DNA from: Robiginitomaculum sp.
GTDB lineage: Bacteria > Pseudomonadota > Alphaproteobacteria > Caulobacterales > Maricaulaceae
DNA length: 64,000 nucleotides
Assembly (NCBI GenBank): GCA_021776565.1
Contig: JAJFFQ010000005.1
Location: 1 to 64,000 of the forward strand
Reading direction: 5' to 3'
The position numbers and the translations under genes are program-made. The notes beneath the pieces were generated by a model that was not told where the DNA came from, did not search any database, and saw only the letters and a program-made list of their open reading frames with translations. Positions within the stretch are counted from its first letter, which is position 1. The number at the start of each line of letters is the position of its first letter. Positions 1 through 64,000 of the stretch are shown in pieces.

Positions 1-83
1 CGTCGGAGGGGCATTAACGTCAATCAGTATGTTTGCCTGTTTGCCCCCCATCGACCTCACCACAATATATTGTACTGGGGCCA

Positions 84-105
84 CTTCCCCCGTGAACGGG
101 GGAAG
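84..105. repeat. REP-like short hairpin
   Basis: A perfect 9-bp inverted repeat CTTCCCCCG / CGGGGGAAG encloses a 4-nt loop. There is no T-run on either side, so it does not look like a classical terminator. Hairpins of this C/G-run type occur as dispersed repeats in alphaproteobacterial intergenic DNA; that this is one of them is inference, since no second copy was found here. The rest of the first 165 bases holds no recognisable gene, although one plus-strand frame stays open from the left edge to a stop at 154-156. Confidence 0.5.
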
Positions 106-148
106 ACTAAAGGTCGGAATTGCGTACAACAAAACGTGAAATACGAAA

Positions 149-163
149 TGCGCTAGTGGCGCA
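149..163 (-). terminator. Possible weak terminator of the M16 peptidase gene
   Basis: Immediately after the stop codon of the minus-strand peptidase gene, a 5-bp stem TGCGC / GCGCA with a 5-nt loop is followed on the minus strand by a T-rich stretch (ATTTCGTATTT). The stem is short and the T-run is interrupted, so this is only a candidate intrinsic terminator. Confidence 0.3.
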
Positions 164-165
164 AT

Positions 166-3009
166 TTACTCGACCACGTTGCCATAAATATCCAGCTCGA
201 TCACACCGCCACCGGCAAATTCGTTCACCGGGGCAAATTGCGTGGCCTTATCGCCGACGACCAAATAAATCATTTCCGCCTCAATCAGGTATTGCGCGGC
301 AATACGTTTGAACTCTGCCAATGGCATTGAGACAAGTTCCTGCTGATCGTCCTCAACATATCTTTTGCTTTTACCATATTTGCTCAAGGTGCGCAGGATA
401 CCCAGCTTGGCCCGTAAACTTTCAAAGGCCCGGGTATTTTCCTTCACCAGTTTTTGCCGGGTCATGACAACATCGGCCTCAGTGAATTCAGTGCCATAAT
501 TGGCGATCATGTCGCGCATAATCTGCAATGAGGCTTTGGTAGCATTGGCACGCACACTGGTGAGCGCCCGAAAGGGCTGGGGAACTTTTCCGTTGGTGAC
601 AAACGAGACCGCACCATAGGTATAGCCTTTTTCAATACGCAAGGTTTGCGCCAGATCACCAGAGATACCGCCGCCCAGCTTTTCATTGGTAAAATCCAGT
701 TTATTGGCATCCGCATCCGTGTTGGCCAATACAAGCTTGCCAATGGTAATCAGGCTTTGCTTACTGCCCGGAATATCAATAAAAAAGACTTTCCCTGCAT
801 TGGATTGTCCCGGTATTTTATAATCGGTGGCTGGGTGATCTATGGGCGTAAAAATGGCTGCGGTGCCCGAAAATGCACGCACGGCACGCTGTTGCGCAAC
901 ATCACCGGCAATATGAATACGCATTTGCGCGCCCAAAAGAGTCTTATAAACCCGTTGCAGATCGGCCAGTTCAATGGCCGTTACCGTTTCAATGCTGCCG
1001 CCTTGGGCCAAATCAAGCGGATGCACATCCCCATAAATCAGCTTGCTAAAACTGCGCGCGGCAATGGCGTTCGGGCTGGCATCACGGCCCCTGATTGCCG
1101 TCAGGGCTGCCGACTTAACCCGATCAAAATCGGCCTGTTCCCAACGTGGTTCGGACAATAGCTCATTTACCAGAGCCAGCGTGGCTTCAAAGTTTTTAGC
1201 CAAAGCGGTTACCGAAACGCTGATCTCTTCAGAGCTGGCATTAACGCGAATACTGGAGCCAAGAAGGCCAATGGCCTGTTCCAGTTCTGCGGCTGTTTTT
1301 GTTGCCGTTCCCTCGTTCATCAGGCGCACCAGCAAACGGGCGACACCCTGTTTTTCGCCCGGGTCGAGCCAACCGTCACCATCAAGGGTTATATCAAAGC
1401 TGACCAGAGGTGTTTCAGAGTTTTCAATACCCAGCACGCGAACACCATTTGTCAGACTGGCATCCCATATGGCCGGCATTTTTACCAAAGGCAGGTCGCC
1501 AAAGGGCGGCTCGGAACGATCATGTTTGCTGGGTGTTTTTGTGTAGGCCGCTTCCGCCCCCTGACTGACCTCCTCACTGGCCACATCGGCCTTGACTTCT
1601 TCTATCCAGACAGACGCCAAAATTGAATTTTCCACACTTAGCCCGGCCTGTCCCTTGGGTACAAAGCTGGTGATAATCGATGGCTTGCCCTTGATGTATT
1701 TCATATAGGCAGCCATGACATCATCTGCGGTAACCGCATCCAGCAATTTGGCAGATTTCAATGCATATGCCGGATCGCCGGCAAATTCGTTATCGCTGGC
1801 CATCTGGTTGGCCTTGCCCAAAACGGTCGAGATATTGGCGTAAAGCGATGTTTCCTGTTCGGCTTTGATCCGTTGCAAATCTTTTGCGTCAACGCCGTCC
1901 TGCTCAAAGCGTAACAGCGCCGCCTCAAATGCGGCTTTAATCTCATCCAGATCAACACCGGCATTGGCACGCACACGAAAGACAAATTCGCCCGCCAGCT
2001 CCATTGCATTGTTGAAACTACCCACACCGGGGGCCAGTTTTTCCTGCTCAACAACTTGTTTATGCAGGACAGAGTTTTTACTGCCCGCCAATATCTGCGC
2101 CAGAACATTCAAGGCCTGCTCGTCCTCATGATAGGCCTCAACACCAGCAAGGGTGATGCGCAATTCGGGCAGTTTGGCGAAATTATCCTCAAAATAAAGC
2201 AATTTCGACTGGCTTAAACTTACCGGCATTGGTGGCAAGGGCTGCACATCCGGGCCACGTCTGATTTCACCAAACCATTGCTCAACCTTGCGCTTTGTTT
2301 CGGCAATATCAATATCACCAACAATGGCCAGCGTTGCGTTACCGGCGCCATAAACCCGATTGTAAAACTCTTTCAAATCCTCCAGCGTGGCTGCTTGCAA
2401 GTCTGGCAAAGCGCCGATCACTGTCCAGCTATACGGGTGCCCTTCAGGATAGAGAGCTTTGCGAATAATCTCCTGGGTATAGCCATAAGGCACGTTATCC
2501 ACGCGCTGTCTTTTCTCGTTCTTGACCACCTGTTTTTCACGTTCAAGCGCAGCCGTCGTGACGGTGTTGAGCATATAACCCAAACGGTCGCTATCGATCC
2601 ACAGGATTTTGTCAAAGGCGTCTTTGGGGACGACTTCAAAATAGATCGTGCCATCGCTCCACGTGCCACCATTGCGCTGGCCACCCCAGTCGGGGATGGC
2701 TTTACGGTTCCAGCCGCGCGGCACATTTTCTGAATCATTAAAGGCCATATGCTCAAAAAAATGCGCAAAGCCCGTGCGGCCTTGCTTTTCCCGATTACTG
2801 CCCGCATGAATCACCGTGGTAAAGGCAACGATCGGGTCTGATTTATCCACATGAAGGATCACCTCAAGGCCGTTATCCAGAGTGAATTTGTCATAGTTCA
2901 GGGTAAATTCCGAAGTGGCCGACGGGGCGTTTTGCTTTTGGACATCACCGCTATTGCATGACGCCAATAACAAAACAGCACTTAACGATAATCCATGAAC
3001 CAGTTTCAT
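166..3009 (-). CDS. M16 family zinc metallopeptidase lipoprotein
   Basis: Predicted periplasmic, membrane-anchored zinc peptidase of the pitrilysin/insulinase class (M16), about 947 residues with the usual two tandem M16 halves. The N terminus is a lipoprotein signal with lipobox LASC at about residues 15-18. The inverted zinc motif HFFEH lies at about residues 83-87, and the downstream EREKQVVKNEKRQ segment supplies the expected third ligand Glu. The second half lacks the zinc motif, as is normal for the structural half. I chose the ATG at 3009 rather than the in-frame ATG four codons upstream because a GGGGAAC ribosome-binding site sits just before it. It lies 35 bp downstream of the YceI gene on the same strand and may share its transcript. 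The substrate is unknown. Confidence 0.93.
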   Translation of the reverse strand: MKLVHGLSLSAVLLLASCNSGDVQKQNAPSATSEFTLNYDKFTLDNGLEVILHVDKSDPIVAFTTVIHAGSNREKQGRTGFAHFFEHMAFNDSENVPRGWNRKAIPDWGGQRNGGTWSDGTIYFEVVPKDAFDKILWIDSDRLGYMLNTVTTAALEREKQVVKNEKRQRVDNVPYGYTQEIIRKALYPEGHPYSWTVIGALPDLQAATLEDLKEFYNRVYGAGNATLAIVGDIDIAETKRKVEQWFGEIRRGPDVQPLPPMPVSLSQSKLLYFEDNFAKLPELRITLAGVEAYHEDEQALNVLAQILAGSKNSVLHKQVVEQEKLAPGVGSFNNAMELAGEFVFRVRANAGVDLDEIKAAFEAALLRFEQDGVDAKDLQRIKAEQETSLYANISTVLGKANQMASDNEFAGDPAYALKSAKLLDAVTADDVMAAYMKYIKGKPSIITSFVPKGQAGLSVENSILASVWIEEVKADVASEEVSQGAEAAYTKTPSKHDRSEPPFGDLPLVKMPAIWDASLTNGVRVLGIENSETPLVSFDITLDGDGWLDPGEKQGVARLLVRLMNEGTATKTAAELEQAIGLLGSSIRVNASSEEISVSVTALAKNFEATLALVNELLSEPRWEQADFDRVKSAALTAIRGRDASPNAIAARSFSKLIYGDVHPLDLAQGGSIETVTAIELADLQRVYKTLLGAQMRIHIAGDVAQQRAVRAFSGTAAIFTPIDHPATDYKIPGQSNAGKVFFIDIPGSKQSLITIGKLVLANTDADANKLDFTNEKLGGGISGDLAQTLRIEKGYTYGAVSFVTNGKVPQPFRALTSVRANATKASLQIMRDMIANYGTEFTEADVVMTRQKLVKENTRAFESLRAKLGILRTLSKYGKSKRYVEDDQQELVSMPLAEFKRIAAQYLIEAEMIYLVVGDKATQFAPVNEFAGGGVIELDIYGNVVE

Positions 3010-3044
3010 AATGTTCCCCAATGTTTTGATAATAAATCCAGATG

Positions 3045-3689
3045 CTAATTTTGTGCCGCTGGCTCCTCAGGCTTTGGCGGATACGAGACCATTTCCGTTT
3101 CAATACGAATATCAATCTCATTGGCAATCCATGGTATCGCCATACGCAAGCCGAAATCGGAACGATTAACTCTGGTGCGCAAGGTCAGGCCTGCCTGCCT
3201 GGCATGTTTGTATTTTTCAACGCTGTCAGCAAAGATGTGTGATCCCTGATAGTTGACCTCAATATCAAGTCGAACCGGGCGGGTGATGCCATGTATCGTC
3301 AGATCACCCTCAAGCTGGCCGCGTTCCAGCCCTGTTTGCCTTGCCTTTGTCGAAACGAAGGTGATTTTCGGATATTTTTCAACATCAAACAAACGCTTTG
3401 AGCGCATGACATCGTCCAGTTTTTCAACCCCTGTCCAGATGCTGCTTGCCTGAATAGTAAATTCAACATGACTTTGTGAGGGGTGTTCAAAATCCAGATC
3501 AAACTGTCCCTCATAGTCCATAAAACGCCCAGACATATTCGACAGGCGATTATGGTTCCAGGTAAAATCGATGATCGTATGGGACTTGTCCATTTCATAG
3601 CGGGCCGGATCAGACAAGGCCGGGCTGGTCAACAAGGCCAAAACCGAAGCCAGAGCAAATGTTTGTGTAACAATCCTGGTGAACATCAC
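3045..3689 (-). CDS. YceI-like periplasmic lipid-binding protein
   Basis: A 214-residue exported protein with a signal peptide (cleavage near ALS-DPA, about residue 26) followed by one complete YceI domain, an extended lipocalin-like barrel known to bind polyisoprenoids. Family features visible are the start YEMDKSHTIIDFTWNH, the central VEKYPKITFVST segment and LEGDLTIHGITRPV. YceI is often linked to base stress or isoprenoid quinone handling, but nothing here fixes the ligand. The start is ambiguous: GTG at 3689 lies 8 nt after an AAAGGA ribosome-binding site, and an ATG follows at 3686; the product is nearly the same. Confidence 0.92.
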   Translation of the reverse strand: MMFTRIVTQTFALASVLALLTSPALSDPARYEMDKSHTIIDFTWNHNRLSNMSGRFMDYEGQFDLDFEHPSQSHVEFTIQASSIWTGVEKLDDVMRSKRLFDVEKYPKITFVSTKARQTGLERGQLEGDLTIHGITRPVRLDIEVNYQGSHIFADSVEKYKHARQAGLTLRTRVNRSDFGLRMAIPWIANEIDIRIETEMVSYPPKPEEPAAQN

Positions 3690-3937
3690 TAGCTGCGTCC
3701 TTTATTTTTCTTTATCAGCAAAGCTTGTTGATCGCCTTTAATTGCCAAATTACAGGCACGCATAAATTCAGGCACTCGTAAACTTAAACTTTTGTATGAT
3801 TTAACGGGTGGTTGTCGCAAAGAAGTGCCCTACACAGGGTTATCGGCACGGGCTGATCGGCCTTACGTGTGCAAGGGCAATGTGCCTTCATCAGTAAAAA
3901 ATATGCGCATATTGCTCCTCCTAACGGGTTTCTCAGG

Positions 3938-4801
3938 TCAGTATTTAATCACCAGGCAGTCTATCTTTTTATCCTTGAGGGTATTGCAATAGCTGTTGGC
4001 CTCAGCATTTTTCTGAAACAAAGCCGCATTCAGGCGGTAAAAAATTCGGCCCGCTTCAAATTCCTTTTTGAAGATATGCCCATCGGTGTCCGTAAACAGA
4101 TCAGGTGCCCTGGTTTTCAGCTTTGTCCAACGGCTCTGGGCCTGGCCTTCGGTTTTGAACGAACCGATCTGCACCGCATAACCCTTGATCGGCATTACAT
4201 CCTGCGGGCGATTGTCCTGAACGGGCGGCGGCGGAACCGATGTGATTGTTTCTGTTGGCGTCGGCTCTGGCGAGGTTGGCGCACCCGACATGGCGTCCAG
4301 CTCAGCCTTAACCCGTGCATGGGCTGCCCTGGCCGGCGGATAGCCGCGTTCATTGGATTTTTTCAGCCAGTCAAACGCCACATTGATGTCTGTTGGCACT
4401 CCATCACCATTATAATAAAGACTGCCGATGAAATACATGGCTTCGCCACTGCCCAGCCCGGCCGCCTTGTGATACCAGCCATAGGCCTGACTATAGCTTT
4501 GCGGCAACCCCAGGCCCTTGTCATGCAGACTGCCCAGATTGACCTGGGCAAGCATATGATCCTGCATCGCCGCCTTGCCATACCAATGAGCTGCCTGGGC
4601 ATAATCCTGGGCGACACCCTTGCCATGCTCATACATAACACCCAGCAGAAATTGTTCCTGGGCATCCCCAGCACGCGCTCGAACAAGGCGAGCCGCAACT
4701 TCGGCACCCGAAATGCTCTGTGCTGCCACCAATGGCGGCATCAAAGATACAGACAAGGCCATAAACGCCAGAAAAACGATCAGCGGCTTTTGCCATTTCA
4801 T
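3938..4801 (-). CDS. Sel1-repeat and SPOR-domain exported protein
   Basis: A 287-residue protein with an N-terminal signal peptide (ending near VAAQS, about residue 28), about three Sel1-type TPR-like repeats between residues 45 and 150 (for example LLGVMYEHGKGVAQDYAQA), a Pro/Thr-rich linker at about 170-200, and a C-terminal SPOR domain (GYAVQIGSFKTEGQAQSRW onwards). SPOR domains bind denuded peptidoglycan at division sites, and Sel1 repeats mediate protein contacts, so a cell-envelope scaffold near the septum is the natural inference. The gene stands alone. The 250 bp between it and the YceI gene hold nothing I recognise. Confidence 0.88.
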   Translation of the reverse strand: MKWQKPLIVFLAFMALSVSLMPPLVAAQSISGAEVAARLVRARAGDAQEQFLLGVMYEHGKGVAQDYAQAAHWYGKAAMQDHMLAQVNLGSLHDKGLGLPQSYSQAYGWYHKAAGLGSGEAMYFIGSLYYNGDGVPTDINVAFDWLKKSNERGYPPARAAHARVKAELDAMSGAPTSPEPTPTETITSVPPPPVQDNRPQDVMPIKGYAVQIGSFKTEGQAQSRWTKLKTRAPDLFTDTDGHIFKKEFEAGRIFYRLNAALFQKNAEANSYCNTLKDKKIDCLVIKY

Positions 4802-4902
4802 AATTGATTATCCTTTTCCGCAAACAAAATGGCGCGTGAACGCATCATAAAGCACAAGGCTGGCGGCACAATCAATGCCATGGCACAAAAGGGCCAACCT
4901 CC

Positions 4903-6243
4903 TTATCGATCATCTGGATACAATGCCTCCAGCGAGGCCATTTTGCACCACTCAAATTCCTGTACATCGCGCAAACGGCCAATAGCCAGAGCGCGCCGGT
5001 CCATAATCAAATCACCTGGCCCAAGAGCACGTGAAAGCGCCAGACCCTCTAGCGAGCGGCATCGGCTAAGGGCGACATAAGCCTGGCCGTGGGCAAACAA
5101 ACCCCGACGCAGGTCAACATAGACATTATCCAGGGTTTGGCCCTGGGATTTATGGATGGTCAGCGCCCAGGCAAGGCGTAGCGGATATTGCCTGAAGGTG
5201 CCGATCACATCTTTTGTCAGCTGTTTTTTAGTTCCGTCATAGCCATAGCGGATGCGCTCCCAACTGGCCATTTGCACCTCATGTTCCGTACCAGCAATGT
5301 CGATGGTCAAGCTGTCTTTTGATGCGGTGGAGACGGTCGCCAGCGTGCCATTAACCCAGCGTTTATCAGGGTCATTTTTGAGCATAATTACCCGGGCGCC
5401 GGATTTGAGATTGAGCGGCGCTTCGGTAGGGAAAAGCCGGGGGTCAAATTCGCCCGTTACCTTGGCGTCATAGGCGTGCGCCGCCCCCGGCAAGGCCTGC
5501 AAACGGCGGTGGTTAATATCAAAAGCGGCATGATTGGTGCCGGTTAGCACCACATGGGTGCGAGAGGCGGTTACCGGATCGTCGGACGAGATACATCCGG
5601 CCAGTATATCCTGTTGGCGAATGTCCAGCTCCCCAGCGCGCACACCGGCCAGCACGTCCAGAAATATCGGGTCTGATTGGCGGAACACCCGGGTCAGTTC
5701 GATCAGGCGAAACTCACCATCCCTGAAACAGCGCGGTGAAAAGAAATAACTGCCCCCATGGGTTTCTTCCAAATACCCCTTCAGCCCGCGCTCTATCACC
5801 GGCGGTAATTGATAGGGATCGCCCACCAATACCATTTGAACACCGCCAAATGGTTCATCCACACCCCGATTAAGGCGCAAGGAAAGGTCAATAGCGGCCA
5901 TGACATCGGCACGGATCATCGAAACCTCATCAATGACCAGGGTTTCAATGGCCCGCAGCGCCCGGGCATAGCGCAGACGCTTTATATCACTGGCCTCAAT
6001 CAGGCGCGGTGGCAATCGAAAGAACGAATGAATGGTCTGTCCGCCCGCATTAACTGCCGCAATTCCCGTGGGAGCCAAGACTGCAATGGTCTCATGATTG
6101 CGCGCGACAAATGCTTTTAGCAAAGTGGTCTTGCCGGTGCCAGCCCGGCCCGTAAGGTAGATATTGGCACGTTCACGTTCCAGCACGTCCAGCACCGGCG
6201 CGTAAATCAGATCATCATGCTCTGGATTATTGTTATTGTTCAT
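4903..6243 (-). CDS. PIF1-like superfamily 1 DNA helicase
   Basis: A 446-residue ATPase with a complete set of SF1B motifs: Walker A GRAGTGKTT at residues 32-40, motif Ia LAPTGIAAVNAGG at about 56-68, Walker B VIDEVSM at 103-109, the VGDPYQLPPV motif at 140-149, TRVFRQ, and near the C terminus HKSQGQTLDNV and YVALSRC. This matches PIF1/RecD2-like helicases that unwind DNA 5'-3' with roles in replication restart or G-quadruplex resolution; the family is certain, the role is inferred. The protein is short and has no extra nuclease or C-terminal domain. It begins with a run of asparagines (MNNNNNP). It sits 25 bp upstream of nothing on its strand except the permease gene behind it. Confidence 0.93.
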   Translation of the reverse strand: MNNNNNPEHDDLIYAPVLDVLERERANIYLTGRAGTGKTTLLKAFVARNHETIAVLAPTGIAAVNAGGQTIHSFFRLPPRLIEASDIKRLRYARALRAIETLVIDEVSMIRADVMAAIDLSLRLNRGVDEPFGGVQMVLVGDPYQLPPVIERGLKGYLEETHGGSYFFSPRCFRDGEFRLIELTRVFRQSDPIFLDVLAGVRAGELDIRQQDILAGCISSDDPVTASRTHVVLTGTNHAAFDINHRRLQALPGAAHAYDAKVTGEFDPRLFPTEAPLNLKSGARVIMLKNDPDKRWVNGTLATVSTASKDSLTIDIAGTEHEVQMASWERIRYGYDGTKKQLTKDVIGTFRQYPLRLAWALTIHKSQGQTLDNVYVDLRRGLFAHGQAYVALSRCRSLEGLALSRALGPGDLIMDRRALAIGRLRDVQEFEWCKMASLEALYPDDR

Positions 6244-6268
6244 CTGCGATCACGCCAAAGGATGTTTC

Positions 6269-7609
6269 TCAACGCCGCATCAACCACAAAACAACGCCAA
6301 GCAACGTCCACCCACCAAGCATTCCCCACTCGGCAGGCCAGGCCAGCGCCGAAGGAGAAAAGGGCATATAGAGCACCAAGATGCCTGTACCTAAAAGAAA
6401 AGCCGCGACACCAACGCCGATGCCACCGGGCGCACGAAACGGGCGTTCCATATCCGGCTCCCTGCGCCGCAGAACCACGAAGGCGGCGGCGACAAACGTA
6501 TAAGCGATGGTGATACCAAAAGCCCCGGCATTGACGATCCAGACCAGGGCGTTGCGACCCAGCAAAGGTGCCAAAACTGACACACCGCCGACCAGGGCAA
6601 TGGCCGTCCATGGCGTACCAAAGCGCGAATGCACCCGCGCCAGCACAGAAGGTAATTGCCCTGCGCGCGCCATGGCAAACAACGCCCGGCTACCGCCGAT
6701 CAGGAATGAATTCCAGCTGGTAAGAATGCCGCCAATACCGGCAATAATGACGAAGGCGGCCATCTTGTCCGACTGCCACCAGGCACCGGCAGCGTCGGCT
6801 GTTGCGATATCAACCTTATTCATGTCCATCGGTGCCAGACCCACAGCAAAAACAATGACCAGATAAAACACCACAGCCAACAGAATTGAAAATATCAGCG
6901 CGCGCCCAATGTCTTTTTTCGGGCCGGCTATTTCCTCAGCCGATTGGGGAATGACATCAAAGCCGACGAACAAAAACGGCACCATGATAATCACCGCGAA
7001 CACCCCCGAAAAGCCTTTCCAGGTTTCAATGTCTAGCGGAATACGATCAAGGTTGGTCAAGCCACCAGCGATCAGCACTGCCCCGGCGAGGAACAACACA
7101 ATCACCACGACACCCTGCACCCGCGCAGCCAGGCGCACGCCCCACACATTCATAATGGTAATGGCCAGCGCAACAACGCCGCCAAGCAATGCTTCGCTAC
7201 CATGAACGCGGTAACCGGCGATCTCCCACAAGGGCCAGGCCTTGAACGCAGGAAACAGGTACACGACCGCAACCGGCAGGGCGATTGCCTCAAACGCGAC
7301 AACCGAAACATAACCAAATATGATCGCCCAGGTGCAGATAAACGCTGCCATTGGGCCAAAGGCACGCTCTGCATATGCATGTTCACCGCCAGCCATTGGC
7401 ATGGCCGAGGCCAGTTCTGCATAGGTCAAGCCGATGACGATTATGGCTGTTGCGCCAAGGGTGAAGGCAAGAACGGCACCGCCGATACCGGCATTGGCAA
7501 TCCATGTGCCGGCCAAAATGATCCAGCCCCAGCCGATGATCGCGCCAAAACCCAGTACGGCGGCGTCGAGACGGTTGAGAACCCGTTTTAATTCAGTTTT
7601 TTGCTGCAT
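6269..7609 (-). CDS. APC-superfamily amino acid permease
   Basis: About 446 residues with roughly 12 hydrophobic segments and APC-type signatures: an N-terminal GFGAIIGWGWIILAGTW segment equivalent to the substrate-binding unwound helix 1, then ELASAMPMAGGEHAYAERAFG in the helix 2-3 region and FVGFDVIPQSAEEI in helix 6. It should be an inner-membrane amino acid or amine transporter driven by ion or substrate exchange; the substrate cannot be read from sequence. I use the ATG at 7609 instead of the GTG at 7618. The stop is 25 bp before the helicase gene, so the two are probably co-transcribed. Confidence 0.9.
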   Translation of the reverse strand: MQQKTELKRVLNRLDAAVLGFGAIIGWGWIILAGTWIANAGIGGAVLAFTLGATAIIVIGLTYAELASAMPMAGGEHAYAERAFGPMAAFICTWAIIFGYVSVVAFEAIALPVAVVYLFPAFKAWPLWEIAGYRVHGSEALLGGVVALAITIMNVWGVRLAARVQGVVVIVLFLAGAVLIAGGLTNLDRIPLDIETWKGFSGVFAVIIMVPFLFVGFDVIPQSAEEIAGPKKDIGRALIFSILLAVVFYLVIVFAVGLAPMDMNKVDIATADAAGAWWQSDKMAAFVIIAGIGGILTSWNSFLIGGSRALFAMARAGQLPSVLARVHSRFGTPWTAIALVGGVSVLAPLLGRNALVWIVNAGAFGITIAYTFVAAAFVVLRRREPDMERPFRAPGGIGVGVAAFLLGTGILVLYMPFSPSALAWPAEWGMLGGWTLLGVVLWLMRR

Positions 7610-7690
7610 AATTGGCACAGTGTGGCCCTAGCGCAAAAAATATTCAATGGTCGATTTTGAACCCTGGGAGGTCAGGCGTTGTTGCGGTAT

Positions 7691-8068
7691 TTATTTCTCG
7701 CGATGCAAAAACGTTGAGGCCAGCAGTATCAGGCCCAAGACCACACCCGGTGTAATAGAGCGCGGTAATACCTTGGCCAGGGTCAAAGGTGTCTCCATCG
7801 GCACAATAATGAGAAAGTAATATGTCGCCAGACCGGCAGCCCCTAAAACCAGTGGCAAAACAAGCGCGGCACCATAGCGGGCATAACCTTCAATTTTCTG
7901 TACCAAAAACCAGGAAAGAAAATAGGGGATCACCGCCGTCATAATAACCAGCAATGCTGTGGTCATCATATACCCCGGTTGGGCCATCATTGCCGGGGCC
8001 ACGGCAAATTTCAAATAGCCATAGATCGGCAGGAAGATCAAAAACCCGATATGTTTCTGGACGTTCAT
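7691..8068 (-). CDS. Small four-helix membrane protein, unknown function
   Basis: A roughly 125-residue hydrophobic protein with about four membrane helices (around FLIFLPIYGYLKFAVAP, ALLVIMTAVIPYFLSWFLV, YGAALVLPLVLGAAGLATYYF and PGVVLGLILLASTF). I do not recognise the family. The ATG at 8068 is preferred over the start 48 bp upstream because GGGATACACAA precedes it as a plausible ribosome-binding site and the extra N-terminal residues look non-coding. It lies upstream of the APC permease on the same strand with an 81-bp gap. Confidence 0.65.
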   Translation of the reverse strand: MNVQKHIGFLIFLPIYGYLKFAVAPAMMAQPGYMMTTALLVIMTAVIPYFLSWFLVQKIEGYARYGAALVLPLVLGAAGLATYYFLIIVPMETPLTLAKVLPRSITPGVVLGLILLASTFLHREK

Positions 8069-8214
8069 TTGTGTATCCCGATTAGTTTGTTGACCGTTAC
8101 ACCCTTGCGTATGCACGTGTTACCGGCAAGTTACATTTTCGATATAAACCGCACGCTCATCAGAGCGAAAATGGATCATATTGTTTCCATAAACCACCGC
8201 CCATCAAATAACTT

Positions 8215-8346
8215 TGTCATCCCGGAAAAACGTCAGTCCTCAAATAGCGAAGCGATAGGACAAACAAAATGCCTTATCCGGGAACCATAGTGCATGATAC
8301 TTCACAATAGATCCCGGATAATTTTTACAAAATTTCCGGGGTGACA
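8215..8346. repeat. 132-bp palindromic intergenic repeat element
   Basis: The ends are near-perfect inverted copies: TGTCATCCCGGAAA on the left and TTTCCGGGGTGACA on the right (13 of 14 match). Inside are a small hairpin with GTCCT / AGGAC arms and a second CCGGGA...TCCCGG pair. This architecture matches the widely dispersed TGTCATCCCGG-type palindromic elements of alphaproteobacteria. It fills the space between the small membrane protein and the 3' end of the dehydrogenase gene, ending 10 bp before that gene's stop. Confidence 0.75.
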
Positions 8347-8356
8347 CACATATTTA

Positions 8357-9184
8357 CTATCCGGGCATTACCGCCGAGCCGGCCAATATGCCACCATCAA
8401 TGGTTAGCTCTGTGCCGGTGATATAGGCCGCCTCGTCCGAGGCCAGAAGCAACGCCAGGGCGGACACCTCCTCCACCGTGCCAAAGCGCCCCATCGGGGT
8501 GTCGATCACCAAAGTCTTCATGCGCGCTTCGCGATCTTCGCCCTTGCCCAGCATGGGTTCCCACATGGGGGTCAGGATCGCCGCCGGGTGGATAGAGTTA
8601 CAACGGATATTCAGGTCGTTTTGTGCGCAATAAAGCGCCACGGTTTTGGTATGGTTGCGAATGGCCGCCTTTGATGAGGCATAGGCCGCTGCACCCGGTA
8701 TTCCCACCATGCCCGAGCGCGATGAGATATTGATAATGGATCCGGAACCGCGCCTGCGCATGGCACCAATGGCATAGCGGCAGCCCATAAACGTACCATC
8801 CAGATTAACTCGGTGCACGGCACGCCAATCCTCAAGGCTGGCGTTTTCCGGATCGTGTGCAACAATTTTTCTTTGCGCTATTGCGGTGCTGACGCTTAGC
8901 TTTTGAGCGCGAAAACCCTCCTCGAACCCGGTAATGCCGGCATTATTGACCAGCACATCCAGTTCGGGCACGGTTTTGGCCATGTGCGACCAGTCAGTTT
9001 CACAGGCAACATCAAGTTTGATAAACTCTGCGCCCATGTCTTTGGCAACTGCGTTACCATTGATCTGGTCAATATCAGTAACATAAACCTGTGCGCCCTC
9101 CCGGGTAAAAGCCCGTGCGATAGCCTCGCCAATGCCGCGCGCAGCACCGGTGACCAGGCATAACTTGCCGTCGAGTCGTTTCAT
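8357..9184 (-). CDS. Short-chain dehydrogenase with an in-frame repeat insertion
   Basis: Classical SDR oxidoreductase of 275 residues acting on an unknown alcohol/ketone with NAD(P)(H). Visible motifs are the nucleotide-binding TGAARGIG (residues 12-19), NNAG at 80-83, the catalytic Ser in INISSRSG, and YASSKAA for the catalytic Tyr and Lys. Asp at the end of strand 2 (VTDID) favours NAD. Residues 92-106 ([16 protein letters not shown]) interrupt the NNAG loop just where the family normally runs straight into DPEN..SLEDW; those codons are a copy of a short repeat that also occurs at 13757-13796. The protein is 15 residues longer than the 260-residue SDR encoded at 19614. Whether the enzyme is still active is unknown, but the frame is intact. 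Confidence 0.92.
8872..8911. repeat. 40-bp repeat copy 1, inside the dehydrogenase gene
   Basis: These 40 bases match positions 13757-13796 at 39 of 40 sites (the difference is T at 8882 against C at 13767). The repeat begins TTTGCGCTAT and ends TTTTGAGCGCG and has short GCGCT/AGCGC inverted ends. This copy is entirely within the SDR reading frame, in minus-strand frame without a stop codon. Confidence 0.9.
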
Positions 9185-9321
9185 TTTGATTGTCCTGAAA
9201 AAAGAAAAGAAATTGCGGGCGTGGTTTTGCCCCGTCAGTCTTTACCGATTACTAGCGGTTACGCTTGTTCATTGGCTTTTCTCCTCAAGAAAGCCACGTA
9301 TCTCATCAAAACTGTGCGGCG

Positions 9322-9780
9322 TCAATTCTTTGGCGTGTTGCCCATGAGGTAACGCGGCCCGGCGCCCCATTTCTGGGCCACGTCTTGTGCATTATAGAGC
9401 GCACACTTTTTCAAGGATAAACAGCCGCAACCAATGCAGCCGGTCAGTTTTTCCCTGAGCAGGGTCAGGCTTTCAATGCGTTCATCAATTTTGCGACCAA
9501 AGCTGCGGCTGATGCGTTGCCAATCTTTTTTCGTAGGCGTGCGCCCTTGAGGAAGTAACGCCAGTTCTTCGCGAATTTGGCTTAGCGAAAACCCTAACTT
9601 TTGCGTGATAATGACAAAGGATATACGGCGAATGTCGGCTGGCTCAAACACCCGCCGCCCACCAGCATCGCGCGTGGATTGCACCAAACCCTCCATCTCG
9701 TAATGGCGGATGGCTGATACCGTAATGCCAGTTCGATCAGCCACTTTGCCGATCAGAAATCCCTTGCGTGATGCGGTCAT
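9322..9780 (-). CDS. soxR: Redox-sensitive transcriptional activator SoxR
   Basis: MerR-family regulator of 152 residues: N-terminal winged-helix (GKVADRTGITVSAIRHYEMEG), dimerisation helix, and the diagnostic [2Fe-2S] cluster motif CIGCGCLSLKKC (C-x2-C-x-C-x5-C) near residue 120. Oxidation of the cluster by redox-cycling compounds switches SoxR to an activator. The ATG at 9780 follows AGGAGG by 5 nt, which decides against the GTG six bases upstream. It is divergent from the VOC-fold gene, and the intergenic DNA carries a perfect SoxR operator, so that gene is the likely direct target. No soxS gene is present, as usual outside enterobacteria. Confidence 0.96.
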   Translation of the reverse strand: MTASRKGFLIGKVADRTGITVSAIRHYEMEGLVQSTRDAGGRRVFEPADIRRISFVIITQKLGFSLSQIREELALLPQGRTPTKKDWQRISRSFGRKIDERIESLTLLREKLTGCIGCGCLSLKKCALYNAQDVAQKWGAGPRYLMGNTPKN

Positions 9781-9802
9781 ATTCACCTCCTGAAAAAAAC
9801 AC

Positions 9803-9833
9803 TTGACCTCAAGTTAACTTGAGGTCGTAGATT
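9803..9833 (+). promoter_or_regulatory. SoxR operator inside a MerR-type promoter
   Basis: A perfect 20-bp palindrome ACCTCAAGTTAACTTGAGGT (9806-9825) lies within a promoter with -35 TTGACC (9803-9808) and -10 TAGATT (9828-9833) separated by 19 bp, the overlong spacer characteristic of MerR-family activated promoters. The core equals the known E. coli soxS SoxR box. The promoter points at the VOC gene; the same dyad could also autoregulate soxR on the other strand. Confidence 0.93.
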
Positions 9834-9873
9834 AGATTCAAACCCTAGGCAAGCATTGAAAAAGGAGGTCATC

Positions 9874-10332
9874 ATGACCGCAAGCGTCTTGGAACATATC
9901 AATATAACCGTTCGTGACCCACAAATAACCGCCGCGCGGCTTTGTGCGCTGTTTGGTTGGAAAATCAGATGGTCAGGAAACGCCATTAATAATGGTTATA
10001 CCGTGCATGTAGGCGGCAAAAACTCCTACCTTGCCATCTATTGCAAAGGATCGCCCATACGGCAAAATACCAGCAGTTATTCGCGAATTGGCGGTCTTAA
10101 TCATATTGGAATGGTGGTTAACGATCTGGATAAGGTGGAGCGAAAGGTCGAAAAAGCCGGGTTTGAGACCTATTCTTTTGGCGATTATGAACCGGGTAGG
10201 CGGTTTTATTTTCGTGATCCTGATGGGATTGAATTTGAGGTTATCAGCTATCAGCCAAAGTTCTCAAACTGGAAACATGACTTTTTCAAAAGATTGGGCG
10301 TGATGTCCGAATATGGAAGCTTGAGGAAATGA
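9874..10332 (+). CDS. VOC-superfamily (glyoxalase/bleomycin-resistance fold) protein
   Basis: A 152-residue protein with one VOC domain pair of beta-alpha-beta-beta-beta units: VLEHINITVRDP at the N terminus supplies the first metal-type His, GGLNHIGMVVNDL starts the second unit, and FRDPDGIEFEVISY provides the usual C-terminal Glu. Members are metal-dependent lyases, dioxygenases or drug-binding proteins; the exact reaction cannot be assigned. The ATG at 9874 follows a strong AGGAGG by 5 nt. It is transcribed from the SoxR-type promoter just upstream, so a role in detoxifying a redox-active compound or electrophile is a reasonable inference. Confidence 0.85.
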   Translation: MTASVLEHINITVRDPQITAARLCALFGWKIRWSGNAINNGYTVHVGGKNSYLAIYCKGSPIRQNTSSYSRIGGLNHIGMVVNDLDKVERKVEKAGFETYSFGDYEPGRRFYFRDPDGIEFEVISYQPKFSNWKHDFFKRLGVMSEYGSLRK

Positions 10333-10359
10333 ATAACTGGCCACTGACGCGGTGCGGGA

Positions 10360-11118
10360 TCATTCATCGCCCTCAACCATATCATGAGTAATGCCAAGGG
10401 CCTGATCCAGCGCATCGTGTAACAAGATCAGCGATTCTGTTACCGGTACCACTGCGAACACGGCATAGTGCGCATATCGATCCCTGTTATCGACAAACGT
10501 GTTCATGAACCCTTGGTCGGCTTTCATAGCATCTACATCGCATCGTGCGCCCGTCCTGATTTTAGGTACGGAATTTTTATCGCGAATTGTCTCAAGTTGA
10601 ATGAGCTTTGGGAAACCGCGCGCCAATGTGAAAATGTTTCTGTTCACCGCATCAATCACATCACCACCGCGCAAGGCGCTCTGATTGAACCGCGTAATTG
10701 CCGCCCGAACGCCTTTTGCCTGCAGAGCATCAAAACGCCCGGTTGATAAAAGCTCAGTTATTGTTGGCAGGTCTGCTGTCGGGTTTGAATAGATATGTGA
10801 TTCAGCTATTGCTTCACATTCAGCGTCTGTCAGTGCCTGGCGATCCGACTGGTTTTGCAAAACCGCAACGACACTGGTTAATGCCAGTTGATTGTCTTGT
10901 ACATCCATAATGTAGCGAAATCTGTCCTGGGTTAATTGCACAACCTCGCCATGCAGCCTGTTCAAATAACCTTTCTCGCTTTCCCGCTGGCCAGCGTTGG
11001 TGGCCCATTGCTGAACCTGAAAACCCATAAACACACCGACCACGACAATGACGAAGTCAATGCCAACGGCAAACCAGTTCTGGTCGGTTACATGCTTCAT
11101 AACGCGGCGCAGGATCAT
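10360..11118 (-). CDS. Membrane-anchored protein co-translated with ParDE, unknown function
   Basis: A 252-residue protein with one N-terminal transmembrane helix (residues about 17-36, FAVGIDFVIVVVGVFMGFQV) followed by a long soluble, mostly helical domain rich in Gln, Arg and Asp. The ILRRVMKHVTDQNW-FAVGIDFVIVVVGVF start resembles a widespread proteobacterial family (DUF6090-like) without known function. Its ATG overlaps the stop of the ParE gene by 4 nt (ATGA), so it is the third gene of a translationally coupled parD-parE operon. It converges with the VOC gene, 27 bp apart. Confidence 0.75.
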   Translation of the reverse strand: MILRRVMKHVTDQNWFAVGIDFVIVVVGVFMGFQVQQWATNAGQRESEKGYLNRLHGEVVQLTQDRFRYIMDVQDNQLALTSVVAVLQNQSDRQALTDAECEAIAESHIYSNPTADLPTITELLSTGRFDALQAKGVRAAITRFNQSALRGGDVIDAVNRNIFTLARGFPKLIQLETIRDKNSVPKIRTGARCDVDAMKADQGFMNTFVDNRDRYAHYAVFAVVPVTESLILLHDALDQALGITHDMVEGDE

Positions 11119-11438
11119 TTCAACCTCTCAATCAAATCTGGCAGGTTTGAGCTTTCATGCAAAAACTCAATAATTTCCAGCAATTCATCTGTTTGGCGCA
11201 AAATAATGAAATGACCGCCTTCACGATAAAACGTTAGTCCCTCGACGTCCGAACGGCCTGGCATCAACAAACCGCAAGAGCGCGGATGAGGCGGTGTGCC
11301 AACAGCAATCGCATCTATCTGTTTTATCAGTCCATCGCGGTAAGCAAGTGCTTGCGCCTGGCCAAAGCGGTCGAATGTCCAGACTGCAATATCGATAAGG
11401 CTTTGTTCTGCCTGTGGTGTTAACCGCCATGGCTTCAT
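11115..11438 (-). CDS. parE: ParE/RelE-superfamily toxin
   Basis: A 107-residue protein of the ParE type: it opens with LTPQAEQSLIDIAVWTFDRFG (family pattern of helix 1-2), has ALAYRDGLIKQIDAIA, then a Gly/Arg-rich strand region and YREGGHFIILRQTDELLEIIEFLHE, the typical beta-sheet core. ParE toxins poison DNA gyrase. It follows the ParD gene with a 4-nt ATGA overlap, the normal antitoxin-first order, and is itself overlapped by the downstream membrane protein gene. Confidence 0.9.
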   Translation of the reverse strand: MKPWRLTPQAEQSLIDIAVWTFDRFGQAQALAYRDGLIKQIDAIAVGTPPHPRSCGLLMPGRSDVEGLTFYREGGHFIILRQTDELLEIIEFLHESSNLPDLIERLK

Positions 11439-11719
11439 GAGGTTGTTTTGTTACACGCGGTGTCAAAGGCGCGCCGCACGGCGTCCTCGCCCGAGCCTTG
11501 CGCGAATACGCCCCTGTCGGCCTGATCGAGTGCTTTGTCTATACGCACGCGAATTTCCATAAGGTTAGCCTGATGACGCTCGCGCCCGTCGCGTAAGGCA
11601 CGCAAACCGTCGCGCATGACTTCGCTGGCGCTTTTATATTCACCAGCGGCGACAAGAGCGTCGACCCACCGATCCCATTCTGCCGTCAGGGCAATGCTCT
11701 TGGCGTGTTGAGCAGGCAT
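11435..11719 (-). CDS. parD: ParD-family antitoxin
   Basis: A 94-residue ribbon-helix-helix antitoxin: KSIALTAEWDRWVDALVAAGEYKSASEVMRDGLRAL is a full CopG/ParD DNA-binding domain, followed by a charged C-terminal tail that should wrap the toxin. The ATG at 11719 lies 6 nt after AGGAG, which is better than the start ten codons upstream. It should repress its own operon. The 134 bp separating its start side from the next genes upstream hold the promoter but no clear operator that I could pick out. Confidence 0.9.
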   Translation of the reverse strand: MPAQHAKSIALTAEWDRWVDALVAAGEYKSASEVMRDGLRALRDGRERHQANLMEIRVRIDKALDQADRGVFAQGSGEDAVRRAFDTACNKTTS

Positions 11720-11853
11720 GTTTCGCTCCTGTGCATAACGAAGTTTCAACAGTAATATAAAGCAGGGTAGTAATAATTACCACCCTTGTTTGCAAAACTC
11801 TAAAAAGCAATCAACCGGCTCTGGTGTTTAACGTATTGGAATGCAGAAAACAC

Positions 11854-12069
11854 CTAAAACCGGCCCCGGCCCTTGCCGGTTTCAATACCAAACATGTTGG
11901 CCAGATGCACCAGCATGACAATAGCGACCACAAGGGCGATCATATAGACCGGCTTCCAGCTAAACAGGATCGGGTTGCCCGGCTCACGCGGGCGGCTGTC
12001 GCGCCAGGCACCAAAGGCAAACACGAAAACGGCCAGGACGAGGACAATCAGGGTTATGGTCAATGTCAT
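11854..12069 (-). CDS. Small two-helix membrane protein
   Basis: A 71-residue protein with two hydrophobic segments (LTITLIVLVLAVFVFAFGAW and YMIALVVAIVMLVHLANMFG) separated by a short charged loop with SRPREPGNP, and a basic Gly/Arg tail. I do not recognise a function. The ATG at 12069 is chosen because the longer upstream reading frame overlaps the glycosyltransferase gene and looks non-coding. It lies 31 bp downstream of that gene on the same strand. Confidence 0.6.
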   Translation of the reverse strand: MTLTITLIVLVLAVFVFAFGAWRDSRPREPGNPILFSWKPVYMIALVVAIVMLVHLANMFGIETGKGRGRF

Positions 12070-12100
12070 AATGTTATATTTGAGCGTCCGCCAGACATTA

Positions 12101-13594
12101 TCAAGGTCGGCGTTTAGCCTTTGGCGGTGGGCAGAACCCGTGCCGGGTTTTTTCCCAGTGGAAGGGACGAATGACAATATCCACCAGGGCTTTGGCCATG
12201 GCCCAGCTTTGCATTGACCAATAAAGCACTGCGCCCGGTAAATCCCCAATGGTCACAGCAAATCCGGCGCGCCTTGCCCCGACGCCCAGCATTATAATCC
12301 CGACCACAAATCCGCTTGCAGCAAGCCCATAATCAGCCAGGGACAGCATGCTGCCCAGCCATGGCGAAAGAACAAGGCTAATGATGAGTAAAATAGAAAA
12401 AGACGCATGGCCCAATGCCGCCAGAACAGCGGTGCCCAGCGTCATGGTTATGGATAGCATACCGGCCAGTGCATTTTGCCTGGCCGGGCGGCGCATATGC
12501 ACGCCTAAAGTTTGCATATAGCCCTTGAGCCAGCGCGAGCGTTGGCGACGCCAAGGCCCCGGGCGCGAAACCGCTTCTTCGCGTGTTGGCGGAATAATGG
12601 CATCCAGATGCCATCCGTTTGCGCTTAACCGATAACCAAGATCAGCATCTTCGGTGACGTTATAGGGATCCCAGGCCCCTACATGACGCAAGGCAGAGCA
12701 GCGAAAATGGTTGCTGGTGCCGCCAAGGGGAAAGGGCAAGCCAAGGCGCGCCATGGCCGGAAGCAGCACCTGAAAATGCGCCGCATATTCAAGCGCGAAC
12801 TGGTGAGTCAACCAGTTCTGATCGGCATTATAATACGACAACGGTGCCTGCACACAGCCCAGACGGCCCGTTGCATCGCATGCAAACGCGCGCGCCGCAT
12901 GTAGTAACTGATCGGGGTGCGGGCGATCTTCGGCATCATAAATGCTCACCAGTTCACCTCTGGCTCTGGCAAAGCCGACATTGAGCGCCTTTGGCTTGGT
13001 TTGCGGGCCAACGGGTGGCACGATGAGAATTTCCCATTCAGGGCCAAGCACACGACCTTTAAGTGCCTGAATGGTTTGCTTGTCGTCGGCCTCCAGCAAC
13101 AGCTTCACATCCAGTTTTAACTTTGGATAATTGAGCGCCCCGATGGCCTCGCATAAACCACCCAGAACCTCGGTTTCCCGGTAAAGCGGGATCAGTATGG
13201 TATACACAGGCAGATCGCTCTGCGGCGGTAATGTGCATGTGGTTTTGGGCCGTGATGACAGCATCAGCATGAGTATACGAAACGCAATAGAGACCGAAAA
13301 AAATAACCAGAGAAAATGATGTACAAACAGTGCCGTTGCCTGTGGGGCAATTATCACCAGGCCAGCCAGAAAACCAAGCAACCCGGCCAGTGCCATACGT
13401 TGCGCCCGGGTAATTCCAAGGGCCGCAGATGCCAGTGGGTCGCCATGGCGCAATTGTCCAGCGGCCATAGCCGTAGCCTTGCAACCGAGCTTATGAACCT
13501 GTGCTGCACCAACACCTTGCCTGTATGACTGCCTCTGACCAGAGGCGTCATGGTTCCAGGTTCGCTTTGGGCGAACCGCCATTTTGAATTTCAC
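12101..13594 (-). CDS. Membrane family-2 glycosyltransferase
   Basis: A 497-residue inner-membrane enzyme with two N-terminal membrane helices (about residues 68-110), a GT2 catalytic domain (about 128-360), and a C-terminal block of three or four helices (about 385-475). Catalytic-site signatures are the nucleotide-binding VYTILIPLYRE, DAED at 220-223 in the DxD position, TEDADLG as the base region, and RQRSRWLKG, the (Q/R)xxRW product-site motif of processive GT2 enzymes. A processive beta-glycan or similar polymer synthase is inferred; no partner genes are nearby. The GTG at 13594 lies 6 nt after GGAGG, whereas the ATG four codons later has no well-placed site. Confidence 0.88.
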   Translation of the reverse strand: MKFKMAVRPKRTWNHDASGQRQSYRQGVGAAQVHKLGCKATAMAAGQLRHGDPLASAALGITRAQRMALAGLLGFLAGLVIIAPQATALFVHHFLWLFFSVSIAFRILMLMLSSRPKTTCTLPPQSDLPVYTILIPLYRETEVLGGLCEAIGALNYPKLKLDVKLLLEADDKQTIQALKGRVLGPEWEILIVPPVGPQTKPKALNVGFARARGELVSIYDAEDRPHPDQLLHAARAFACDATGRLGCVQAPLSYYNADQNWLTHQFALEYAAHFQVLLPAMARLGLPFPLGGTSNHFRCSALRHVGAWDPYNVTEDADLGYRLSANGWHLDAIIPPTREEAVSRPGPWRRQRSRWLKGYMQTLGVHMRRPARQNALAGMLSITMTLGTAVLAALGHASFSILLIISLVLSPWLGSMLSLADYGLAASGFVVGIIMLGVGARRAGFAVTIGDLPGAVLYWSMQSWAMAKALVDIVIRPFHWEKTRHGFCPPPKAKRRP

Positions 13595-13756
13595 CCCGTT
13601 CCTCCCCGTAAAGGAAAAGTAACATTACCGCATGAACAAAGCGAATCATTATTGAAAATAGGCAATCATCACTTGGATAGAGGTTTTATAGTCCGTATTG
13701 TTCATTAACTAAACTTGTTTAGTCGGGTTAGCCATGTCCGCAAAAGCGTGCCTTTT

Positions 13757-13796
13757 TTTGCGCTATCGCGGTGCTGACGCTTAGCTTTTGAGCGCG
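13757..13796. repeat. 40-bp repeat copy 2, intergenic
   Basis: Second copy of the repeat found inside the dehydrogenase gene (39 of 40 identical), here in non-coding DNA and in the same plus-strand orientation. It starts within a run of seven T. The surrounding 13595-13933 interval holds no recognisable gene. Confidence 0.9.
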
Positions 13797-13933
13797 GCTC
13801 TGTGTTCACCCTCCCGGCGACAACCGGTAGATCAGCACTGCAGCTTTTGTGGCATTGCGTTTGAGGGTACTCATATCGGATAAGGCTATTGCCTTTGCGG
13901 AATGACAGGGATGGATGTTTTTGCCGTCTCAGC

Positions 13934-14018
13934 TTGTCATTACCCGATTTTATTCGGGTAATCCAGAGCGGCGTTACAAAGCAGGACTGGATTACCGGGA
14001 CAAGCCCGGTAATGACAA
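13934..14018. repeat. 85-bp palindromic intergenic repeat element
   Basis: Outer inverted ends TTGTCATTACC and GGTAATGACAA are perfect over 11 bp. Inside, TTACCCG/CGGGTAA and ATTACCGGG/CCCGGTAAT make further arms and ATCCAG/CTGGAT pairs across the centre. This is the TTGTCATTACC flavour of the same class of alphaproteobacterial palindromic elements as the one at 8215-8346. The element is translatable on the plus strand but no gene is implied. Confidence 0.8.
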
Positions 14019-14054
14019 TACGAGGTTGTTTTTAACGCCAAAACAGGAGGGAAA

Positions 14055-14165
14055 ATCCCGAAAAATCAAGCGAGTAATGGCACTGTGGATGTCAGCCCCG
14101 AAGCCCTTTATACCGATTTATTGGCTGCCGGGAAGTTAAAGTGTGAGGACGAGGCGGTTAGATGA
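14055..14165 (+). pseudogene. Possible decayed gene fragment
   Basis: A 36-codon open frame ends at a TGA at 14163-14165 and reads protein-like (VDVSPEALYTDLLAAGKL). A strong AGGAGG (14045-14050) lies 4 nt before an ATC codon where an ATG would be expected. The LY..L.AAGKL pattern is loosely like the N terminus of AFG1/ZapE-type ATPases, but the match is weak. I suggest a relic left after rearrangement by the adjacent repeats; chance is also possible. Confidence 0.2.
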
Positions 14166-14169
14166 AAAT

Positions 14170-14919
14170 TTATTTATACCAACTCAAAATTGCTGCACGG
14201 CTAGAGGCCAGAATATAAAGCCAGATGAGCCAACCGGGTATGGAAAGCCATGCGCCGTCAATTATATCTTCAACAATGCCGATCGCCGTAAATAGCCCTA
14301 AAACACCATAAAAGATCAAGGTCAACCAACTGGTTACTGGATGGTTGGTATGCCAAATCCATAAGGGAACGGGCAAATTTGCCCTAAATAGCTGGATAAC
14401 ACCCAGCACGATTGTCGTGACCGTCAAGTTTTTAAGCGCATGAGTGGTATACATCATGGGGATTGCAATGGAATCTGCCCAAATGGGTAATTGACCTCTG
14501 GTTAGTGCTGATAGATTTCGCTCAAAAGCCCCCAGAAGGATAAGCACTGTGCCAACCACAGCAATAAGAATGAACAACCACCGCCTTGAAGGGGTAGACC
14601 ATTTCTTCAAGCTATAGAGTTTGCGGAACACCAGAAAAAGATAAACGGCAAACAGGGCCAGGCCAAACGAAAGAAGCCCCTGACCTGCATCCAAGACAGG
14701 ATATTTTTTGGTACTGACACCCGCCAGTCGCTGATGCCAGTTTTCCATAAAGGCATCGTACTCTTCTTTTGGTAAAGCCTCCCAACTATAGTCAGATGTA
14801 ATGGTTCTTGCCAATTCTTCATTATGATACACTGGCATGATGCTGGAGAAAATAATCAGTGTAATTGCCACCAGAACCACAGCGATAGCAGACCAGAAGA
14901 ATACATTTTTAGTAAACAT
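14170..14919 (-). CDS. Polytopic membrane protein, unknown function
   Basis: A 249-residue protein with one N-terminal helix (VFFWSAIAVVLVAITLIIF), an extracytoplasmic loop of about 55 residues, and five or so further helices (LLSFGLALFAVYLFLVF, WLFILIAVVGTVLILLGAF, IPMMYTTHALKNLTVTTIVLGVI, SWLTLIFYGVLGLFTAIGIV, GWLIWLYILASSRAAILSW). I do not recognise the family. The ATG at 14919 follows an AAAAGGG site; the longer frame would run into pntB. It lies 31 bp downstream of pntB on the same strand and may be a tail gene of that operon. Confidence 0.75.
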   Translation of the reverse strand: MFTKNVFFWSAIAVVLVAITLIIFSSIMPVYHNEELARTITSDYSWEALPKEEYDAFMENWHQRLAGVSTKKYPVLDAGQGLLSFGLALFAVYLFLVFRKLYSLKKWSTPSRRWLFILIAVVGTVLILLGAFERNLSALTRGQLPIWADSIAIPMMYTTHALKNLTVTTIVLGVIQLFRANLPVPLWIWHTNHPVTSWLTLIFYGVLGLFTAIGIVEDIIDGAWLSIPGWLIWLYILASSRAAILSWYK

Positions 14920-14950
14920 AATACGCCCTTTTACAGGGACAAACTTACCC

Positions 14951-16360
14951 CTAAAGCGCCTTGTTGATCTCCTCGACCATTTTTTTGGCATCCATCAAGA
15001 GCATCATGGTGTTATCGCGGAAAAAGAGCGGGTTTTCGATACCGGCGTATCCGGCCCCCAGGGAGCGTTTGATAAACATCACCGTGCCGGCATTCCACAC
15101 GTTCAGCACCGGCATGCCGTAAATCGGCGAGGTGGGATCATCCTCGGCTGCGGGGTTGGTGACATCATTGGCGCCGATAACAAAGGCCACATCGGCGGTG
15201 CCAAACTCGGTATTGATATCCTCCAGCTCGAACACATCATCATAGGGCACATCGGCCTCGGCGAGGAGCACATTCATGTGCCCTGGCATACGCCCGGCCA
15301 CCGGGTGAATGGCGTATTTAACCTCGACGCCTTCTTCCTTGAGAAGGTTAGCCATTTCCTTTAGCGCGTGCTGGGCCTGGGCCACGGCCATGCCATAGCC
15401 GGGCACAATGATGACCTTGCCGGCATTTTTCATGATAAAGGCTGCATCTTCGGCGGCACCGCGCTTGACGTTACGCTCGACCCCGTCATCTTCGGCGGCG
15501 GCGGCAGTTTCGCCAAACCCGCCCATAATGACCGACAGAAATGAGCGGTTCATACCCTTGCACATAATGTAGGAGAGGATCGCCCCGGACGAGCCAACCA
15601 GCGCGCCTGTGATAAGCAATGCCGTATTTTCCAGCGTGAAACCCAAAGCAGCAGCAGCCCAGCCGGAATAGGAGTTCAGCATGGAGACCACCACCGGCAT
15701 ATCCGCGCCGCCAATGGGAATGATGAGCAGCACCCCAAAGACCAGCGCAACCAGTGTCAGTATCCAGAACAATGACTGTGCTTCCTGTCCTGTGCCATGG
15801 GTACCGCCGAGCATGAAGACCAGCACAATGGCAACGCCAAGCAGACCAAGATTGATAATATGCCGCAGGGGAAGAAGGATCGGCTTGCCGGACATGTTGC
15901 CGTTCAGTTTGGCAAAGGCGATGACCGAACCGGAGAACGTCACCGCACCAATAAACACGCCCAGGGATAATTCGATCAAGGATTGTAAATGCAGTGAGCC
16001 GTCCGGGTTGTTTATGCCAAAGGCCTCAGGCGCATAAAGCGCGGCGGCGGCAACAAAAACGGCGGCCATACCAACGAGGGAGTGAAAGGCGGCAACCAGT
16101 TGCGGCATGGCGGTCATGGCAATGCGCCGGGCAATCACCGCGCCGACCGTGCCGCCAATGGTTAGCCCGCCAAGGACAAGAACCAGAGTCATAAAGTCAA
16201 GACGAATGGCAAATAGCGTCGTCAGGATGGCAATGGCCATGCCGGCCATGCCGTAAAGATTGCCCCTGCGGGCGCTTTCCGGCGAGGCAAGCCCGCGCAA
16301 GGCCTGGATAAACAGAACCCCGGAAACCAGATAAAGAACAGCAGCAAGATTGGCACTCAT
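14951..16360 (-). CDS. pntB: NAD(P) transhydrogenase subunit beta
   Basis: A 469-residue inner-membrane subunit of proton-translocating transhydrogenase: nine or so helices in the first 270 residues, then the NADP(H)-binding domain III with VIIVPGYGMAVAQAQHAL (the GYGMAVAQAQ NADP loop), YAIHPVAGRMPGHMNVLLAEA and VIGANDVTNPAAEDDP near the C terminus. It couples hydride transfer from NADH to NADP+ to proton entry, supplying NADPH. It follows pntAB with a 6-bp gap in the order pntAA-pntAB-pntB, the split arrangement typical of alphaproteobacteria. Confidence 0.97.
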   Translation of the reverse strand: MSANLAAVLYLVSGVLFIQALRGLASPESARRGNLYGMAGMAIAILTTLFAIRLDFMTLVLVLGGLTIGGTVGAVIARRIAMTAMPQLVAAFHSLVGMAAVFVAAAALYAPEAFGINNPDGSLHLQSLIELSLGVFIGAVTFSGSVIAFAKLNGNMSGKPILLPLRHIINLGLLGVAIVLVFMLGGTHGTGQEAQSLFWILTLVALVFGVLLIIPIGGADMPVVVSMLNSYSGWAAAALGFTLENTALLITGALVGSSGAILSYIMCKGMNRSFLSVIMGGFGETAAAAEDDGVERNVKRGAAEDAAFIMKNAGKVIIVPGYGMAVAQAQHALKEMANLLKEEGVEVKYAIHPVAGRMPGHMNVLLAEADVPYDDVFELEDINTEFGTADVAFVIGANDVTNPAAEDDPTSPIYGMPVLNVWNAGTVMFIKRSLGAGYAGIENPLFFRDNTMMLLMDAKKMVEEINKAL

Positions 16361-16366
16361 AGCGGG

Positions 16367-16708
16367 TCAGCCCTTCTTTTTGTACATGGCCAGCATACGC
16401 TGGGTAACGAGAAAGCCACCGAATATATTTACCGACGCCAGGGTAATGGCGATGAAACCGAAAGCCCTCGTCATACCAAAGGCGGCTTTGACGCTCTCAT
16501 CCGATCCCATAAAGGCGTGGGCCGAGGCAGCGATCAGCGCACCAACGATGATGACCGAGGAAATGGCGTTGGTCACCGCCATGAGCGGCGTATGCAAGGC
16601 CGGAGTGACACTCCAGACGACAAAATAGCCGACAAAACAGGCCAGGGTGAAAATCGCCAGGCGGAAGACAAACGGATCCACGGCCAGGTCTGAGGCAATT
16701 GCGAGCAT
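16367..16708 (-). CDS. pntAB: NAD(P) transhydrogenase subunit alpha part 2
   Basis: A 113-residue membrane subunit with three hydrophobic segments: VFRLAIFTLACFVGYFVVW, PLMAVTNAISSVIIVGALIAA and FGFIAITLASVNIFGGFLVTQRML. This is the detached transmembrane part of the alpha subunit. The ATG at 16708 follows AAGGA by 8 nt and starts one base after the stop of pntAA, so translation is coupled. Confidence 0.95.
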   Translation of the reverse strand: MLAIASDLAVDPFVFRLAIFTLACFVGYFVVWSVTPALHTPLMAVTNAISSVIIVGALIAASAHAFMGSDESVKAAFGMTRAFGFIAITLASVNIFGGFLVTQRMLAMYKKKG

Positions 16709-16709
16709 G

Positions 16710-18020
16710 TCAGCTTTCCTTCTTTTTTGGTTTGGCGCGCCGCGCATTCGGGTTTTTTATGGCAGGTTTTTTTATGGCAGGTTTTTTAGTTGTGGCTTTT
16801 TTAACGACCATCTTTTTAGCGGTCGGTTTTTTAGCCGATGTTTTTTTAGGTGCAGCTTTCTTCACCGGAGTTTTTTTCGCTGCGGGTTTCTTTTTTGCAA
16901 TGAACGCTTCATGGGTGACCTTGCCCGCGCGGGTTAAATTGGCCCCCACAACAATCTCATCATCCCAATCGGGGCCATATTGACCTTTCTCGCTGGTTAG
17001 AAGCGGCAGGAAGTTCAAAAGGTTCTTGGCATAAAGCGCCGTGGTTGCGGCGGCCAGATGCGCTGGCAAATTGGTAAACCCGGCAATGGTGACGCCGTGT
17101 TTTTCAATCACCTTGCCTACTTGTGTCAGGGTGCAATTGCCGCCGCGTTCCGCTGCCATATCAATGATTACCGCGCCTGGTGGCATGGCCTTGACCATGG
17201 CTTCATCGATCAGTTTGGGTGCGGGCCGACCGGGGATTAGTGCCGTGGTGATAACAATGTCCTGTTTGGCAATATGTTTGGCGACCAGTTCAGCCTGTTT
17301 CTTCCTATACGCAGCCGACATTTGCTTGGCATAACCGCCAGCGGTTTCTGCGGCCTTGAACTCTTCATCCTCAACGGCGACAAATTTTGCCCCGAGCGAG
17401 GCAACCTGTTCTTTTGTGGCCGGGCGCACATCAGTGGCGGTGACAATGCCGCCAAGACGGCGCGCCGTGGCAATGGCTTGCAGGCCAGCAACACCAACGC
17501 CCATGATAAAGGTCTTGGCCGGGGCAACGGTGCCGGCGGCTGTCATCATCATTGGCAAGGCGCGGCCATAAATAACCGCCGCCTCGATGATGGCGCGATA
17601 ACCGGCCAGATTGGATTGTGACGAAAGCGCATCCATGGATTGCGCGCGACTTATGCGCGGTATGAACTCCATGGCGTAAAGATCAATGCCCTTGGCCGCG
17701 CAAGAGCGCACAAAGGTCGCATCATCATAGGGATCAAGAAGGCCAACAAGACCAGCCCCTTTTTTGAGGCCGTTGAGCACGTTTGCGCCCGGACGACGCA
17801 CACAAAGGAGCATGTCTGCGCCCTTCAGGGTTGCGGCGGCAGTTTTAGCAATGCTAGCCCCGGCGTCTTTATAGAGCGCATCAGAAATACTGGCGCCCGT
17901 TCCGGCACCGGTTTGCACGGCCACTGTATGACCTGCTGCAATAAATTTTTTGACAGTCTCCGGCGTGATGGCCACGCGCGTTTCGCCTACGATACGTTCC
18001 TTGAGAACGGCCAGCTTCAT
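16710..18020 (-). CDS. pntAA: NAD(P) transhydrogenase subunit alpha part 1 with H1-like tail
   Basis: A 436-residue NAD(H)-binding subunit. Residues 1-375 form the alanine dehydrogenase/PNT pair of domains: KERIVGETRVAITPETVKKF at the start, MGVGVAGLQAIATARRLG for NAD binding, and the long helix region before ALIPGRPAPKLI. From about residue 376 a 61-residue tail of KKxxAKKP-type repeats follows (KKKPAAKKTPVKKAAPKK and so on), ending RRAKPKKKES. This tail resembles histone H1 and ends where the usual protein (about 375-385 residues) would stop. The ATG at 18020 is preceded by AAAGGTGGG. It is the first gene of the pnt operon. Confidence 0.95.
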   Translation of the reverse strand: MKLAVLKERIVGETRVAITPETVKKFIAAGHTVAVQTGAGTGASISDALYKDAGASIAKTAAATLKGADMLLCVRRPGANVLNGLKKGAGLVGLLDPYDDATFVRSCAAKGIDLYAMEFIPRISRAQSMDALSSQSNLAGYRAIIEAAVIYGRALPMMMTAAGTVAPAKTFIMGVGVAGLQAIATARRLGGIVTATDVRPATKEQVASLGAKFVAVEDEEFKAAETAGGYAKQMSAAYRKKQAELVAKHIAKQDIVITTALIPGRPAPKLIDEAMVKAMPPGAVIIDMAAERGGNCTLTQVGKVIEKHGVTIAGFTNLPAHLAAATTALYAKNLLNFLPLLTSEKGQYGPDWDDEIVVGANLTRAGKVTHEAFIAKKKPAAKKTPVKKAAPKKTSAKKPTAKKMVVKKATTKKPAIKKPAIKNPNARRAKPKKKES

Positions 18021-18110
18021 AATACCCACCTTTACGCCACTGCGCCTGATATGATGGACGCAAGCTTGCTTCAATTCGCATCAACCGCAAAGCGTTTTTT
18101 TGGAAAAGTA

Positions 18111-18383
18111 TCAGCTAACCCCGATACGCGGTGGCCCACCCTTGTCAGCCTGTGAACGACCAAAGGCGGTATCCAGTGTTTTTGTGGAAACCTGAGCCAG
18201 ATGTATGGCTTCGGTGATGTGTTCCAGAATCATCACATTATTGGCCAGAACCGCCATGGCTTCGGGGCGCGGGTCATCGGCAATTTTGGTGCAACGGTGC
18301 AAAATATCGCCGCGAATTTCTATCAACAGGTCTTCAAGTTTGCGCCCGTTCGGGTTTTCATCTGATACCAGAAAATGGGTCAT
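18111..18383 (-). CDS. Small conserved-looking protein, unknown function
   Basis: A 90-residue mostly helical, soluble protein (LEDLLIEIRGDILHRCTKIADD and AMAVLANNVMILEHITEAIHLAQV form two amphipathic helices). I do not recognise the family. A strong AAGGAG ribosome-binding site sits 7-8 nt before the ATG at 18383, which supports a real gene. It lies 90 bp upstream of pntAA on the same strand. Confidence 0.7.
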   Translation of the reverse strand: MTHFLVSDENPNGRKLEDLLIEIRGDILHRCTKIADDPRPEAMAVLANNVMILEHITEAIHLAQVSTKTLDTAFGRSQADKGGPPRIGVS

Positions 18384-18528
18384 TGGCCGCTCCTTAGGTC
18401 TTGTCTGAGCGTATTATGACGCAATCATGTTAAGGATTTGCTGACATGAACGGAACTGTTTTATTGATTTTGCTTGTGATGAAATTACGATCGTGTTGGG
18501 ATGTGAGATATATCAGGAGAAACAGGCC

Positions 18529-18810
18529 ATGAGTGGACGAATGGGTGCGGCGGCAGCAATGGCCTTGTTAAGCGGTTGGAAATCACAAGAAGGCCGTGAT
18601 GCCATTTGCAAAACCTTTGAGTTTGCTGATTTTAGCGCCGCCTTTGGTTTTATGGCCCGGGTGGCGCTAAAGGCGGAGCAAATGGATCACCACCCCGAAT
18701 GGTTCAATGTCTATAATCGCGTTGACGTAACTCTGACCACCCATGATGCCGATGGGGTGACCGACAAGGACGTAACCCTGGCCGCGTTTATGGACGAGAT
18801 TGCATCATGA
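18529..18810 (+). CDS. phhB: Pterin-4a-carbinolamine dehydratase
   Basis: A 93-residue protein with the PCD/DCoH signature: a Trp-containing start (LLSGWKS), [40 protein letters not shown], in which the HHPEW stretch gives the paired active-site histidines, and the C-terminal [12 protein letters not shown]. It dehydrates 4a-hydroxytetrahydrobiopterin and helps recycle pterin cofactor for aromatic hydroxylases, none of which is in this window. The ATG at 18529 follows AGGAGA by 8 nt. The stop overlaps the next dehydrogenase by 4 nt. Confidence 0.93.
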
Positions 18811-19583
18811 GCGCCCCGCTTGCCCTTGTCACCGGCGCCTCGGGCGGCATTGGCGAAGCCTTGGCTTTTGAATTTGCCCGCCATGGCTATGATATTGCTC
18901 TGGCGGCACGCAGCGCAGACCGGCTTGCGGATGTGGCCGCAAGGCTTGCCGGTGAAGGCGCAAAAACCCACGTCTTGCCCGTGGATCTTGCGGTGCCGGA
19001 TGGGGCAAAGAAACTGCTGAAAGCTGTGGATGACCTTCATCTGGAGGTGGATGTGCTGGTCAACAATGCCGGTTTTGGCGATATGGATCCGGTGGCAGAG
19101 GCCGATTGCGGCAGACTGGTTTCCATGGTGGATCTGAATATCCGCTCGCTAACAGAGCTGACCTGTGCCTTGTTACCTGAGATGACAGCGCGTCGCCGGG
19201 GCGGGGTCATAAATGTGGCCTCCACCGCTGCCTTTATGCCAGGGCCAAACATGGCGGTTTATTATGCCTCCAAAGCCTATGTGTTAAGCTTTACCCAGGC
19301 ACTTTATACTGAATTGAAGGATACCGGCGTTACCGCCTGTGCCCTGTGTCCAGGGCCGGTAAAGTCCGGATTTCAGGATGCAGCGGCGATGAAAGGTTCA
19401 CTCTTGCTCAAGTTGTCACCAATGATGACGCCAACAAAGGTAGCAAGCGCCGGTTATCGGGCCTTTGCCAAGGGAAAACGTGAAACCATTCCGGGGTTAT
19501 CCAATAAAATGATGGTTGTTTCGGCCCAATTGTCACCCAAAGCCATGATTATGGCCTTGGTCAAACGCCTGCAAACGCAGTAA
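18807..19583 (+). CDS. Short-chain dehydrogenase, DltE-type
   Basis: A 258-residue classical [14 protein letters not shown] (residues 10-20), NNAGFGD, a catalytic Ser in [12 protein letters not shown], and [15 protein letters not shown] for Tyr and Lys. Arg in AARSADRL after strand 2 favours NADP(H). The [10 protein letters not shown] segment is typical of the YqjQ/DltE-like subgroup. Substrate unknown. It starts within the stop of phhB (ATGA overlap) and is followed after 30 bp by another SDR, so the three genes form one operon. Confidence 0.92.
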
Positions 19584-19613
19584 TTATTTTTAGCAATAAA
19601 AAAGGGAAAAGAC

Positions 19614-20396
19614 ATGGCGGGACGGCTAACAGGAAAACGTGCAGTTATTACAGGTGGTGCATCGGGGCTTGGCGCGGCAATGGCACAGATGTTTGCGGCT
19701 GAAGGGGCGCAAGTTGCGCTTACAGATATTAATCTGGAAGGCGCGCAGGTTATGGCCGCCAGAATAAATGCTGAGTTTCAAGGCGCAGCCCATGCGTTTG
19801 CCCACAATGTGGCGGACGAGCAAAGCTGGATAGAGGTGGTTAAACAGGCCGATGAGGCGCTTGGTGGCTTTAATGTGCTGGTCAACAATGCCGGTATTGG
19901 CTCTATGGGTTCGGTAGAGGAGGAAAGTTTCAAAAACTGGAAAAAAGTCATGTCGGTGGACGCGGATTCGGTTTTTCTGGGTTGTAAATACGCCCTTGGT
20001 GTTATGAAAAACCATGCACCGGGAAGTATTATCAACATATCATCTATTGCCGGTCTTTATGCGGCCGGTAATATGAGCGCCTATAATGCCGCCAAGGCAG
20101 CCGTTTGGCTTTTGTCAAAGTCTGTCGCCTTGCATTGCGCCTCTCAAGGCTATGATATTCGCTCCAATTCCATACACCCGGTATTTATCAAGACGCCAAT
20201 TTTGTTTGGCATGGGTAAGGTGCTGGAGGCTGGTTCTGATGAAGAGTTGATGAACAAACTGGCGCGCGGTATTCCGCTTCGCCGCATTGGTGAGCCGGAT
20301 GACATTGCCTATGCGGCGGTTTATCTGGCCTCGAACGAGTCCAAATTTATCACCGGGATAGAACTTAAAATTGATGGGGGTATGAGCGCCCAGTAA
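19614..20396 (+). CDS. Short-chain dehydrogenase, glucose/3-oxoacyl-type
   Basis: A 260-residue SDR with TGGASGLGAAMA (residues 12-23), TDINLEG (Asp at the end of strand 2, favouring NAD), NNAGIGSMG, Ser in INISSIAGL, YNAAKAA for Tyr/Lys, and the C-terminal LASNESKFITGIELKIDGGMSAQ typical of classical SDRs. It is the closest relative in the window of the dehydrogenase at 8357 and lacks that protein's inserted segment. Third gene of the phhB operon. Substrate unknown. Confidence 0.92.
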   Translation: MAGRLTGKRAVITGGASGLGAAMAQMFAAEGAQVALTDINLEGAQVMAARINAEFQGAAHAFAHNVADEQSWIEVVKQADEALGGFNVLVNNAGIGSMGSVEEESFKNWKKVMSVDADSVFLGCKYALGVMKNHAPGSIINISSIAGLYAAGNMSAYNAAKAAVWLLSKSVALHCASQGYDIRSNSIHPVFIKTPILFGMGKVLEAGSDEELMNKLARGIPLRRIGEPDDIAYAAVYLASNESKFITGIELKIDGGMSAQ

Positions 20397-20418
20397 ATAA
20401 TGTGAAGAGGGGCGATCT

Positions 20419-20877
20419 TTATTTTTCACTGACCATCAGGCTGGATACCAAAACCCGGGCCTTACCCTTGCCGATGGTTCGGTCAGTAATACTTTGCATG
20501 CGAGTCAATAAATAATCCACATCAGGTACCATGCCAGGGTCATAATGACTGCCCGCATATTGCGTGAGAATACGCCCATAGAAATCACGTAGACGCGGCG
20601 CTATTTTAATGGCGTATGCGCGAACAGCAGGATCGTTTATCTCGAGGCCATATTCAAAATGCATAAATCCTGCGGGCCGGTTGCCGTTAAAAATAGTGGC
20701 TGCACTTGGATAAAACTCGACAAAATTTTCTGTGGCCTCGGATATGGACTTGGTACCAAATGCTTTGGTCTCAACCTTTGTGCTTGCCTTCGATTTACCA
20801 CCGCTTGCATAGGCAGGTGCGGGGAGGAAAAGTGCAATGCTGGCCAGTAATAATGATATGGTTCTGATGTTTTGCAT
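20419..20877 (-). CDS. Exported protein, possibly FliL-like
   Basis: A 152-residue protein with a signal peptide (cleavage near AYAS-GGK, about residue 24), a Lys/Ser-rich spacer, then a domain with FMHFEYGLEINDPAVRAYAIKIAPRLRDFYGRIL and a C-terminal KARVLVSSLMVSEK strand. The order LE.D.P....I....PRLRD followed by a terminal strand is loosely like FliL-type proteins, but no flagellar genes are nearby, so this is a weak guess. It converges with the dehydrogenase gene 22 bp away and is divergent from nth, sharing a 62-bp intergenic region. Confidence 0.7.
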   Translation of the reverse strand: MQNIRTISLLLASIALFLPAPAYASGGKSKASTKVETKAFGTKSISEATENFVEFYPSAATIFNGNRPAGFMHFEYGLEINDPAVRAYAIKIAPRLRDFYGRILTQYAGSHYDPGMVPDVDYLLTRMQSITDRTIGKGKARVLVSSLMVSEK

Positions 20878-20939
20878 ACCAGACCCTAACGCATCGGAGT
20901 AAAGAAAGTCTTTGGGTTTGGGATAAAGGATTGAAAATC

Positions 20940-21620
20940 ATGGCGGTCACATCAAAAAGACAGACAATCCCCAGGTCATTGTCGCGAAAAACCATAGAGC
21001 AAATATATGCACGTCTGGCTGCTGCTGACCCGGAACCACAGACAGAGTTGAATTATACAAATGCCTACACCTTGCTGGTTGCTGTTGTGCTTTCGGCGCA
21101 AGCCACAGACAAGGGCGTGAACAAGGCGACCAAAGCCCTGTTTGAAATTGCCAATACACCGCAAAAAATGCTGAGTCTTGGGGAAGATAAAGTTCGCAAT
21201 TACATTAAAACCATAGGGCTTTTTCGTACCAAGGCAAAAAACGTCATTCTCCTTTCTGCGCGCCTTGTGGATCATTATGACGGTGAAGTACCTGGGTCGC
21301 GAGAGGCACTGGAAAGCCTGGCCGGGGTTGGGCGAAAAACCGCAAATGTCGTACTGAATGTTGTGTTTGCCATGCCAACCATGGCGGTGGATACGCATAT
21401 TTTTCGCGTATCGAACAGAACCCGTATGGCCCCGGGGCGCAATCCGCTGGAGGTGGAAAAAGCATTGTTGAAAACCTTACCAGCAGAATACGCACAGCAC
21501 GCCCATCACTGGCTTATCCTGCACGGGCGTTATACCTGTCTGGCTCGCAAACCCCGGTGCTGGTTATGCTCGATCAATGATCTATGCGCGTATCGGGAAA
21601 AAACCCCGCCGCCGGACTAA
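20940..21620 (+). CDS. nth: Endonuclease III
   Basis: A 226-residue bifunctional DNA glycosylase/AP lyase that removes oxidised pyrimidines. The helix-hairpin-helix LESLAGVGRKTANVVLN carries the catalytic Lys in VGRKT, the catalytic Asp lies in MAVDTHIFRVSNR, and the [4Fe-4S] ligands are CLARKPRCWLCSINDLC (C-x6-C-x2-C-x5-C). LSAQATDKGVN is also typical. The ATG at 20940 follows AAGGA by 9 nt. The downstream amidohydrolase begins 29 bp after the stop. Confidence 0.97.
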   Translation: MAVTSKRQTIPRSLSRKTIEQIYARLAAADPEPQTELNYTNAYTLLVAVVLSAQATDKGVNKATKALFEIANTPQKMLSLGEDKVRNYIKTIGLFRTKAKNVILLSARLVDHYDGEVPGSREALESLAGVGRKTANVVLNVVFAMPTMAVDTHIFRVSNRTRMAPGRNPLEVEKALLKTLPAEYAQHAHHWLILHGRYTCLARKPRCWLCSINDLCAYREKTPPPD

Positions 21621-21649
21621 CTTTTATTATTAAAGGATCAGGAAAATTC

Positions 21650-22960
21650 ATGATGGTGCGATTTGTTGTTTTATTGCTTCTTGCGTGCTGGGGTACAGGT
21701 GTAAATGCCCGACAAATGACTTGTTCCGCGCCCATGGATACGGTTTTATCGCCGGTGAACATTGTTGATGTGGAGCATGGCACAATTCGGCAAAATCGTG
21801 CTTTGGTGCTCTCTGGTGGTCGCATTGCGCTTGAAACGGATGCTGATGAAATTAACGTCCAAACACCACTGACTATAAAATGGATTGATGGCAAAGGCGC
21901 TTATATCATTCCAGGTTTGTGGGACATGCATGTGCACACATTATGGGATAAAGACGTACCCGAGCCATTTTTCCAGATGTTTTTGAAGTCTGGCGTCACA
22001 GCAGTGCGTGACATGGGTGGCAGCCTTGAAATTGCAGCGGCTACCCATGCACGCATTAATGCATGCGAGATTTCCGCACCACATTTATGGTATCCAGGTC
22101 CGTTTCTGGATGGACCACAACCCGTTGACCCGTCGCTATCCATTGCGTTGAGCAATGCCGAAGAAGCTCGTGCAGCCGTTCGTATGCTCAAGCAGGCCGG
22201 CGTTGATTTTCTTAAAGTATATACGATGACCCCCAAGGCCGTATTTGAGGCTATTCTTGAGGAGGCGCTCTTACAAAATCTACCCGTTGCCGGGCACCTT
22301 CCCGCCAGTGCAGGTGCTAATGACCCGGCAATTTTGCGCATGGCTAGCATTGAGCATCAGTCCATAGAGCTGGGTGGATACTGTGCAGCAAACGATCAGG
22401 CCGCGTGCGCCTATGTTTTTGATGCCTTGATAACTGCCAAGGTGGCGCAAACACCAACTCTTGTCGTTCGGGAAATATCAACCGCGATGCGAAAATCGGA
22501 TTTTGAAGAACCAGAATTTATGGAAGCCATGCCGGCGATTATACAATCTTATTGGCGTGCTGACCGCACCAGCGCCATGGCGCGCACAAACAATGAATGG
22601 CGTGCCAAAAGGGCCATATCCCTCTCTCATGCAAAATGGATGGCAAGAGAACTTGCCCGGCAAGGGGCAATTATACTGGCCGGTTCAGACGCTGGCACGC
22701 CCTTTATTGTACCCGGAGAAAGCTTGCATCAGGAACTGGCTTTGCTGGTTGAAGCAGGGCTTTCCGAAGCAGAGGCGCTGCGGGCTGCCACGTTATCCCC
22801 AGCCCGGTTTATGAAGCAAACTGATATGGGCGTAATTGTGCCTGGTGCTATTGCTGATTTCATAATACTGGAAGCAAATCCGCTGGACGACATACACAAC
22901 ACCCGCACAATTCTGGATGTTTATTCAGGCGGCATTGCTGTGAACCGTAACGGTCATTAA
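21650..22960 (+). CDS. Exported amidohydrolase
   Basis: A 436-residue metal-dependent hydrolase with a signal peptide (FVVLLLLACWGTGVNA-RQM). Amidohydrolase-superfamily ligands are all visible: DMHVHT for the HxH pair, VDFLKVY for the bridging carbamylated Lys, AGHLP and IEHQS for the two further His, and LAGSDAGTP for the catalytic Asp. The arrangement matches the imidazolonepropionase-like/Xaa-Pro dipeptidase-type branch that hydrolyses acyl-amino acids or dipeptides; substrate not assignable. The start at 21650 has a second ATG directly after it and follows CAGGAAAATTC. It converges with the nuclease gene, 2 bp apart. Confidence 0.9.
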   Translation: MMVRFVVLLLLACWGTGVNARQMTCSAPMDTVLSPVNIVDVEHGTIRQNRALVLSGGRIALETDADEINVQTPLTIKWIDGKGAYIIPGLWDMHVHTLWDKDVPEPFFQMFLKSGVTAVRDMGGSLEIAAATHARINACEISAPHLWYPGPFLDGPQPVDPSLSIALSNAEEARAAVRMLKQAGVDFLKVYTMTPKAVFEAILEEALLQNLPVAGHLPASAGANDPAILRMASIEHQSIELGGYCAANDQAACAYVFDALITAKVAQTPTLVVREISTAMRKSDFEEPEFMEAMPAIIQSYWRADRTSAMARTNNEWRAKRAISLSHAKWMARELARQGAIILAGSDAGTPFIVPGESLHQELALLVEAGLSEAEALRAATLSPARFMKQTDMGVIVPGAIADFIILEANPLDDIHNTRTILDVYSGGIAVNRNGH

Positions 22961-22962
22961 CG

Positions 22963-23400
22963 TCAGGAGCCATCAGGACACCAGGACGATGGGTCACTCA
23001 TGGAATGGGCAAGGCCGGCGCGTAGCAGCAATGCTGATAAATCATCGCCGGCATCTGTTTCCACGCGCGCAATGACCCGGCCAGCATATTTACCAAGATG
23101 TACAGTTTTGAGCATGACCTGTTCACCAAGATAGCGATTAAGAAAATCCCGGGCCTCGTGAGCGCGCACCCGTTCGACGTCACATTTCGGACGGAATAGT
23201 TCAGGCGCATCAATGTTGGCCAGACGCACCTTTATGTCGATATGTTGGTCGGGCCAGATCAGGGCGCGAACCGCCAGCGTATCACCATCCACCACGCGGA
23301 TCAGCTCTGCCGAGATGGGGCCGGAAAGCACATCTCGCGTCATGGCTGTGCTGGCGCTGGTCAACACAAGCCCGAAGATGGAGATAAAAAATAGCCTCAT
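22963..23400 (-). CDS. Thermonuclease-family exported nuclease
   Basis: A 145-residue protein: signal peptide (LFFISIFGLVLTSASTA) then an SNase fold with AELIRVVDGDTLAVRA (the calcium-binding Asp segment), KVRLANIDAPEL (Arg and Asp of the active site), and KYAGRVIARV, the equivalent of the GRxLA segment with the second active-site Arg. It has two Cys at the C-terminal side (CDVERV, SSWCPD) that could form a disulfide in the periplasm. Phosphodiester hydrolysis is predicted from the family. The start at 23400 replaces a longer frame without a signal peptide. Confidence 0.85.
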   Translation of the reverse strand: MRLFFISIFGLVLTSASTAMTRDVLSGPISAELIRVVDGDTLAVRALIWPDQHIDIKVRLANIDAPELFRPKCDVERVRAHEARDFLNRYLGEQVMLKTVHLGKYAGRVIARVETDAGDDLSALLLRAGLAHSMSDPSSWCPDGS

Positions 23401-23513
23401 TCCGGAACCGAAATTCAAAAAATAGGACTTTACTCCTATAATCAGAACAAAACAAGCCCGATTTTCCCGCTAAAGTTGTTTTATTGCAGTGTGGGTGAGA
23501 AACCTATCGCCTC

Positions 23514-24434
23514 TTAATCGCCGCCGCCCATGCCCATCATGCCGCCACCAGAACAATCACATCCGCCGCCATGGTGACCACCGCCGCCTTTACGTCCACG
23601 ATTTTTAGACCGAAAACGTATCAATGGCGCTCTGGACAGCACGCTGCCGCCACCACCGCTAATGAAGGTGCCACCGCCGCCGCCAAAGAAAGCCGGTGCG
23701 CCACCGCCGACGCCCCCAGAAAGTGAGTTAAAAAATGCAGTATTACTGACCGTTACATTGGCGCTGGCATGGGCTGTAGCTTGCACGCGTGGCGCGTAAG
23801 TGCTGGTTGTGTGGATACGGGTGCCACCGGTCGGACACGGCACCGGGTGGGCTTGCCCTGAAGCACCAAGGCTAAAACAACCCTCAACCGGTATGGCCGG
23901 AGCACGCGTATCGCAATAACTTACAGCGTCATGATGGCGTTTGCCGCCATGGCTACCACAGGTGCTCTGATAAGAATGATGGGTTGATACAGGGGGGATA
24001 TGGGGCCGGGTTGGTACATAAACATCATAATTGCCATCATAGCTGTTGGAATGGTTGCCCCGGGTTACCACCACGGGATTGGCATTATGTTGATAGGGTG
24101 CTGGCGGCGTCCAGACAGAGGTGGGCGCACCCGCCTGATGGGTGGAATATGTGCGCGAAGTACTGGCATGGGCCTGACCATAGCCGGTTGTTTGTGTGCT
24201 GCGCCAGGCAGGATGGGGTGTTCTGGGTGTGTCACGTGGCTCAACCCGTGGGCCAAAGCGGGTGCCATCTGCTGAAATCCAGCGTCCGGCGCAATCTATG
24301 CGCTGTTGCTCTGAGGATACTGTGCCAGTCAGGCAAAAATCGCTTTGCCCGGCCATGGCGCTGCCGCCAATAGCCATGCCAGCGGTCATGAAAACACCCG
24401 TTATCAGGGTAATGTGCAGTTTGGGCATACGCAT
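23514..24434 (-). CDS. Exported Gly/His/Cys-rich low-complexity protein
   Basis: A 306-residue protein with a signal peptide (ITLITGVFMTAGMAIGGSAMA-GQS) and no recognised enzyme domain. After a short Cys-containing segment (DFCLTGTVSSEQQRIDCAGRW) comes a Thr/His/Tyr-rich central part with paired Cys, then a glycine-rich region (VGGGAPAFFGGGGGTF) and a C-terminal HHGGGCDCSGGGMMGMGGGD. The His, Cys and Met clusters suggest metal binding or surface structure, but that is inference. The ATG at 24434 follows GGAGAGACATA. Confidence 0.72.
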   Translation of the reverse strand: MRMPKLHITLITGVFMTAGMAIGGSAMAGQSDFCLTGTVSSEQQRIDCAGRWISADGTRFGPRVEPRDTPRTPHPAWRSTQTTGYGQAHASTSRTYSTHQAGAPTSVWTPPAPYQHNANPVVVTRGNHSNSYDGNYDVYVPTRPHIPPVSTHHSYQSTCGSHGGKRHHDAVSYCDTRAPAIPVEGCFSLGASGQAHPVPCPTGGTRIHTTSTYAPRVQATAHASANVTVSNTAFFNSLSGGVGGGAPAFFGGGGGTFISGGGGSVLSRAPLIRFRSKNRGRKGGGGHHGGGCDCSGGGMMGMGGGD

Positions 24435-24539
24435 TATGTCTCTCCAGTCCCGTTTCAGAACAGTTGAGTTTATCGCACGCAAGCTACATGCCGTAGCGGC
24501 TTCCCCTTAGACGCGACCAGGGTCATCAGTCTTTCTTGA

Positions 24540-26150
24540 CTATGATGTATTGTTCGACGCACTGGCACGGTTGTGAGAAACCTGCTCTTTTTTGGCTCTG
24601 GCCAATCCCTTGAACAGGCCTATACACATAACGCCAATAATCACCATAAACGGCAAACCGGTTATAATCGACGCGGATTGCAGAGACTTTAGACCCCCGC
24701 CGATTAAAAGCGCACTGGCCACCGCGCCCACAAGAAAGACCCAGAAAATACGCTGCCTTTTGTTTGTGCCAATTTTACCACCAGCTGAAATTGTATCCAG
24801 CACAAGGGCGCCGGAATCCCAGGAGGTAACAAAAAAGACGAGGATCAAAATGATACCCACAAACGATGTGATTGACGTCAATGGCAATTGTTCGAGCATA
24901 ACAAAAAGTTTGAGCTGTAATGCAGCTTCCGCCAAAGCGGTATGCCCATTGCTGACTTGATCTATGCCAACGCTACCAAAAGCGGTCATCCACAATGTGC
25001 TGATTATTGATGGCACCAGCAGCACATAAAAAATAAATTCCCGCACCGTGCGTCCTCGTGAAATACGGGCGACAAACATGCCAACAAAAGGCGCCCAGGC
25101 GCTCCACCATGCCCAATAAAAAGTCGTCCACTCATTAAAAAACAGCTGATCTGATCGACCAAACGGATTTGAAAGTGCAGGAAGTTTCTGCACGTAAGCA
25201 ACAAGGCCATTCGCCAGATCAGTAAAAATAAGCGCGGTGGGGCCAACAATCACAACAAAAATGAAAAGGAGGCCAGCTAGCCCCATGTTAATTTCACTTA
25301 ATCGCCGGACACCCTTTTTTAACCCCAAATACAAGGAAAGAACCGTTATCGAGGCAATCACAAACGCAAGAATAATCTGGTTCACAACAGTGATTTCAAC
25401 ACCAAAAAGGAAATTTAATCCGGATAATGCCTGTTGTGCTCCTAGCCCTAAAGAGGTCGCCAAACCAAAAACGGTGGCAATAACGGCAAGGGTGTCAATA
25501 ACGTTACCCAGTGGGCCCCAGACCAGATCTCCAAAAATTGGATAAAACCCTGAACGAATAGTCAGTGGCAGTCCAAAGTTATAGCTTGAAAGCGCCAAAG
25601 ACAGGGCAACAAGTGCATAAATTGACCACGGGTGAAATGTCCAGTGCATTATGGACGCCGCCATACTAATCCGCTTGGCTTCGGCAACATCCCCAGGGGC
25701 GCCGCCCAACGGGGCATAGCTGCCAATCTGTCCCGCACCCTCGGCAACAGAGCTTGTAAAATATGACAGCGGCTCGCTAACCCCGAAAAAAACAAGTCCA
25801 ATGCCTATTCCCGCAGCAAACAGCATGGCAAACCAGGCTATATAACCAAAGTCAGGCTTCGCGTCTGCTCCGCCCAGGCGAACTTTTCCATACGGAGACA
25901 CCATAATGACGACAGCCGTCAGGATAAATATATTCGCCAACAATGTCATCAGCCAGTTAAATTTGGTGGTGACAACACTCAAGGCCTTACCGAATAACTC
26001 GGCAGCGAAAACAGGATAAAGTAATGTAAAAACAACCAAAAACAGTATTAAGGATGAGGAAACAAAAAAAACAAATGGATGAACATCAAACCCTGAAAAC
26101 TTCATATTTTTAGTATTAAAATTATCACTAATACTCGTTTTTTTAGCCAT
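24540..26150 (-). CDS. BCCT-family betaine/choline/carnitine transporter
   Basis: A 536-residue, 12-helix inner-membrane transporter. The BCCT signature region is present: MHWTFHPWSIYALVALSLALSSYN in helix 4 holds the aromatic box that cages a quaternary ammonium group, and WAWWSAWAPFVGMFVARISRGRTVREF is the conserved helix 8 motif. GIGIGLVFFGVSEP is the glycine-rich stretch seen in sodium- or proton-coupled members. The substrate should be glycine betaine, choline, carnitine or a related compound such as dimethylglycine. It is divergent from the TonB receptor, and the neighbouring operon demethylates such compounds, which supports a catabolic uptake role. Confidence 0.95.
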   Translation of the reverse strand: MAKKTSISDNFNTKNMKFSGFDVHPFVFFVSSSLILFLVVFTLLYPVFAAELFGKALSVVTTKFNWLMTLLANIFILTAVVIMVSPYGKVRLGGADAKPDFGYIAWFAMLFAAGIGIGLVFFGVSEPLSYFTSSVAEGAGQIGSYAPLGGAPGDVAEAKRISMAASIMHWTFHPWSIYALVALSLALSSYNFGLPLTIRSGFYPIFGDLVWGPLGNVIDTLAVIATVFGLATSLGLGAQQALSGLNFLFGVEITVVNQIILAFVIASITVLSLYLGLKKGVRRLSEINMGLAGLLFIFVVIVGPTALIFTDLANGLVAYVQKLPALSNPFGRSDQLFFNEWTTFYWAWWSAWAPFVGMFVARISRGRTVREFIFYVLLVPSIISTLWMTAFGSVGIDQVSNGHTALAEAALQLKLFVMLEQLPLTSITSFVGIILILVFFVTSWDSGALVLDTISAGGKIGTNKRQRIFWVFLVGAVASALLIGGGLKSLQSASIITGLPFMVIIGVMCIGLFKGLARAKKEQVSHNRASASNNTS

Positions 26151-26325
26151 AAATCCTACCCCTTTTTCCTTGACTTAGCCTTGCATTTCTCCAATTGCAA
26201 ATTTTCCTGATTGTCATTCAAGACAAAATATTTGTTTATTGAAAGTCTGCACAGGAAATCTCGGGAAAAACAATTACAGAAATTTTTCAGAATTCTTGAC
26301 AGTTGGGCAAGGGTCAATTAAGGGT

Positions 26326-26345
26326 AACTTACTAATCAGTTAGTT
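26326..26345. promoter_or_regulatory. Probable TetR operator in front of the TonB receptor gene
   Basis: The 20-bp sequence AACTTACTAATCAGTTAGTT is an imperfect dyad, symmetric at 16 of 20 positions (pattern AACTnACTnATnAGTnAGTT). It ends 22 bp before the receptor start codon. A closely related sequence lies upstream of the tetR-led operon at 39747-39766; over 21 aligned bases from GTAACT onward 17 are the same. It could also affect the divergent BCCT gene, 176 bp away. A TTGACA at 26296-26301 may be the -35 box. Confidence 0.6.
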
Positions 26346-26367
26346 ATAAACGTAGTGGGGAATTTCG

Positions 26368-28860
26368 ATGAACAGACTTTTAATGAGCGTTTCGGCAATT
26401 GCCGTGGCCTCTACATTAAGCACGGCAGTTCATGCTCAAGTTGATGAAATAATTGTTACGGCAACCAAGCGTGCAGAAAATGCACAGGATATTCCGGTTG
26501 CTGTTCAGGCCATGAGCGAAAGAACCCTGGATGATTTGGGTGTCGAGGTCTTTACCGATTATATTTTACAATTGCCCGGCGTGACCTCCGGCGGCAGCGG
26601 CCCTGGACAGGGGACAATTTATATCCGTGGCCTCGCCTCTACTACGCCAAATCTGACGACCGCCGGCGTTGCCGGCCTGGCACCAAACGTTGCCCTTTAT
26701 CTGGACGAACAACCCGTCACCCAGGTTGGACGTAATCTTGATGTCTACGCGGCTGACCTGAACCGTGTCGAGGTTCTGCCCGGGCCACAAGGCACGTTGT
26801 TTGGCGCCAGTTCACAGGCCGGGACGATTCGTTTGATTACCAACAAGGCCGATACAAGCGAGTTTTTCGCGAAAATGAAAACCGGCGTTTCGTTCACTGA
26901 GCACGGTGGAATGAGCGAAAAGATTGAAGCCGTTGTTAACTACCCAATTATTGAAGATAAATTTGCCGTTCGCGGCGTATTTTATATCGATAATCAAGGG
27001 GGATATATCGACAATGTGGCTGGCACAGTCTCCGCACGGGAAAGCGCCCGTTTCCAAGGTGTTGTGACACGTAGAAACGGTGTGCCGACAAACCCCGGAT
27101 TTCAAGCGGGAGCAGATTTCTCTGGTGTGACTTTTCTGGAAGCCAACAATCTTGATCTTGTCGAAAAGAATTTTAACGACACAACCTATACAGGATTTAG
27201 GCTTTCCTCGACATATTTCATAAATGATGACTGGAAATTAAGCGCCACCCATGCCCGTCAGAAAATCGAGTCTGACGGGGTTTTCTTTTATGACCCTGAG
27301 ATCAATGACCCCAATCAACTATCAGTCAAGAGATTTTCACCGGACGAAACCAATGACAAGTTCGACAACACGTCCTGGACACTGGAAGGCCGCATGGGTG
27401 CTCTTGATGTCGTATACACAGGCGCATTTCTTGATCGGGATGTAAAACAAACGGTTGACTACACAGACTATTTGTTTGTTGGGCAGTATTTGCCATATTA
27501 CATTTGCGATGGCTCGGTCACTTATCCTGGAGGCGCACCATCGGGTACGTGCCAGGCACCAAATCTGTTTGTGGATTCAACGACGGAAACAGAAATTTTT
27601 ACTCATGAGTTGCGCTTTACCACCCCTTCGGAAAAACGCATGCGGGTTACGGCTGGTGGGTTTTATAGCGACCAAAAACTCGTGGAACGTAATAATTTCA
27701 CCTATCCAGGCTCAATTTTTGCTGAAAGTTTCACCCCCGGCGTGTTTGGTTGGCCGCAAAATGGGCCGCTACCAGGTTCTTCGGTCAGCGATCCAAACCC
27801 TCGTCCTCTCGGCGTCATATTCTTTAATGACATCACCAGGGATGACGTGCAGTTAGGCGCTTTTGGGGAACTTAGCTATGATATTATTCCTGACGTGCTC
27901 ACCTTCACGGGCGGGGCGCGTTACCATGATGTTCGGGTGAGCCTTAAAGGCAGCGCCAATTCCTCATTCTTTAATTTTGGCGGCATAGACGTTAATGCGT
28001 TTGGGACAAATCTTGATACCCAATTTGATGGTACTCAGATTATCAACGGCGTTCCGGTGCCAAAGAAAGCTGTGGCAACAGGCACGGTGTTTAAGGGTAA
28101 TTTGTCCTGGACGCCGTCGTCAGATGCATTGCTTTATTTGACCTATTCAGAAGGGTTCCGACCTGGACTTCCCAACCGGCCAGCCGGTGCTGGTGGCGGG
28201 GCCGTTCCCGCAATCGTCAGAACAGACACCGTAAAGAACTACGAATTTGGCTGGAAACTTGATCTGGCTGATGGACAGGTTCGATTGAACGGTAGTGCGT
28301 TCTTCGTTGATATTGGTGATTTGCAAACGACAATTTTTGATACATCTGTATCCAATCTTCTCTTTTCAGATAATGCCGCCGATGCCGAAATTAAAGGTAT
28401 TGAGGCCGATCTTACCTGGGCACCTGCCAGCATAGATGGCTTAACAGTTGTTGGCGCGGTTTCCATACTGGACGCTAAAGTTACCAAACTTGTTGGTGCC
28501 AGTGTGGCCATTGCTGGCAAGGGAGAAGACCTGGCCTACGCCCCTTCATTCCAGGGCAATTTACGCGCCCGGTATGAGTGGACTATGGACAATGGCTTTG
28601 ACGCCCATTTTCAACCTTCAATGGCGTACTCTGCATCATCCTTCAGCGATATTGTTTCCATTAACCGCGCCAAGCAGGATAGTTATTTTATCCTCGGCTT
28701 AACGGCTGGCATTGCGCATGATCGCTGGGCATTGGAGTTTTACGGTGATAATTTGACCGATGAACGGGCACAGCTAAACAACAACTTTGGTTTTGATCGT
28801 GAACGGATATCTGTAAACCGTCCTCGGACTTGGGGTATGCGCCTGTCCGTAGATTATTAA
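26368..28860 (+). CDS. TonB-dependent outer-membrane receptor
   Basis: An 830-residue outer-membrane receptor: signal peptide (residues 1-23), TonB-box-like DEIIVTATKRAENAQDIPVAVQAM, a plug domain to about residue 160 (IYIRGLAS, VEVLPGPQGTLFGASSQAGTIRLIT are plug signatures), and a 22-strand barrel ending in a terminal aromatic residue (RTWGMRLSVDY). This is the type abundant in sphingomonads and Caulobacter relatives for importing organic molecules, not clearly a siderophore receptor. The probable TetR operator upstream and the neighbouring BCCT, sulfotransferase and sarcosine genes suggest a small methylated-amine-type or conjugated substrate. Confidence 0.95.
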   Translation: MNRLLMSVSAIAVASTLSTAVHAQVDEIIVTATKRAENAQDIPVAVQAMSERTLDDLGVEVFTDYILQLPGVTSGGSGPGQGTIYIRGLASTTPNLTTAGVAGLAPNVALYLDEQPVTQVGRNLDVYAADLNRVEVLPGPQGTLFGASSQAGTIRLITNKADTSEFFAKMKTGVSFTEHGGMSEKIEAVVNYPIIEDKFAVRGVFYIDNQGGYIDNVAGTVSARESARFQGVVTRRNGVPTNPGFQAGADFSGVTFLEANNLDLVEKNFNDTTYTGFRLSSTYFINDDWKLSATHARQKIESDGVFFYDPEINDPNQLSVKRFSPDETNDKFDNTSWTLEGRMGALDVVYTGAFLDRDVKQTVDYTDYLFVGQYLPYYICDGSVTYPGGAPSGTCQAPNLFVDSTTETEIFTHELRFTTPSEKRMRVTAGGFYSDQKLVERNNFTYPGSIFAESFTPGVFGWPQNGPLPGSSVSDPNPRPLGVIFFNDITRDDVQLGAFGELSYDIIPDVLTFTGGARYHDVRVSLKGSANSSFFNFGGIDVNAFGTNLDTQFDGTQIINGVPVPKKAVATGTVFKGNLSWTPSSDALLYLTYSEGFRPGLPNRPAGAGGGAVPAIVRTDTVKNYEFGWKLDLADGQVRLNGSAFFVDIGDLQTTIFDTSVSNLLFSDNAADAEIKGIEADLTWAPASIDGLTVVGAVSILDAKVTKLVGASVAIAGKGEDLAYAPSFQGNLRARYEWTMDNGFDAHFQPSMAYSASSFSDIVSINRAKQDSYFILGLTAGIAHDRWALEFYGDNLTDERAQLNNNFGFDRERISVNRPRTWGMRLSVDY

Positions 28861-28894
28861 AATTTGTAAGTTTTCGTTTCATTGACTAAAATTT

Positions 28895-28929
28895 GAAGGC
28901 GCTCCAGTATTGGGGCGCCTTCTTTTTTT
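28895..28929 (+). terminator. Intrinsic terminator of the TonB receptor gene
   Basis: An 11-bp stem (GAAGGCGCTCC / GGGGCGCCTTC with two G-T pairs) and 6-nt loop AGTATT are followed by seven T at 28923-28929. It lies 34 bp after the receptor stop codon and is the clearest rho-independent terminator in the window. It implies the sulfotransferase gene has its own promoter or depends on read-through. Confidence 0.92.
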
Positions 28930-28955
28930 GTCATTATTATGGGTTGTTGTATTTT

Positions 28956-30953
28956 ATGTCTTTAGACATTGAAAATTTTTCAGGCACTATCAGAACTGCC
29001 CAGTCGCAAATTTATAACAGCCAGTTTGATGCTGCCCTGACATCACTTTGCGGTATTTTGGATAAAGCACCAGAACATCAGGATGCATTATATATGAGCG
29101 CCGTTTGCCAACGTTATGCCAAACGTTCCGATGCCGCCTTTGCCATTATTGAAAAATTAAAAGCCCTGGCCCCTGATTTTGGTCGCACTTTTCAGGAAGA
29201 AGGCCATTTATATCGCGAACTTGGCCAATCAGAGAATGCATTACGCGCTTTTAGCCAGGCTTGCGTGCTCAACCCTGCCCTTATTGCGAGCTGGCGGGCG
29301 CAGATTGAATTATTACAAGAGGCCGGGCGCAAAGAAGAGGCTAAACGGGCCAGTGGTCAGGCGGATAGACTGGCTGCTTTACCTAAAGAGTTGTTAAGCG
29401 TAACAAATTTTATTTATGAGGGAAAAACTCTCAAAGCTGAGAATTTATGCCGCCATTTCCTGCAAAACCATCCCCATCACATTGAAGCTATGCGCCTACT
29501 TGCTGAAATAGGCATGCGTTTTGGTGTGCTGGATGAAGCGGATTTTTTGTTGGAAAGTGCCATAGAGTTTGATCCGGAAAATATCCAGATACGTCTTGAT
29601 TACATTCAGGTTTTGCGAAAACGACAGAAGTTAAAACAGTCTGTTAAGCAGGCTAAATACCTTTTGAACAAGGATAAAAATAGCCCGGTTTTTCAATCGA
29701 CCTACGCCATAGAAAGTCTACAGGCCGGTGATTATGACACCGCATTATCAATGTTCGATAAAGTTCTGGAAAAATTACCAAATGACCCATCCACACTGAC
29801 TTCACGCGGGCATGTGCTTAAAACCTCCGGGCGACAAAGTGATGCTATTGCCTCATACCGTGATGCCTACAGAGCGAAGCCCGACCACGCCGATGCTTAT
29901 TACTCACTGGCTAATCTGAAAACCTACCAGTTTAATGATGAAGAAGTGTCAGCAATGCACACTCAAGAAAGCGATATCAACACCCTTTATCGCAACCGTA
30001 TTCATTTTTGCTTTGCCCTTGGTAAAGCCTATGAAGACCGTCATGACTATGAAAAATCATTTTTATTCTACAAGCGGGGTAATGATTTAAAAAACATGCA
30101 AAGCGGCTATAGCGCCGAGATAATGGATGAAGAGCTTCATGCCCAATCCGGGCATTGCACGACAGAATTATTCGACAAAAATAAAGGCAATGGATGTCAG
30201 GAAGATGCGCCTGTTTTCATAGTCGGTCTCCCAAGGGCTGGCTCCACATTACTGGAACAAATTTTAGCGTCACATTCACAAGTGGATGGGACGCTGGAGC
30301 TGCCCAATATTTTGACGCTTTCACATAATTTACGTGGCCGCAGCCTGGCCGGGAGCGGTAGTAGATACCCCAAAATCCTGTCCGAGTTAACCAATGAACA
30401 AATGTGCAAATTTGGGGACACATACATCAAAGAGACTCAATTACATCGCAAAGGTGCACCATATTTTACTGATAAAATGCCCAATAATTTTCGCCATATA
30501 GGCCTTATTCATAGCATCCTTCCCAATGCAAAAATCATTGATGCCCGCCGTAATCCCATGTCGTGCTGCTTTAGTGGCTTCAAACAACTTTTTGCCGAAG
30601 GGCAGGAATTTACCTACAGTCTCGATAATATTGGACGTTATTATAAAGGGTATGTTGAACTGATGGATCACTGGGACAGGGTTTTGCCTGGCAAGGTTTT
30701 ACATGTGCAGTATGAGGATGTGGTCGATGATTTGGAAACGCAGGTTCGGCGTATTCTGGAGCATTGCAATCTGCCTTTTGAGCAATCCTGCATTGATTTT
30801 TATAAAACCAAACGTGAAGTACGTACCGCCAGCTCAGAGCAGGTGCGCGAACCCATCAATACCAAAGGGTTGGCGCAATGGAAAAATTATGAGCCACATC
30901 TTGATGAGCTGAAATCTGCTCTGGGTGATAGTCTGCAAAATTATCACAGATGA
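28956..30953 (+). CDS. TPR-repeat sulfotransferase
   Basis: A 665-residue protein with about ten TPR-like helical repeats over residues 10-330 (for example ALRAFSQACVLNPALIASW and YDTALSMFDKVLEKLPNDPSTL) and a C-terminal PAPS-dependent sulfotransferase domain. The 5'-phosphosulfate loop is PVFIVGLPRAGSTLLEQIL at about residues 418-436, and the 3'-phosphate-binding Arg/Ser lies in KIIDARRNPMSCCFSGF. There is no signal peptide. This two-domain family is often adjacent to TonB receptors in alpha- and gammaproteobacteria; the acceptor is unknown. The ATG at 28956 is used because the earlier start would lie inside the terminator stem, although its ribosome-binding site is poor. It converges with folB, 10 bp away. 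Confidence 0.9.
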   Translation: MSLDIENFSGTIRTAQSQIYNSQFDAALTSLCGILDKAPEHQDALYMSAVCQRYAKRSDAAFAIIEKLKALAPDFGRTFQEEGHLYRELGQSENALRAFSQACVLNPALIASWRAQIELLQEAGRKEEAKRASGQADRLAALPKELLSVTNFIYEGKTLKAENLCRHFLQNHPHHIEAMRLLAEIGMRFGVLDEADFLLESAIEFDPENIQIRLDYIQVLRKRQKLKQSVKQAKYLLNKDKNSPVFQSTYAIESLQAGDYDTALSMFDKVLEKLPNDPSTLTSRGHVLKTSGRQSDAIASYRDAYRAKPDHADAYYSLANLKTYQFNDEEVSAMHTQESDINTLYRNRIHFCFALGKAYEDRHDYEKSFLFYKRGNDLKNMQSGYSAEIMDEELHAQSGHCTTELFDKNKGNGCQEDAPVFIVGLPRAGSTLLEQILASHSQVDGTLELPNILTLSHNLRGRSLAGSGSRYPKILSELTNEQMCKFGDTYIKETQLHRKGAPYFTDKMPNNFRHIGLIHSILPNAKIIDARRNPMSCCFSGFKQLFAEGQEFTYSLDNIGRYYKGYVELMDHWDRVLPGKVLHVQYEDVVDDLETQVRRILEHCNLPFEQSCIDFYKTKREVRTASSEQVREPINTKGLAQWKNYEPHLDELKSALGDSLQNYHR

Positions 30954-30963
30954 ACCGGCGCAC

Positions 30964-31395
30964 TTATTTAACCCGTACTATGCGCACCCCGACATGGGTG
31001 GTTTGTTTGATTGCCCTGGGTTTTGAAACCCGTACATCAACGCGCAAGACCCTTATATGCTCAAGACAATAGGCCGCAATTTTCTCTGCCATATCTTCAA
31101 CCAGGCCAATATGACCATTATCAAGAATTGCCTTTACGCCCTGACATGTCTGGTCATAACAAACAATGTTGCCAATATTATAACTGGCCCCCCGCTCCAG
31201 GGGGGATAAATCCATAACAATATTGATTTGAACAGGCTGTTTTTTCGTCAGTTCGTGCTGATAGACACCAATTGATGCTTCCAGGGTCAGATCTTCAATA
31301 AACACCTGATCCATGCTTTGTTGTGTTTCAGCCAAGGGCGTTATTTCAGCACCCCCCCTGCGAAAGGTTGCCAGCCGTATATCGTTATTTGTCAT
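30964..31395 (-). CDS. folB: Dihydroneopterin aldolase
   Basis: A 143-residue FolB: an N-terminal extension of about 25 residues, then QVFIEDLTLEASIGVYQHEL (substrate-binding GVY segment), KKQPVQINIVMDL, the conserved Tyr in VCYDQTCQGVK, VEDMAEKIAAYCLEH (binding-site Glu) and VRVSKPRAI with the catalytic Lys. It converts 7,8-dihydroneopterin to 6-hydroxymethyl-dihydropterin in folate synthesis. The start at 31395 lies inside the end of soxG (11-bp overlap) behind GGGGGCAAGAG, so it is the last gene of the sarcosine oxidase operon. Confidence 0.93.
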   Translation of the reverse strand: MTNNDIRLATFRRGGAEITPLAETQQSMDQVFIEDLTLEASIGVYQHELTKKQPVQINIVMDLSPLERGASYNIGNIVCYDQTCQGVKAILDNGHIGLVEDMAEKIAAYCLEHIRVLRVDVRVSKPRAIKQTTHVGVRIVRVK

Positions 31396-31996
31396 CTCTT
31401 GCCCCCATCCGGATTTGCGCCTTATCGGTGACAGACGTCTCAAAAAAGCGTGAAAGATATGGCGCGAATGACCGCCAAACCTCAACATGAAATTCATGTT
31501 CAGCTTTCCTCAACAGTATAATTTCGGTGTTCTCATAAACTGTGCGCGTGCATTTCCCAACAGGAAATACATGCAGGGATAAGTCCAGTGGACAACCTGT
31601 ATTCAAGATGTTTTCAGCATTTTCCCCGTGCACAATGAATCCCAGATTGCGGTGAGAAATATCAACAACACTGCATGTAAACTTACTAGAAAGCGTGGCA
31701 AAGGTTTGTTTTAACGCCAACGCTCTGGACAGATCAGAAATCAACAACCACTCATCGGGGCCAAGCCGCAGAACCAGCTGGCCACCCTTTATCGACGACA
31801 TGCCAATGTTTGCTGGCAAATCCAGCTGGCTTGCCTTTCGCACAGCCGCTATGTCTTCTGGTTTGAAGCGTAGGCTATAGCGAACCTGCTCATCAATAAG
31901 CCTTACGCCGCCAATTTCGGTCTCATTGGTCAATATCGGGGCAAGGCGCACCCCTTGATCTATTGATAAATGTATCCCGGTTTTTTCAGACAACAT
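31385..31996 (-). CDS. soxG: Sarcosine oxidase subunit gamma
   Basis: A 203-residue gamma subunit of heterotetrameric sarcosine oxidase, distantly related to the GcvT fold. Features are an N-terminal LSEKTGIHLSIDQGVRLAP segment, QLVLRLGPDEWLLIS (a family hallmark), VVDISHRNLGFIVHG and GCPLDLSLHVFPVGKCTRTVYENTEIILLRKAEHEFHVEVWRSFA. It starts within the last 11 bases of soxA behind GGGGAGAGATTAA. It is needed for assembly of the alpha-beta-gamma-delta complex. Confidence 0.93.
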   Translation of the reverse strand: MLSEKTGIHLSIDQGVRLAPILTNETEIGGVRLIDEQVRYSLRFKPEDIAAVRKASQLDLPANIGMSSIKGGQLVLRLGPDEWLLISDLSRALALKQTFATLSSKFTCSVVDISHRNLGFIVHGENAENILNTGCPLDLSLHVFPVGKCTRTVYENTEIILLRKAEHEFHVEVWRSFAPYLSRFFETSVTDKAQIRMGARDDK

Positions 31997-34958
31997 TTAA
32001 TCTCTCCCCTTTGGGATCATAAAATACTGTCGCACAAATTTTTGCTTCATGAGTCTTTTCAGGCATTGGTACATAAATATTGCTGCCTGTCTGCGCACGA
32101 CCACTTTTTACAACCGCCAGCGCAATTGAACGATTTAGCGTTGTGCTCCAATAAGAGGATGTGACATGACCAATCATGGTCATAGGTACAGATTGCCCGG
32201 GCGTAGCAACGATTTGCGCGCCTTCTTCCAGAACAATGTTGGGATCAGTGGTGAGCAATCCGACCAATTGCTTACGCCCCGGAGCTTGTATATCGGCACG
32301 GGCCAGTGACCGCTTGCCAACAAAATCCGGTTTCTTTTTACCAATTGCCCACGACATTCCTGCATCATCAGGGGTTATGGTTCCGTCGGTGTCCTGACCA
32401 ACAATGATATAACCTTTTTCAGCACGAAGAACGTGCATGGTTTCGGTACCATACGGTGTTATGCCGTACGCTTTTCCAGCATTGAACAGTTTTTCCCACA
32501 AGGCCCTGCCATAATGTGCCGGCACGTTGATCTCAAAACCTAGCTCCCCTGAGAAGCTAACCCGGAATAACCTTGTTTCCACACCGAAAATTGTCCCTTC
32601 GCGCACCGCCATATGCGGAAAAGCTTCCGGGCCAAGGTCAATGCCATCTATGAAAGGCTCAAGCAGTTTTCGGGCGTGGGGGCCATTAAGCGCAATAACT
32701 GCCCATTGCTCTGTTGTTGAGGTAAGCCAGACGTTCAGATCTGGCCATTCTGTTTGCAGATAATCTTCCATCATCCGCAAAACCCGCGGCGCACCGCCGG
32801 TGGTGGTGGTGACATGAAAACGGTCATCGGCCAAGCGGCCAATGACACCATCATCCATAATATATCCATCCTCGTGCAGCATCAGGCCATAGCGGCATCG
32901 CCCGATGGCCAGCATCGTCCATGGATTGGTATACATCAAATTCATAAATTTGGCTGCATCCGGGCCTACGACTTCAATTTTCCCCAAGGTTGAGGCATCA
33001 AAAATACCCAATTCATTGCGCGTTGCCTTGCACTCGCGTGCAACAGCAGCATGCATATCCTCATTGCCTTGCGGGAAATATCTGGCACGTCGCCACAGGC
33101 TGACAGGTTCAAAAACAGCGCCATTGTCGTCTGCCCAGCCATCAATTGAGGTTTTACGGGTAACGTCAAACAAATCATCTGCCCGATGCCCAACCAGCGC
33201 CCCAAAGCTTGTCGGGGTAAAGGGCGGGCGAAAGGTGGTAAGGCCAATTTTTTGCACGGGTATCTGGATTGCTTTTGAGGCGATCTGCACTGCGTTCAGA
33301 TTTGAGGTTTTACCCTGATCGGTTGCCATGCCGGTGGTGGTGTAGCGTTTGACATGCTCGATCGATTTGAAACCCTCTAGAACCGCAAGATTAATGTCTT
33401 TTTCTGTCACATCGTTTTGAAAGTCCACAAAGGCCTTGATCCTCGACGGGTCACGATTTGTGGGCAATGTTTGCCATGTTTGACCGGTTCCAAATTCTGT
33501 TTCCTCTGTACGAAATGGATTTCCCCCACCCCCGGCAATAGACCCCTCCTCCAGTCCGGCACTCAAACCAAAAGTGCCATTACAGGCACCGACGGACAGC
33601 GTGTTTTCATTAGCCATATCAGGAACGGCAGCACCAATGTCATCTTGCCATTTTAATGAGCCTTTGGAATGGGAAAAAAGGTGAACGCTTGGCGTCCAGC
33701 CACCCGTCATAAGCAAACAATCGCAAGCAATATGCTCCGTGCCATTACTGACCTTCTGGTTTTGAAATTTTGCGACACGAACACCTGTTATTCTCAGTCT
33801 CCCTTTTGTACCGCACACCACAGTGCCGGTCAGAACGGCAATGCCTCTTTCGTGCGCCTGTTGCAAAAGGATTTCAGAAACATCTGCGCGTAAATCAATG
33901 ATAGACGATATTTTTACACCAGCATCTGACAAATCAAATGCCGTTTCATAGGCACTGTCATGTGAGGTGAAAACGGCCACATTATCCCCAACAGCAACGC
34001 CGTAACGGTTCAAATAGGTTTGTGCCGCAGATGCCAGCATCACGCCTGGCCTGTCATTACCGGCAAACACCAATGGGCGCTCAATGGCACCGGCGGCAAG
34101 GATCACCTTACCTGCCCTGATCCGGTGCAGACACTCCCTTGGCGAGGCAGGGTTTATATCGCCCTGATGATCCGTCAGGCGCTCGACCAGCCCCAGAAAA
34201 TTATCATGGTAATAGCCAATAACGGTGGTGCGGGACAGCAGGGTTACATTTTTGCGCAACCACAAGGTTTCAAGGCTTTTATCCAGCCATTGCCATGCCA
34301 ATTGCCCATCAATCCTTGCCTCCGGATTTGAAAGCAGACTGCCACCAAGTTCGTTTTGCTCATCAGCCAGAATAACCCTGTCACCCTTTTCAGACGCCGC
34401 CAGGGCTGCGGCAATACCAGCGGGGCCAGCACCGACCACCAAAACCTCACAATGACCATAGAGGCTGGCATAATGATCGGCATCAGCCTCAGTCGGCGCA
34501 GGGCCAAGACCCGCCAGTTTGCGAATAACAGGCTCGTATACCTTGTCCCAGAATGATTTGGGCCACATGAAGGTCTTGTTATAAAATCCGGCAGGGAACA
34601 TCATCGAAAAAATGTCATTGATCGCACCAAGATCAAACTTCAAATTTGGATAATTATTCTGACTATACGCCACCAGGCCATCAAAAAGCTCCAGCGTTGT
34701 GGCCCGTACATTTGAGGTTACCCGCCCAGGGCCGCGATCAAATGTCACCAGGGCATTGGCCTCCTCGGAACCTGCGCCTAAAAACCCGCGGGGTCGGTGA
34801 TATTTGAACGACCGCCCGATCAAATGCACGCCATTGGCCAGCAAGGCAGAGGCCAGTGTGTCTCCCACAAAACCCTGATATTGTCGATCATCAAAGGTAA
34901 AGCTGATGAGCCGCGCCCTGCGAATACGCCCGCGCCCGGTTTTGCGAAAATTTTTCAT
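31986..34958 (-). CDS. soxA: Sarcosine oxidase subunit alpha
   Basis: A 990-residue alpha subunit. In order: an N-terminal ferredoxin-like domain without cluster cysteines (SFTFDDRQYQGFVGDTLASALLANGV, GRSFKYHRPRG), a nucleotide-binding oxidoreductase domain (LVVGAGPAGIAAALA with GAGPAG at residues 176-181), and a C-terminal GcvT-type tetrahydrofolate-binding domain from about residue 590 (ARECKATRNELGIFDASTLGKIEV, then GELGFEINVPAHYGRALWEKL). It transfers the one-carbon unit from sarcosine to THF while the beta subunit reduces oxygen. It overlaps soxD by 4 nt and soxG by 11 nt. Confidence 0.96.
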   Translation of the reverse strand: MKNFRKTGRGRIRRARLISFTFDDRQYQGFVGDTLASALLANGVHLIGRSFKYHRPRGFLGAGSEEANALVTFDRGPGRVTSNVRATTLELFDGLVAYSQNNYPNLKFDLGAINDIFSMMFPAGFYNKTFMWPKSFWDKVYEPVIRKLAGLGPAPTEADADHYASLYGHCEVLVVGAGPAGIAAALAASEKGDRVILADEQNELGGSLLSNPEARIDGQLAWQWLDKSLETLWLRKNVTLLSRTTVIGYYHDNFLGLVERLTDHQGDINPASPRECLHRIRAGKVILAAGAIERPLVFAGNDRPGVMLASAAQTYLNRYGVAVGDNVAVFTSHDSAYETAFDLSDAGVKISSIIDLRADVSEILLQQAHERGIAVLTGTVVCGTKGRLRITGVRVAKFQNQKVSNGTEHIACDCLLMTGGWTPSVHLFSHSKGSLKWQDDIGAAVPDMANENTLSVGACNGTFGLSAGLEEGSIAGGGGNPFRTEETEFGTGQTWQTLPTNRDPSRIKAFVDFQNDVTEKDINLAVLEGFKSIEHVKRYTTTGMATDQGKTSNLNAVQIASKAIQIPVQKIGLTTFRPPFTPTSFGALVGHRADDLFDVTRKTSIDGWADDNGAVFEPVSLWRRARYFPQGNEDMHAAVARECKATRNELGIFDASTLGKIEVVGPDAAKFMNLMYTNPWTMLAIGRCRYGLMLHEDGYIMDDGVIGRLADDRFHVTTTTGGAPRVLRMMEDYLQTEWPDLNVWLTSTTEQWAVIALNGPHARKLLEPFIDGIDLGPEAFPHMAVREGTIFGVETRLFRVSFSGELGFEINVPAHYGRALWEKLFNAGKAYGITPYGTETMHVLRAEKGYIIVGQDTDGTITPDDAGMSWAIGKKKPDFVGKRSLARADIQAPGRKQLVGLLTTDPNIVLEEGAQIVATPGQSVPMTMIGHVTSSYWSTTLNRSIALAVVKSGRAQTGSNIYVPMPEKTHEAKICATVFYDPKGERLNVV

Positions 34959-35257
34959 TCTTTGACCTTCGCAATTTCAACGTCAGCAGGTCTGGGCAGG
35001 CCCATTTTGTAGGTCATGATGAATTTATCACTTATGGTGTCACGCACCGCATTAAAAAACCGTGCGCAGCCATGAATGTGATACCAGCGCTCATAATGAA
35101 CACCGCGTGTGTTGTCGCGAATAAACAAATATTCGGCCCATGCCGTGTCATCCATCTTTGAGGGATCTGTTGGACGCACAATATGGGCTTCACCAGCATA
35201 GGAAAATTCAATCTCTGGTCGTTCTTCTTCACAATAAGGGCATTTAATCAACAGCAT
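34955..35257 (-). CDS. soxD: Sarcosine oxidase subunit delta
   Basis: A 100-residue zinc-binding subunit. The ligands expected for the family are C6 and C9 (IKCPYCEEERPEIEF) and H60 and C64 (RWYHIHGCARFFNAVRD). The VHYERWYHIHGC...F..VRDT pattern is diagnostic. It lies 9 bp after soxB and overlaps soxA by 4 nt (ATGA), in the canonical soxB-D-A-G order. Confidence 0.95.
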   Translation of the reverse strand: MLLIKCPYCEEERPEIEFSYAGEAHIVRPTDPSKMDDTAWAEYLFIRDNTRGVHYERWYHIHGCARFFNAVRDTISDKFIMTYKMGLPRPADVEIAKVKE

Positions 35258-35266
35258 GGCATCCCC

Positions 35267-36520
35267 CTAATGGGCCACAGCAGCGGCAGCGGCTTCATCG
35301 ATCAGGCGTCCACCCTTGAAGCGTTCAAGCGTATAGGGTGCGTTGATCGGGTGTGGCTCATCCCTGGCGATGGTATAGGCCAGCAAATTACCGGCACCGG
35401 GCGTTGCCTTGAAACCACCCGTACCCCAGCCACAATTTACATAAAGACCCGGCACCGGGGTTTTGCCTAAAATTGGCGAGCGATCCGGTGTTACATCGAC
35501 AACGCCGCCCCAGGATCGCAGCATACGCATGCGTTTAAAAATCGGGAAGATTTCACAGATCGAGGCTAATGTGTGCTCCAAAATGTGCAGCGCGCCGCGC
35601 TGGCTGTAGGAAATATACTGATCTGTTCCCGCCCCGATCACCAACTCCCCCTTGTCGGACTGGCTGATATAAGCGTGCACGCTGTTTGACATCACCACAC
35701 AGGGCATAACCGGTTTGACTGGCTCGGAGACCAATGCTTGCAAGGGGTAGCTTTCCAGAGGGAACCTCAACCCTGCCATCTGCATCAAAACCGAGCTGTT
35801 TCCTGCCGCCGATACACCGATTTTGTTGGCGCCAATAAAGCCCCGCTCTGTTTCAACGCCCCGCACAGCACCATCAGTACCTCTTTTGATGCCGGTCACC
35901 GCACAATTTTGGATAATATCAACACCCAGTGCCGCCGCAGCGCGCGCATACCCCCATGCGACCGTATCATGGCGCGCTGTTCCAGCCCGCCTTTGCAGGG
36001 CCGCCCCCATAACCGGATAACGTGCGCCCGGGGAAATATCCAGCGGTGGGCAAAAGGCCTTTGCCTCTTCAGGGCTTAGCCATTGATTATCAACGCCGTT
36101 TAACCTGTTGGCATGGATGTGGCGTTGAAAGCTTTGTACATCATGAACAGAATGGGCCAGCATCAAAACACCGCGTTTTGAAAACATCACATTATAATTC
36201 AGCTCCTGACTAAGCCCGTCCCACAGATCCACCGCATGATCGTAAATACGGGCGCTTTCATCATACAGATAATTCGAGCGGATAATGGTCGTATTGCGGC
36301 CAGTATTGCCGCCACCAAGCCAGCCTTTTTCAATTACAGCAACATTGGTAATTCCGTATTTTTTGGCAAGATAATACGCCGCACCAAGCCCATGACCGCC
36401 TGCCCCGACAATGATAACATCATATGATGTTTTGGGGGCAGCATCGGGCCATTGCTTTGGCCACTTTTTATGACCGTGAAGGGCATTGGCAAACAAAGAG
36501 CCGGCTGAATATTTCACCAT
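35267..36520 (-). CDS. soxB: Sarcosine oxidase subunit beta
   Basis: A 417-residue FAD-dependent subunit. The dinucleotide fold is [21 protein letters not shown] (residues 33-53) with [17 protein letters not shown] after it, and His184 in [16 protein letters not shown] matches the site of covalent FMN attachment in known beta subunits. The C-terminal [19 protein letters not shown] and [14 protein letters not shown] segments are typical. It oxidises N-methylglycine to glycine. It follows the dehydrogenase gene by 11 bp. Confidence 0.96.
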
Positions 36521-36531
36521 CCGCCTCCCGC

Positions 36532-38997
36532 CTAAGACCTTAATTTCTCGTTTGTCGGATCATAAGGACTTTCTTCTACAACGATCGCTGCATATCGCTT
36601 GCCAAGAATATCAATTTCCAGCTGGTTACCAATTTCTGACTGATCCGGGCACACCATCCCCAGCGCCAGTGATTTTCCGGTTCTGAACCCGTAATTGCCG
36701 CTGGTGGCGCGCCCGACAACTTTACCTTTGGCATAAATCGGGTTGTTGCCAATCACATCAGCATCGTCAACACCCAGCACCTCAATCGTCACAAATGCAT
36801 TATCTGCGCCGCGTTTCTCCCAGGCAAAAAGGCTGTCACGGCCAATGAAGTCATTTTCTTTTTTGCGGGAGACAAAACGACCAAGTCCGGACTCATAAGC
36901 CGAATATTCAATAGACATTTCTGTGCCGACAAGGCGGTAGGATTTTTCCATCCGCATACTATCCATGGCCCTAATGCCAAAGGGCTTTATCCCGTATGGC
37001 TCACCATGCTCCATCAAAACATCAAAAATATGATTTTGATACTCAATCGGATGATGAATTTCCCAACCAAGCTCACCAACAAAATTCACCCGCAAAAGTT
37101 TTACCGGCGCGTGCCCAATTGACGTTTCCTGCCCGGTCAGCCAGGGAAAAGCTGCACTTGAAATGTCTGCACCGCATAAGGGTTGCAAGAGATCCCGTGC
37201 TTTTGGCCCGGCTACAACCAGCACCCCTTTGGCATTTGTCAGATCAACAAACTGAACGGAACCATCCGTTGGCATGTGTTTTTGTAACCAGTCATGATCC
37301 AACCGGTGGTAGGCACCCGCAGAAACCAGATAATAACAATCCTCTGCCTCGCGCTGCACGGTAAATTCTGAATGAACACCACCTCGACTGGTCAAACCGT
37401 GCGCCAGTCCTACGCGACCAATTTTAACCGGCATTTTATTGGCGAGCAAATAATTCAGAAAGTCGGTGGCACCCGGGCCTGATACCCGGCATTTGGCAAA
37501 TGCGGTCATGTCCAGGAGACCAACATTTTCCTGAACGTTTTTGCACTCGTTACCCACATGCTCAAACCATGAGGAGCGCCGGAATGACCAGTCATCCTTT
37601 TGGTCAACACCTTTTGGCGCAAACCAGTTTGGGCGCTCCCAACCAAAGAGCTGACCAAAGACGGCACCACGGTCTTTCATACGGTCATAACAAGGCGATG
37701 TTCGCAAAGGCCTTGCTGCTGCCCGTTCTTCATCCGGGTAGTGTATGGCAAACACATCGGCATAGGCCTCTTCATTTTTTTCAATGAGATAGCTTTTGGT
37801 TGCGTATTCACCAAACCGCCTTGGATCCACACCTAGCATATCCACACCTGGCTCACCCTCAACGATCCATTCCGCCAATTGCCAGCCGGCCCCGCCCGCC
37901 GCCGTTATCCCAAAGCTGTGTCCTTCATTAAGCCAGAAATTACGCTTGCCCCAGGCAGGGCCAACAATGGGATTGCCGTCCGGGGTATAGGCAATCGCAC
38001 CGTTATATACTTTTTTTATGCCCAGGTTTTCAAAGAGTGGAACACGATGAATGGCCGACTCAATATAAGGGATCAGGCGGTCTATATCGTCTTGAAAAAG
38101 CTCGTACTCTGCGTTTTGCGCCGGGCCATTCACATAGCAGGCTGGTGCGCCTTTTTCATAAGGCCCCAAAATTAAGCCGCCTGCTTCCTCGCGCATATAC
38201 CAGGAGCCATCAGACTCTCTTAACACGCCAAGCTCTGGCAAACCCTGTTGTTTGCGCGCTACAATATCGGGGTGAGCCTCAGTAACGATGTATTGATGTT
38301 CCACAGGGATAACCGGAATATCCAATCCGATCATTGCCCCGGTTTGGCGGGCAAAGTTTCCCGTTGCTGAAATCACATGCTCGCAAACAATATCGCCTTT
38401 GTTAGTAGATACGCACCACTCTCCACCGGGTAATTGCGTAATGCCCGTTACCACAGTATTGCGATAAATTTTTGCTCCATTAGCGCGAGCGCCAATGGCA
38501 AAGGCCTGCGTCAAATCCGCAGGCTGCACATAACCATCATCCGGGTGACGCATAGCACCGACAAGCCCATCTTTTACCGCAAAAGGCCAAAGATCAATCA
38601 CTTCATCCGGGGTCAAAAACTCAACATTAACGCCAATGGTTTGTGCCACGCCCGCATATTGATGGTACTCGTCCATCCTGTCCTGATTAGTGGCAAGGCG
38701 AATGTTGGAAACAGTGCGCAAGCCAACATCCTGCCCGGTTTGCGCTTCAAGCCGCCCATAAAGGTCAACAGAGTATTTGTGCAATTGCCCAACAGAATAG
38801 CTCATATTGAATAGCGGCAGCAAACCGGCCGCGTGCCATGTAGACCCGGAAGTCAGCTCATTGCGCTCAACAAGAACAACATCCGACCAACCCTTTTTTG
38901 CCAAGTGATAAAGGGTTGAAACCCCCACAACGCCGCCGCCAATCACAACTGCCCTCGCATGGCTTTTTACCATTTGTGTTTCGATGGTTTCACCCAT
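36532..38997 (-). CDS. Dimethylglycine/sarcosine dehydrogenase-like GcvT-FAD protein
   Basis: An 821-residue fusion: an N-terminal FAD domain ([22 protein letters not shown]20-G25), the covalent-flavin motif GSTWHAAG with His55, an FAO-type middle domain (about 375-430), and a C-terminal GcvT domain pair (about 430-815; [47 protein letters not shown]). This layout is that of dimethylglycine and sarcosine dehydrogenases, which remove an N-methyl group and pass it to tetrahydrofolate. With SoxBDAG downstream, the dimethylglycine-to-sarcosine step is the likeliest role; the exact substrate is inferred. It follows tetR by 36 bp on the same strand. Confidence 0.9.
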
Positions 38998-39033
38998 ACT
39001 CGACGTCCTTGCATTGCTGGTATTTTGTCTTTT

Positions 39034-39630
39034 CTAGGAAGAGCTGTTTTCTGCTTCAGTCATTAAATCCAGCAAAAGTTGATCAAAAATCTTCCAACAC
39101 TCACCCGGACTTACGTTTTTTGATATTTGTTTTTCAACCCAAAGTCCGATTATCAAAGCCCGAATTTTAATAGCTGCAGAGCGCGCTTTGCGTCTGCTTA
39201 GGCCCGCCTGGCACAGATCATGTGTAAAGTTGGAAATCATGCGGGCGCCAAATATTTTGAAAAGCCGACCTGTTTGCGCATTATAGGTGGAATAGACCCA
39301 TAATTGCGGCCAGATACTGGCTGCCTCATGGGATAAATGTGTTGCACTGAAATGCACTCTTATGGCTTCTCTTACCCTGTCGATTGGGTCTTTTTCAGCC
39401 TTTCTCACATGCAGCATTTCTTCACGAATACTTCTAATGACGAAGACAAACGAATTGTAAATAAGGTTTTCTTTTGTATTAAAAAAATAATGAATTGACG
39501 CGGTGGAAACACCCGCTTTCTTGCTAATGGACTTGGTGGTCAGATGGGCGATATTTTCATCCGCCATTGCAGAAAGTGTTCCATTAATAATGATCTGCGA
39601 CGTATCGTTGGCAATATGTCTGTTTTTCAT
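39034..39630 (-). CDS. TetR-family regulator, BetI-like
   Basis: A 198-residue repressor: N-terminal HTH with LTTKSISKKAGVSTASIHYFFNTKENLIYN at about residues 30-60, then a helical ligand domain. The C-terminal stretch KIRALIIGLWVEKQIS recalls the ALIDGLW segment of BetI, the choline/betaine regulator. It is the first gene of the operon with the dehydrogenase, soxBDAG and folB, so it should control its own operon. A dyad upstream at 39747-39766 matches one in front of the TonB receptor gene and is the likely binding site. The inducer could be betaine, choline, dimethylglycine or sarcosine. Confidence 0.92.
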   Translation of the reverse strand: MKNRHIANDTSQIIINGTLSAMADENIAHLTTKSISKKAGVSTASIHYFFNTKENLIYNSFVFVIRSIREEMLHVRKAEKDPIDRVREAIRVHFSATHLSHEAASIWPQLWVYSTYNAQTGRLFKIFGARMISNFTHDLCQAGLSRRKARSAAIKIRALIIGLWVEKQISKNVSPGECWKIFDQLLLDLMTEAENSSS

Positions 39631-39746
39631 ATAATTGTTTCCCGGCTGAGGACGTCATAACATTTGTCAAACGATACTTACCAATTGAGACACCTTGTTC
39701 TATGGCATGCGGCCATATTAAGCACAATAACATAACCAAACAAAGT

Positions 39747-39766
39747 AACTAATCAATCAGTCAGTA
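39747..39766. promoter_or_regulatory. Probable TetR operator upstream of the sarcosine operon
   Basis: AACTAATCAATCAGTCAGTA fits the pattern AACTnACTnATnAGTnAGTT seen upstream of the TonB receptor at 13 of 16 fixed positions. Its internal symmetry is weaker (about 10 of 20). It sits 117 bp before the tetR start in the 290-bp divergent region shared with the monooxygenase gene. No clear promoter boxes are visible around it, and nothing else in this intergenic region is recognisable. Confidence 0.5.
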
Positions 39767-39920
39767 TTTAAATTACCCAAAACACCGTGTCAAGAAATTA
39801 GCAAGACATGAACGCACCAGCAGACAAGTGTACCTGCGACGAATGGTCATACTACAAGCATAAGCAACTTCGTATTCAGTGCGCTTGCCTAGGGCGAGTT
39901 CAGCAAAATGGAGCAGGGTT

Positions 39921-41144
39921 ATGGTTTACGATATTCTTGTCATAGGCGGCGGCCCGGCGGGGCTGGCGTTTGCCAGCCTGATGGCGGGTATGGGGCAAAA
40001 AGTTGCGGTTTTTGATCGCCAGCCCAAAAAGGCACTGGCAAATCCGACCTTTGATGGTCGCGACATTGCCCTTTCGGAGAAATCACGACAGATCATGGAT
40101 GAGCTGGGGGCATGGCAATACATCGACACGGATCAGGTTTCGCCGATCCGATGCGCCAGGGTACACGACGGCAATGGGCCATCAAGTCTTGTTTTTGACC
40201 CAAGGGCGACCGGGGCTGACCGTCTTGGCAACATTGTTTCCAACCATTTGATCCGCAAGGCGCTTTATGATGTGGCCAAGAGCAAAGCCAATATAACGCT
40301 GTTTTTCGATGCCGAAGTCAGCACCCTGCAGCGCGGCGAAAAGGTCGCCACGCTCATATTAAGTGATGGATCAATTTTTACCGGCGCCCTGGCCGTAGCT
40401 GCCGATACGAGGTTTTCCAAAATTCGCCAAAGCAGTGGCATAATGGCGGACATGCACGATTTTGGTCAGACCATGATTGTCGGGCGCATGGCCCATGAAA
40501 AATCACACCATTACATCGCCCATGAGTTGTTTCGCTATGATGGCGGGCTGGCGGTTTTGCCGATCAATGGCAACAAAGCCTCCATTGTGCAGACGTTTGC
40601 CGCCGATGTCGCCAACGAATTCATGGACATGGATGACCAGGCCTATGCCCGCGCCACAGAGCCGCGCTTAAAGAGCCTGCTTGGAAAATTGGCCTGTGAT
40701 GGCCCGCGCATCGCCTATCCGCTGGTCGGCGTCTATGCGCAGAAATTTTATACGGATCGTCTGGTACTGATCGGCGACGCCGCCGTTGGCATGCACCCGG
40801 TTACCGCCCATGGTTTTAATTTTGGCATTCAGGGTGTTGCCAATCTGGCCGGGCATTTGCGTCAATCCATTGCCAGAGGGCGCGATATAGGCGCGCCGGG
40901 GGCGCTAAGGGCCTATCAGCGCGATCACCGCCGCCTTAGCTGGCCCTTATACCAGATGACCGAAAAAATGATGTCGCTTTATACCAACAATACTCTGCCT
41001 GCACGTATTGTGCGTAAGGTCGCATTACATGCCGCACAGACCTTTCAGCCCGGCAAGGATGTCATGATGGCCAGGCTGACCAGCACACCAATGCGCAATT
41101 TACTGGCCAACAAACTGCCCGCCCTCCCGCGTCTGTTTATGTGA
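39921..41144 (+). CDS. UbiH/UbiM-family FAD-dependent aromatic monooxygenase
   Basis: A 407-residue group A flavoprotein hydroxylase: GGGPAG at residues 9-14 (VYDILVIGGGPAGLAFASLMA), the mid DG-type segment, and RLVLIGDAAVGMHPVTAHGFNFGIQGVANLAGHL, the GD motif with the HP...GFN extension characteristic of the ubiquinone-ring hydroxylases. It probably hydroxylates a ubiquinone precursor in the inner membrane; the UbiM subgroup is the best guess but the position of hydroxylation is not determined. The ATG at 39921 follows GGAG by 7 nt. It is divergent from tetR. Confidence 0.88.
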   Translation: MVYDILVIGGGPAGLAFASLMAGMGQKVAVFDRQPKKALANPTFDGRDIALSEKSRQIMDELGAWQYIDTDQVSPIRCARVHDGNGPSSLVFDPRATGADRLGNIVSNHLIRKALYDVAKSKANITLFFDAEVSTLQRGEKVATLILSDGSIFTGALAVAADTRFSKIRQSSGIMADMHDFGQTMIVGRMAHEKSHHYIAHELFRYDGGLAVLPINGNKASIVQTFAADVANEFMDMDDQAYARATEPRLKSLLGKLACDGPRIAYPLVGVYAQKFYTDRLVLIGDAAVGMHPVTAHGFNFGIQGVANLAGHLRQSIARGRDIGAPGALRAYQRDHRRLSWPLYQMTEKMMSLYTNNTLPARIVRKVALHAAQTFQPGKDVMMARLTSTPMRNLLANKLPALPRLFM

Positions 41145-41243
41145 CGGGTTTTATTGCTTGAACCTCCATGTCATTGGCAACTGGCGCTGAGATTGCAGTT
41201 TTGAAAAACCACACTCAAAAATCACATGACCTTATACATATGC

Positions 41244-41287
41244 AAAAATATATTGATTTTTAGAGAAATATATGAAAATATATTTTT
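41244..41287. promoter_or_regulatory. AT-rich inverted repeat upstream of the toxin-antitoxin pair
   Basis: AAAAATATAT (41244-41253) is repeated in inverted orientation as ATATATTTTT (41278-41287) with a 24-nt spacer that also contains AAATATATG-type direct repeats. It lies 20 bp before the first gene's start and is far more AT-rich than its surroundings. It may be an autoregulatory operator bound by the RHH-like protein; this is inference. Confidence 0.35.
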
Positions 41288-41306
41288 ATATACATGGGAG
41301 ATGCGC

Positions 41307-41960
41307 ATGACCAAGGTGGCAATCGAAATTGAAAAATCAACGTTAAAGTCTCTTCAAGGCGTGGCCCGCCCACTGGTAGACACATATGACACCGTCATCG
41401 CTCGACTTCTCGGACACTACCAACAGCAAAATACCGCAAACAATACACTTGATGAAGCACCTTCTGCTAACAATTTTGAAAAACCCCTGCAATATGCCAG
41501 CGACGACCCGCCCAACCTTACCCACACTCGACTTATCCGTGCTTATATAGATGGCAAGGCCGTTCCAAGAGCAAAATGGAACAGCGTATTACATGTCCTC
41601 TACGAGATGGCAGCGCATGAAAATGACGATGAAAATTATCTTTGTTCACTGTCAACAGCATGTGTCATTTCCGGTATAAAAACTGACAATGGGTACAAGC
41701 CTGTTGCGGGCGGGGTGATTTCTTTGCAGGGCGTATCGGCCAAAAACGCTTGGCCAAACATTGCCGACATTGCCTGCAAACTGGGCAAGTCGGTTTCGGT
41801 TGAATTTGAGTGGCGCAATAAAAAAGCAGCGGCTCACCCCGGTAAATCTGGCATCCTGTCATGGCCCGACACACGGCAAAATTCATATTTGCAATCGATC
41901 GCAGCCAGCCTAAATGAATGGAAAGACGATGATGACGCACGGGCCTTTGATAACCTATGA
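41307..41960 (+). CDS. RHH-like putative antitoxin/regulator paired with a MazF-like gene
   Basis: A 217-residue protein with two parts. Residues 1-38 (TKVAIEIEKSTLKSLQGVA..DTYDTVIARLLGHY) look like a ribbon-helix-helix domain: one strand, then two helices. After a variable linker, residues about 68-205 (THTRLIRAYIDGKAVPRAKWNSVLHVLYEMAA, GGVISLQGVSAKNAWPNIADIACKLGKSVSVEFEWRNKKAAAHPGKSGILSW) form an uncharacterised conserved-looking domain. Its end overlaps the MazF-like gene by 32 bp, so an antitoxin role is inferred from position and the DNA-binding start. It is much larger than normal MazE antitoxins. The ATG at 41307 lies 6 nt after GGGAG. Confidence 0.6.
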   Translation: MTKVAIEIEKSTLKSLQGVARPLVDTYDTVIARLLGHYQQQNTANNTLDEAPSANNFEKPLQYASDDPPNLTHTRLIRAYIDGKAVPRAKWNSVLHVLYEMAAHENDDENYLCSLSTACVISGIKTDNGYKPVAGGVISLQGVSAKNAWPNIADIACKLGKSVSVEFEWRNKKAAAHPGKSGILSWPDTRQNSYLQSIAASLNEWKDDDDARAFDNL

Positions 41961-42288
41961 ACAATGGGACGTAGTGATTGTGCCCTTTCCATTTGTGGAT
42001 ATGCCGATACAAAAACCACGCCCAGCACTGGTTATTTCTACCCGTACAGCCAATCAACAAAATGCTCATACTCTACTAAGCATGATTACAACAGCTGCCC
42101 GGAGCCATTGGCCAAGCGACGTTGACATCAAAAATCTAGCCAAAGCCGGACTTCACGTCCCTTCGTTAATTCGTTGCAAGCTGTTCACATTGCCAAATAC
42201 TCTGATCGACCGCCAAATAGGACGTCTCGAACCTGTAGACCAACGATTATGTACTCAGACTCTCAGGCAACTCTTAAACTTTCTATAA
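41929..42288 (+). CDS. MazF/PemK-like endoribonuclease toxin
   Basis: A 119-residue protein with the PemK/MazF fold signatures: EQWDVVIVPFPFVDMPIQKPRPALVIS (the GdVv...PRPalVl pattern with the KPRP loop), MITTAARSHWPSDV for the conserved T-S/T region, and IRCKLFTLPNTLIDRQIGRL (family k...l....i...lG.l). Such toxins cleave mRNA at short sequences. It starts within the last 32 bp of the RHH-like gene, indicating coupled translation, and converges with rph, 18 bp apart. The ATG at 41932 is an equally possible start. Confidence 0.82.
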   Translation: MMTHGPLITYEQWDVVIVPFPFVDMPIQKPRPALVISTRTANQQNAHTLLSMITTAARSHWPSDVDIKNLAKAGLHVPSLIRCKLFTLPNTLIDRQIGRLEPVDQRLCTQTLRQLLNFL

Positions 42289-42305
42289 TCCACGCTTGAG
42301 AATTT

Positions 42306-43022
42306 TTAACCTTCCACCGCTTCCCGTTGCGCTTCAAAAATTTCTGCACAGCCTTTTCGTGCATGAACCAGAAGCGCATCAAAATCATCAAAGGCCAGGG
42401 GTTTATCTTCGGCGGTGGCCTGAATTTCGATAATACCGCCAGTGCCGGAAAGCACAAAGTTGGCATCCGTTTGTGCGCGGCTGTCCTCAACATACTCCAG
42501 ATCAAGAACGGCTGTGTCATCAACAATGCCGCAGGAAATGGCGGCGGCCATGTCAAACACCGGGTCAGTTGATAAGACGCCATTTTTGACCAAACCCAAG
42601 CACGCCAACTTTAATGCCACCCATGCCCCGCAAATGGAGGCGGTGCGGGTGCCGCCATCGGCCTGAATGACATCACAATCAAGCACAATCTGGCGCTCAC
42701 CCAGAGCCGTTAAGTCGGTTACAGCACGTAATGAGCGCCCGATCAGGCGTTGAATTTCCTGAGTGCGGCCCGATTGTTTGCCTTGCGCTGCCTCGCGGCG
42801 CATGCGGGTATGGGTGGCCCGGGGCAACATGCCGTATTCCGCCGTCACCCAGCCTTTACCAGAGCCGCGCATCCACGGCGGCACTTTTTCACTAATACTG
42901 GCCGAACAGAGAACATGGGTATTCCCAAAACGCGAAATGCACGATCCTTCCGCATAGGGCATAATACCTGTTTCAAGGCTGAACTCACGTAATTGATCGT
43001 TTTGGCGGTTCGATGGACGCAT
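42306..43022 (-). CDS. rph: Ribonuclease PH
   Basis: A 238-residue phosphorolytic 3'-exoribonuclease that trims tRNA 3' ends. Features: [19 protein letters not shown] at the start, [37 protein letters not shown] with the conserved Arg pair, [41 protein letters not shown] (catalytic Asp) and a DLEYVEDS segment. Full length for the family. Divergent from hrcA with a 98-bp gap, the standard alphaproteobacterial arrangement. Confidence 0.98.
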
Positions 43023-43120
43023 AGATAAACTCCATATTTTAATCTGCTGGTGTCATAAACTGGCTGGCGAATACTGCAATACCCCTTGACGGAACGTGCA
43101 GGAGACCAAATCATCAAAAT

Positions 43121-44194
43121 ATGAACACACCGCCCATTTCCCCGTTAAACACGCTGGATGAGCGCAGCCGCGAAATATTCCGCGAACTGGTCGAGGCCTA
43201 CCTTAATGATGGTGAGCCGGTTGGCTCACGAACATTGGCGCAGCATGGCAAGAGCGGATTATCGTCAGCGTCCATTCGCAACACCCTGGCTGATCTGGCC
43301 AGCATGGGCCTGCTTAGCGCCCCGCATGTCAGCGCCGGACGCCTCCCGACACAGGCGGGCCTTCGCCTGTTCGTAGACGGGCTATTGCAAATTGGCGATC
43401 TGGCACAAACAGAGCAGCACGATATTGACACCCGCGTGCGCGCCCATGGCGGCACACTGGATCAGGCACTGACCGAGGCCTCCACCATGCTTTCAGGTCT
43501 TGCTGGCGGGGCCGGGCTGGTACTGGCCCCGGCACATGAGACCGCATTACGCCACGTAGACTTTGTCTCCATATCACCCGAGCAAACACTGGCCGTATTG
43601 GTATATGAAGATGGCAGTGTAGAAAACCGCGTGATGGATCAGCCCCCTGGTGCAACACCGGCAGCCCTTAGCGAGGCAGGAAATTATCTTTCAACGCAGC
43701 TAAAAGGGCGAACACTTGAAGAAGCCCGCGAAGATATTTTACAAGAAATTGCATCACATGCCACCGCCCTGGATGAAGCCGCGCAAAGCCTTATAACCAG
43801 CGGCCTGGCCGATTGGGCAGGAGGAAGCGGTGATGAGCGGGCACTGATCGTTCGCGGGCGCTCCAACCTGTTACAATCTGTGGAGGCAACTGCAGATCTT
43901 GAGCGCATCCGCTATCTCTTTGATGATCTGGAGCGTAAAAAGGACGTGGTGGAACTGATGGAGCAAGCTCGAAACGCGCCGGGGGTAAAAATTTTTATCG
44001 GTTCCGAGAATGCTTTATTCAGCTTGTCGGGTTCAAGCGTGATCGTGGCACCCTATATGGATAGCGAAAGACGAGTTATTGGGGCCCTTGGCGTTATTGG
44101 CCCGACACGGATAAATTATGCACGGGTGATTCCCATGGTGGATTATACCGCCCGCGCCGTTGGGCACGTACTGGATCGCCTGACAGGAAAGTGA
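43121..44194 (+). CDS. hrcA: Heat-inducible transcription repressor HrcA
   Basis: A 357-residue heat-shock repressor. N-terminal winged helix: LDERSREIFRELVEAYLNDGEPVGSRTLAQ and LSSASIRNTLADLASMGLLSAPHVSAGRLPT. The central GAF-like part follows and the C-terminal MDSERRVIGALGVIGPTRINYARVIPMVDYTA is the family signature. HrcA binds CIRCE elements before groESL/dnaK; I find no CIRCE copy in this window. It is 10 bp upstream of grpE. Confidence 0.97.
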   Translation: MNTPPISPLNTLDERSREIFRELVEAYLNDGEPVGSRTLAQHGKSGLSSASIRNTLADLASMGLLSAPHVSAGRLPTQAGLRLFVDGLLQIGDLAQTEQHDIDTRVRAHGGTLDQALTEASTMLSGLAGGAGLVLAPAHETALRHVDFVSISPEQTLAVLVYEDGSVENRVMDQPPGATPAALSEAGNYLSTQLKGRTLEEAREDILQEIASHATALDEAAQSLITSGLADWAGGSGDERALIVRGRSNLLQSVEATADLERIRYLFDDLERKKDVVELMEQARNAPGVKIFIGSENALFSLSGSSVIVAPYMDSERRVIGALGVIGPTRINYARVIPMVDYTARAVGHVLDRLTGK

Positions 44195-44204
44195 GTAAGA
44201 CAAG

Positions 44205-44837
44205 ATGAACGAACACGCAGAAGATCACGCTGAAACAGAAGCAACAGAGGCAGGTGATGAAAACCAGCCTGAAGCCCTTGATGCCAATGCAATCGATCAG
44301 GAACCTGATCTGCGCGAGGAATTGGGCAAGCTCAGGGAGCAAATGTTTCGCATTGCTGCGGAGGCCGAAAATACCCGTAAACGCGCCGCACGGGAAATTG
44401 CTGACGCGCGCAAATATGCTGTGACCAGCCTGGCCCGCGATCTTCTTGATGTTGCTGATAACCTTTCTCGTGCCCTCTCGGCTATCCCGGCTGAGGCTCG
44501 CGATCATGCCTCCGAAGCCCTGGGCGGTCTTATTTCCGGCGTTGAGCTGACCGATAAAAACCTCCATGCAGCCCTGGATCGCCACGGGGTTCGCAAAATT
44601 GACCCCAAAGGTGAAAAATTCAATCCCAATCACCATCAGGCGGTGGTGCAACTTCCCTCAACCGCACCCGCCGGCGAAGTGGTCGAAGTAATCCAGCCAG
44701 GCTACCTTCTGGGAGAACGCACGTTACGCGCGGCCATGGTTGCTGTTTCATCGGGGCGGCCACCGGTGCAAACAGAGCCAGAAGCGGCGGGGGATAACGA
44801 TGCTACACCCGGCAGCACCATTGATACGACGGCCTGA
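44205..44837 (+). CDS. grpE: Nucleotide exchange factor GrpE
   Basis: A 210-residue co-chaperone of DnaK. After an acidic N-terminal tail comes the long dimerising helix (LREELGKLREQMFRIAAEAENTRKRAAREIADARKYAVTSLARDLLDVADNLSRAL) and the beta domain with GVRKIDPKGEKFNPNHHQAV and VVEVIQPGYLLGERTLRAAMVAVSSG, the GrpE signature. It is co-transcribed with hrcA. The C-terminal tail after the signature is acidic and low-complexity. Confidence 0.98.
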   Translation: MNEHAEDHAETEATEAGDENQPEALDANAIDQEPDLREELGKLREQMFRIAAEAENTRKRAAREIADARKYAVTSLARDLLDVADNLSRALSAIPAEARDHASEALGGLISGVELTDKNLHAALDRHGVRKIDPKGEKFNPNHHQAVVQLPSTAPAGEVVEVIQPGYLLGERTLRAAMVAVSSGRPPVQTEPEAAGDNDATPGSTIDTTA

Positions 44838-44889
44838 CCTTGCAAAGCTTTAACGTGTCTTTGATCTAAAACCCGGGCAAGATGCACCC

Positions 44890-45879
44890 ATGGTAATACT
44901 TGGTTTCGTTCTCGCTGTTTTTTTGCAAACCGGTTCGGTGGCCAAATTGCCAACTGGCGTTTCGACACTCATCGCCGAAGCGCGTACAATCGCTGATCGC
45001 CAAGGCGACACAATCTGGCCGGGCTTTGCCAAAACCCCGTATCCGGTTTTGCTCACCGGCAAAGACCACAGCTTTTTGTTCTGTCCTGTCGGCCCGGCAC
45101 AGGGGTTTGATGACCTGGGGCTGGAGCCAATAACAGGGTGCGCGGTCGCGACCAGAAAACGGATGTTTGCACCCAACTTACAGGCAACATTTCCAGCGGT
45201 GGATGGCATTTCAACCGTGGTTATTGGCACACCTGATGTGACCGAGCGTAATGAGGCCGCGTGGATTTCTACATTGTTGCACGAACATTTTCATCAAATG
45301 CAGATGAGCCAGCCTGATTATTACAAGCAGGTCAGCGCCCTTGGACTGGCGGGCGATGATGACGGGGGCATGTGGATGTTGAACTATCCCTTTCCCTATG
45401 AGGAGGAGGGCGCGCGGGCCGCGTTCCAAAACATGGCATATGCCCTTGTTGATACCTTGCGCGCCCGGGAAAGTATTGTTTTTCAGCGTCGCATTGTCAC
45501 ATATCACAAAGCCCGCCGTGCCGCTTTTGCCCGAGTAAGCGCCGCCCAAGGCCGTTATGCAGAGTTCCAGTTATGGCAGGAAGGTGTATCACGTTATAGT
45601 GAAATTGCCCTGGCAGAAGCCGCAATCGAGCGGTTTCGCAGGGGCGAAAGCCCTTATGATTATTCTGCCCTGGCCTTAAACTTGCGCGTGTCTGTGCTTA
45701 AAAACCTGGATCGTTTTGACCTTAAAAAAAATGGTCGTGTCAGTTTTTATGCCCTGGGTGCCGGCGAGGCATTATTACTTGATCGGCTGCGCCCCAACTG
45801 GCGCGAGCAATATTTTCACACCGGCCTGGCCATGGCCCCGCTGATTTATGAAGACAACACTCATGCTGAGGCCAGATAA
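44890..45879 (+). CDS. Exported HExxH protein, putative metallohydrolase
   Basis: A 329-residue protein with a short N-terminal hydrophobic segment (VILGFVLAVFLQTGSVA) that is probably a signal peptide. It has a zincin-type motif HEHFH at residues 131-135 (STLLHEHFHQMQ), preceded by a hydrophobic strand, and a later WQEGVSRYSEIALAEAAIE helix whose Glu could be a third ligand. I do not recognise a named family, so peptidase activity is a prediction from the motif. It begins 52 bp after grpE and its last 19 bases overlap the 3' end of the convergent deaminase gene. Confidence 0.72.
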   Translation: MVILGFVLAVFLQTGSVAKLPTGVSTLIAEARTIADRQGDTIWPGFAKTPYPVLLTGKDHSFLFCPVGPAQGFDDLGLEPITGCAVATRKRMFAPNLQATFPAVDGISTVVIGTPDVTERNEAAWISTLLHEHFHQMQMSQPDYYKQVSALGLAGDDDGGMWMLNYPFPYEEEGARAAFQNMAYALVDTLRARESIVFQRRIVTYHKARRAAFARVSAAQGRYAEFQLWQEGVSRYSEIALAEAAIERFRRGESPYDYSALALNLRVSVLKNLDRFDLKKNGRVSFYALGAGEALLLDRLRPNWREQYFHTGLAMAPLIYEDNTHAEAR

Positions 45880-46874
45880 TCATCCAGTTTCGCCAAGACT
45901 GCCTGTTTATCAGGCGCATCCAGAAACGAGCCTTCAAAGCTGTTGCGCAAGAGCTGCTCCACATCCTTGCGGTTAAGTGGCAGGGCTTTAATCAGCGCGG
46001 CAAAATTATCGTTTACATAGCCGCCAAAATACGACGGGTCATCGGAATTTATGCACGGCTTCAACCCGGCGTCCAGCATGGCCTTGATCGGATGGTCTTT
46101 CATATCATCCACAACACAAAGCTTGAGGTTGGATAAGGGGCAAACGGTCAGGCACATGCCTTCTCCGGCCAATCGCGCCACCAGTTTTTTGTCCTCCAGC
46201 GCACGATTGCCATGATCCACGCGCGCCACCTTCAAAATATCCAGTGCCTCCCAGACATAATCCGGTGGCCCCTCTTCGCCCGCATGAGCAACCACACGCA
46301 AGCCCATTTCGCGGGCCTTGGCAAACACCCGGGCAAATTTGGATGGTGGATGCCCGACCTCCGAGCTATCCAGTCCCACACCATCAATCACGGACAGGAA
46401 TGGCACAGCATCTTCCAGGGTAGCAAAGGCGTCTTCCTCGCTTAAATGACGCAAAAAGCACATGATGAGTTTTGAAGACATGCCCAGTTTGGCGCGTGCA
46501 TCTGCCAACGCACGAGTAATACCATCCACCGCATCGGCAAACGCCACGCCGCGTTCCGTATGCCCCTGCGGATCAAAGAAAATCTCGGTGTGGATGACGT
46601 TATCGGCGGCTGCACGGGTCAAATAAGCCCAGGTCAGGTCGTAAAAATCCTGACGTTTCAAGAGCACACTCATACCCTGATAGTAAATATCCAAAAATTC
46701 CTGCAAATTGGAAAAGTCATAGGCGGCACGAATACCCTCAACCGAGGCAAAGGGCAGCTTTACGCCATTGCGCCGGGCAATTTCAAACATCAGTGCCGGC
46801 TCGAATGAACCTTCAATATGCAAATGCAGCTCGGCCTTGGGGGCATTTGCAGCGAGTGAAATAAGGTCTGTCAT
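45861..46874 (-). CDS. Adenine deaminase (adenosine deaminase family)
   Basis: A 337-residue TIM-barrel metallohydrolase: APKAELHLHIEGSFEP (HxH zinc pair), VAHAGEEGPPDYVWEAL (third His and catalytic Glu), RVDHGNRA (His) and CINSDDPSYFGGYV (Asp ligands). The EFLDIYYQGMSVL and GLDSSEVGHPPSKF segments match the short bacterial adenine deaminase type (such as the characterised Pseudomonas enzyme) better than true adenosine deaminase, converting adenine to hypoxanthine. The ATG at 46874 follows GGAGCCTTTC; the longer frame lacks a site. Confidence 0.9.
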   Translation of the reverse strand: MTDLISLAANAPKAELHLHIEGSFEPALMFEIARRNGVKLPFASVEGIRAAYDFSNLQEFLDIYYQGMSVLLKRQDFYDLTWAYLTRAAADNVIHTEIFFDPQGHTERGVAFADAVDGITRALADARAKLGMSSKLIMCFLRHLSEEDAFATLEDAVPFLSVIDGVGLDSSEVGHPPSKFARVFAKAREMGLRVVAHAGEEGPPDYVWEALDILKVARVDHGNRALEDKKLVARLAGEGMCLTVCPLSNLKLCVVDDMKDHPIKAMLDAGLKPCINSDDPSYFGGYVNDNFAALIKALPLNRKDVEQLLRNSFEGSFLDAPDKQAVLAKLDDYLASA

Positions 46875-46940
46875 GAAAGGCTCCGGTTCAACGAGATAAA
46901 ATAAGGCAACAACCAAACCCTACTCCGATAAGATGCCTAC

Positions 46941-46968
46941 TTGCAATTTTTATCGATGTTCTTATTAT
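46941..46968 (+). promoter_or_regulatory. Candidate promoter of the TcmP pair
   Basis: TTGCAA (46941-46946) and TATTAT (46963-46968) are separated by 16 bp and lie 24 bp before the TcmP start codon, which has a strong GGAGG site. The region is AT-rich compared with neighbouring genes. Confidence 0.45.
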
Positions 46969-46991
46969 GTTCGCATTTAATGGAGGCCATA

Positions 46992-47882
46992 ATGAGTCAA
47001 AGAGCATTCGGTGGTGAGCATACGACCCAAAAACTGCGAATTATAGAAAACTATCTAGGAATGTTTTCTACTGCCTTGAAAAACCAGCCATTTGACAGAA
47101 TTTACATTGATGCATTTGCAGGTTCTGGCGAAGTACCTAGCAACACTTCTGCAAGACCACCCGCTCTTTTTCAGGAGTTCTATGAGAGTGAGAAGCAAGC
47201 CGTTCTTATGGGTTCCGCACAAAGAGCAATGGATTTGCGAACTCCATTTCAGCGTTACGTTTTTATTGATAAAAAGCGTTCCAATATAACGGAATTGAAG
47301 GAACGGTTCTCACCACATCACAGATTTAATAAATGTGAATTTCATTACGCTGACGCAAATACAAAATTGAAAGAATTGTGTAAATCAATCAATTGGAACA
47401 AAAACAGGGCTGTAGTATTTTTGGATCCGTTTGGTAATCAGGTTGCCTGGGATACTATCAAGGCCTTGGCCGAAACTAAGGCCATTGACCTTTGGTATTT
47501 GTTTCCATCAGGAACGGGTGTATGCCGTCAAGTTTCCAAAAAGGGTAAAATTCACGAAACCCATATAAAATCATTAATTAGTCTTTTTGGGAGTCAAGAA
47601 ATATTAAGCCAATTAGCAACTATAGAAAGAGAAAATGACCTTTTTGGTGAGCGTGATGTTTCCAAGCGGACAGCTACAGTTGAGAGTGTAACGAAGTTGA
47701 TGATATCGCAAATGAAAAATATTTTTCCTGGTGGTGTTCTGGACAAATGGGTACCGTTAGGCAAAAGTCGGAACCACCCGTTATATTCTCTTATTTTTGC
47801 TTGGGCTAATCCAAGTCCTGAGGCTTCTAATTTAGCTCGCAAATTTGCCAAAACCGTCTTGAAAGGAGTATCAGAAAACTGA
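46992..47882 (+). CDS. tcmP: Three-Cys-motif partner protein TcmP
   Basis: A 296-residue protein of the TcmP family: GGEHTTQKLRIIENYLGMFSTAL at the start, FDRIYIDAFAGSGEVP (an N-terminal motif like a nucleotide- or SAM-binding loop), RYVFIDKKRSN and AVVFLDPFGNQVAWDTIKALAETKAIDLWYLFP in the core. The function is unknown; the family is named for its constant pairing with a three-Cys-motif protein, which here is the next gene, one base after the stop. The ATG at 46992 follows GGAGG by 5 nt. Codon use and base composition look more AT-rich than those of the flanking housekeeping genes, suggesting acquisition. Confidence 0.9.
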   Translation: MSQRAFGGEHTTQKLRIIENYLGMFSTALKNQPFDRIYIDAFAGSGEVPSNTSARPPALFQEFYESEKQAVLMGSAQRAMDLRTPFQRYVFIDKKRSNITELKERFSPHHRFNKCEFHYADANTKLKELCKSINWNKNRAVVFLDPFGNQVAWDTIKALAETKAIDLWYLFPSGTGVCRQVSKKGKIHETHIKSLISLFGSQEILSQLATIERENDLFGERDVSKRTATVESVTKLMISQMKNIFPGGVLDKWVPLGKSRNHPLYSLIFAWANPSPEASNLARKFAKTVLKGVSEN

Positions 47883-47883
47883 T

Positions 47884-48642
47884 ATGGCCGGTCTATCAGA
47901 CATAGAATGGACAGATGCAACATGGAATCCCGTTTCGGGTTGCCGCATTATTTCATCGGGGTGCACTAATTGTTATGCGATGCGTATGGCCGCACGTTTG
48001 CAAGCCATGGGGCATGAAAATTACATCGGAACAACACGGAAAAGTGGAAATCGTCACGTATGGACTGGCAAGGTTCATTTGAATGATGCTGTCTTAAAAA
48101 CACCCCTGACTTGGCGCAAACCCCGGTTGGTTTTTGTAAATTCCATGTCCGATCTTTTTCAAGATAACATTCCTTTTGAGTTCGTAGAAAAGGTTTGGGC
48201 AGTAATGGCAGCGTCACCCATTCATACCTTCCAGGTACTAACTAAACAGCCCGAAAGGATGTTGGAGTTTTTACAGCAAAGAAAAAAGCTGCCGCTCCAT
48301 AATGTGTGGTTAGGAACATCCGTTGAAGATCAAGCTGTTACTTATCGAATTAGAGATTTGGCAAAATGTACCGCCGCAGTCAGATTCATTTCATTTGAGC
48401 CCTTAATTGGTTCTGTTGGCTTGGTGGATTTAAAAAAAATTCACTGGGCAATCGTAGGTGGTGAATCTGGCCCAAAATCACGCCCAATATCCAACGTTTG
48501 GGTGGAAGAAATATACGAACAATGTGAAACTCATAATGTCGCTTTTTTCTTCAAACAATGGGGTGGTGCAAACAAGAAAAAAACGGGTCGGGAATTTCGT
48601 GGAAAAACTTGGGATCACATGCCAGAGCCGGTATTCGCTTAA
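47884..48642 (+). CDS. Three-Cys-motif Gp37/Gp68-family (DUF5131) protein
   Basis: A 252-residue protein with C20, C27 and C30 in SGCRIISSGCTNCYAMRMA, the CxxxxxxCxxC-type motif that gives the family its name, followed by a TIM-barrel-like core: VFVNSMSDLFQD, TFQVLTKQPERM, NVWLGTSVEDQ, RFISFEPLIG, WAIVGGESGPKSRP and AFFFKQWGG. This resembles phage Gp37/Gp68 proteins and distant radical-SAM-like enzymes; whether it binds an iron-sulfur cluster is inferred from the cysteines. Function unknown. It is cotranslated with TcmP (one-base gap). Confidence 0.88.
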   Translation: MAGLSDIEWTDATWNPVSGCRIISSGCTNCYAMRMAARLQAMGHENYIGTTRKSGNRHVWTGKVHLNDAVLKTPLTWRKPRLVFVNSMSDLFQDNIPFEFVEKVWAVMAASPIHTFQVLTKQPERMLEFLQQRKKLPLHNVWLGTSVEDQAVTYRIRDLAKCTAAVRFISFEPLIGSVGLVDLKKIHWAIVGGESGPKSRPISNVWVEEIYEQCETHNVAFFFKQWGGANKKKTGREFRGKTWDHMPEPVFA

Positions 48643-48653
48643 TGTGTGCCGGT

Positions 48654-49109
48654 TTACCCCCGAGGGAATACCGTGTTCTTTTTCACCTGACCAAAGGCAA
48701 ATTTGGAATCAATGGAATGAACCCCTGGCAGTTTGGCCAGCACGTTGCGGATAAAGTATTCATAATCCTGCAAACTGGCGCTGACCACATGCAGCAAATA
48801 ATCGCTTGAGCCGGTCATCAGATAACATTCCAGTATCTCATCGGCATGATTAATCCCAGCCTCAAAGCCGCGGATCAGCTCATCAGACGGGCGTTCCAGC
48901 TTGATCTGCACAAAGACATTAAGTGGCAGGCCATATTTTTCCTGATCTACCAACGCCGTATAGCCGGTGAGCACGCCGCGCCGTTCCAACGCCCGCATCC
49001 GGCGCAAACAGGGCGATGGCGATAACCCCACCCGTTCGGATAATTCCTGATTGGTCAGCCGAGCGTTTTCCTGCAAAGCCCGGACAATTTTTCGATCTAT
49101 GGTATCCAT
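48654..49109 (-). CDS. Lrp/AsnC-family regulator
   Basis: A 151-residue regulator: N-terminal HTH IDRKIVRALQENARLTNQELSERVGLSPSPCLRRMRALERRGVL (residues 4-48) and a C-terminal RAM domain with GFEAGINHADEILECYLMTGSSDYLLHVV. Such proteins form octamers sensing amino acids. It is divergent from methionine gamma-lyase with 120 bp between, the same neighbour relation known for MdeR and MdeA in Pseudomonas putida, so it probably activates that gene in response to methionine or a related amino acid. Confidence 0.95.
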   Translation of the reverse strand: MDTIDRKIVRALQENARLTNQELSERVGLSPSPCLRRMRALERRGVLTGYTALVDQEKYGLPLNVFVQIKLERPSDELIRGFEAGINHADEILECYLMTGSSDYLLHVVSASLQDYEYFIRNVLAKLPGVHSIDSKFAFGQVKKNTVFPRG

Positions 49110-49118
49110 AACGTTCTC

Positions 49119-49157
49119 ATATTGGCAATATCTGCTAATTTTATAGTTTTATTAGCA
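49119..49157. promoter_or_regulatory. Palindromes between the Lrp regulator and methionine gamma-lyase
   Basis: A perfect 13-bp palindrome ATATTGGCAATAT (49119-49131) is followed by TGCTAAT (49133-49139) and its inverse ATTAGCA (49151-49157) with an 11-nt AT-rich spacer. Paired AT-rich dyads spaced about one to two helical turns apart are what Lrp-family octamers bind. Assignment is by position and symmetry only. Confidence 0.55.
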
Positions 49158-49229
49158 ATATTTCGCAAGCACGTGGCGCGAACAATCGCGCATAATGCTT
49201 GTATCAGAACAGTATTTAGGAGACGCATT

Positions 49230-50453
49230 ATGGCAATAAACGATACAAAATCCGGCTTTGCTACCCGCGCCATTCATGGCTCCATGCACACAAGCCAACC
49301 CGAAGGGGCGTTAAATCCACCGCTTTACATGAGTTCCACCTTTACTTTTGAACGGGTAGAGGATGGTGCCGCACTGTTTGCCGGTGAAAAGCCCGGGCAT
49401 TTTTACAGCCGGGTTAGCAACCCGACGCTATCAGCACTTGAGATGCGCTTTGCAACACTGGAAAATGCCGAAGCGGCGCTGAGTTTCGCCTCGGGCATGG
49501 GGGCGATTACCTCGGTTTTGTGGACATTCCTGAGCGCCGGTGATGAGATCATCGCAGACAAAACGCTGTATGGTTGCACATTTGCCTTTCTTCAACACGG
49601 GCTTTCGCGCTTTGGCGTCACCGTGCGTGATGTTGATCTGAATGATCTGGCCGCGTTAAAGACGGCGATCACCGACAAGACCCGCATTATCTATTTTGAA
49701 AGCCCAAGCAATCCCAATATGCGCCTTGTGGATATTACGGCGGTAAGCACCATTGCCGACCAGCACAACATTAAAACCATCGTCGATAACACCTATTGCA
49801 CACCGTATTTACAACAACCCCTGGCACTGGGCGCAGACATTGTGGTTCATTCGGCCACCAAATACCTGGGCGGTCATGGTGACCTCATTGCCGGCATGGC
49901 GGCAGGCAGCGCAGATGATATGTTGCAGGTGCGCGTCGAGGGTTTGAAAGACATGACCGGCGCCGTGATGACCCCCCTGACAGCGCACCAGATCATGCGC
50001 GGTCTGAAAACTCTTGAGATACGCATGGATCGTCACTGCACCTCCGCCCAGACCATTGCCACCCGTCTTGAAGCACATCCGGCTGTGCGTGAGGTTTATT
50101 ATCCCGGCCTGAACAGCTTTGCGCAGCATGATCTGGCCCGGCGGCAAATGCGCGGCTCCGGTGGCATGATTGCCTTTGAATTAAACGCTGACCTTGCCGG
50201 TGCCGCCCACATGATGAACGCCCTGGAGCTTGTCAAACGTGCCGTCAGCCTTGGCGATGCTGATACATTGATCCAGCACCCGGCCAGCATGACCCACGCC
50301 ACCTATACCGCAGATGAGCGCGCTGCCCACGGCATATCAGATACCTTGCTGCGCTTGTCGGTGGGGCTAGAGACAGTGGATGACATCTGGGCCGATCTGG
50401 CCATGGCGCTGGATGCACTGGCGATACAAGAGGTCGCACCCAGAGCCGCATAA
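49230..50453 (+). CDS. megL: Methionine gamma-lyase
   Basis: A 407-residue PLP enzyme of the Cys/Met metabolism class: FYSRVSNPTLSALEMRFA (PLP phosphate-binding Tyr/Arg), SFASGMGAITSVLWTFL, VVHSATKYLGGHGD with the Schiff-base Lys, and TLYGCTFAFL, where the Cys corresponds to Cys116 typical of methionine gamma-lyase rather than cystathionine lyases. It splits methionine into methanethiol, ammonia and 2-oxobutyrate. The ATG at 49230 follows AGGAG by 7 nt; the longer frame is ignored. It is divergent from an Lrp regulator and converges with the next gene, 17 bp away. Confidence 0.9.
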   Translation: MAINDTKSGFATRAIHGSMHTSQPEGALNPPLYMSSTFTFERVEDGAALFAGEKPGHFYSRVSNPTLSALEMRFATLENAEAALSFASGMGAITSVLWTFLSAGDEIIADKTLYGCTFAFLQHGLSRFGVTVRDVDLNDLAALKTAITDKTRIIYFESPSNPNMRLVDITAVSTIADQHNIKTIVDNTYCTPYLQQPLALGADIVVHSATKYLGGHGDLIAGMAAGSADDMLQVRVEGLKDMTGAVMTPLTAHQIMRGLKTLEIRMDRHCTSAQTIATRLEAHPAVREVYYPGLNSFAQHDLARRQMRGSGGMIAFELNADLAGAAHMMNALELVKRAVSLGDADTLIQHPASMTHATYTADERAAHGISDTLLRLSVGLETVDDIWADLAMALDALAIQEVAPRAA

Positions 50454-50469
50454 TAAGGGCTTTGGCTAT

Positions 50470-51873
50470 TTAATTTTCGGCCAGCGCCTCACGGATTTTG
50501 CCCGCTTGAACCTGCGCGTCTTTGGTCACTTGCGCGGCGTTCAGCGTGCGCACTTTACCATCACGCATCAACACCTGACCATCAACAATACTGGTCACCA
50601 CATCACGTGATCCGGCCACATAAACCAGGTGCGATTCCACGTCATACAATGGTGCCATGTGCGGGCTGCTCAAGCTTAGCTGTATCATGTCGGCGCGCTT
50701 GTCGGGAACCAGACTGCCGGTCACATCACCAAGGCCAATGGCGAGGGCACCAATGCGGGTAGCCATAGCCAAAGCAGTGCTGGCCGGGATCAGTGTTGGG
50801 TCGCCGGATTTGCCCTTGTGCAGAAGCGCAGCAAGGCGAATTTCTTCCCACATATCCAGATCATTATTCGAGGCAGCCCCGTCTGTGCCAAGACCGACGT
50901 TAATCCCTCTGGATAGCATTTGCGCCACCGGAGAAAACCCTGCGGCGGTTTTCATGTTGGAGGTGGGGTTATGGATGGGGCCGACATCACTCATCGCCAA
51001 CATATCCATTTCGTCCTCATCGGGCCAGACCATGTGGGCAGCAATCAGGGGAAAATCGAGCATGCCAAGTCCGGCAATATGACGCACTGAACTATTGCCA
51101 TATCGCTCCTCCATCACCTCCATTTCAGACGGGCTTTCGGCCACATGCATCATCATGGGCGCGTGCAGATCATTAGCGGCATCAAGAACCTCTTTGAGGT
51201 GCTCTGGCGACACCGTATAGGCACCATGCGGGGCAAAGGCAGCAACCAGCTTTCCCGTCGGATCTTTGAAATCGCGCACAAAATCATGCCCGGCAGCAAA
51301 GCTGTCATCCCAACCAGAAAAACCGGGGCTGGGATAATCAATCATCGGCGCACCCAAAATCGCCCGGATACCGCACTGCTGGTAAATTTGCGCAGCGATT
51401 TGGGGATAGAAATACATGTCGACAATGGTGGTAGTGCCGCCCCGGATCATTTCCCAACAGGCCAGCGCCGCCCCGGCGCGTATGAAGTCCTCATCAACAA
51501 ACTTGCCTTCCATAGGGAAGATATAATTTTGCAGCCAGTCGATCAGCGCCATATCGTCAGCTATACCGCGAAACAACACCATGGCGGCATGGGTGTGGCC
51601 ATTGACCAATCCCGGCATCAGCACCCTGTTTTTGCCGAAAATTCTTGATGCTGCCTTGTATTGTGTATTGATCTCTGCCCGTGGCCCAATCGCGATAATG
51701 GCACCGTCCCTGACCGCAACTGCGCCGTCTTTTAGCACCCCCGCGCCCTCTTCCATGGACAAGACATAATCGCCATAAACGATCATGTCGGCCTTTTCCT
51801 TGGCCATCACGAGGTTGGGCAGGGAAAAGGCAATCAGGAGCAGTGCTGATCGAAAAACGGTGAATAATGGCAT
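50470..51873 (-). CDS. Exported MtaD/TrzA-like amidohydrolase (aminohydrolase)
   Basis: A 467-residue enzyme of the ATZ/TRZ amidohydrolase branch that includes 5-methylthioadenosine/S-adenosylhomocysteine deaminases. Metal and catalytic residues are intact: PGLVNGHTHAAM (HxH), MHVAESPSEM (His, Glu), AHMVWPDEDE (His), GLGTDGAASNNDLDM (Asp), and HNPTSNMKTAAG. Unusually for this branch it begins with a signal peptide (SALLLIAFSLPNLVMA-KEK), so it would act in the periplasm. The substrate (an aminopurine or related ring) is not determined. It converges with megL. Confidence 0.87.
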   Translation of the reverse strand: MPLFTVFRSALLLIAFSLPNLVMAKEKADMIVYGDYVLSMEEGAGVLKDGAVAVRDGAIIAIGPRAEINTQYKAASRIFGKNRVLMPGLVNGHTHAAMVLFRGIADDMALIDWLQNYIFPMEGKFVDEDFIRAGAALACWEMIRGGTTTIVDMYFYPQIAAQIYQQCGIRAILGAPMIDYPSPGFSGWDDSFAAGHDFVRDFKDPTGKLVAAFAPHGAYTVSPEHLKEVLDAANDLHAPMMMHVAESPSEMEVMEERYGNSSVRHIAGLGMLDFPLIAAHMVWPDEDEMDMLAMSDVGPIHNPTSNMKTAAGFSPVAQMLSRGINVGLGTDGAASNNDLDMWEEIRLAALLHKGKSGDPTLIPASTALAMATRIGALAIGLGDVTGSLVPDKRADMIQLSLSSPHMAPLYDVESHLVYVAGSRDVVTSIVDGQVLMRDGKVRTLNAAQVTKDAQVQAGKIREALAEN

Positions 51874-51927
51874 AAGGGACTCCCCGGAAATGGTGATCGG
51901 GAGATGTATACTGAAGCAGCCTGAAAG

Positions 51928-53196
51928 TCACCTTTTGGCAAAAAAATACCGAAACCCGAGGCCAAAATTCCAGCCCCGGTATTGAGAGCGCAAACCTACG
52001 GTCTCAAAAGAGGTAACACGCCTGAACGCCGGGTTTTGGGCGTGAAGATAGCGGGCTTCCCCAAACAGCTCCAGCTGTGTCCCCAAAGCATATGACAAGC
52101 CGCCAAACAACTGATAGCCAAACGTTTCGTCCGAGCCATTGATAAAAATACCGCTATAGCGTGAATAAACCGAAGAATGTACCAACCCGGCTCCGCCGCC
52201 CAGGCTGGGCCTTATTCCCGCAATCCCGTCAAGATCAAAATGTGCATTGCCCATCACCACAAAGTCATAGGCACCATTGGCGGCAACATCTGTTAAGTCA
52301 TTGCCATTAAAGGCCAGTGTTCTGGTGTCATTGGAGCGGGTCGACAGATCCAGTTCCAGCCTGACTCGCCCTGGCCCAGTTTCAAAGGCCCGGCCCAGCG
52401 CCAGGGCGGCAAAGGCGCCAGGCGCGAAACCGGTATCAAGACGCTGCCCCCCACCCTCACTGACTTGATCCTTGATCGAGGCCAGCCCAAGTTGACCGGA
52501 AATGTACCAGGGGCCGGGCGTCTTTTCGACATTTTGTTTTCGGGACGGTTCACCCAGATGGCGCCTGATACCAACCATAAAAACCAGGCCGTCAAATTCT
52601 GACGACAGGTTTTGAGTGCCTGCTGCAATGGTGCGGCTAAAATGAAGCGATGGCGCACTGACATAGCGGGCTTTTACAAAACCCGAGATACGCGCACTGA
52701 CCGTTGTTTCAACCCCGCCGATCAACTGCCAGGCGATGCTGTCTGAATGACCGCTCAGGCGATTTACGTCATAGCCTATGTTCTGCCGGGCAAAAGCAAT
52801 GCCAAGACCGGCACCCAGGAACGGGGTTACCGGGCTGTCATTTTCAAAGTCATAAAGCGCATTGACGATTGCTGTTACGGCACCGGTGTTATTGTTCGAT
52901 ATGTTTTTAGAGACGGTATTGACGCTGAACGAGTCCACCGAATTGTCACGCCAGGCCAGTTCCCCCTCCAGCCGCCAGCCGGTGAATTGATAACCAATTG
53001 CACCGGCCAGCGCCGGGCCGACTTTATACTCGGCATCTGTTTTTACCGTGCCCACCTTGCTGATCTGGTCAATCGGCTGGCTGACCCCTGCCTCGGCGGA
53101 TACATACCATTGCGCACGTCCGATATCCGGATTTGCCCAGAAAAGTATCACCACAATGACCGCGCTGGTCATTTTCCCCCAGGTTCTGATGACCAT
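51928..53196 (-). CDS. Tandem outer-membrane beta-barrel protein
   Basis: About 422 residues: a signal peptide ending near IGRA-QW and two homologous 8-stranded OmpA-like barrels, the first at about residues 30-210 (AQWYVSAEAGVSQPID ... LVFMVGIRRHL) and the second at about 230-422 (GPWYISGQLGLASIKDQVSEG ... GWNFGLGFRYFF). Both start with the W-Y-S-A/G-Q/E-G-L/V pattern and end on a run of aromatic residues, as outer-membrane barrels do. Two barrels in one chain are unusual. The ATG at 53196 begins 2 bp after the stop of the preceding gene; an ATG at 53172 behind GGGGG is an alternative start. Function unknown. Confidence 0.83.
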   Translation of the reverse strand: MVIRTWGKMTSAVIVVILFWANPDIGRAQWYVSAEAGVSQPIDQISKVGTVKTDAEYKVGPALAGAIGYQFTGWRLEGELAWRDNSVDSFSVNTVSKNISNNNTGAVTAIVNALYDFENDSPVTPFLGAGLGIAFARQNIGYDVNRLSGHSDSIAWQLIGGVETTVSARISGFVKARYVSAPSLHFSRTIAAGTQNLSSEFDGLVFMVGIRRHLGEPSRKQNVEKTPGPWYISGQLGLASIKDQVSEGGGQRLDTGFAPGAFAALALGRAFETGPGRVRLELDLSTRSNDTRTLAFNGNDLTDVAANGAYDFVVMGNAHFDLDGIAGIRPSLGGGAGLVHSSVYSRYSGIFINGSDETFGYQLFGGLSYALGTQLELFGEARYLHAQNPAFRRVTSFETVGLRSQYRGWNFGLGFRYFFAKR

Positions 53197-53198
53197 GG

Positions 53199-54470
53199 TC
53201 AAGGCACGGTTTGCACGGCGACACTGGTGGCACCAACCACCTGCCCATTGACCAGGAACTCGGCAACAGCACGGGTTTTTGCCGGATCCAGAACAATAGG
53301 CGTATTGTCTGTGTTGTTTAGAAATATCGAAAATGTACGTGATTCATTTGTCCCAAACAGTGCATTAACGCTGGCTGCCGGTGGCTGCATACAGGCACCG
53401 GCATTGTCGGTTTCACAGACAAAAATTAACAGTGGCAGTGTGGCATCGCTGGCAATACTGCGAAAAGTGATTGTACCATTACTACCGATATTGATCGCAG
53501 CAACACTAAAAGCCGCAGCACCACCAACCGGGATTTTTACAATGCCGTCACCATCGGGCGTCGCTGAAATGGAAACCAGGTCAGGTGTAGGATTTACTGT
53601 TGCCGTGAGTTGAAACGTGTTTACGCCCTCAATGGCAGCAACCACACCCATATTATCGCATCGATAGGCAATCTCCACAGGCTCACCGTTCAGGGCTGCG
53701 CTTGGGGTAAACGAAAACACAAAACTCTGCGCCGCGCCCGGCGCGATGTTTACCGGCGTGTTTGCCGTGCCGACAGGTGCATTGGTAAGCGGATCGGTGG
53801 TCTGAAAGAAAAATGCGTCAAGGGGCAGGCCGAGGGTGAACCCCAGAGCGCAATTATTGGCTGTAACTGCACCTGCATTAATCATGGTGGCAAAGGCGGA
53901 AACCAGATTGCCGATCTGCACCGCACGCGCCGACGGGCTGACCGCCGCCACACCTTGCGTCAACGGCCCGAGGTTTTGTGAACGCCAGCGCAGCCGGATT
54001 TTGCCTTGTGCGCCGTTTTTTCCATCAATGGCGATGCGATAGGGTATGCCCACGACATCAAAAAATGTCCGGCTGGTAGAGGCACGTGAAGCCACCGTTC
54101 GATTGCCCTGAGCGGGTATCGAACCGGGATCACGGTCGTCATTTTCGTTCAGAAGGTTCAACGTGTTCACAGAATTACCTGTATAAGTGGCCAGCAAGGT
54201 ATCTATTTCACTACCTTCGGTATCGACAAATACCCGGCCCCCGATGCCATTAAGGGTGACCCAGATGGTTGCGCCGCCAGCATTGCTGGCATGGTTTGGC
54301 TCGCTGGCCTGTTTGGTGGCGCCAGTGTTGTCCAGCAACAGTTCACCGCTTTGACCAAAGACATTAGTGGACTGTGCAAAGTTATCATTGGCTGGCTGTG
54401 CCTGCGCACCCATTGAAAGAAAGAAGAGCGGTAATGCAAAAATGAGAATTCTGATAATTGCGAATTTCAT
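53199..54470 (-). CDS. Exported protein with PPC-like N-terminal domain
   Basis: A 423-residue secreted or periplasmic protein: signal peptide (IIRILIFALPLFFLSMGAQA-QPA), then a domain starting PANDNFAQSTNVFG and containing GATIWVTLNGIGGRVFVDTEGSEIDTLLATYTGNSV and NENDDRD, the pattern of bacterial pre-peptidase C-terminal-like (PPC) domains, followed by a long Ala/Asn/Thr-rich beta-strand region (residues 150-423) without further motifs. It is upstream of, and close to co-translated with, the tandem barrel (2-bp gap), suggesting a surface complex. The ATG at 54470 is used; the longer frame adds no signal features. Confidence 0.78.
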   Translation of the reverse strand: MKFAIIRILIFALPLFFLSMGAQAQPANDNFAQSTNVFGQSGELLLDNTGATKQASEPNHASNAGGATIWVTLNGIGGRVFVDTEGSEIDTLLATYTGNSVNTLNLLNENDDRDPGSIPAQGNRTVASRASTSRTFFDVVGIPYRIAIDGKNGAQGKIRLRWRSQNLGPLTQGVAAVSPSARAVQIGNLVSAFATMINAGAVTANNCALGFTLGLPLDAFFFQTTDPLTNAPVGTANTPVNIAPGAAQSFVFSFTPSAALNGEPVEIAYRCDNMGVVAAIEGVNTFQLTATVNPTPDLVSISATPDGDGIVKIPVGGAAAFSVAAINIGSNGTITFRSIASDATLPLLIFVCETDNAGACMQPPAASVNALFGTNESRTFSIFLNNTDNTPIVLDPAKTRAVAEFLVNGQVVGATSVAVQTVP

Positions 54471-54613
54471 TTGACTTGCCACCCTGTTGATTTGGATGTG
54501 GTTTGTGTTGCCCATAAGCGTTATATTCAAAACAGACGATCACCGGCACCATACCCACCATATTTCCTGCATCAGGATGCGCTAAAATTGGCGGAAATAC
54601 CATAAATTGCTTA

Positions 54614-55888
54614 TCAATTTTTTGTGAGCCTGGGTGCAGATGTGATTTTCAGGCTGGTTATCTGGTTGCGTTTGCGATCCATAATCTCAAAACGGTAACC
54701 ATAATAGGAAAATGCCTGCCCGGTTTGCGGAATGGTCTGGCTTTCGTGGATAACAAGCCCGGCAACAGTCACCGCCTCCTCATCGGGAATATCCCATTCC
54801 ATCGCCCGGTTAAGATCGCGCACACTGACATCACCCTTGACCAGAACTGAGCCATCGCCTTGGCGATGAACGCCGTGCACCGGGCGGTCATGTTCGTCCT
54901 CTATCTGGCCGACAATTTCTTCTAAAATATCCTCAAGCGTAACCAGGCCCATCAACGCACCATACTCATCGACCACCAGGGCGAAGTGTTCATGGCGCGC
55001 CCGAAAGGCGTTGAGCTGTTCAGGCAGGGTTGTGGTTTCGGGGGTAAACCAGGGGGTGCGCATAATGGCGCGAATATCAACAGTGTTAAAATCCCCGCCC
55101 TTCATGTGAATGGCACGTAAAAGGTCTTTGGCGTGAAGAATACCAATGATGTTTTCAGGATCATTTTCCCACAAAGGCAGGCGTGTATAGGGGCTTTCCA
55201 GTGCCTCGACGATGATTGCTTGTGGTTTCTGACAGGCGTCAATCATGCGCATGGTTTTGCGGTGGATCATTATATCTTCAACACTAAGGTCTTGCAGATC
55301 CAAAATGCCACCGATCATGTCACGGTCATTTTTTTGCACTCCGCCTTCATCTGAGAAAAGATCAACAGCGCCGCGAATTTCTTCATGGGCGCTTAAAATT
55401 GGCCCCTCTGCACGAATACCGAATATTTTGAACAAGGCTTTAATAATCGCCTCAACCCCCATCACAATCGGGGCAAACAGGATACGGATAATTTTTATGG
55501 GCAGCGACACCAGCAAGGCGGCGCGATCAGGATTGCTGATCGCCCAGGTTTTGGGCGCCACTTCGGCAAACACCAGAACCAATGCCGTCATGGTAATAGT
55601 GGCCAGCACCACGCCATATTGACCAAACAGACGCAAAAACAACGCCGTGGTCAACGCCGAGGCCAGAATGTTGACAATGTTATTGCCCAGCAAAATCGAA
55701 CCGATCAGACTTTCACGGTCGGCAATCAGCTGGTTAACCCTTTTTGCGCCCTTTTTGCCCTCTTTTTCCAATTGATACATGCGCGCCCGCGATGTTGCGG
55801 TCAGTGCAGTTTCCGAGCCTGAAAAAAATGCCGACAGGATAAGCAGCACAATAACTGCACCACCAATGAGCAAACTGGCCGGATCCAT
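54614..55888 (-). CDS. CNNM/HlyC-CorC family transporter
   Basis: A 424-residue membrane protein: an N-terminal DUF21/CNNM membrane domain (LLIGGAVIVLLILSAFFSGSETALTATSRARM, GSILLGNNIVNILASALTTALFL), a pair of CBS domains (about residues 205-325, IMIHRKTMRMIDACQKPQAIIVEA and VDEYGALMGLVTLEDILEEIVG), and a C-terminal CorC/HlyC transporter-associated domain (DEEAVTVAGLVIHESQTIPQTGQAFSYYGYRFEIMDRKRNQI). Relatives act in magnesium or cobalt efflux. Its ATG overlaps the aroB stop (TAATG). The aroK-aroB-CNNM order is typical for alphaproteobacteria. Confidence 0.95.
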   Translation of the reverse strand: MDPASLLIGGAVIVLLILSAFFSGSETALTATSRARMYQLEKEGKKGAKRVNQLIADRESLIGSILLGNNIVNILASALTTALFLRLFGQYGVVLATITMTALVLVFAEVAPKTWAISNPDRAALLVSLPIKIIRILFAPIVMGVEAIIKALFKIFGIRAEGPILSAHEEIRGAVDLFSDEGGVQKNDRDMIGGILDLQDLSVEDIMIHRKTMRMIDACQKPQAIIVEALESPYTRLPLWENDPENIIGILHAKDLLRAIHMKGGDFNTVDIRAIMRTPWFTPETTTLPEQLNAFRARHEHFALVVDEYGALMGLVTLEDILEEIVGQIEDEHDRPVHGVHRQGDGSVLVKGDVSVRDLNRAMEWDIPDEEAVTVAGLVIHESQTIPQTGQAFSYYGYRFEIMDRKRNQITSLKITSAPRLTKN

Positions 55889-57009
55889 TAGCCTGCTCCC
55901 AATTGCACATTCAGGAAATTTTCAAGGCTTTGCACGTCAGCTTCCACATAGACAAAGGTCGTGCCAAGCCCTCTGGGCAAGACGAGGCGCAAATTCCCGT
56001 TCCGGTTTTTTTTATCGTTGTTAAGGCTGTGTATCATTGCACTGGCAGTATAAGGCCCACCCGGCGCTTCACTCAAGCATGAAGGCAGGCCACTGACACG
56101 CAAATGCCGACGCAGCAACGCGTGATCCTCTTGCGGGCATAATCCCAAATGAACCGCATAGGCAAAAGCAATATCCATGCCCGCCGCCACGGCCTCGCCA
56201 TGCAGTAATGCGTCCTCGAAACCTGCCTGACTTTCCAGAGCATGGCCAAAACTGTGACCAAGGTTCAACAGCGCCCGTTCGCCGCTTTCGCGCTCATCCC
56301 TGGCAACAATACCGGCTTTGCCGGCTATGGCCTGGCTTATGACTTCGGTTAGTTTGCCCTCGTCGCCAGCCAGTGCTGCCGCGCCATTGCTCTCCAGCCA
56401 GTTAAAAAACGTCGCGTCGCCAAGCGCGGCATATTTGACAATTTCAGCATAACCTGCCCGCATTTGCCGTGCTGGCAAGGTCTGCAAAAAGGCAATATCT
56501 GCAATAACCAGAGCAGGTTGGTGAAACGCCCCGATCAGGTTTTTACCCGCTGGCATGTTTATCGCGGTTTTGCCCCCAACCGAGCTATCCACCTGGGCCA
56601 GTAATGTGGTGGGTATCTGGATAAACCCGGTGCCACGTTTCACAATGGCACTGGCAAAGCCGGTTAAATCACCCACAACACCGCCACCAAAGGCGGCAAT
56701 GGCTTCCCCGCGCTCAACCTCCAGCGCCAGCAGATCGCCACACAATGCCTCAAGCCGGGCAAAGCTTTTTTGCGATTCTCCGGGAGGAACAATCAAGGGG
56801 TGAAGATGTATCCCAGCCTCCTCACAAACACCGGTCAGTGTTTCAAGGTGCAAGGTCGCCACGGTCTCATCGGTGACGCAGATCAATCGTCCATTAGGGC
56901 AAAGCGTGGCCACCCTGTCCATGGATGCAGATAACGCGCCCGGCCCGCTTAACACCGGATACGAACGTTCGGCCAGATCAACCTGTGTTGTTCTTAGGTT
57001 CAAGTTCAT
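55888..57009 (-). CDS. aroB: 3-dehydroquinate synthase
   Basis: A 373-residue enzyme for the second step of the shikimate pathway, converting DAHP to 3-dehydroquinate with NAD and a divalent metal. Signatures: [77 protein letters not shown] (metal and NAD loops) and [13 protein letters not shown] (metal-binding His). The ATG overlaps the aroK stop by 4 nt. Confidence 0.97.
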
Positions 57010-57587
57010 GGGTTTTGTTGCCTGGATTTGAGCGCAAATATGATTTGCTCTACTGCATGTGTATGAGAGGAAACACCGCTTTCAACACGAATATCCGCCT
57101 CTGCATAGATCGGGTATCGTTTTGCCATGAGAGTTTTCATGATGTTGCGAGGATCAGGTTGGCGCAATAACGGGCGTGTGTCACGACGCGATACGCGCTC
57201 CATCAGAACAGCAAGATCAGCATGAAGCCAGATGCTCAGGCCTTTGTCGCGAATAAGGGCGCGGGTTTGCCCATCCATAAATGCACCGCCGCCAGTTGCC
57301 AAAACACCAGACGGGCCGGCCAGCAAGCGTTCGATCACTTTACGCTCACCATCGCGAAAGGCAGCTTCTCCATAATCAGCAAAAATGTCCTCAACATTTT
57401 GCCCCGCTGCTTTTTCAATCTCCTCATCGGCATCAAAAAACGGCACACCAAGCGCCGAGGCCAGGCGACGACCGACGCTGGTTTTACCCGCACCCATAAG
57501 GCCGATCAGCACGATCATTCGATCCGGCATCTGCTCCCATGTGAGCGCGGCGTGTAAATCCTTTGAATTTTTCCCATCTTTTGCCAT
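57006..57587 (-). CDS. aroK: Shikimate kinase
   Basis: A 193-residue P-loop kinase: [18 protein letters not shown] (Walker A), [34 protein letters not shown] (shikimate-binding DxD and Arg), ATGGGAFMD and the lid Arg in [14 protein letters not shown]. It phosphorylates shikimate. A roughly 20-residue N-terminal extension precedes the P-loop; the ribosome-binding site before the ATG at 57587 is weak, so a start at the internal Met near residue 21 is possible. Confidence 0.97.
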
Positions 57588-57640
57588 AGTTGCGTTATAC
57601 TTCAGGCAAGTAAGGCTGTGAACTTAAAAAGGAAACTGAT

Positions 57641-57775
57641 ATGCGGCGCATTGTTGTAGGAATTGTGATTGCTCTCGTGCTTGTTTTGACTGGTTTTGCC
57701 ATGCTGGTCGGTGCCGCCAATGACCAAAAAACCAAATCCACACAAATTCGCATGGAACTGCAAAATGGATTATAG
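57641..57775 (+). CDS. 44-residue membrane micro-protein
   Basis: A 44-residue reading frame with a good AAAAAGGAAA ribosome-binding site 7-8 nt before its ATG. Residues 1-5 are basic (MRRIV), residues 6-26 form one strong hydrophobic helix (IVIALVLVLTGFAMLVGAA), and the C-terminal part is charged (NDQKTKSTQIRMELQNGL). It is divergent from aroK and overlaps the next gene's start by 11 bp, which suggests translational coupling. No function is known to me; it may be a small membrane partner of the large exported protein that follows. Confidence 0.55.
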   Translation: MRRIVVGIVIALVLVLTGFAMLVGAANDQKTKSTQIRMELQNGL

Positions 57776-59435
57776 CCGACTACCCGCAATGACACGCCAG
57801 AGCATAGGGCCGGTGATAATGGTACTTGCCTGGTTTTTTGCGGGGGCGGCAATAACGCAATCCCCGGTGCAAATACAAACCCTTGGTCAGATAGAGCCTT
57901 TTCAAGTTGGTGCTCGCGCCGGTATTCCGTTTGCAATGCACCCTGGGCAATGGCGCGGTACAGATGCGCAAACGGTTGCAAATCTGATGAGCGATCTGCC
58001 AGAAACCGGGGCTTCCTCGCTATTAAATCGTCTGGCCGCCAGTGTGTTAATGTCCCCATCTGACCCACCGCCAAATAGCGCAAACCATACTGCATTGGCC
58101 AGTTTGCGCCTTGCCAGTGTTTATCGCCTGGGATTGCTTGATGCGGTTATCGACCTGGCAGAACGAAGCCCCGGCGGCCTTTCTGATCCTGAAAATGCAG
58201 CCATCGCCACCCGTGCCTTTCTGGCCCTGGGGCAGGATAGCAATGCGTGCGAGACCGCAATGCGGTTGCAAAATGGCCGCGATGCGGTGTTCTGGCTAAA
58301 AGTGCGGGCATTTTGTTTTGCCCGTGAAGAGCGCAGGGCCGCTGCTGAATTAACCGCTGATCTGGCCCTTGAAGCTGACCCGAATGATGTGGATTTTCTA
58401 CTGGCACTTAATCGCATGCTGGACAAGGACATGACCCCGGCCCGGCCCATTAACGCCCTTGAACTTGCCATGGCCCGCTTTGCCGGCGCACCCATTGATC
58501 TTAGCGATGCACCATTTGCCTTGCACAGTGCAATGGCCAGAGCTGGCGGTGTTGTTGGCCTTGTTGCCGCTCGACGCAAGGCCATTGCCGGATTAACAAA
58601 TGCTGACAGACTTGCCCGAATTTATATACAATGGCCCGGCCTTAATACCGATGATGCCCAGCATACTGATGACATTACGCAAAACACTGATGATACACTC
58701 ATCAATGATGAGAGCCTGTTTGCCATCGCCCTTGCCAGCGAGGAGGGTGCGCGGCCTGCCTTGATTTATCAAAGTGCAAACCTGGCGCGCACAGATACCG
58801 GACGCGCCAGAGCCATTCATGAAGCCTTGCGCCAGGAAAAGGAACTGGACGGATTTTTGGCGACAAGCCATCTCTATGCGCCGCTGTTGCAAGACCTGTC
58901 TCATAACGAAGATATTGAGAACGCCATGCGTCCCTTGTTTGCCTATGCCTTGTTGGCAGCAAACAGACCTGCCGACGCAAGGGTTTTTGTTGAACCTGAT
59001 GATGCGTCCATGGTGCGTTTGTTTGCCTTGTTTTCCGGTGCGCCATTGGTGACCTTAAATGATGCAGACATAGCCGATGCACAACGCGCTCGGCTGGCCT
59101 ATACAGATATAATGACGCTGTTGGCCCTTGGCACACCTTTGCGCGACAGTCACCGTAATTTTCTTTTTGGGTATACCCCCGACAGGGAAGAATTTGCGCC
59201 TTGCACCGCCGGAGCGCGGGCCGCCATTGCAGACAGTGCTGCGCAAAATGCCAAGGCGGCCAGTGTCTTGCGTATTGCCTTGATGTTGGCCGATAGCGGG
59301 TTTGACAGAATTGCCCCCCAATGTGGTGCGGCGGCAATCGAGGCGTTCAAGGTTTTAGGCTATGATGATCTTGCCCGGCAGGCCGCGCTGGAGATGATGT
59401 TGGGGTCGCGCCTGCATTACAGCGTTGATGAATGA
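57765..59435 (+). CDS. Large exported helical-repeat protein, unknown function
   Basis: A 556-residue protein with a signal-type hydrophobic segment (SIGPVIMVLAWFFAGAAITQS) and then mostly Ala-rich helices. LRLASVYRLGLLDAVIDLAE, AAIATRAFLALGQDSNACETAMRL and similar 30-40 residue units suggest TPR/Sel1-like solenoid repeats. No catalytic motif is visible. The ATG at 57765 is 11 bp before the end of the micro-protein gene, and its own stop overlaps the xerD start, so all three genes form one coupled unit. An ATG at 57789 is an alternative start. The aroK-side neighbour of xerD is often an unnamed large protein in this class. Confidence 0.8.
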   Translation: MDYSRLPAMTRQSIGPVIMVLAWFFAGAAITQSPVQIQTLGQIEPFQVGARAGIPFAMHPGQWRGTDAQTVANLMSDLPETGASSLLNRLAASVLMSPSDPPPNSANHTALASLRLASVYRLGLLDAVIDLAERSPGGLSDPENAAIATRAFLALGQDSNACETAMRLQNGRDAVFWLKVRAFCFAREERRAAAELTADLALEADPNDVDFLLALNRMLDKDMTPARPINALELAMARFAGAPIDLSDAPFALHSAMARAGGVVGLVAARRKAIAGLTNADRLARIYIQWPGLNTDDAQHTDDITQNTDDTLINDESLFAIALASEEGARPALIYQSANLARTDTGRARAIHEALRQEKELDGFLATSHLYAPLLQDLSHNEDIENAMRPLFAYALLAANRPADARVFVEPDDASMVRLFALFSGAPLVTLNDADIADAQRARLAYTDIMTLLALGTPLRDSHRNFLFGYTPDREEFAPCTAGARAAIADSAAQNAKAASVLRIALMLADSGFDRIAPQCGAAAIEAFKVLGYDDLARQAALEMMLGSRLHYSVDE

Positions 59436-60348
59436 TAGCGTCCTCATTGAACAGTTCTTGGAAATGATGAGTGCTGAGCGGGGCGCGGCACACAACACCA
59501 TATTGGCCTATCGTCGCGATCTTGAAGACCTGGCGAACTTTGTAAAAACGCGCCAAACCACACTTAAGGCAGCCAAGACGGGCGATCTGGAAAGCTGGCT
59601 GGCAAACCTCTCCATGCGTGGTCTTGGCGCCCGCACGGCGGCACGAAAACTAAGTGCATTACGGCGTCTTTACCGTTTTGCCCACACAGAGAAAATTCTG
59701 GACGCAAACCCGGCATTGGCATTATCAGCACCAAAATTACCGCGTTCCCTGCCAAAAGTTCTATCAACAGACCAGGTGGAGGCTTTGCTGGAAACAGCCG
59801 CCGCCGATACCCGCCCGGCAGGCTTACGCAGCAGTGCGCTTTTGCACATTCTTTATGCCTCGGGTTTGCGCGTATCAGAAATGCTGGCCCTGCCGATAGC
59901 CACAGGTCAGCGCGGCGAGCGCATGCTCATGGTGCGGGGCAAGGGTGGGCGCGAGCGGTTGGTACCATTAAGCCCTGCAGCCCTTGACGCCATTCAGGCT
60001 TATCTCACCGTGCGCGACCAATTCTTACCCAATGGCGCAATACGCAGCCGCGCCGCCGGGTTTTTGTTTCCGTCTCGGGCAAAAACCGGGCATTTAAGCC
60101 GCGAGCGATTTCATGCCATTATAAAAACACTGGCTGCAAAAGCAGGGTTGGATCCAGCCAAGGTTTCCCCCCATGTCTTGCGCCACGCCTTTGCCAGTCA
60201 TTTACTGGCCGGTGGGGCTGATCTGCGCGCTGTGCAAATGTTGCTCGGTCATGCGGATATTTCCACCACCCAGATTTATACCCATGTGCTTGATGAACGC
60301 CTGATTGAGCTGGTGCAAAATGCCCATCCGTTGGCGAAAAAGGATTAA
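59428..60348 (+). CDS. xerD: Tyrosine recombinase XerD
   Basis: A 306-residue site-specific recombinase. N-terminal SAM-like core-binding domain: IEQFLEMMSAERGAAHNTILAYRRDLEDLA. Catalytic residues: SGLRVSE (Arg), VRGKGGRERLVPL (Lys), SPHVLRHAFASHLLAGGADLRAVQ (His-x-x-Arg), LLGHADISTTQIYTHV (His and nucleophilic Tyr). It resolves chromosome dimers at dif together with XerC. I use the ATG at 59428; the TTG one codon earlier is less likely. It overlaps the preceding gene by 8 bp and converges with the DUF3775 gene 4 bp away. Confidence 0.94.
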   Translation: MNDSVLIEQFLEMMSAERGAAHNTILAYRRDLEDLANFVKTRQTTLKAAKTGDLESWLANLSMRGLGARTAARKLSALRRLYRFAHTEKILDANPALALSAPKLPRSLPKVLSTDQVEALLETAAADTRPAGLRSSALLHILYASGLRVSEMLALPIATGQRGERMLMVRGKGGRERLVPLSPAALDAIQAYLTVRDQFLPNGAIRSRAAGFLFPSRAKTGHLSRERFHAIIKTLAAKAGLDPAKVSPHVLRHAFASHLLAGGADLRAVQMLLGHADISTTQIYTHVLDERLIELVQNAHPLAKKD

Positions 60349-60351
60349 ATT

Positions 60352-60744
60352 TCAGGCCTGGTCACGAACCCCGGCATTCATGACCGCCTCAAGACCATCT
60401 TGCAGATAATCACCCAGCATTGGCACACCCATAAGATAGCGAGACGTTGGCCCGGTGGCTCGCTCACGCGCGCGCATCACCGCATGTGCCCATTCGATAC
60501 CTTCATATTGACCCCGGCCAATCCACATCAATGCCACCAGTTCCGCAGCCTGATCCACGTTCAGTGCTTCAATGACAGCGCGTAAATCATCGGCGGTCAG
60601 ATCACCGGGAGTGTCTTGCAAAATATCCAGATCGCCGTCATCGGTCGGGTTAGAGCCTGAATCCGGGTCAGTCTCGGCTTCCTTGGCGTCAAAAGCACGG
60701 GCGTGGTCAATAATGGCGCTAACCAGATCTGGGGCAATATCCAT
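60352..60744 (-). CDS. DUF3775-family protein
   Basis: A 130-residue acidic soluble protein: DLVSAIIDHARAFDAKEAETDPDSGSNPTDDGDLDILQD then ALNVDQAAELVALMWIGRGQYEGIEWAHAVMRARE, the family signature (LVAL.W.GRG.....W..A...A). Function unknown. The ATG at 60744 follows AAGGATAAAGCC. Its promoter region is adjacent to the MITE-like element. Confidence 0.88.
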   Translation of the reverse strand: MDIAPDLVSAIIDHARAFDAKEAETDPDSGSNPTDDGDLDILQDTPGDLTADDLRAVIEALNVDQAAELVALMWIGRGQYEGIEWAHAVMRARERATGPTSRYLMGVPMLGDYLQDGLEAVMNAGVRDQA

Positions 60745-60847
60745 GGCTTTATCCTTGGTTTTAATGCACGATATAGAAGCACTCTATCAAGGTTTTATCA
60801 GTTCAGGATGTGACCCTGCGACGCAGGTAAACGTATGTGGCGCGACC

Positions 60848-61117
60848 CTAGGATCCAGACTTATTCAGATGATTGATTTCACGAGGAGGTGTTTTTTGGT
60901 TAAACAGGAGAAAGGGCGCAGGAAGTATGGTGTATTTTCAAGATCTTTTGACGCCTTTAAGCGAAAAAGAGACCTCGCCTTACAGGTGTTTTTATGAGAA
61001 GCTGTCTGTCGAAACTCAGCCTTGCAAAGGCAGTTAGCCTTTGCTGCATTGACTTTCTTCCATTCAGCATCCCTTAAAAGCATGAAATTAAACCATTTGA
61101 ATAAGTCTGGATCCTAG
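60848..61117. mobile_element. 270-bp MITE-like element with 20-bp terminal inverted repeats
   Basis: The left end CTAGGATCCAGACTTATTCA (60848-60867) is perfectly repeated in inverted orientation at 61098-61117. The similarity continues inward with a few mismatches for about 15 more bases (ATTTCA.G on both sides). The CTAG at each outer end could be a target duplication. The interior holds one small open frame with a strong ribosome-binding site but no transposase domain. The element fills the space between DUF3775 and the YIP1-family gene, and its right CTAG provides that gene's TAG stop. It looks like a non-autonomous derivative of an IS; no other copy is in the window. Confidence 0.8.
60896..60997 (+). 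CDS. 33-residue basic ORF inside the MITE-like element
   Basis: A TTG codon 6 nt after a perfect AGGAGG opens a 33-residue frame rich in Lys and Arg (QEKGRRKYGVF, AFKRKRDLAL). It may be the start of a deleted transposase gene or simply spurious; no domain is recognisable. Confidence 0.3.
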   Translation: MVKQEKGRRKYGVFSRSFDAFKRKRDLALQVFL

Positions 61118-62259
61118 CCTTTTTTCAGTCGATCCAGATCAGAAGATGAAATTACTTCTGCGGCTTTTTTGAGGGTTTTCATTGGCATGTCCTGCCCTTC
61201 AACAGAAACTATGAAGTTTTTATAGCTCCACGCATAAGTGCCTTCGGCCGTTTGTGCATCCCAGTTTTGGATAATCATTTTTTCTTTTTCTTTGGACAAC
61301 TTTTCAAAACTGCCATCATCTTTTTTTATTGATCTTGTGTTGCCGGTCATGCCCGCCACGGTTTTAAGGACATTGACCCCGGGTGAGTTGGTCACACTCA
61401 GTGTCATACTCCTGCCACCGTCACCCTCGTAAACAGCCTTTAGAGTGACCGCCTTTAGCGGCACATTCAGTGTCTCAACACTGACCTCGGTGCGCTTTAA
61501 GCCGCCAAGTTTTGCGGGTGCAAGTTTTTTCAAGGCTTCAGGATCGCTAACCGTTTCGTTCGATCCACCGGTCATGGCGGCCAGCATGCCGCCAAGATCG
61601 CCTTTTTCAGCGGCTTTTTCCATATTTTTGGTGCGCTTTTCCATAGCCCGTTCGGTTGTGTTTTTGGTGAAGGCACCGGGTAGTCTGTGGGGCAGCATCG
61701 CGCTTGACACCAAAGAAAGAACCAACCCCATGACGATGGCACCAATGATTGCCGTAATTGTATAGGGTACGGCCTTGTCTTTTCCCGGGTTCATCAGCAC
61801 AGGCACGCCGACAAACAACAGATAAAGCGAATATAGCCCACCAATGAGCGCCAGAAGGGACAGGGAGGGAATGATCAAAAACACCCCGGAAAGCCAGGCT
61901 GCAACCGGCATATAGGCCGCGACCTTGAAGGCCTGTTTCAGATTTTTCTGCGCCCCGAAATAAGGGGCCAGAAAACTAATGATATGGGCGAAAAGAAACA
62001 CCCCGGCCAGGGCAATAACAAAAGAAACTGCCGCAGCAACAAGGCCTGAAAAAAACGGTACCCGATAATGAAACCCATACGCACCAACGCCAAGAATGGA
62101 TGTGCCAATAAAGCTGGCAATCGCTGGAATTGCCGCCAGGGGCATAATCCAGCTTTTGTAAAGCGCGGCCATTTCTACGCTTTCACCATCAATAACCTCC
62201 CATTCGGTTTTGGGAGAAAGGATCAGGTTTTTGGCCCGTTCAATCTGTTGCTCAAACAT
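61114..62259 (-). CDS. YIP1-family membrane protein
   Basis: A 381-residue protein with an N-terminal FEQQIERAKNLILSPKTEWEVIDGE segment and five or six helices to about residue 190 (MPLAAIPAIASFIGTSILG, FFSGLVAAAVSFVIALAGVFLFAHIISFLAPYFGAQ, AYMPVAAWLSGVFLIIPSLSLLALIGGLYSLYLLFVGVP), typical of bacterial Yip1-domain proteins, then a cytoplasmic or periplasmic domain of about 190 residues with charged helices. Function unknown. Its stop codon TAG lies inside the inverted-repeat end of the MITE-like element, so the original C terminus may have been changed by that insertion. Confidence 0.85.
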   Translation of the reverse strand: MFEQQIERAKNLILSPKTEWEVIDGESVEMAALYKSWIMPLAAIPAIASFIGTSILGVGAYGFHYRVPFFSGLVAAAVSFVIALAGVFLFAHIISFLAPYFGAQKNLKQAFKVAAYMPVAAWLSGVFLIIPSLSLLALIGGLYSLYLLFVGVPVLMNPGKDKAVPYTITAIIGAIVMGLVLSLVSSAMLPHRLPGAFTKNTTERAMEKRTKNMEKAAEKGDLGGMLAAMTGGSNETVSDPEALKKLAPAKLGGLKRTEVSVETLNVPLKAVTLKAVYEGDGGRSMTLSVTNSPGVNVLKTVAGMTGNTRSIKKDDGSFEKLSKEKEKMIIQNWDAQTAEGTYAWSYKNFIVSVEGQDMPMKTLKKAAEVISSSDLDRLKKG

Positions 62260-62270
62260 GGTATTCCTCG

Positions 62271-62327
62271 CGGCTCGGTTAACTCTGCGAATTCAGCATA
62301 ACACGTGCAGCAGATTCGCGCGAGCCG
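62271..62327. repeat. Imperfect long hairpin upstream of the YIP1-family gene
   Basis: CGGCTCG (62271-62277) pairs with CGAGCCG (62321-62327), and inside it GCGAAT pairs with ATTCGC, giving a long interrupted stem in the upstream region of the YIP1-family gene. It may be a transcript structure or dispersed repeat; function unknown. Confidence 0.35.
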
Positions 62328-62380
62328 GGAAAACCAAAATTCGTCTAGTGCAAATGATCTATATGAATTTGGCTCTAAGC

Positions 62381-63397
62381 CTAACCAAGGGCCGCAATCG
62401 CCGCGTGAATATCGCTCTTTTGCGTATTCCAGTTTGTGACAAAGCGTGCAGAACCATCAGGCCAATCATAAAATTGCGCCCCGGCCTTGCGCAGGGCAGC
62501 CGCTTGGCCACCCCTGAGGCAGACAAACACCTCATTGCCCTGAACCGGATGTTGCAATTTTGCGCCGGCGTGGGAAAATCCATCGGCCAATGCGCTGGCT
62601 TGCGTGTTGGCATGTGTGGCTAACTCCAGCCATAACCCGTCTTGCAACATGGCCAGCACTTGCGCCGCGACAAAGCGTTGTTTTGGTGGCATATGGCCGC
62701 CACGTTTTCGACGAGCCTCAAGGGTGTCAAGGCGTTTGGCCATCTTGCCAAAGAGGATCACGGCCTCCGCACCCATGGCTCCATTTTTGGTAAACCCGAA
62801 AGAGAGCACATCGATACCGGCACGCCAGGTCATATCTGCGGGGGTAGCTTTGGTGCTGACCAACGCATTGGCCAAGCGTGCGCCGTCCATATGGGTATGC
62901 AATCCCGCAGCGTGGGCAAGATCACACAGGCATACAATCTCGGTGACATCATAGGCAGCGCCGGCTTCGCCAAGCTGCGACAGGGACAACACATCGGCAG
63001 GGGTTTCATGAACAAAGCTGCGGTTTATGGCACCCAGAAGCGGTTCAAGGTTTGTCGCCGATATTTTGTCATGAGCGCCAGGTAACAGCAACAATTTGCC
63101 ACCATGGGTATAGAATTCGGGGGCACCGCGTTCATCGCGATTTATATGTGCATTTTCATGACAGATGGTCGCCCCATCTGGTGGACACAGGATACTAAGG
63201 GCCAGAGCATTGGCTGCAGTTCCTGAATTAACAAATGTAACAGCCAGTTCAGTTTCAAATAGATCGCAAAGCGCCGTGCAGGCCTTGGCCGTCCACGGAT
63301 CGGCGCCGTAACTGGGGGCATAACCTTGATTTGCCGCCAACACCGCTTCCAGTACTTTATGGTGCGCGGGCGCACTGGTGTCAGAGGCAAAATTCAT
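62381..63397 (-). CDS. ltaE: Low-specificity L-threonine aldolase
   Basis: A 338-residue PLP enzyme that splits threonine (or allo-threonine) to glycine and acetaldehyde. Family features: FASDTSAPAHHKVLEAVLAANQG at the start, VNSGTAANALALS, CHENAHINRDE (the ring-stacking His), THMDGARLANALV (Asp and Arg of the PLP site) and SFGFTKNGAMGAEAV with the Schiff-base Lys. It makes glycine, the product also formed from sarcosine elsewhere in this window. Its ATG overlaps the stop of the TetR reading frame by 4 nt. Confidence 0.93.
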   Translation of the reverse strand: MNFASDTSAPAHHKVLEAVLAANQGYAPSYGADPWTAKACTALCDLFETELAVTFVNSGTAANALALSILCPPDGATICHENAHINRDERGAPEFYTHGGKLLLLPGAHDKISATNLEPLLGAINRSFVHETPADVLSLSQLGEAGAAYDVTEIVCLCDLAHAAGLHTHMDGARLANALVSTKATPADMTWRAGIDVLSFGFTKNGAMGAEAVILFGKMAKRLDTLEARRKRGGHMPPKQRFVAAQVLAMLQDGLWLELATHANTQASALADGFSHAGAKLQHPVQGNEVFVCLRGGQAAALRKAGAQFYDWPDGSARFVTNWNTQKSDIHAAIAALG

Positions 63398-64000
63398 TTT
63401 GTTTCATTATCATTATTTTGCTGTTTGGCCATGGCTTCAAGTCCGATGACAACAATACGCACACCAGGCTTGATAGCCTCAATCAGTCTTTGTGCTGACC
63501 AGTTTTCCTGCAAGGCAATACGCAAATATCCAACATACATATTGACCAGAGCAAAAGAGGCCACCCGCCTGTGTCCATCGTTTTCTGGCAAAAATTGTAC
63601 CGACATGGAATTGGCAACGACCTCGCTCATATCTTGCAAGGTTTTGCTAAACTTTTCTTCCTCTTCTGCCCCCCATGACCAGGTAAAGGCCATAACCTGG
63701 CGGGTCACAGTGCGGGATCGTGTAAATCACGAGCACACATGGATTCCAGCGCACCCAGAGCCAGTTCCAAAAAAGATTCAGCTGAATCCATGCGCTCTTT
63801 GAATATGTCCAGCAAGATTTTATTGGATTCGAGAAATATTTCCTGAATTAATCCAGCCTTGGAGCCAAAATGCTGAATGACAAGGCCGGGAGACACCCCC
63901 GCTTTATCAGCGATTTTGCGGATAGTAGTTGCTTCCATACCCTTTTTAGTAATGACTTTTTTGGCGGCCTTTAGAATACGCTCACGGGTTTTTCTCCGCC
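63394..64000 (-). pseudogene. TetR-family regulator, apparently frameshifted, truncated by the window edge
   Basis: From the right edge the frame reads a TetR N terminus (RERILKAAKKVITKKG, then TTIRKIADKAGVSPGLVIQHFGSK) and stops at a TGA at 63705-63707 after DPAL. In the next frame, starting from an overlapping GTG, it continues with TRQVMAFTWSWGAEEEEKF up to 63394. A TetR protein should be one chain through this point; an extra TG dinucleotide in CTGTGAC at about 63706-63709 explains the break. It is either a pseudogene, a sequencing error, or two coupled halves. The first codons lie outside the window. Confidence 0.75.

Follow-up and report, generated by a model that had tools for sequence, protein, structure and literature searches.

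One question raised by this locus is whether a short palindromic repeat has entered a protein-coding gene without breaking its reading frame and, if so, what kind of repeat it is and how it spreads. The window analysed here is a 64,000-nucleotide stretch of a Robiginitomaculum sp. genome (hereafter G000; other G-numbers are the genomes compared with it). A preliminary description, made from the letters of this stretch, had reported that positions 8872-8911, inside a gene for a short-chain dehydrogenase (SDR), repeat an intergenic sequence at 13757-13796, and the identity it gave, 39 of 40 positions, proved correct. A 37-nt pattern allowing up to 3 mismatches matched the window twice and matched none of 100 shuffles. 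The features are collected in Table 1.

Table 1. Features of the window that bear on the inserted repeat
Feature	Position	Strand	Basis
SDR-family dehydrogenase, 275 aa, interrupted in frame	8357..9184	-	ORF; Pfam adh_short and adh_short_C2; invariant columns
Inserted unit: T-rich leader (8 nt), 36-nt hairpin and GAAA	8867..8914	+	codon comparison with empty orthologues
Hairpin core of the SDR insert, long type	8875..8910	+	patterns and covariance model
Second copy, intergenic; hairpin 13760-13795	13757..13796	+	pattern matches, covariance model
Short-type copy GTC-CTATCGCTTCGCTATTTGAG-GAC, between ORFs 7691-8116 and 8357-9184	8236..8261	-	exact core match

The hairpin adds 16 codons to a dehydrogenase gene

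SDR orthologues were collected at E values up to 1e-60 from 99 genomes, the own genome included; 30 genomes had a match, 29 of them besides G000, and the orthologues used for the comparison were 56-81% identical. The segment was missing from 27 of the 29, and the remaining two (G017 and G004, of the same genus) were filled at the identical site. Codon comparison with the empty orthologues gave an insert of 16 codons (48 bp, minus-strand residues F91-K106), instead of the 14 or 15 residues (92-105) first reported. The 260-residue SDR at 19614, which had served as the reference without the segment, is a paralogue with 44% identity, and its 15-residue difference in length is a coincidence. The central claim, that a repeated palindrome was inserted in frame and added protein sequence, is confirmed by the empty orthologues. 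Among the 99 genomes the segment was carried by congeners only, with no unrelated genera, and the repeat is multicopy elsewhere in the genome, not confined to the SDR gene; on both counts the insertion withstands the checks that the preliminary description had proposed. That the 16 residues are instead an ancestral SDR loop, resembling the intergenic copy by chance, is hardly credible. Slight variation in loop length does occur in two of the empty orthologues (G011, +5 residues; G051, +4), but the 39/40 identity, with no match in the shuffles, the absence of the segment from nearly all orthologues and its sharing of one co-varying palindrome with many other copies all argue against this.

Residues S155, Y168 and K172, which we take to be the SDR catalytic set, are all retained in the interrupted protein and fall in invariant columns of the alignment. 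Outside the insert the gene is under purifying selection (dN 0.119, dS 0.698, G000 against G017). An AlphaFold2 model from a 4-sequence alignment had a mean pLDDT of 69.6, with residues 84-112 under 50, and places the insert in a stretch that it does not resolve, between a core strand and a helix. The segment would be a surviving insertion and is probably near-neutral protein sequence. No target duplication was evident at the SDR insertion site, which, if anything, counts against a mobile element.

The second long-type copy lies between ORFs 12101-13594 and 14170-14991. The short-type copy scored weakly with the model (E 0.31), and at 3 mismatches 2 of 100 shuffles also matched. Positions 13936-14020 of the window hold another palindromic repeat (TCATTACCCG...CGGGTAATCCAG plus reverse), resembling sequence beside the hairpins at loci L081 and L109.

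The palindrome family is concentrated in one genus

The union of a covariance model and a gapped core pattern gave 73 candidate hairpins in 51 clusters in G000. The model had 51 matches at E up to 1, with 150 of 1052 candidates scored, and the pattern likewise had 51, of which 50 were listed; since the 73 also include at least three model matches that look spurious, this number bounds the true count in neither direction. The model matches in the pyruvate kinase gene (C21:671), at C35:84462 and at C54:35614, all counted in these totals, look spurious, as do the ORFs C63:3120 and C63:4424.

With up to 2 mismatches, the long-type pattern was found in 13 of the 99 genomes, all 13 within the genus, and the reversed control gave none. 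In a collection of 84,980 species, from which entries for G000 itself or for very close genomes may be missing, it was found in 14 stretches, all from MAGs named Robiginitomaculum sp., a genus that the NCBI taxonomy puts in Robiginitomaculaceae, Maricaulales. The core was present in 16 of the 18 genomes of the genus, and its matches ranged from 0 to 181 per genome, the richest being G005 (181 matches, 77% complete) and G014 (161 matches, 99% complete). Outside the genus it occurred in 9 of 81 relatives, with a maximum of 31 matches in G026, and in a sample of the class in 18 of 385 genomes, G000 and G064 included. The reversed pattern also gave a few matches, at most 2 per genome in the 99-genome survey and at most 4 in the class sample, and a lone core match in a distant genome may therefore be due to chance. 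Two distant Alphaproteobacteria deserve mention: G159, a 1.7-Mb genome with 33 core matches, and G426, with four match pairs at a spacing of about 2.47 kb that may mark rRNA operons.

Rfam gave no match to window positions 8000-14200 at E up to 1, a blastn search of plasmids with the 48-bp SDR insert found none, and viral contigs held no exact match to the long-type pattern. The shorter gapped core matched 47 viral contigs once apiece, possibly by chance. No description of this palindrome family was found in the literature searched, which covered few subscription journals.

Conserved pairing defines a two-part hairpin

The structure was analysed in 225 distinct hairpins from the retrieved loci, using three outer pairs that lie outside the core search pattern. 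These pairs were formed in 204, 209 and 194 of the 225, against shuffle means of 109, 165 and 179 and shuffle maxima of 130, 175 and 189; related copies were counted separately, and the shuffles are hence a guide and not a probability. The fourth position outward had no pairing excess over the shuffles. This pattern describes a two-part hairpin of 26-36 nt that follows a T-rich leader. Its outer stem is short (5 bp); inside it come an internal loop, asymmetric and conserved, and an inner part that is variable. Unit lengths were 33-51 bp (48 bp in the SDR gene, steps of 33-38 bp in the arrays of G014 and a step of 51 bp in an aminotransferase gene). RNA folding of the two window copies on both strands gave structures no more stable than those of shuffled sequences (z from -0.11 to -1.28); the case for a hairpin therefore rests on covariation.

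Copies are mostly intergenic and, where grouped in tandem, form same-strand arrays with T-rich linkers. The T fraction beside the 225 hairpins was 0.63 on the left and 0.45 on the right, and a run of at least 4 T within 9 nt was present in 92 on the left and 64 on the right. Some hairpins lie within larger palindromes. At three G014 loci (L145, L157 and L165), tandem arrays either adjoin the halves of a larger palindrome (AGCATTTTTAGCAAAAGTGGGAA...CCGGTTTTGCGGTTC) or lie between them, as though hairpins inserted into hairpin loops. Several of the G000 loci L051 and L054-L061 are intergenic composites: GGGGATAAGT or ACTTATCCCC arms adjoin at least one hairpin, and AAGGGTCA-like words recur nearby. 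In three congeners (L079, L084 and L099) a hairpin precedes a small gene and about 37 bp are repeated on both of its sides, possibly as a trace of the insertion mechanism. Locus L003 (G000 C52:1-2972) contains a CRISPR-like array with a 36-nt repeat and apparent cas genes, cas9 among them, as judged by eye; one hairpin copy separates two of these apparent cas genes and is a few nt away from where one of them starts.

Clusters are frequent behind tRNA genes

In G000, 6 of the 51 clusters begin 12-23 nt behind a tRNA (ends from the Rfam model), all on the same strand, against an expectation of about 0.009 clusters within 25 nt. Among the retrieved loci, a sample shaped by the matches listed and with identical contexts removed, 28 of 138 distinct clusters followed a same-strand tRNA at a distance of at most 60 nt and 1 followed a tRNA on the opposite strand; in 23 of the 28 the spacing was 7-11 nt (ARAGORN ends). 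Several tRNA species were involved, as well as one genome of another family (L298).

This frequent position makes a cellular role possible, so that the selfish nature suggested in the preliminary description may not apply, and the tRNA link could mean a cellular function, which counts against the mobile-element reading. Under such an explanation the hairpin would be a module of the cell that selection keeps behind tRNAs as a 3' trailer or a stem resembling a terminator, and the other copies, those in genes included, would be stray duplicates made by recombination or template switching and not by transposition. The strand bias, the narrow spacing and the excess over expectation in G000 agree with it, and so do the T-rich flanks on both sides of the hairpin. 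However, no tRNA directly precedes 45 of the 51 G000 clusters, and G014, despite its 161 core matches, has only two tRNA-linked clusters (one at 9 nt and one at 41 nt) among the 41 made from the 100 matches listed. The copy number, moreover, varies from none to 181 within the genus. We regard this explanation as rather unlikely.

Copies in other genes

Besides the SDR gene, one other G000 gene carries copies and two more probably do; 50 of the 51 clusters were checked for frames of at least 90 aa. An alanine-glyoxylate aminotransferase gene (C74:53964-55175) contains two tandem long hairpins in frame. Its product aligns to PDB 1vjo at residues 8-241 and 275-401, with an interruption of 33 residues across which the 1vjo chain is continuous. 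In a PuuE-like deacetylase the match to solved relatives stops at residue 309 of 328, and in a prophage DksA-like protein the phage matches (10 listed of 169) cover residues 5-76 of 111; judging from these alignments, both have probably gained a hairpin-derived C-terminus. The DksA-like protein and an endolysin are encoded on a prophage-like contig of 28 kb (L181 and L182, G000 C41), on which 7 of the 51 clusters are located, including two that are weak model matches. A 154-aa ORF with several hairpins in the prophage, a candidate insertion, had no phage match by tblastn and weak PHROG matches only.

In all four genes (SDR, aminotransferase, PuuE-like and DksA-like) the gene strand is opposite to the hairpin strand, which may be chance. 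Both window copies have no open forward frame. The idea that copies in genes are antisense because their forward strand is closed was rejected, as the aminotransferase and other long-type copies have an open forward frame.

In G014, frames of at least 110 aa cross 7 of 102 sampled hairpins, from 40 of the 41 clusters. One crossing is at a C-terminal end, one is in an implausible ORF and five are in an array before a pseudopilin-like sequence; none of the 102 was convincingly within a gene, which counts against the mobile-element reading. The array (L226, G014 C15:3323-6375) has its five hairpins at 33-bp steps in a single open frame and may be an extended leader or merely an upstream array.

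The same gene sites are filled in separate lineages

The three carriers of the SDR insert (G000, G017 and G004) form no single clade, G004 grouping with the empty G006 and G002 at 99/98 in the DNA tree, and the starred branches of the protein and DNA trees force at least two changes. For the aminotransferase, 16 sequences were obtained from 15 of 61 genomes, its own included. Four had hairpins at one site (two long ones in G000, one short one each in G006, G012 and G017), nine were empty, G004 and G010 had 4 extra codons and G076 a different loop. These carriers again form no single clade, and at least two changes are forced. Since the carriers are ungrouped in both gene trees, the sites have been filled repeatedly, exchanged between lineages or precisely emptied. 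If the changes number three, they may also be one gain and two losses. The distribution could thus reflect recombination or precise loss and not repeated insertion, which counts against the mobile-element reading.

The insert itself differs between G000 and G017 at 11 of 48 sites and the remaining SDR gene at 151 of 774, values compatible with simple descent in this pair. For G000 and G004 the corresponding values are 5 of 48 and 206 of 777, which would fit a single origin of the SDR and aminotransferase insertions, followed by allele recombination or repeated precise loss of elements that are old and immobile now. The grouping of G004 with empty relatives points the same way, as does the SDR copy being the sole member of its subtype among the 6 long-type matches of G004. 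Just downstream of the insert, moreover, G004 and G006 agree at only 19 of 39 aligned sites, compared with 44-55 of 60 for most other windows; this may be a recombination tract or a misalignment of the loop. Yet immediately upstream of the insert G004 is identical to both G006 and G002 (24 of 24), extra codons adjoin its insert, and the hairpin types at the aminotransferase site differ between species. A single origin is therefore, in our estimate, an explanation of low probability.

A bolder reading can be put forward tentatively: the hairpin may be an element with the 3' flank of tRNAs as its special target, at 7-11 nt from the CCA end, which some enzyme moves and which has re-entered the same codon sites of enzyme genes in separate lineages.

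Proposed spread of the element and search for a mobilising enzyme

The family has many copies with conserved pairing, mostly intergenic and often at 7-11 nt from tRNAs, with a few in-frame copies in genes and with filled and empty sites in relatives. The explanation towards which we lean, with modest confidence, is that short palindromic elements of one family have spread through a Robiginitomaculum-like genus, moved in trans and entering genes in frame. As the units are too short to hold a gene of their own, the enzyme that moves them would probably act in trans and might recognise the hairpin when the DNA is single-stranded; slippage would afterwards multiply the tandem copies. Within genes, the survivors would be those copies that keep the frame and lie in a tolerant loop or at the C-terminus. 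Searches with PF01797 and PF00078 found no mobilising enzyme, which counts against this reading.

A related proposal takes the element for a REP and credits its movement to a RAYT (Y1 transposase) since lost or located elsewhere. Short imperfect hairpins, tandem groups and a mostly intergenic position are features of REPs, and a Y1_Tnp gene is present in G000 and some congeners. The hairpins, however, have no GTAG tag outside the stem, and four Y1_Tnp loci (1.8-3.4 kb), two of them in the hairpin-bearing genomes G000 and G004, are without the hairpin core. None of the 73 G000 hairpins is on C12, the contig carrying the Y1_Tnp gene; Y1_Tnp was not found in G014 or in G005 (77% complete), the two richest genomes, and it was found in G001, a genome without a core match. 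This distribution, together with the hairpin-free Y1_Tnp loci, disfavours a RAYT/Y1 transposase as the driver, and we consider the proposal improbable. A reverse transcriptase as driver was also unsupported: PF00078 was found in 6 of the 18 genomes of the genus, including G014, and not in G000 or G005.

Comparison with known palindromic repeats

The preliminary description had likened the repeat to the Rickettsia palindromic elements (RPEs) and presented it as new outside the Rickettsiales. The likeness holds in part. RPEs are described in the excerpted text of PMC10969869 as palindromic repeats of about 150 bp, intergenic and also in frame within genes, where they add a peptide, and the in-frame copies in the SDR and aminotransferase genes, with their empty orthologues, agree with this. 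The present units differ in being 33-51 bp long, in lacking a terminal CGTC, in which the R. conorii RPE sequences end (excerpts of PMC3733652), and in lying often behind tRNA genes. The novelty had been overstated, as the same excerpts report intragenic REPs in X. campestris, X. oryzae, O. terrae, Thauera, E. lithoralis and S. alaskensis. In enterobacteria, repeat units (RUs) have been found within genes with the frame kept; according to the part of PMC2759123 consulted, these are small mobile sequences like the present ones, 103-168 bp long and in other hosts. In-frame palindromes outside the Rickettsiales are thus already known, and what appears to be new is this repeat family, a tRNA-linked variant.

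With GTAG and CGTC REPs, as excerpted from PMC3733652, the family shares hairpins of 20-40 bp that are mostly intergenic and in some cases intragenic. Different REPs occur there at about the same recB site in two Xanthomonas species, which compares with the recurrent gene sites found here. The present family differs in that neither GTAG nor CGTC ends its units, the internal loop is asymmetric, tandem arrays keep to one strand and have T-rich linkers, and a position behind tRNA genes is preferred. CGTC REPs, which predominate in Alphaproteobacteria and are described in that excerpt as being without a dedicated transposase, carry CGTC at one end of a stem of 8-9 bp with a loop of 4-5 nt, in contrast to the 5-bp outer stem here. 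CGTC or its complement lay at most 8 nt from the core in 37 of the 225 hairpins in one flank orientation, with 5 matches in the others; these occurrences would come from GTC/GAC stems followed by G. Outside the core, no more than 2 of the 225 had GTAG or CTAC within 8 nt, and 151 had CTAC within the hairpin. GTAG REPs are associated with RAYTs, unlike the present family with its hairpin-free Y1_Tnp loci. Like REPINs, which in the excerpt of PMC3116915 are non-autonomous hairpin DNA thought to be moved in trans, the present elements would depend on another enzyme, but REPINs are inverted REP doublets tied to RAYTs, whereas here the copies are same-strand tandems and no RAYT link was found. As for the target-site duplication of MITEs, the SDR site has none evident, and one hairpin in three congeners has the flanking repeat of about 37 bp.

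The small dispersed repeats of cyanobacteria are very small mobile hairpins, and from their general description the present family resembles them in size. In the broad sense of REP-like short interspersed palindromes, the family fits by its copy number, conserved pairing and mostly intergenic position.

Significance

Filled and empty sites in close relatives provide comparative cases in which a repeat has lengthened two enzymes outside Rickettsia, with more than one version of the repeat at the same site. The tRNA-linked position and the recurrent gene sites are what may surprise a specialist. If re-entry into the same codon sites is true, the same protein loops would have been lengthened repeatedly by different versions of one repeat. 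A family with a preferred position at tRNA 3' ends also raises the question of whether these ends are a landing site for such repeats or their source.
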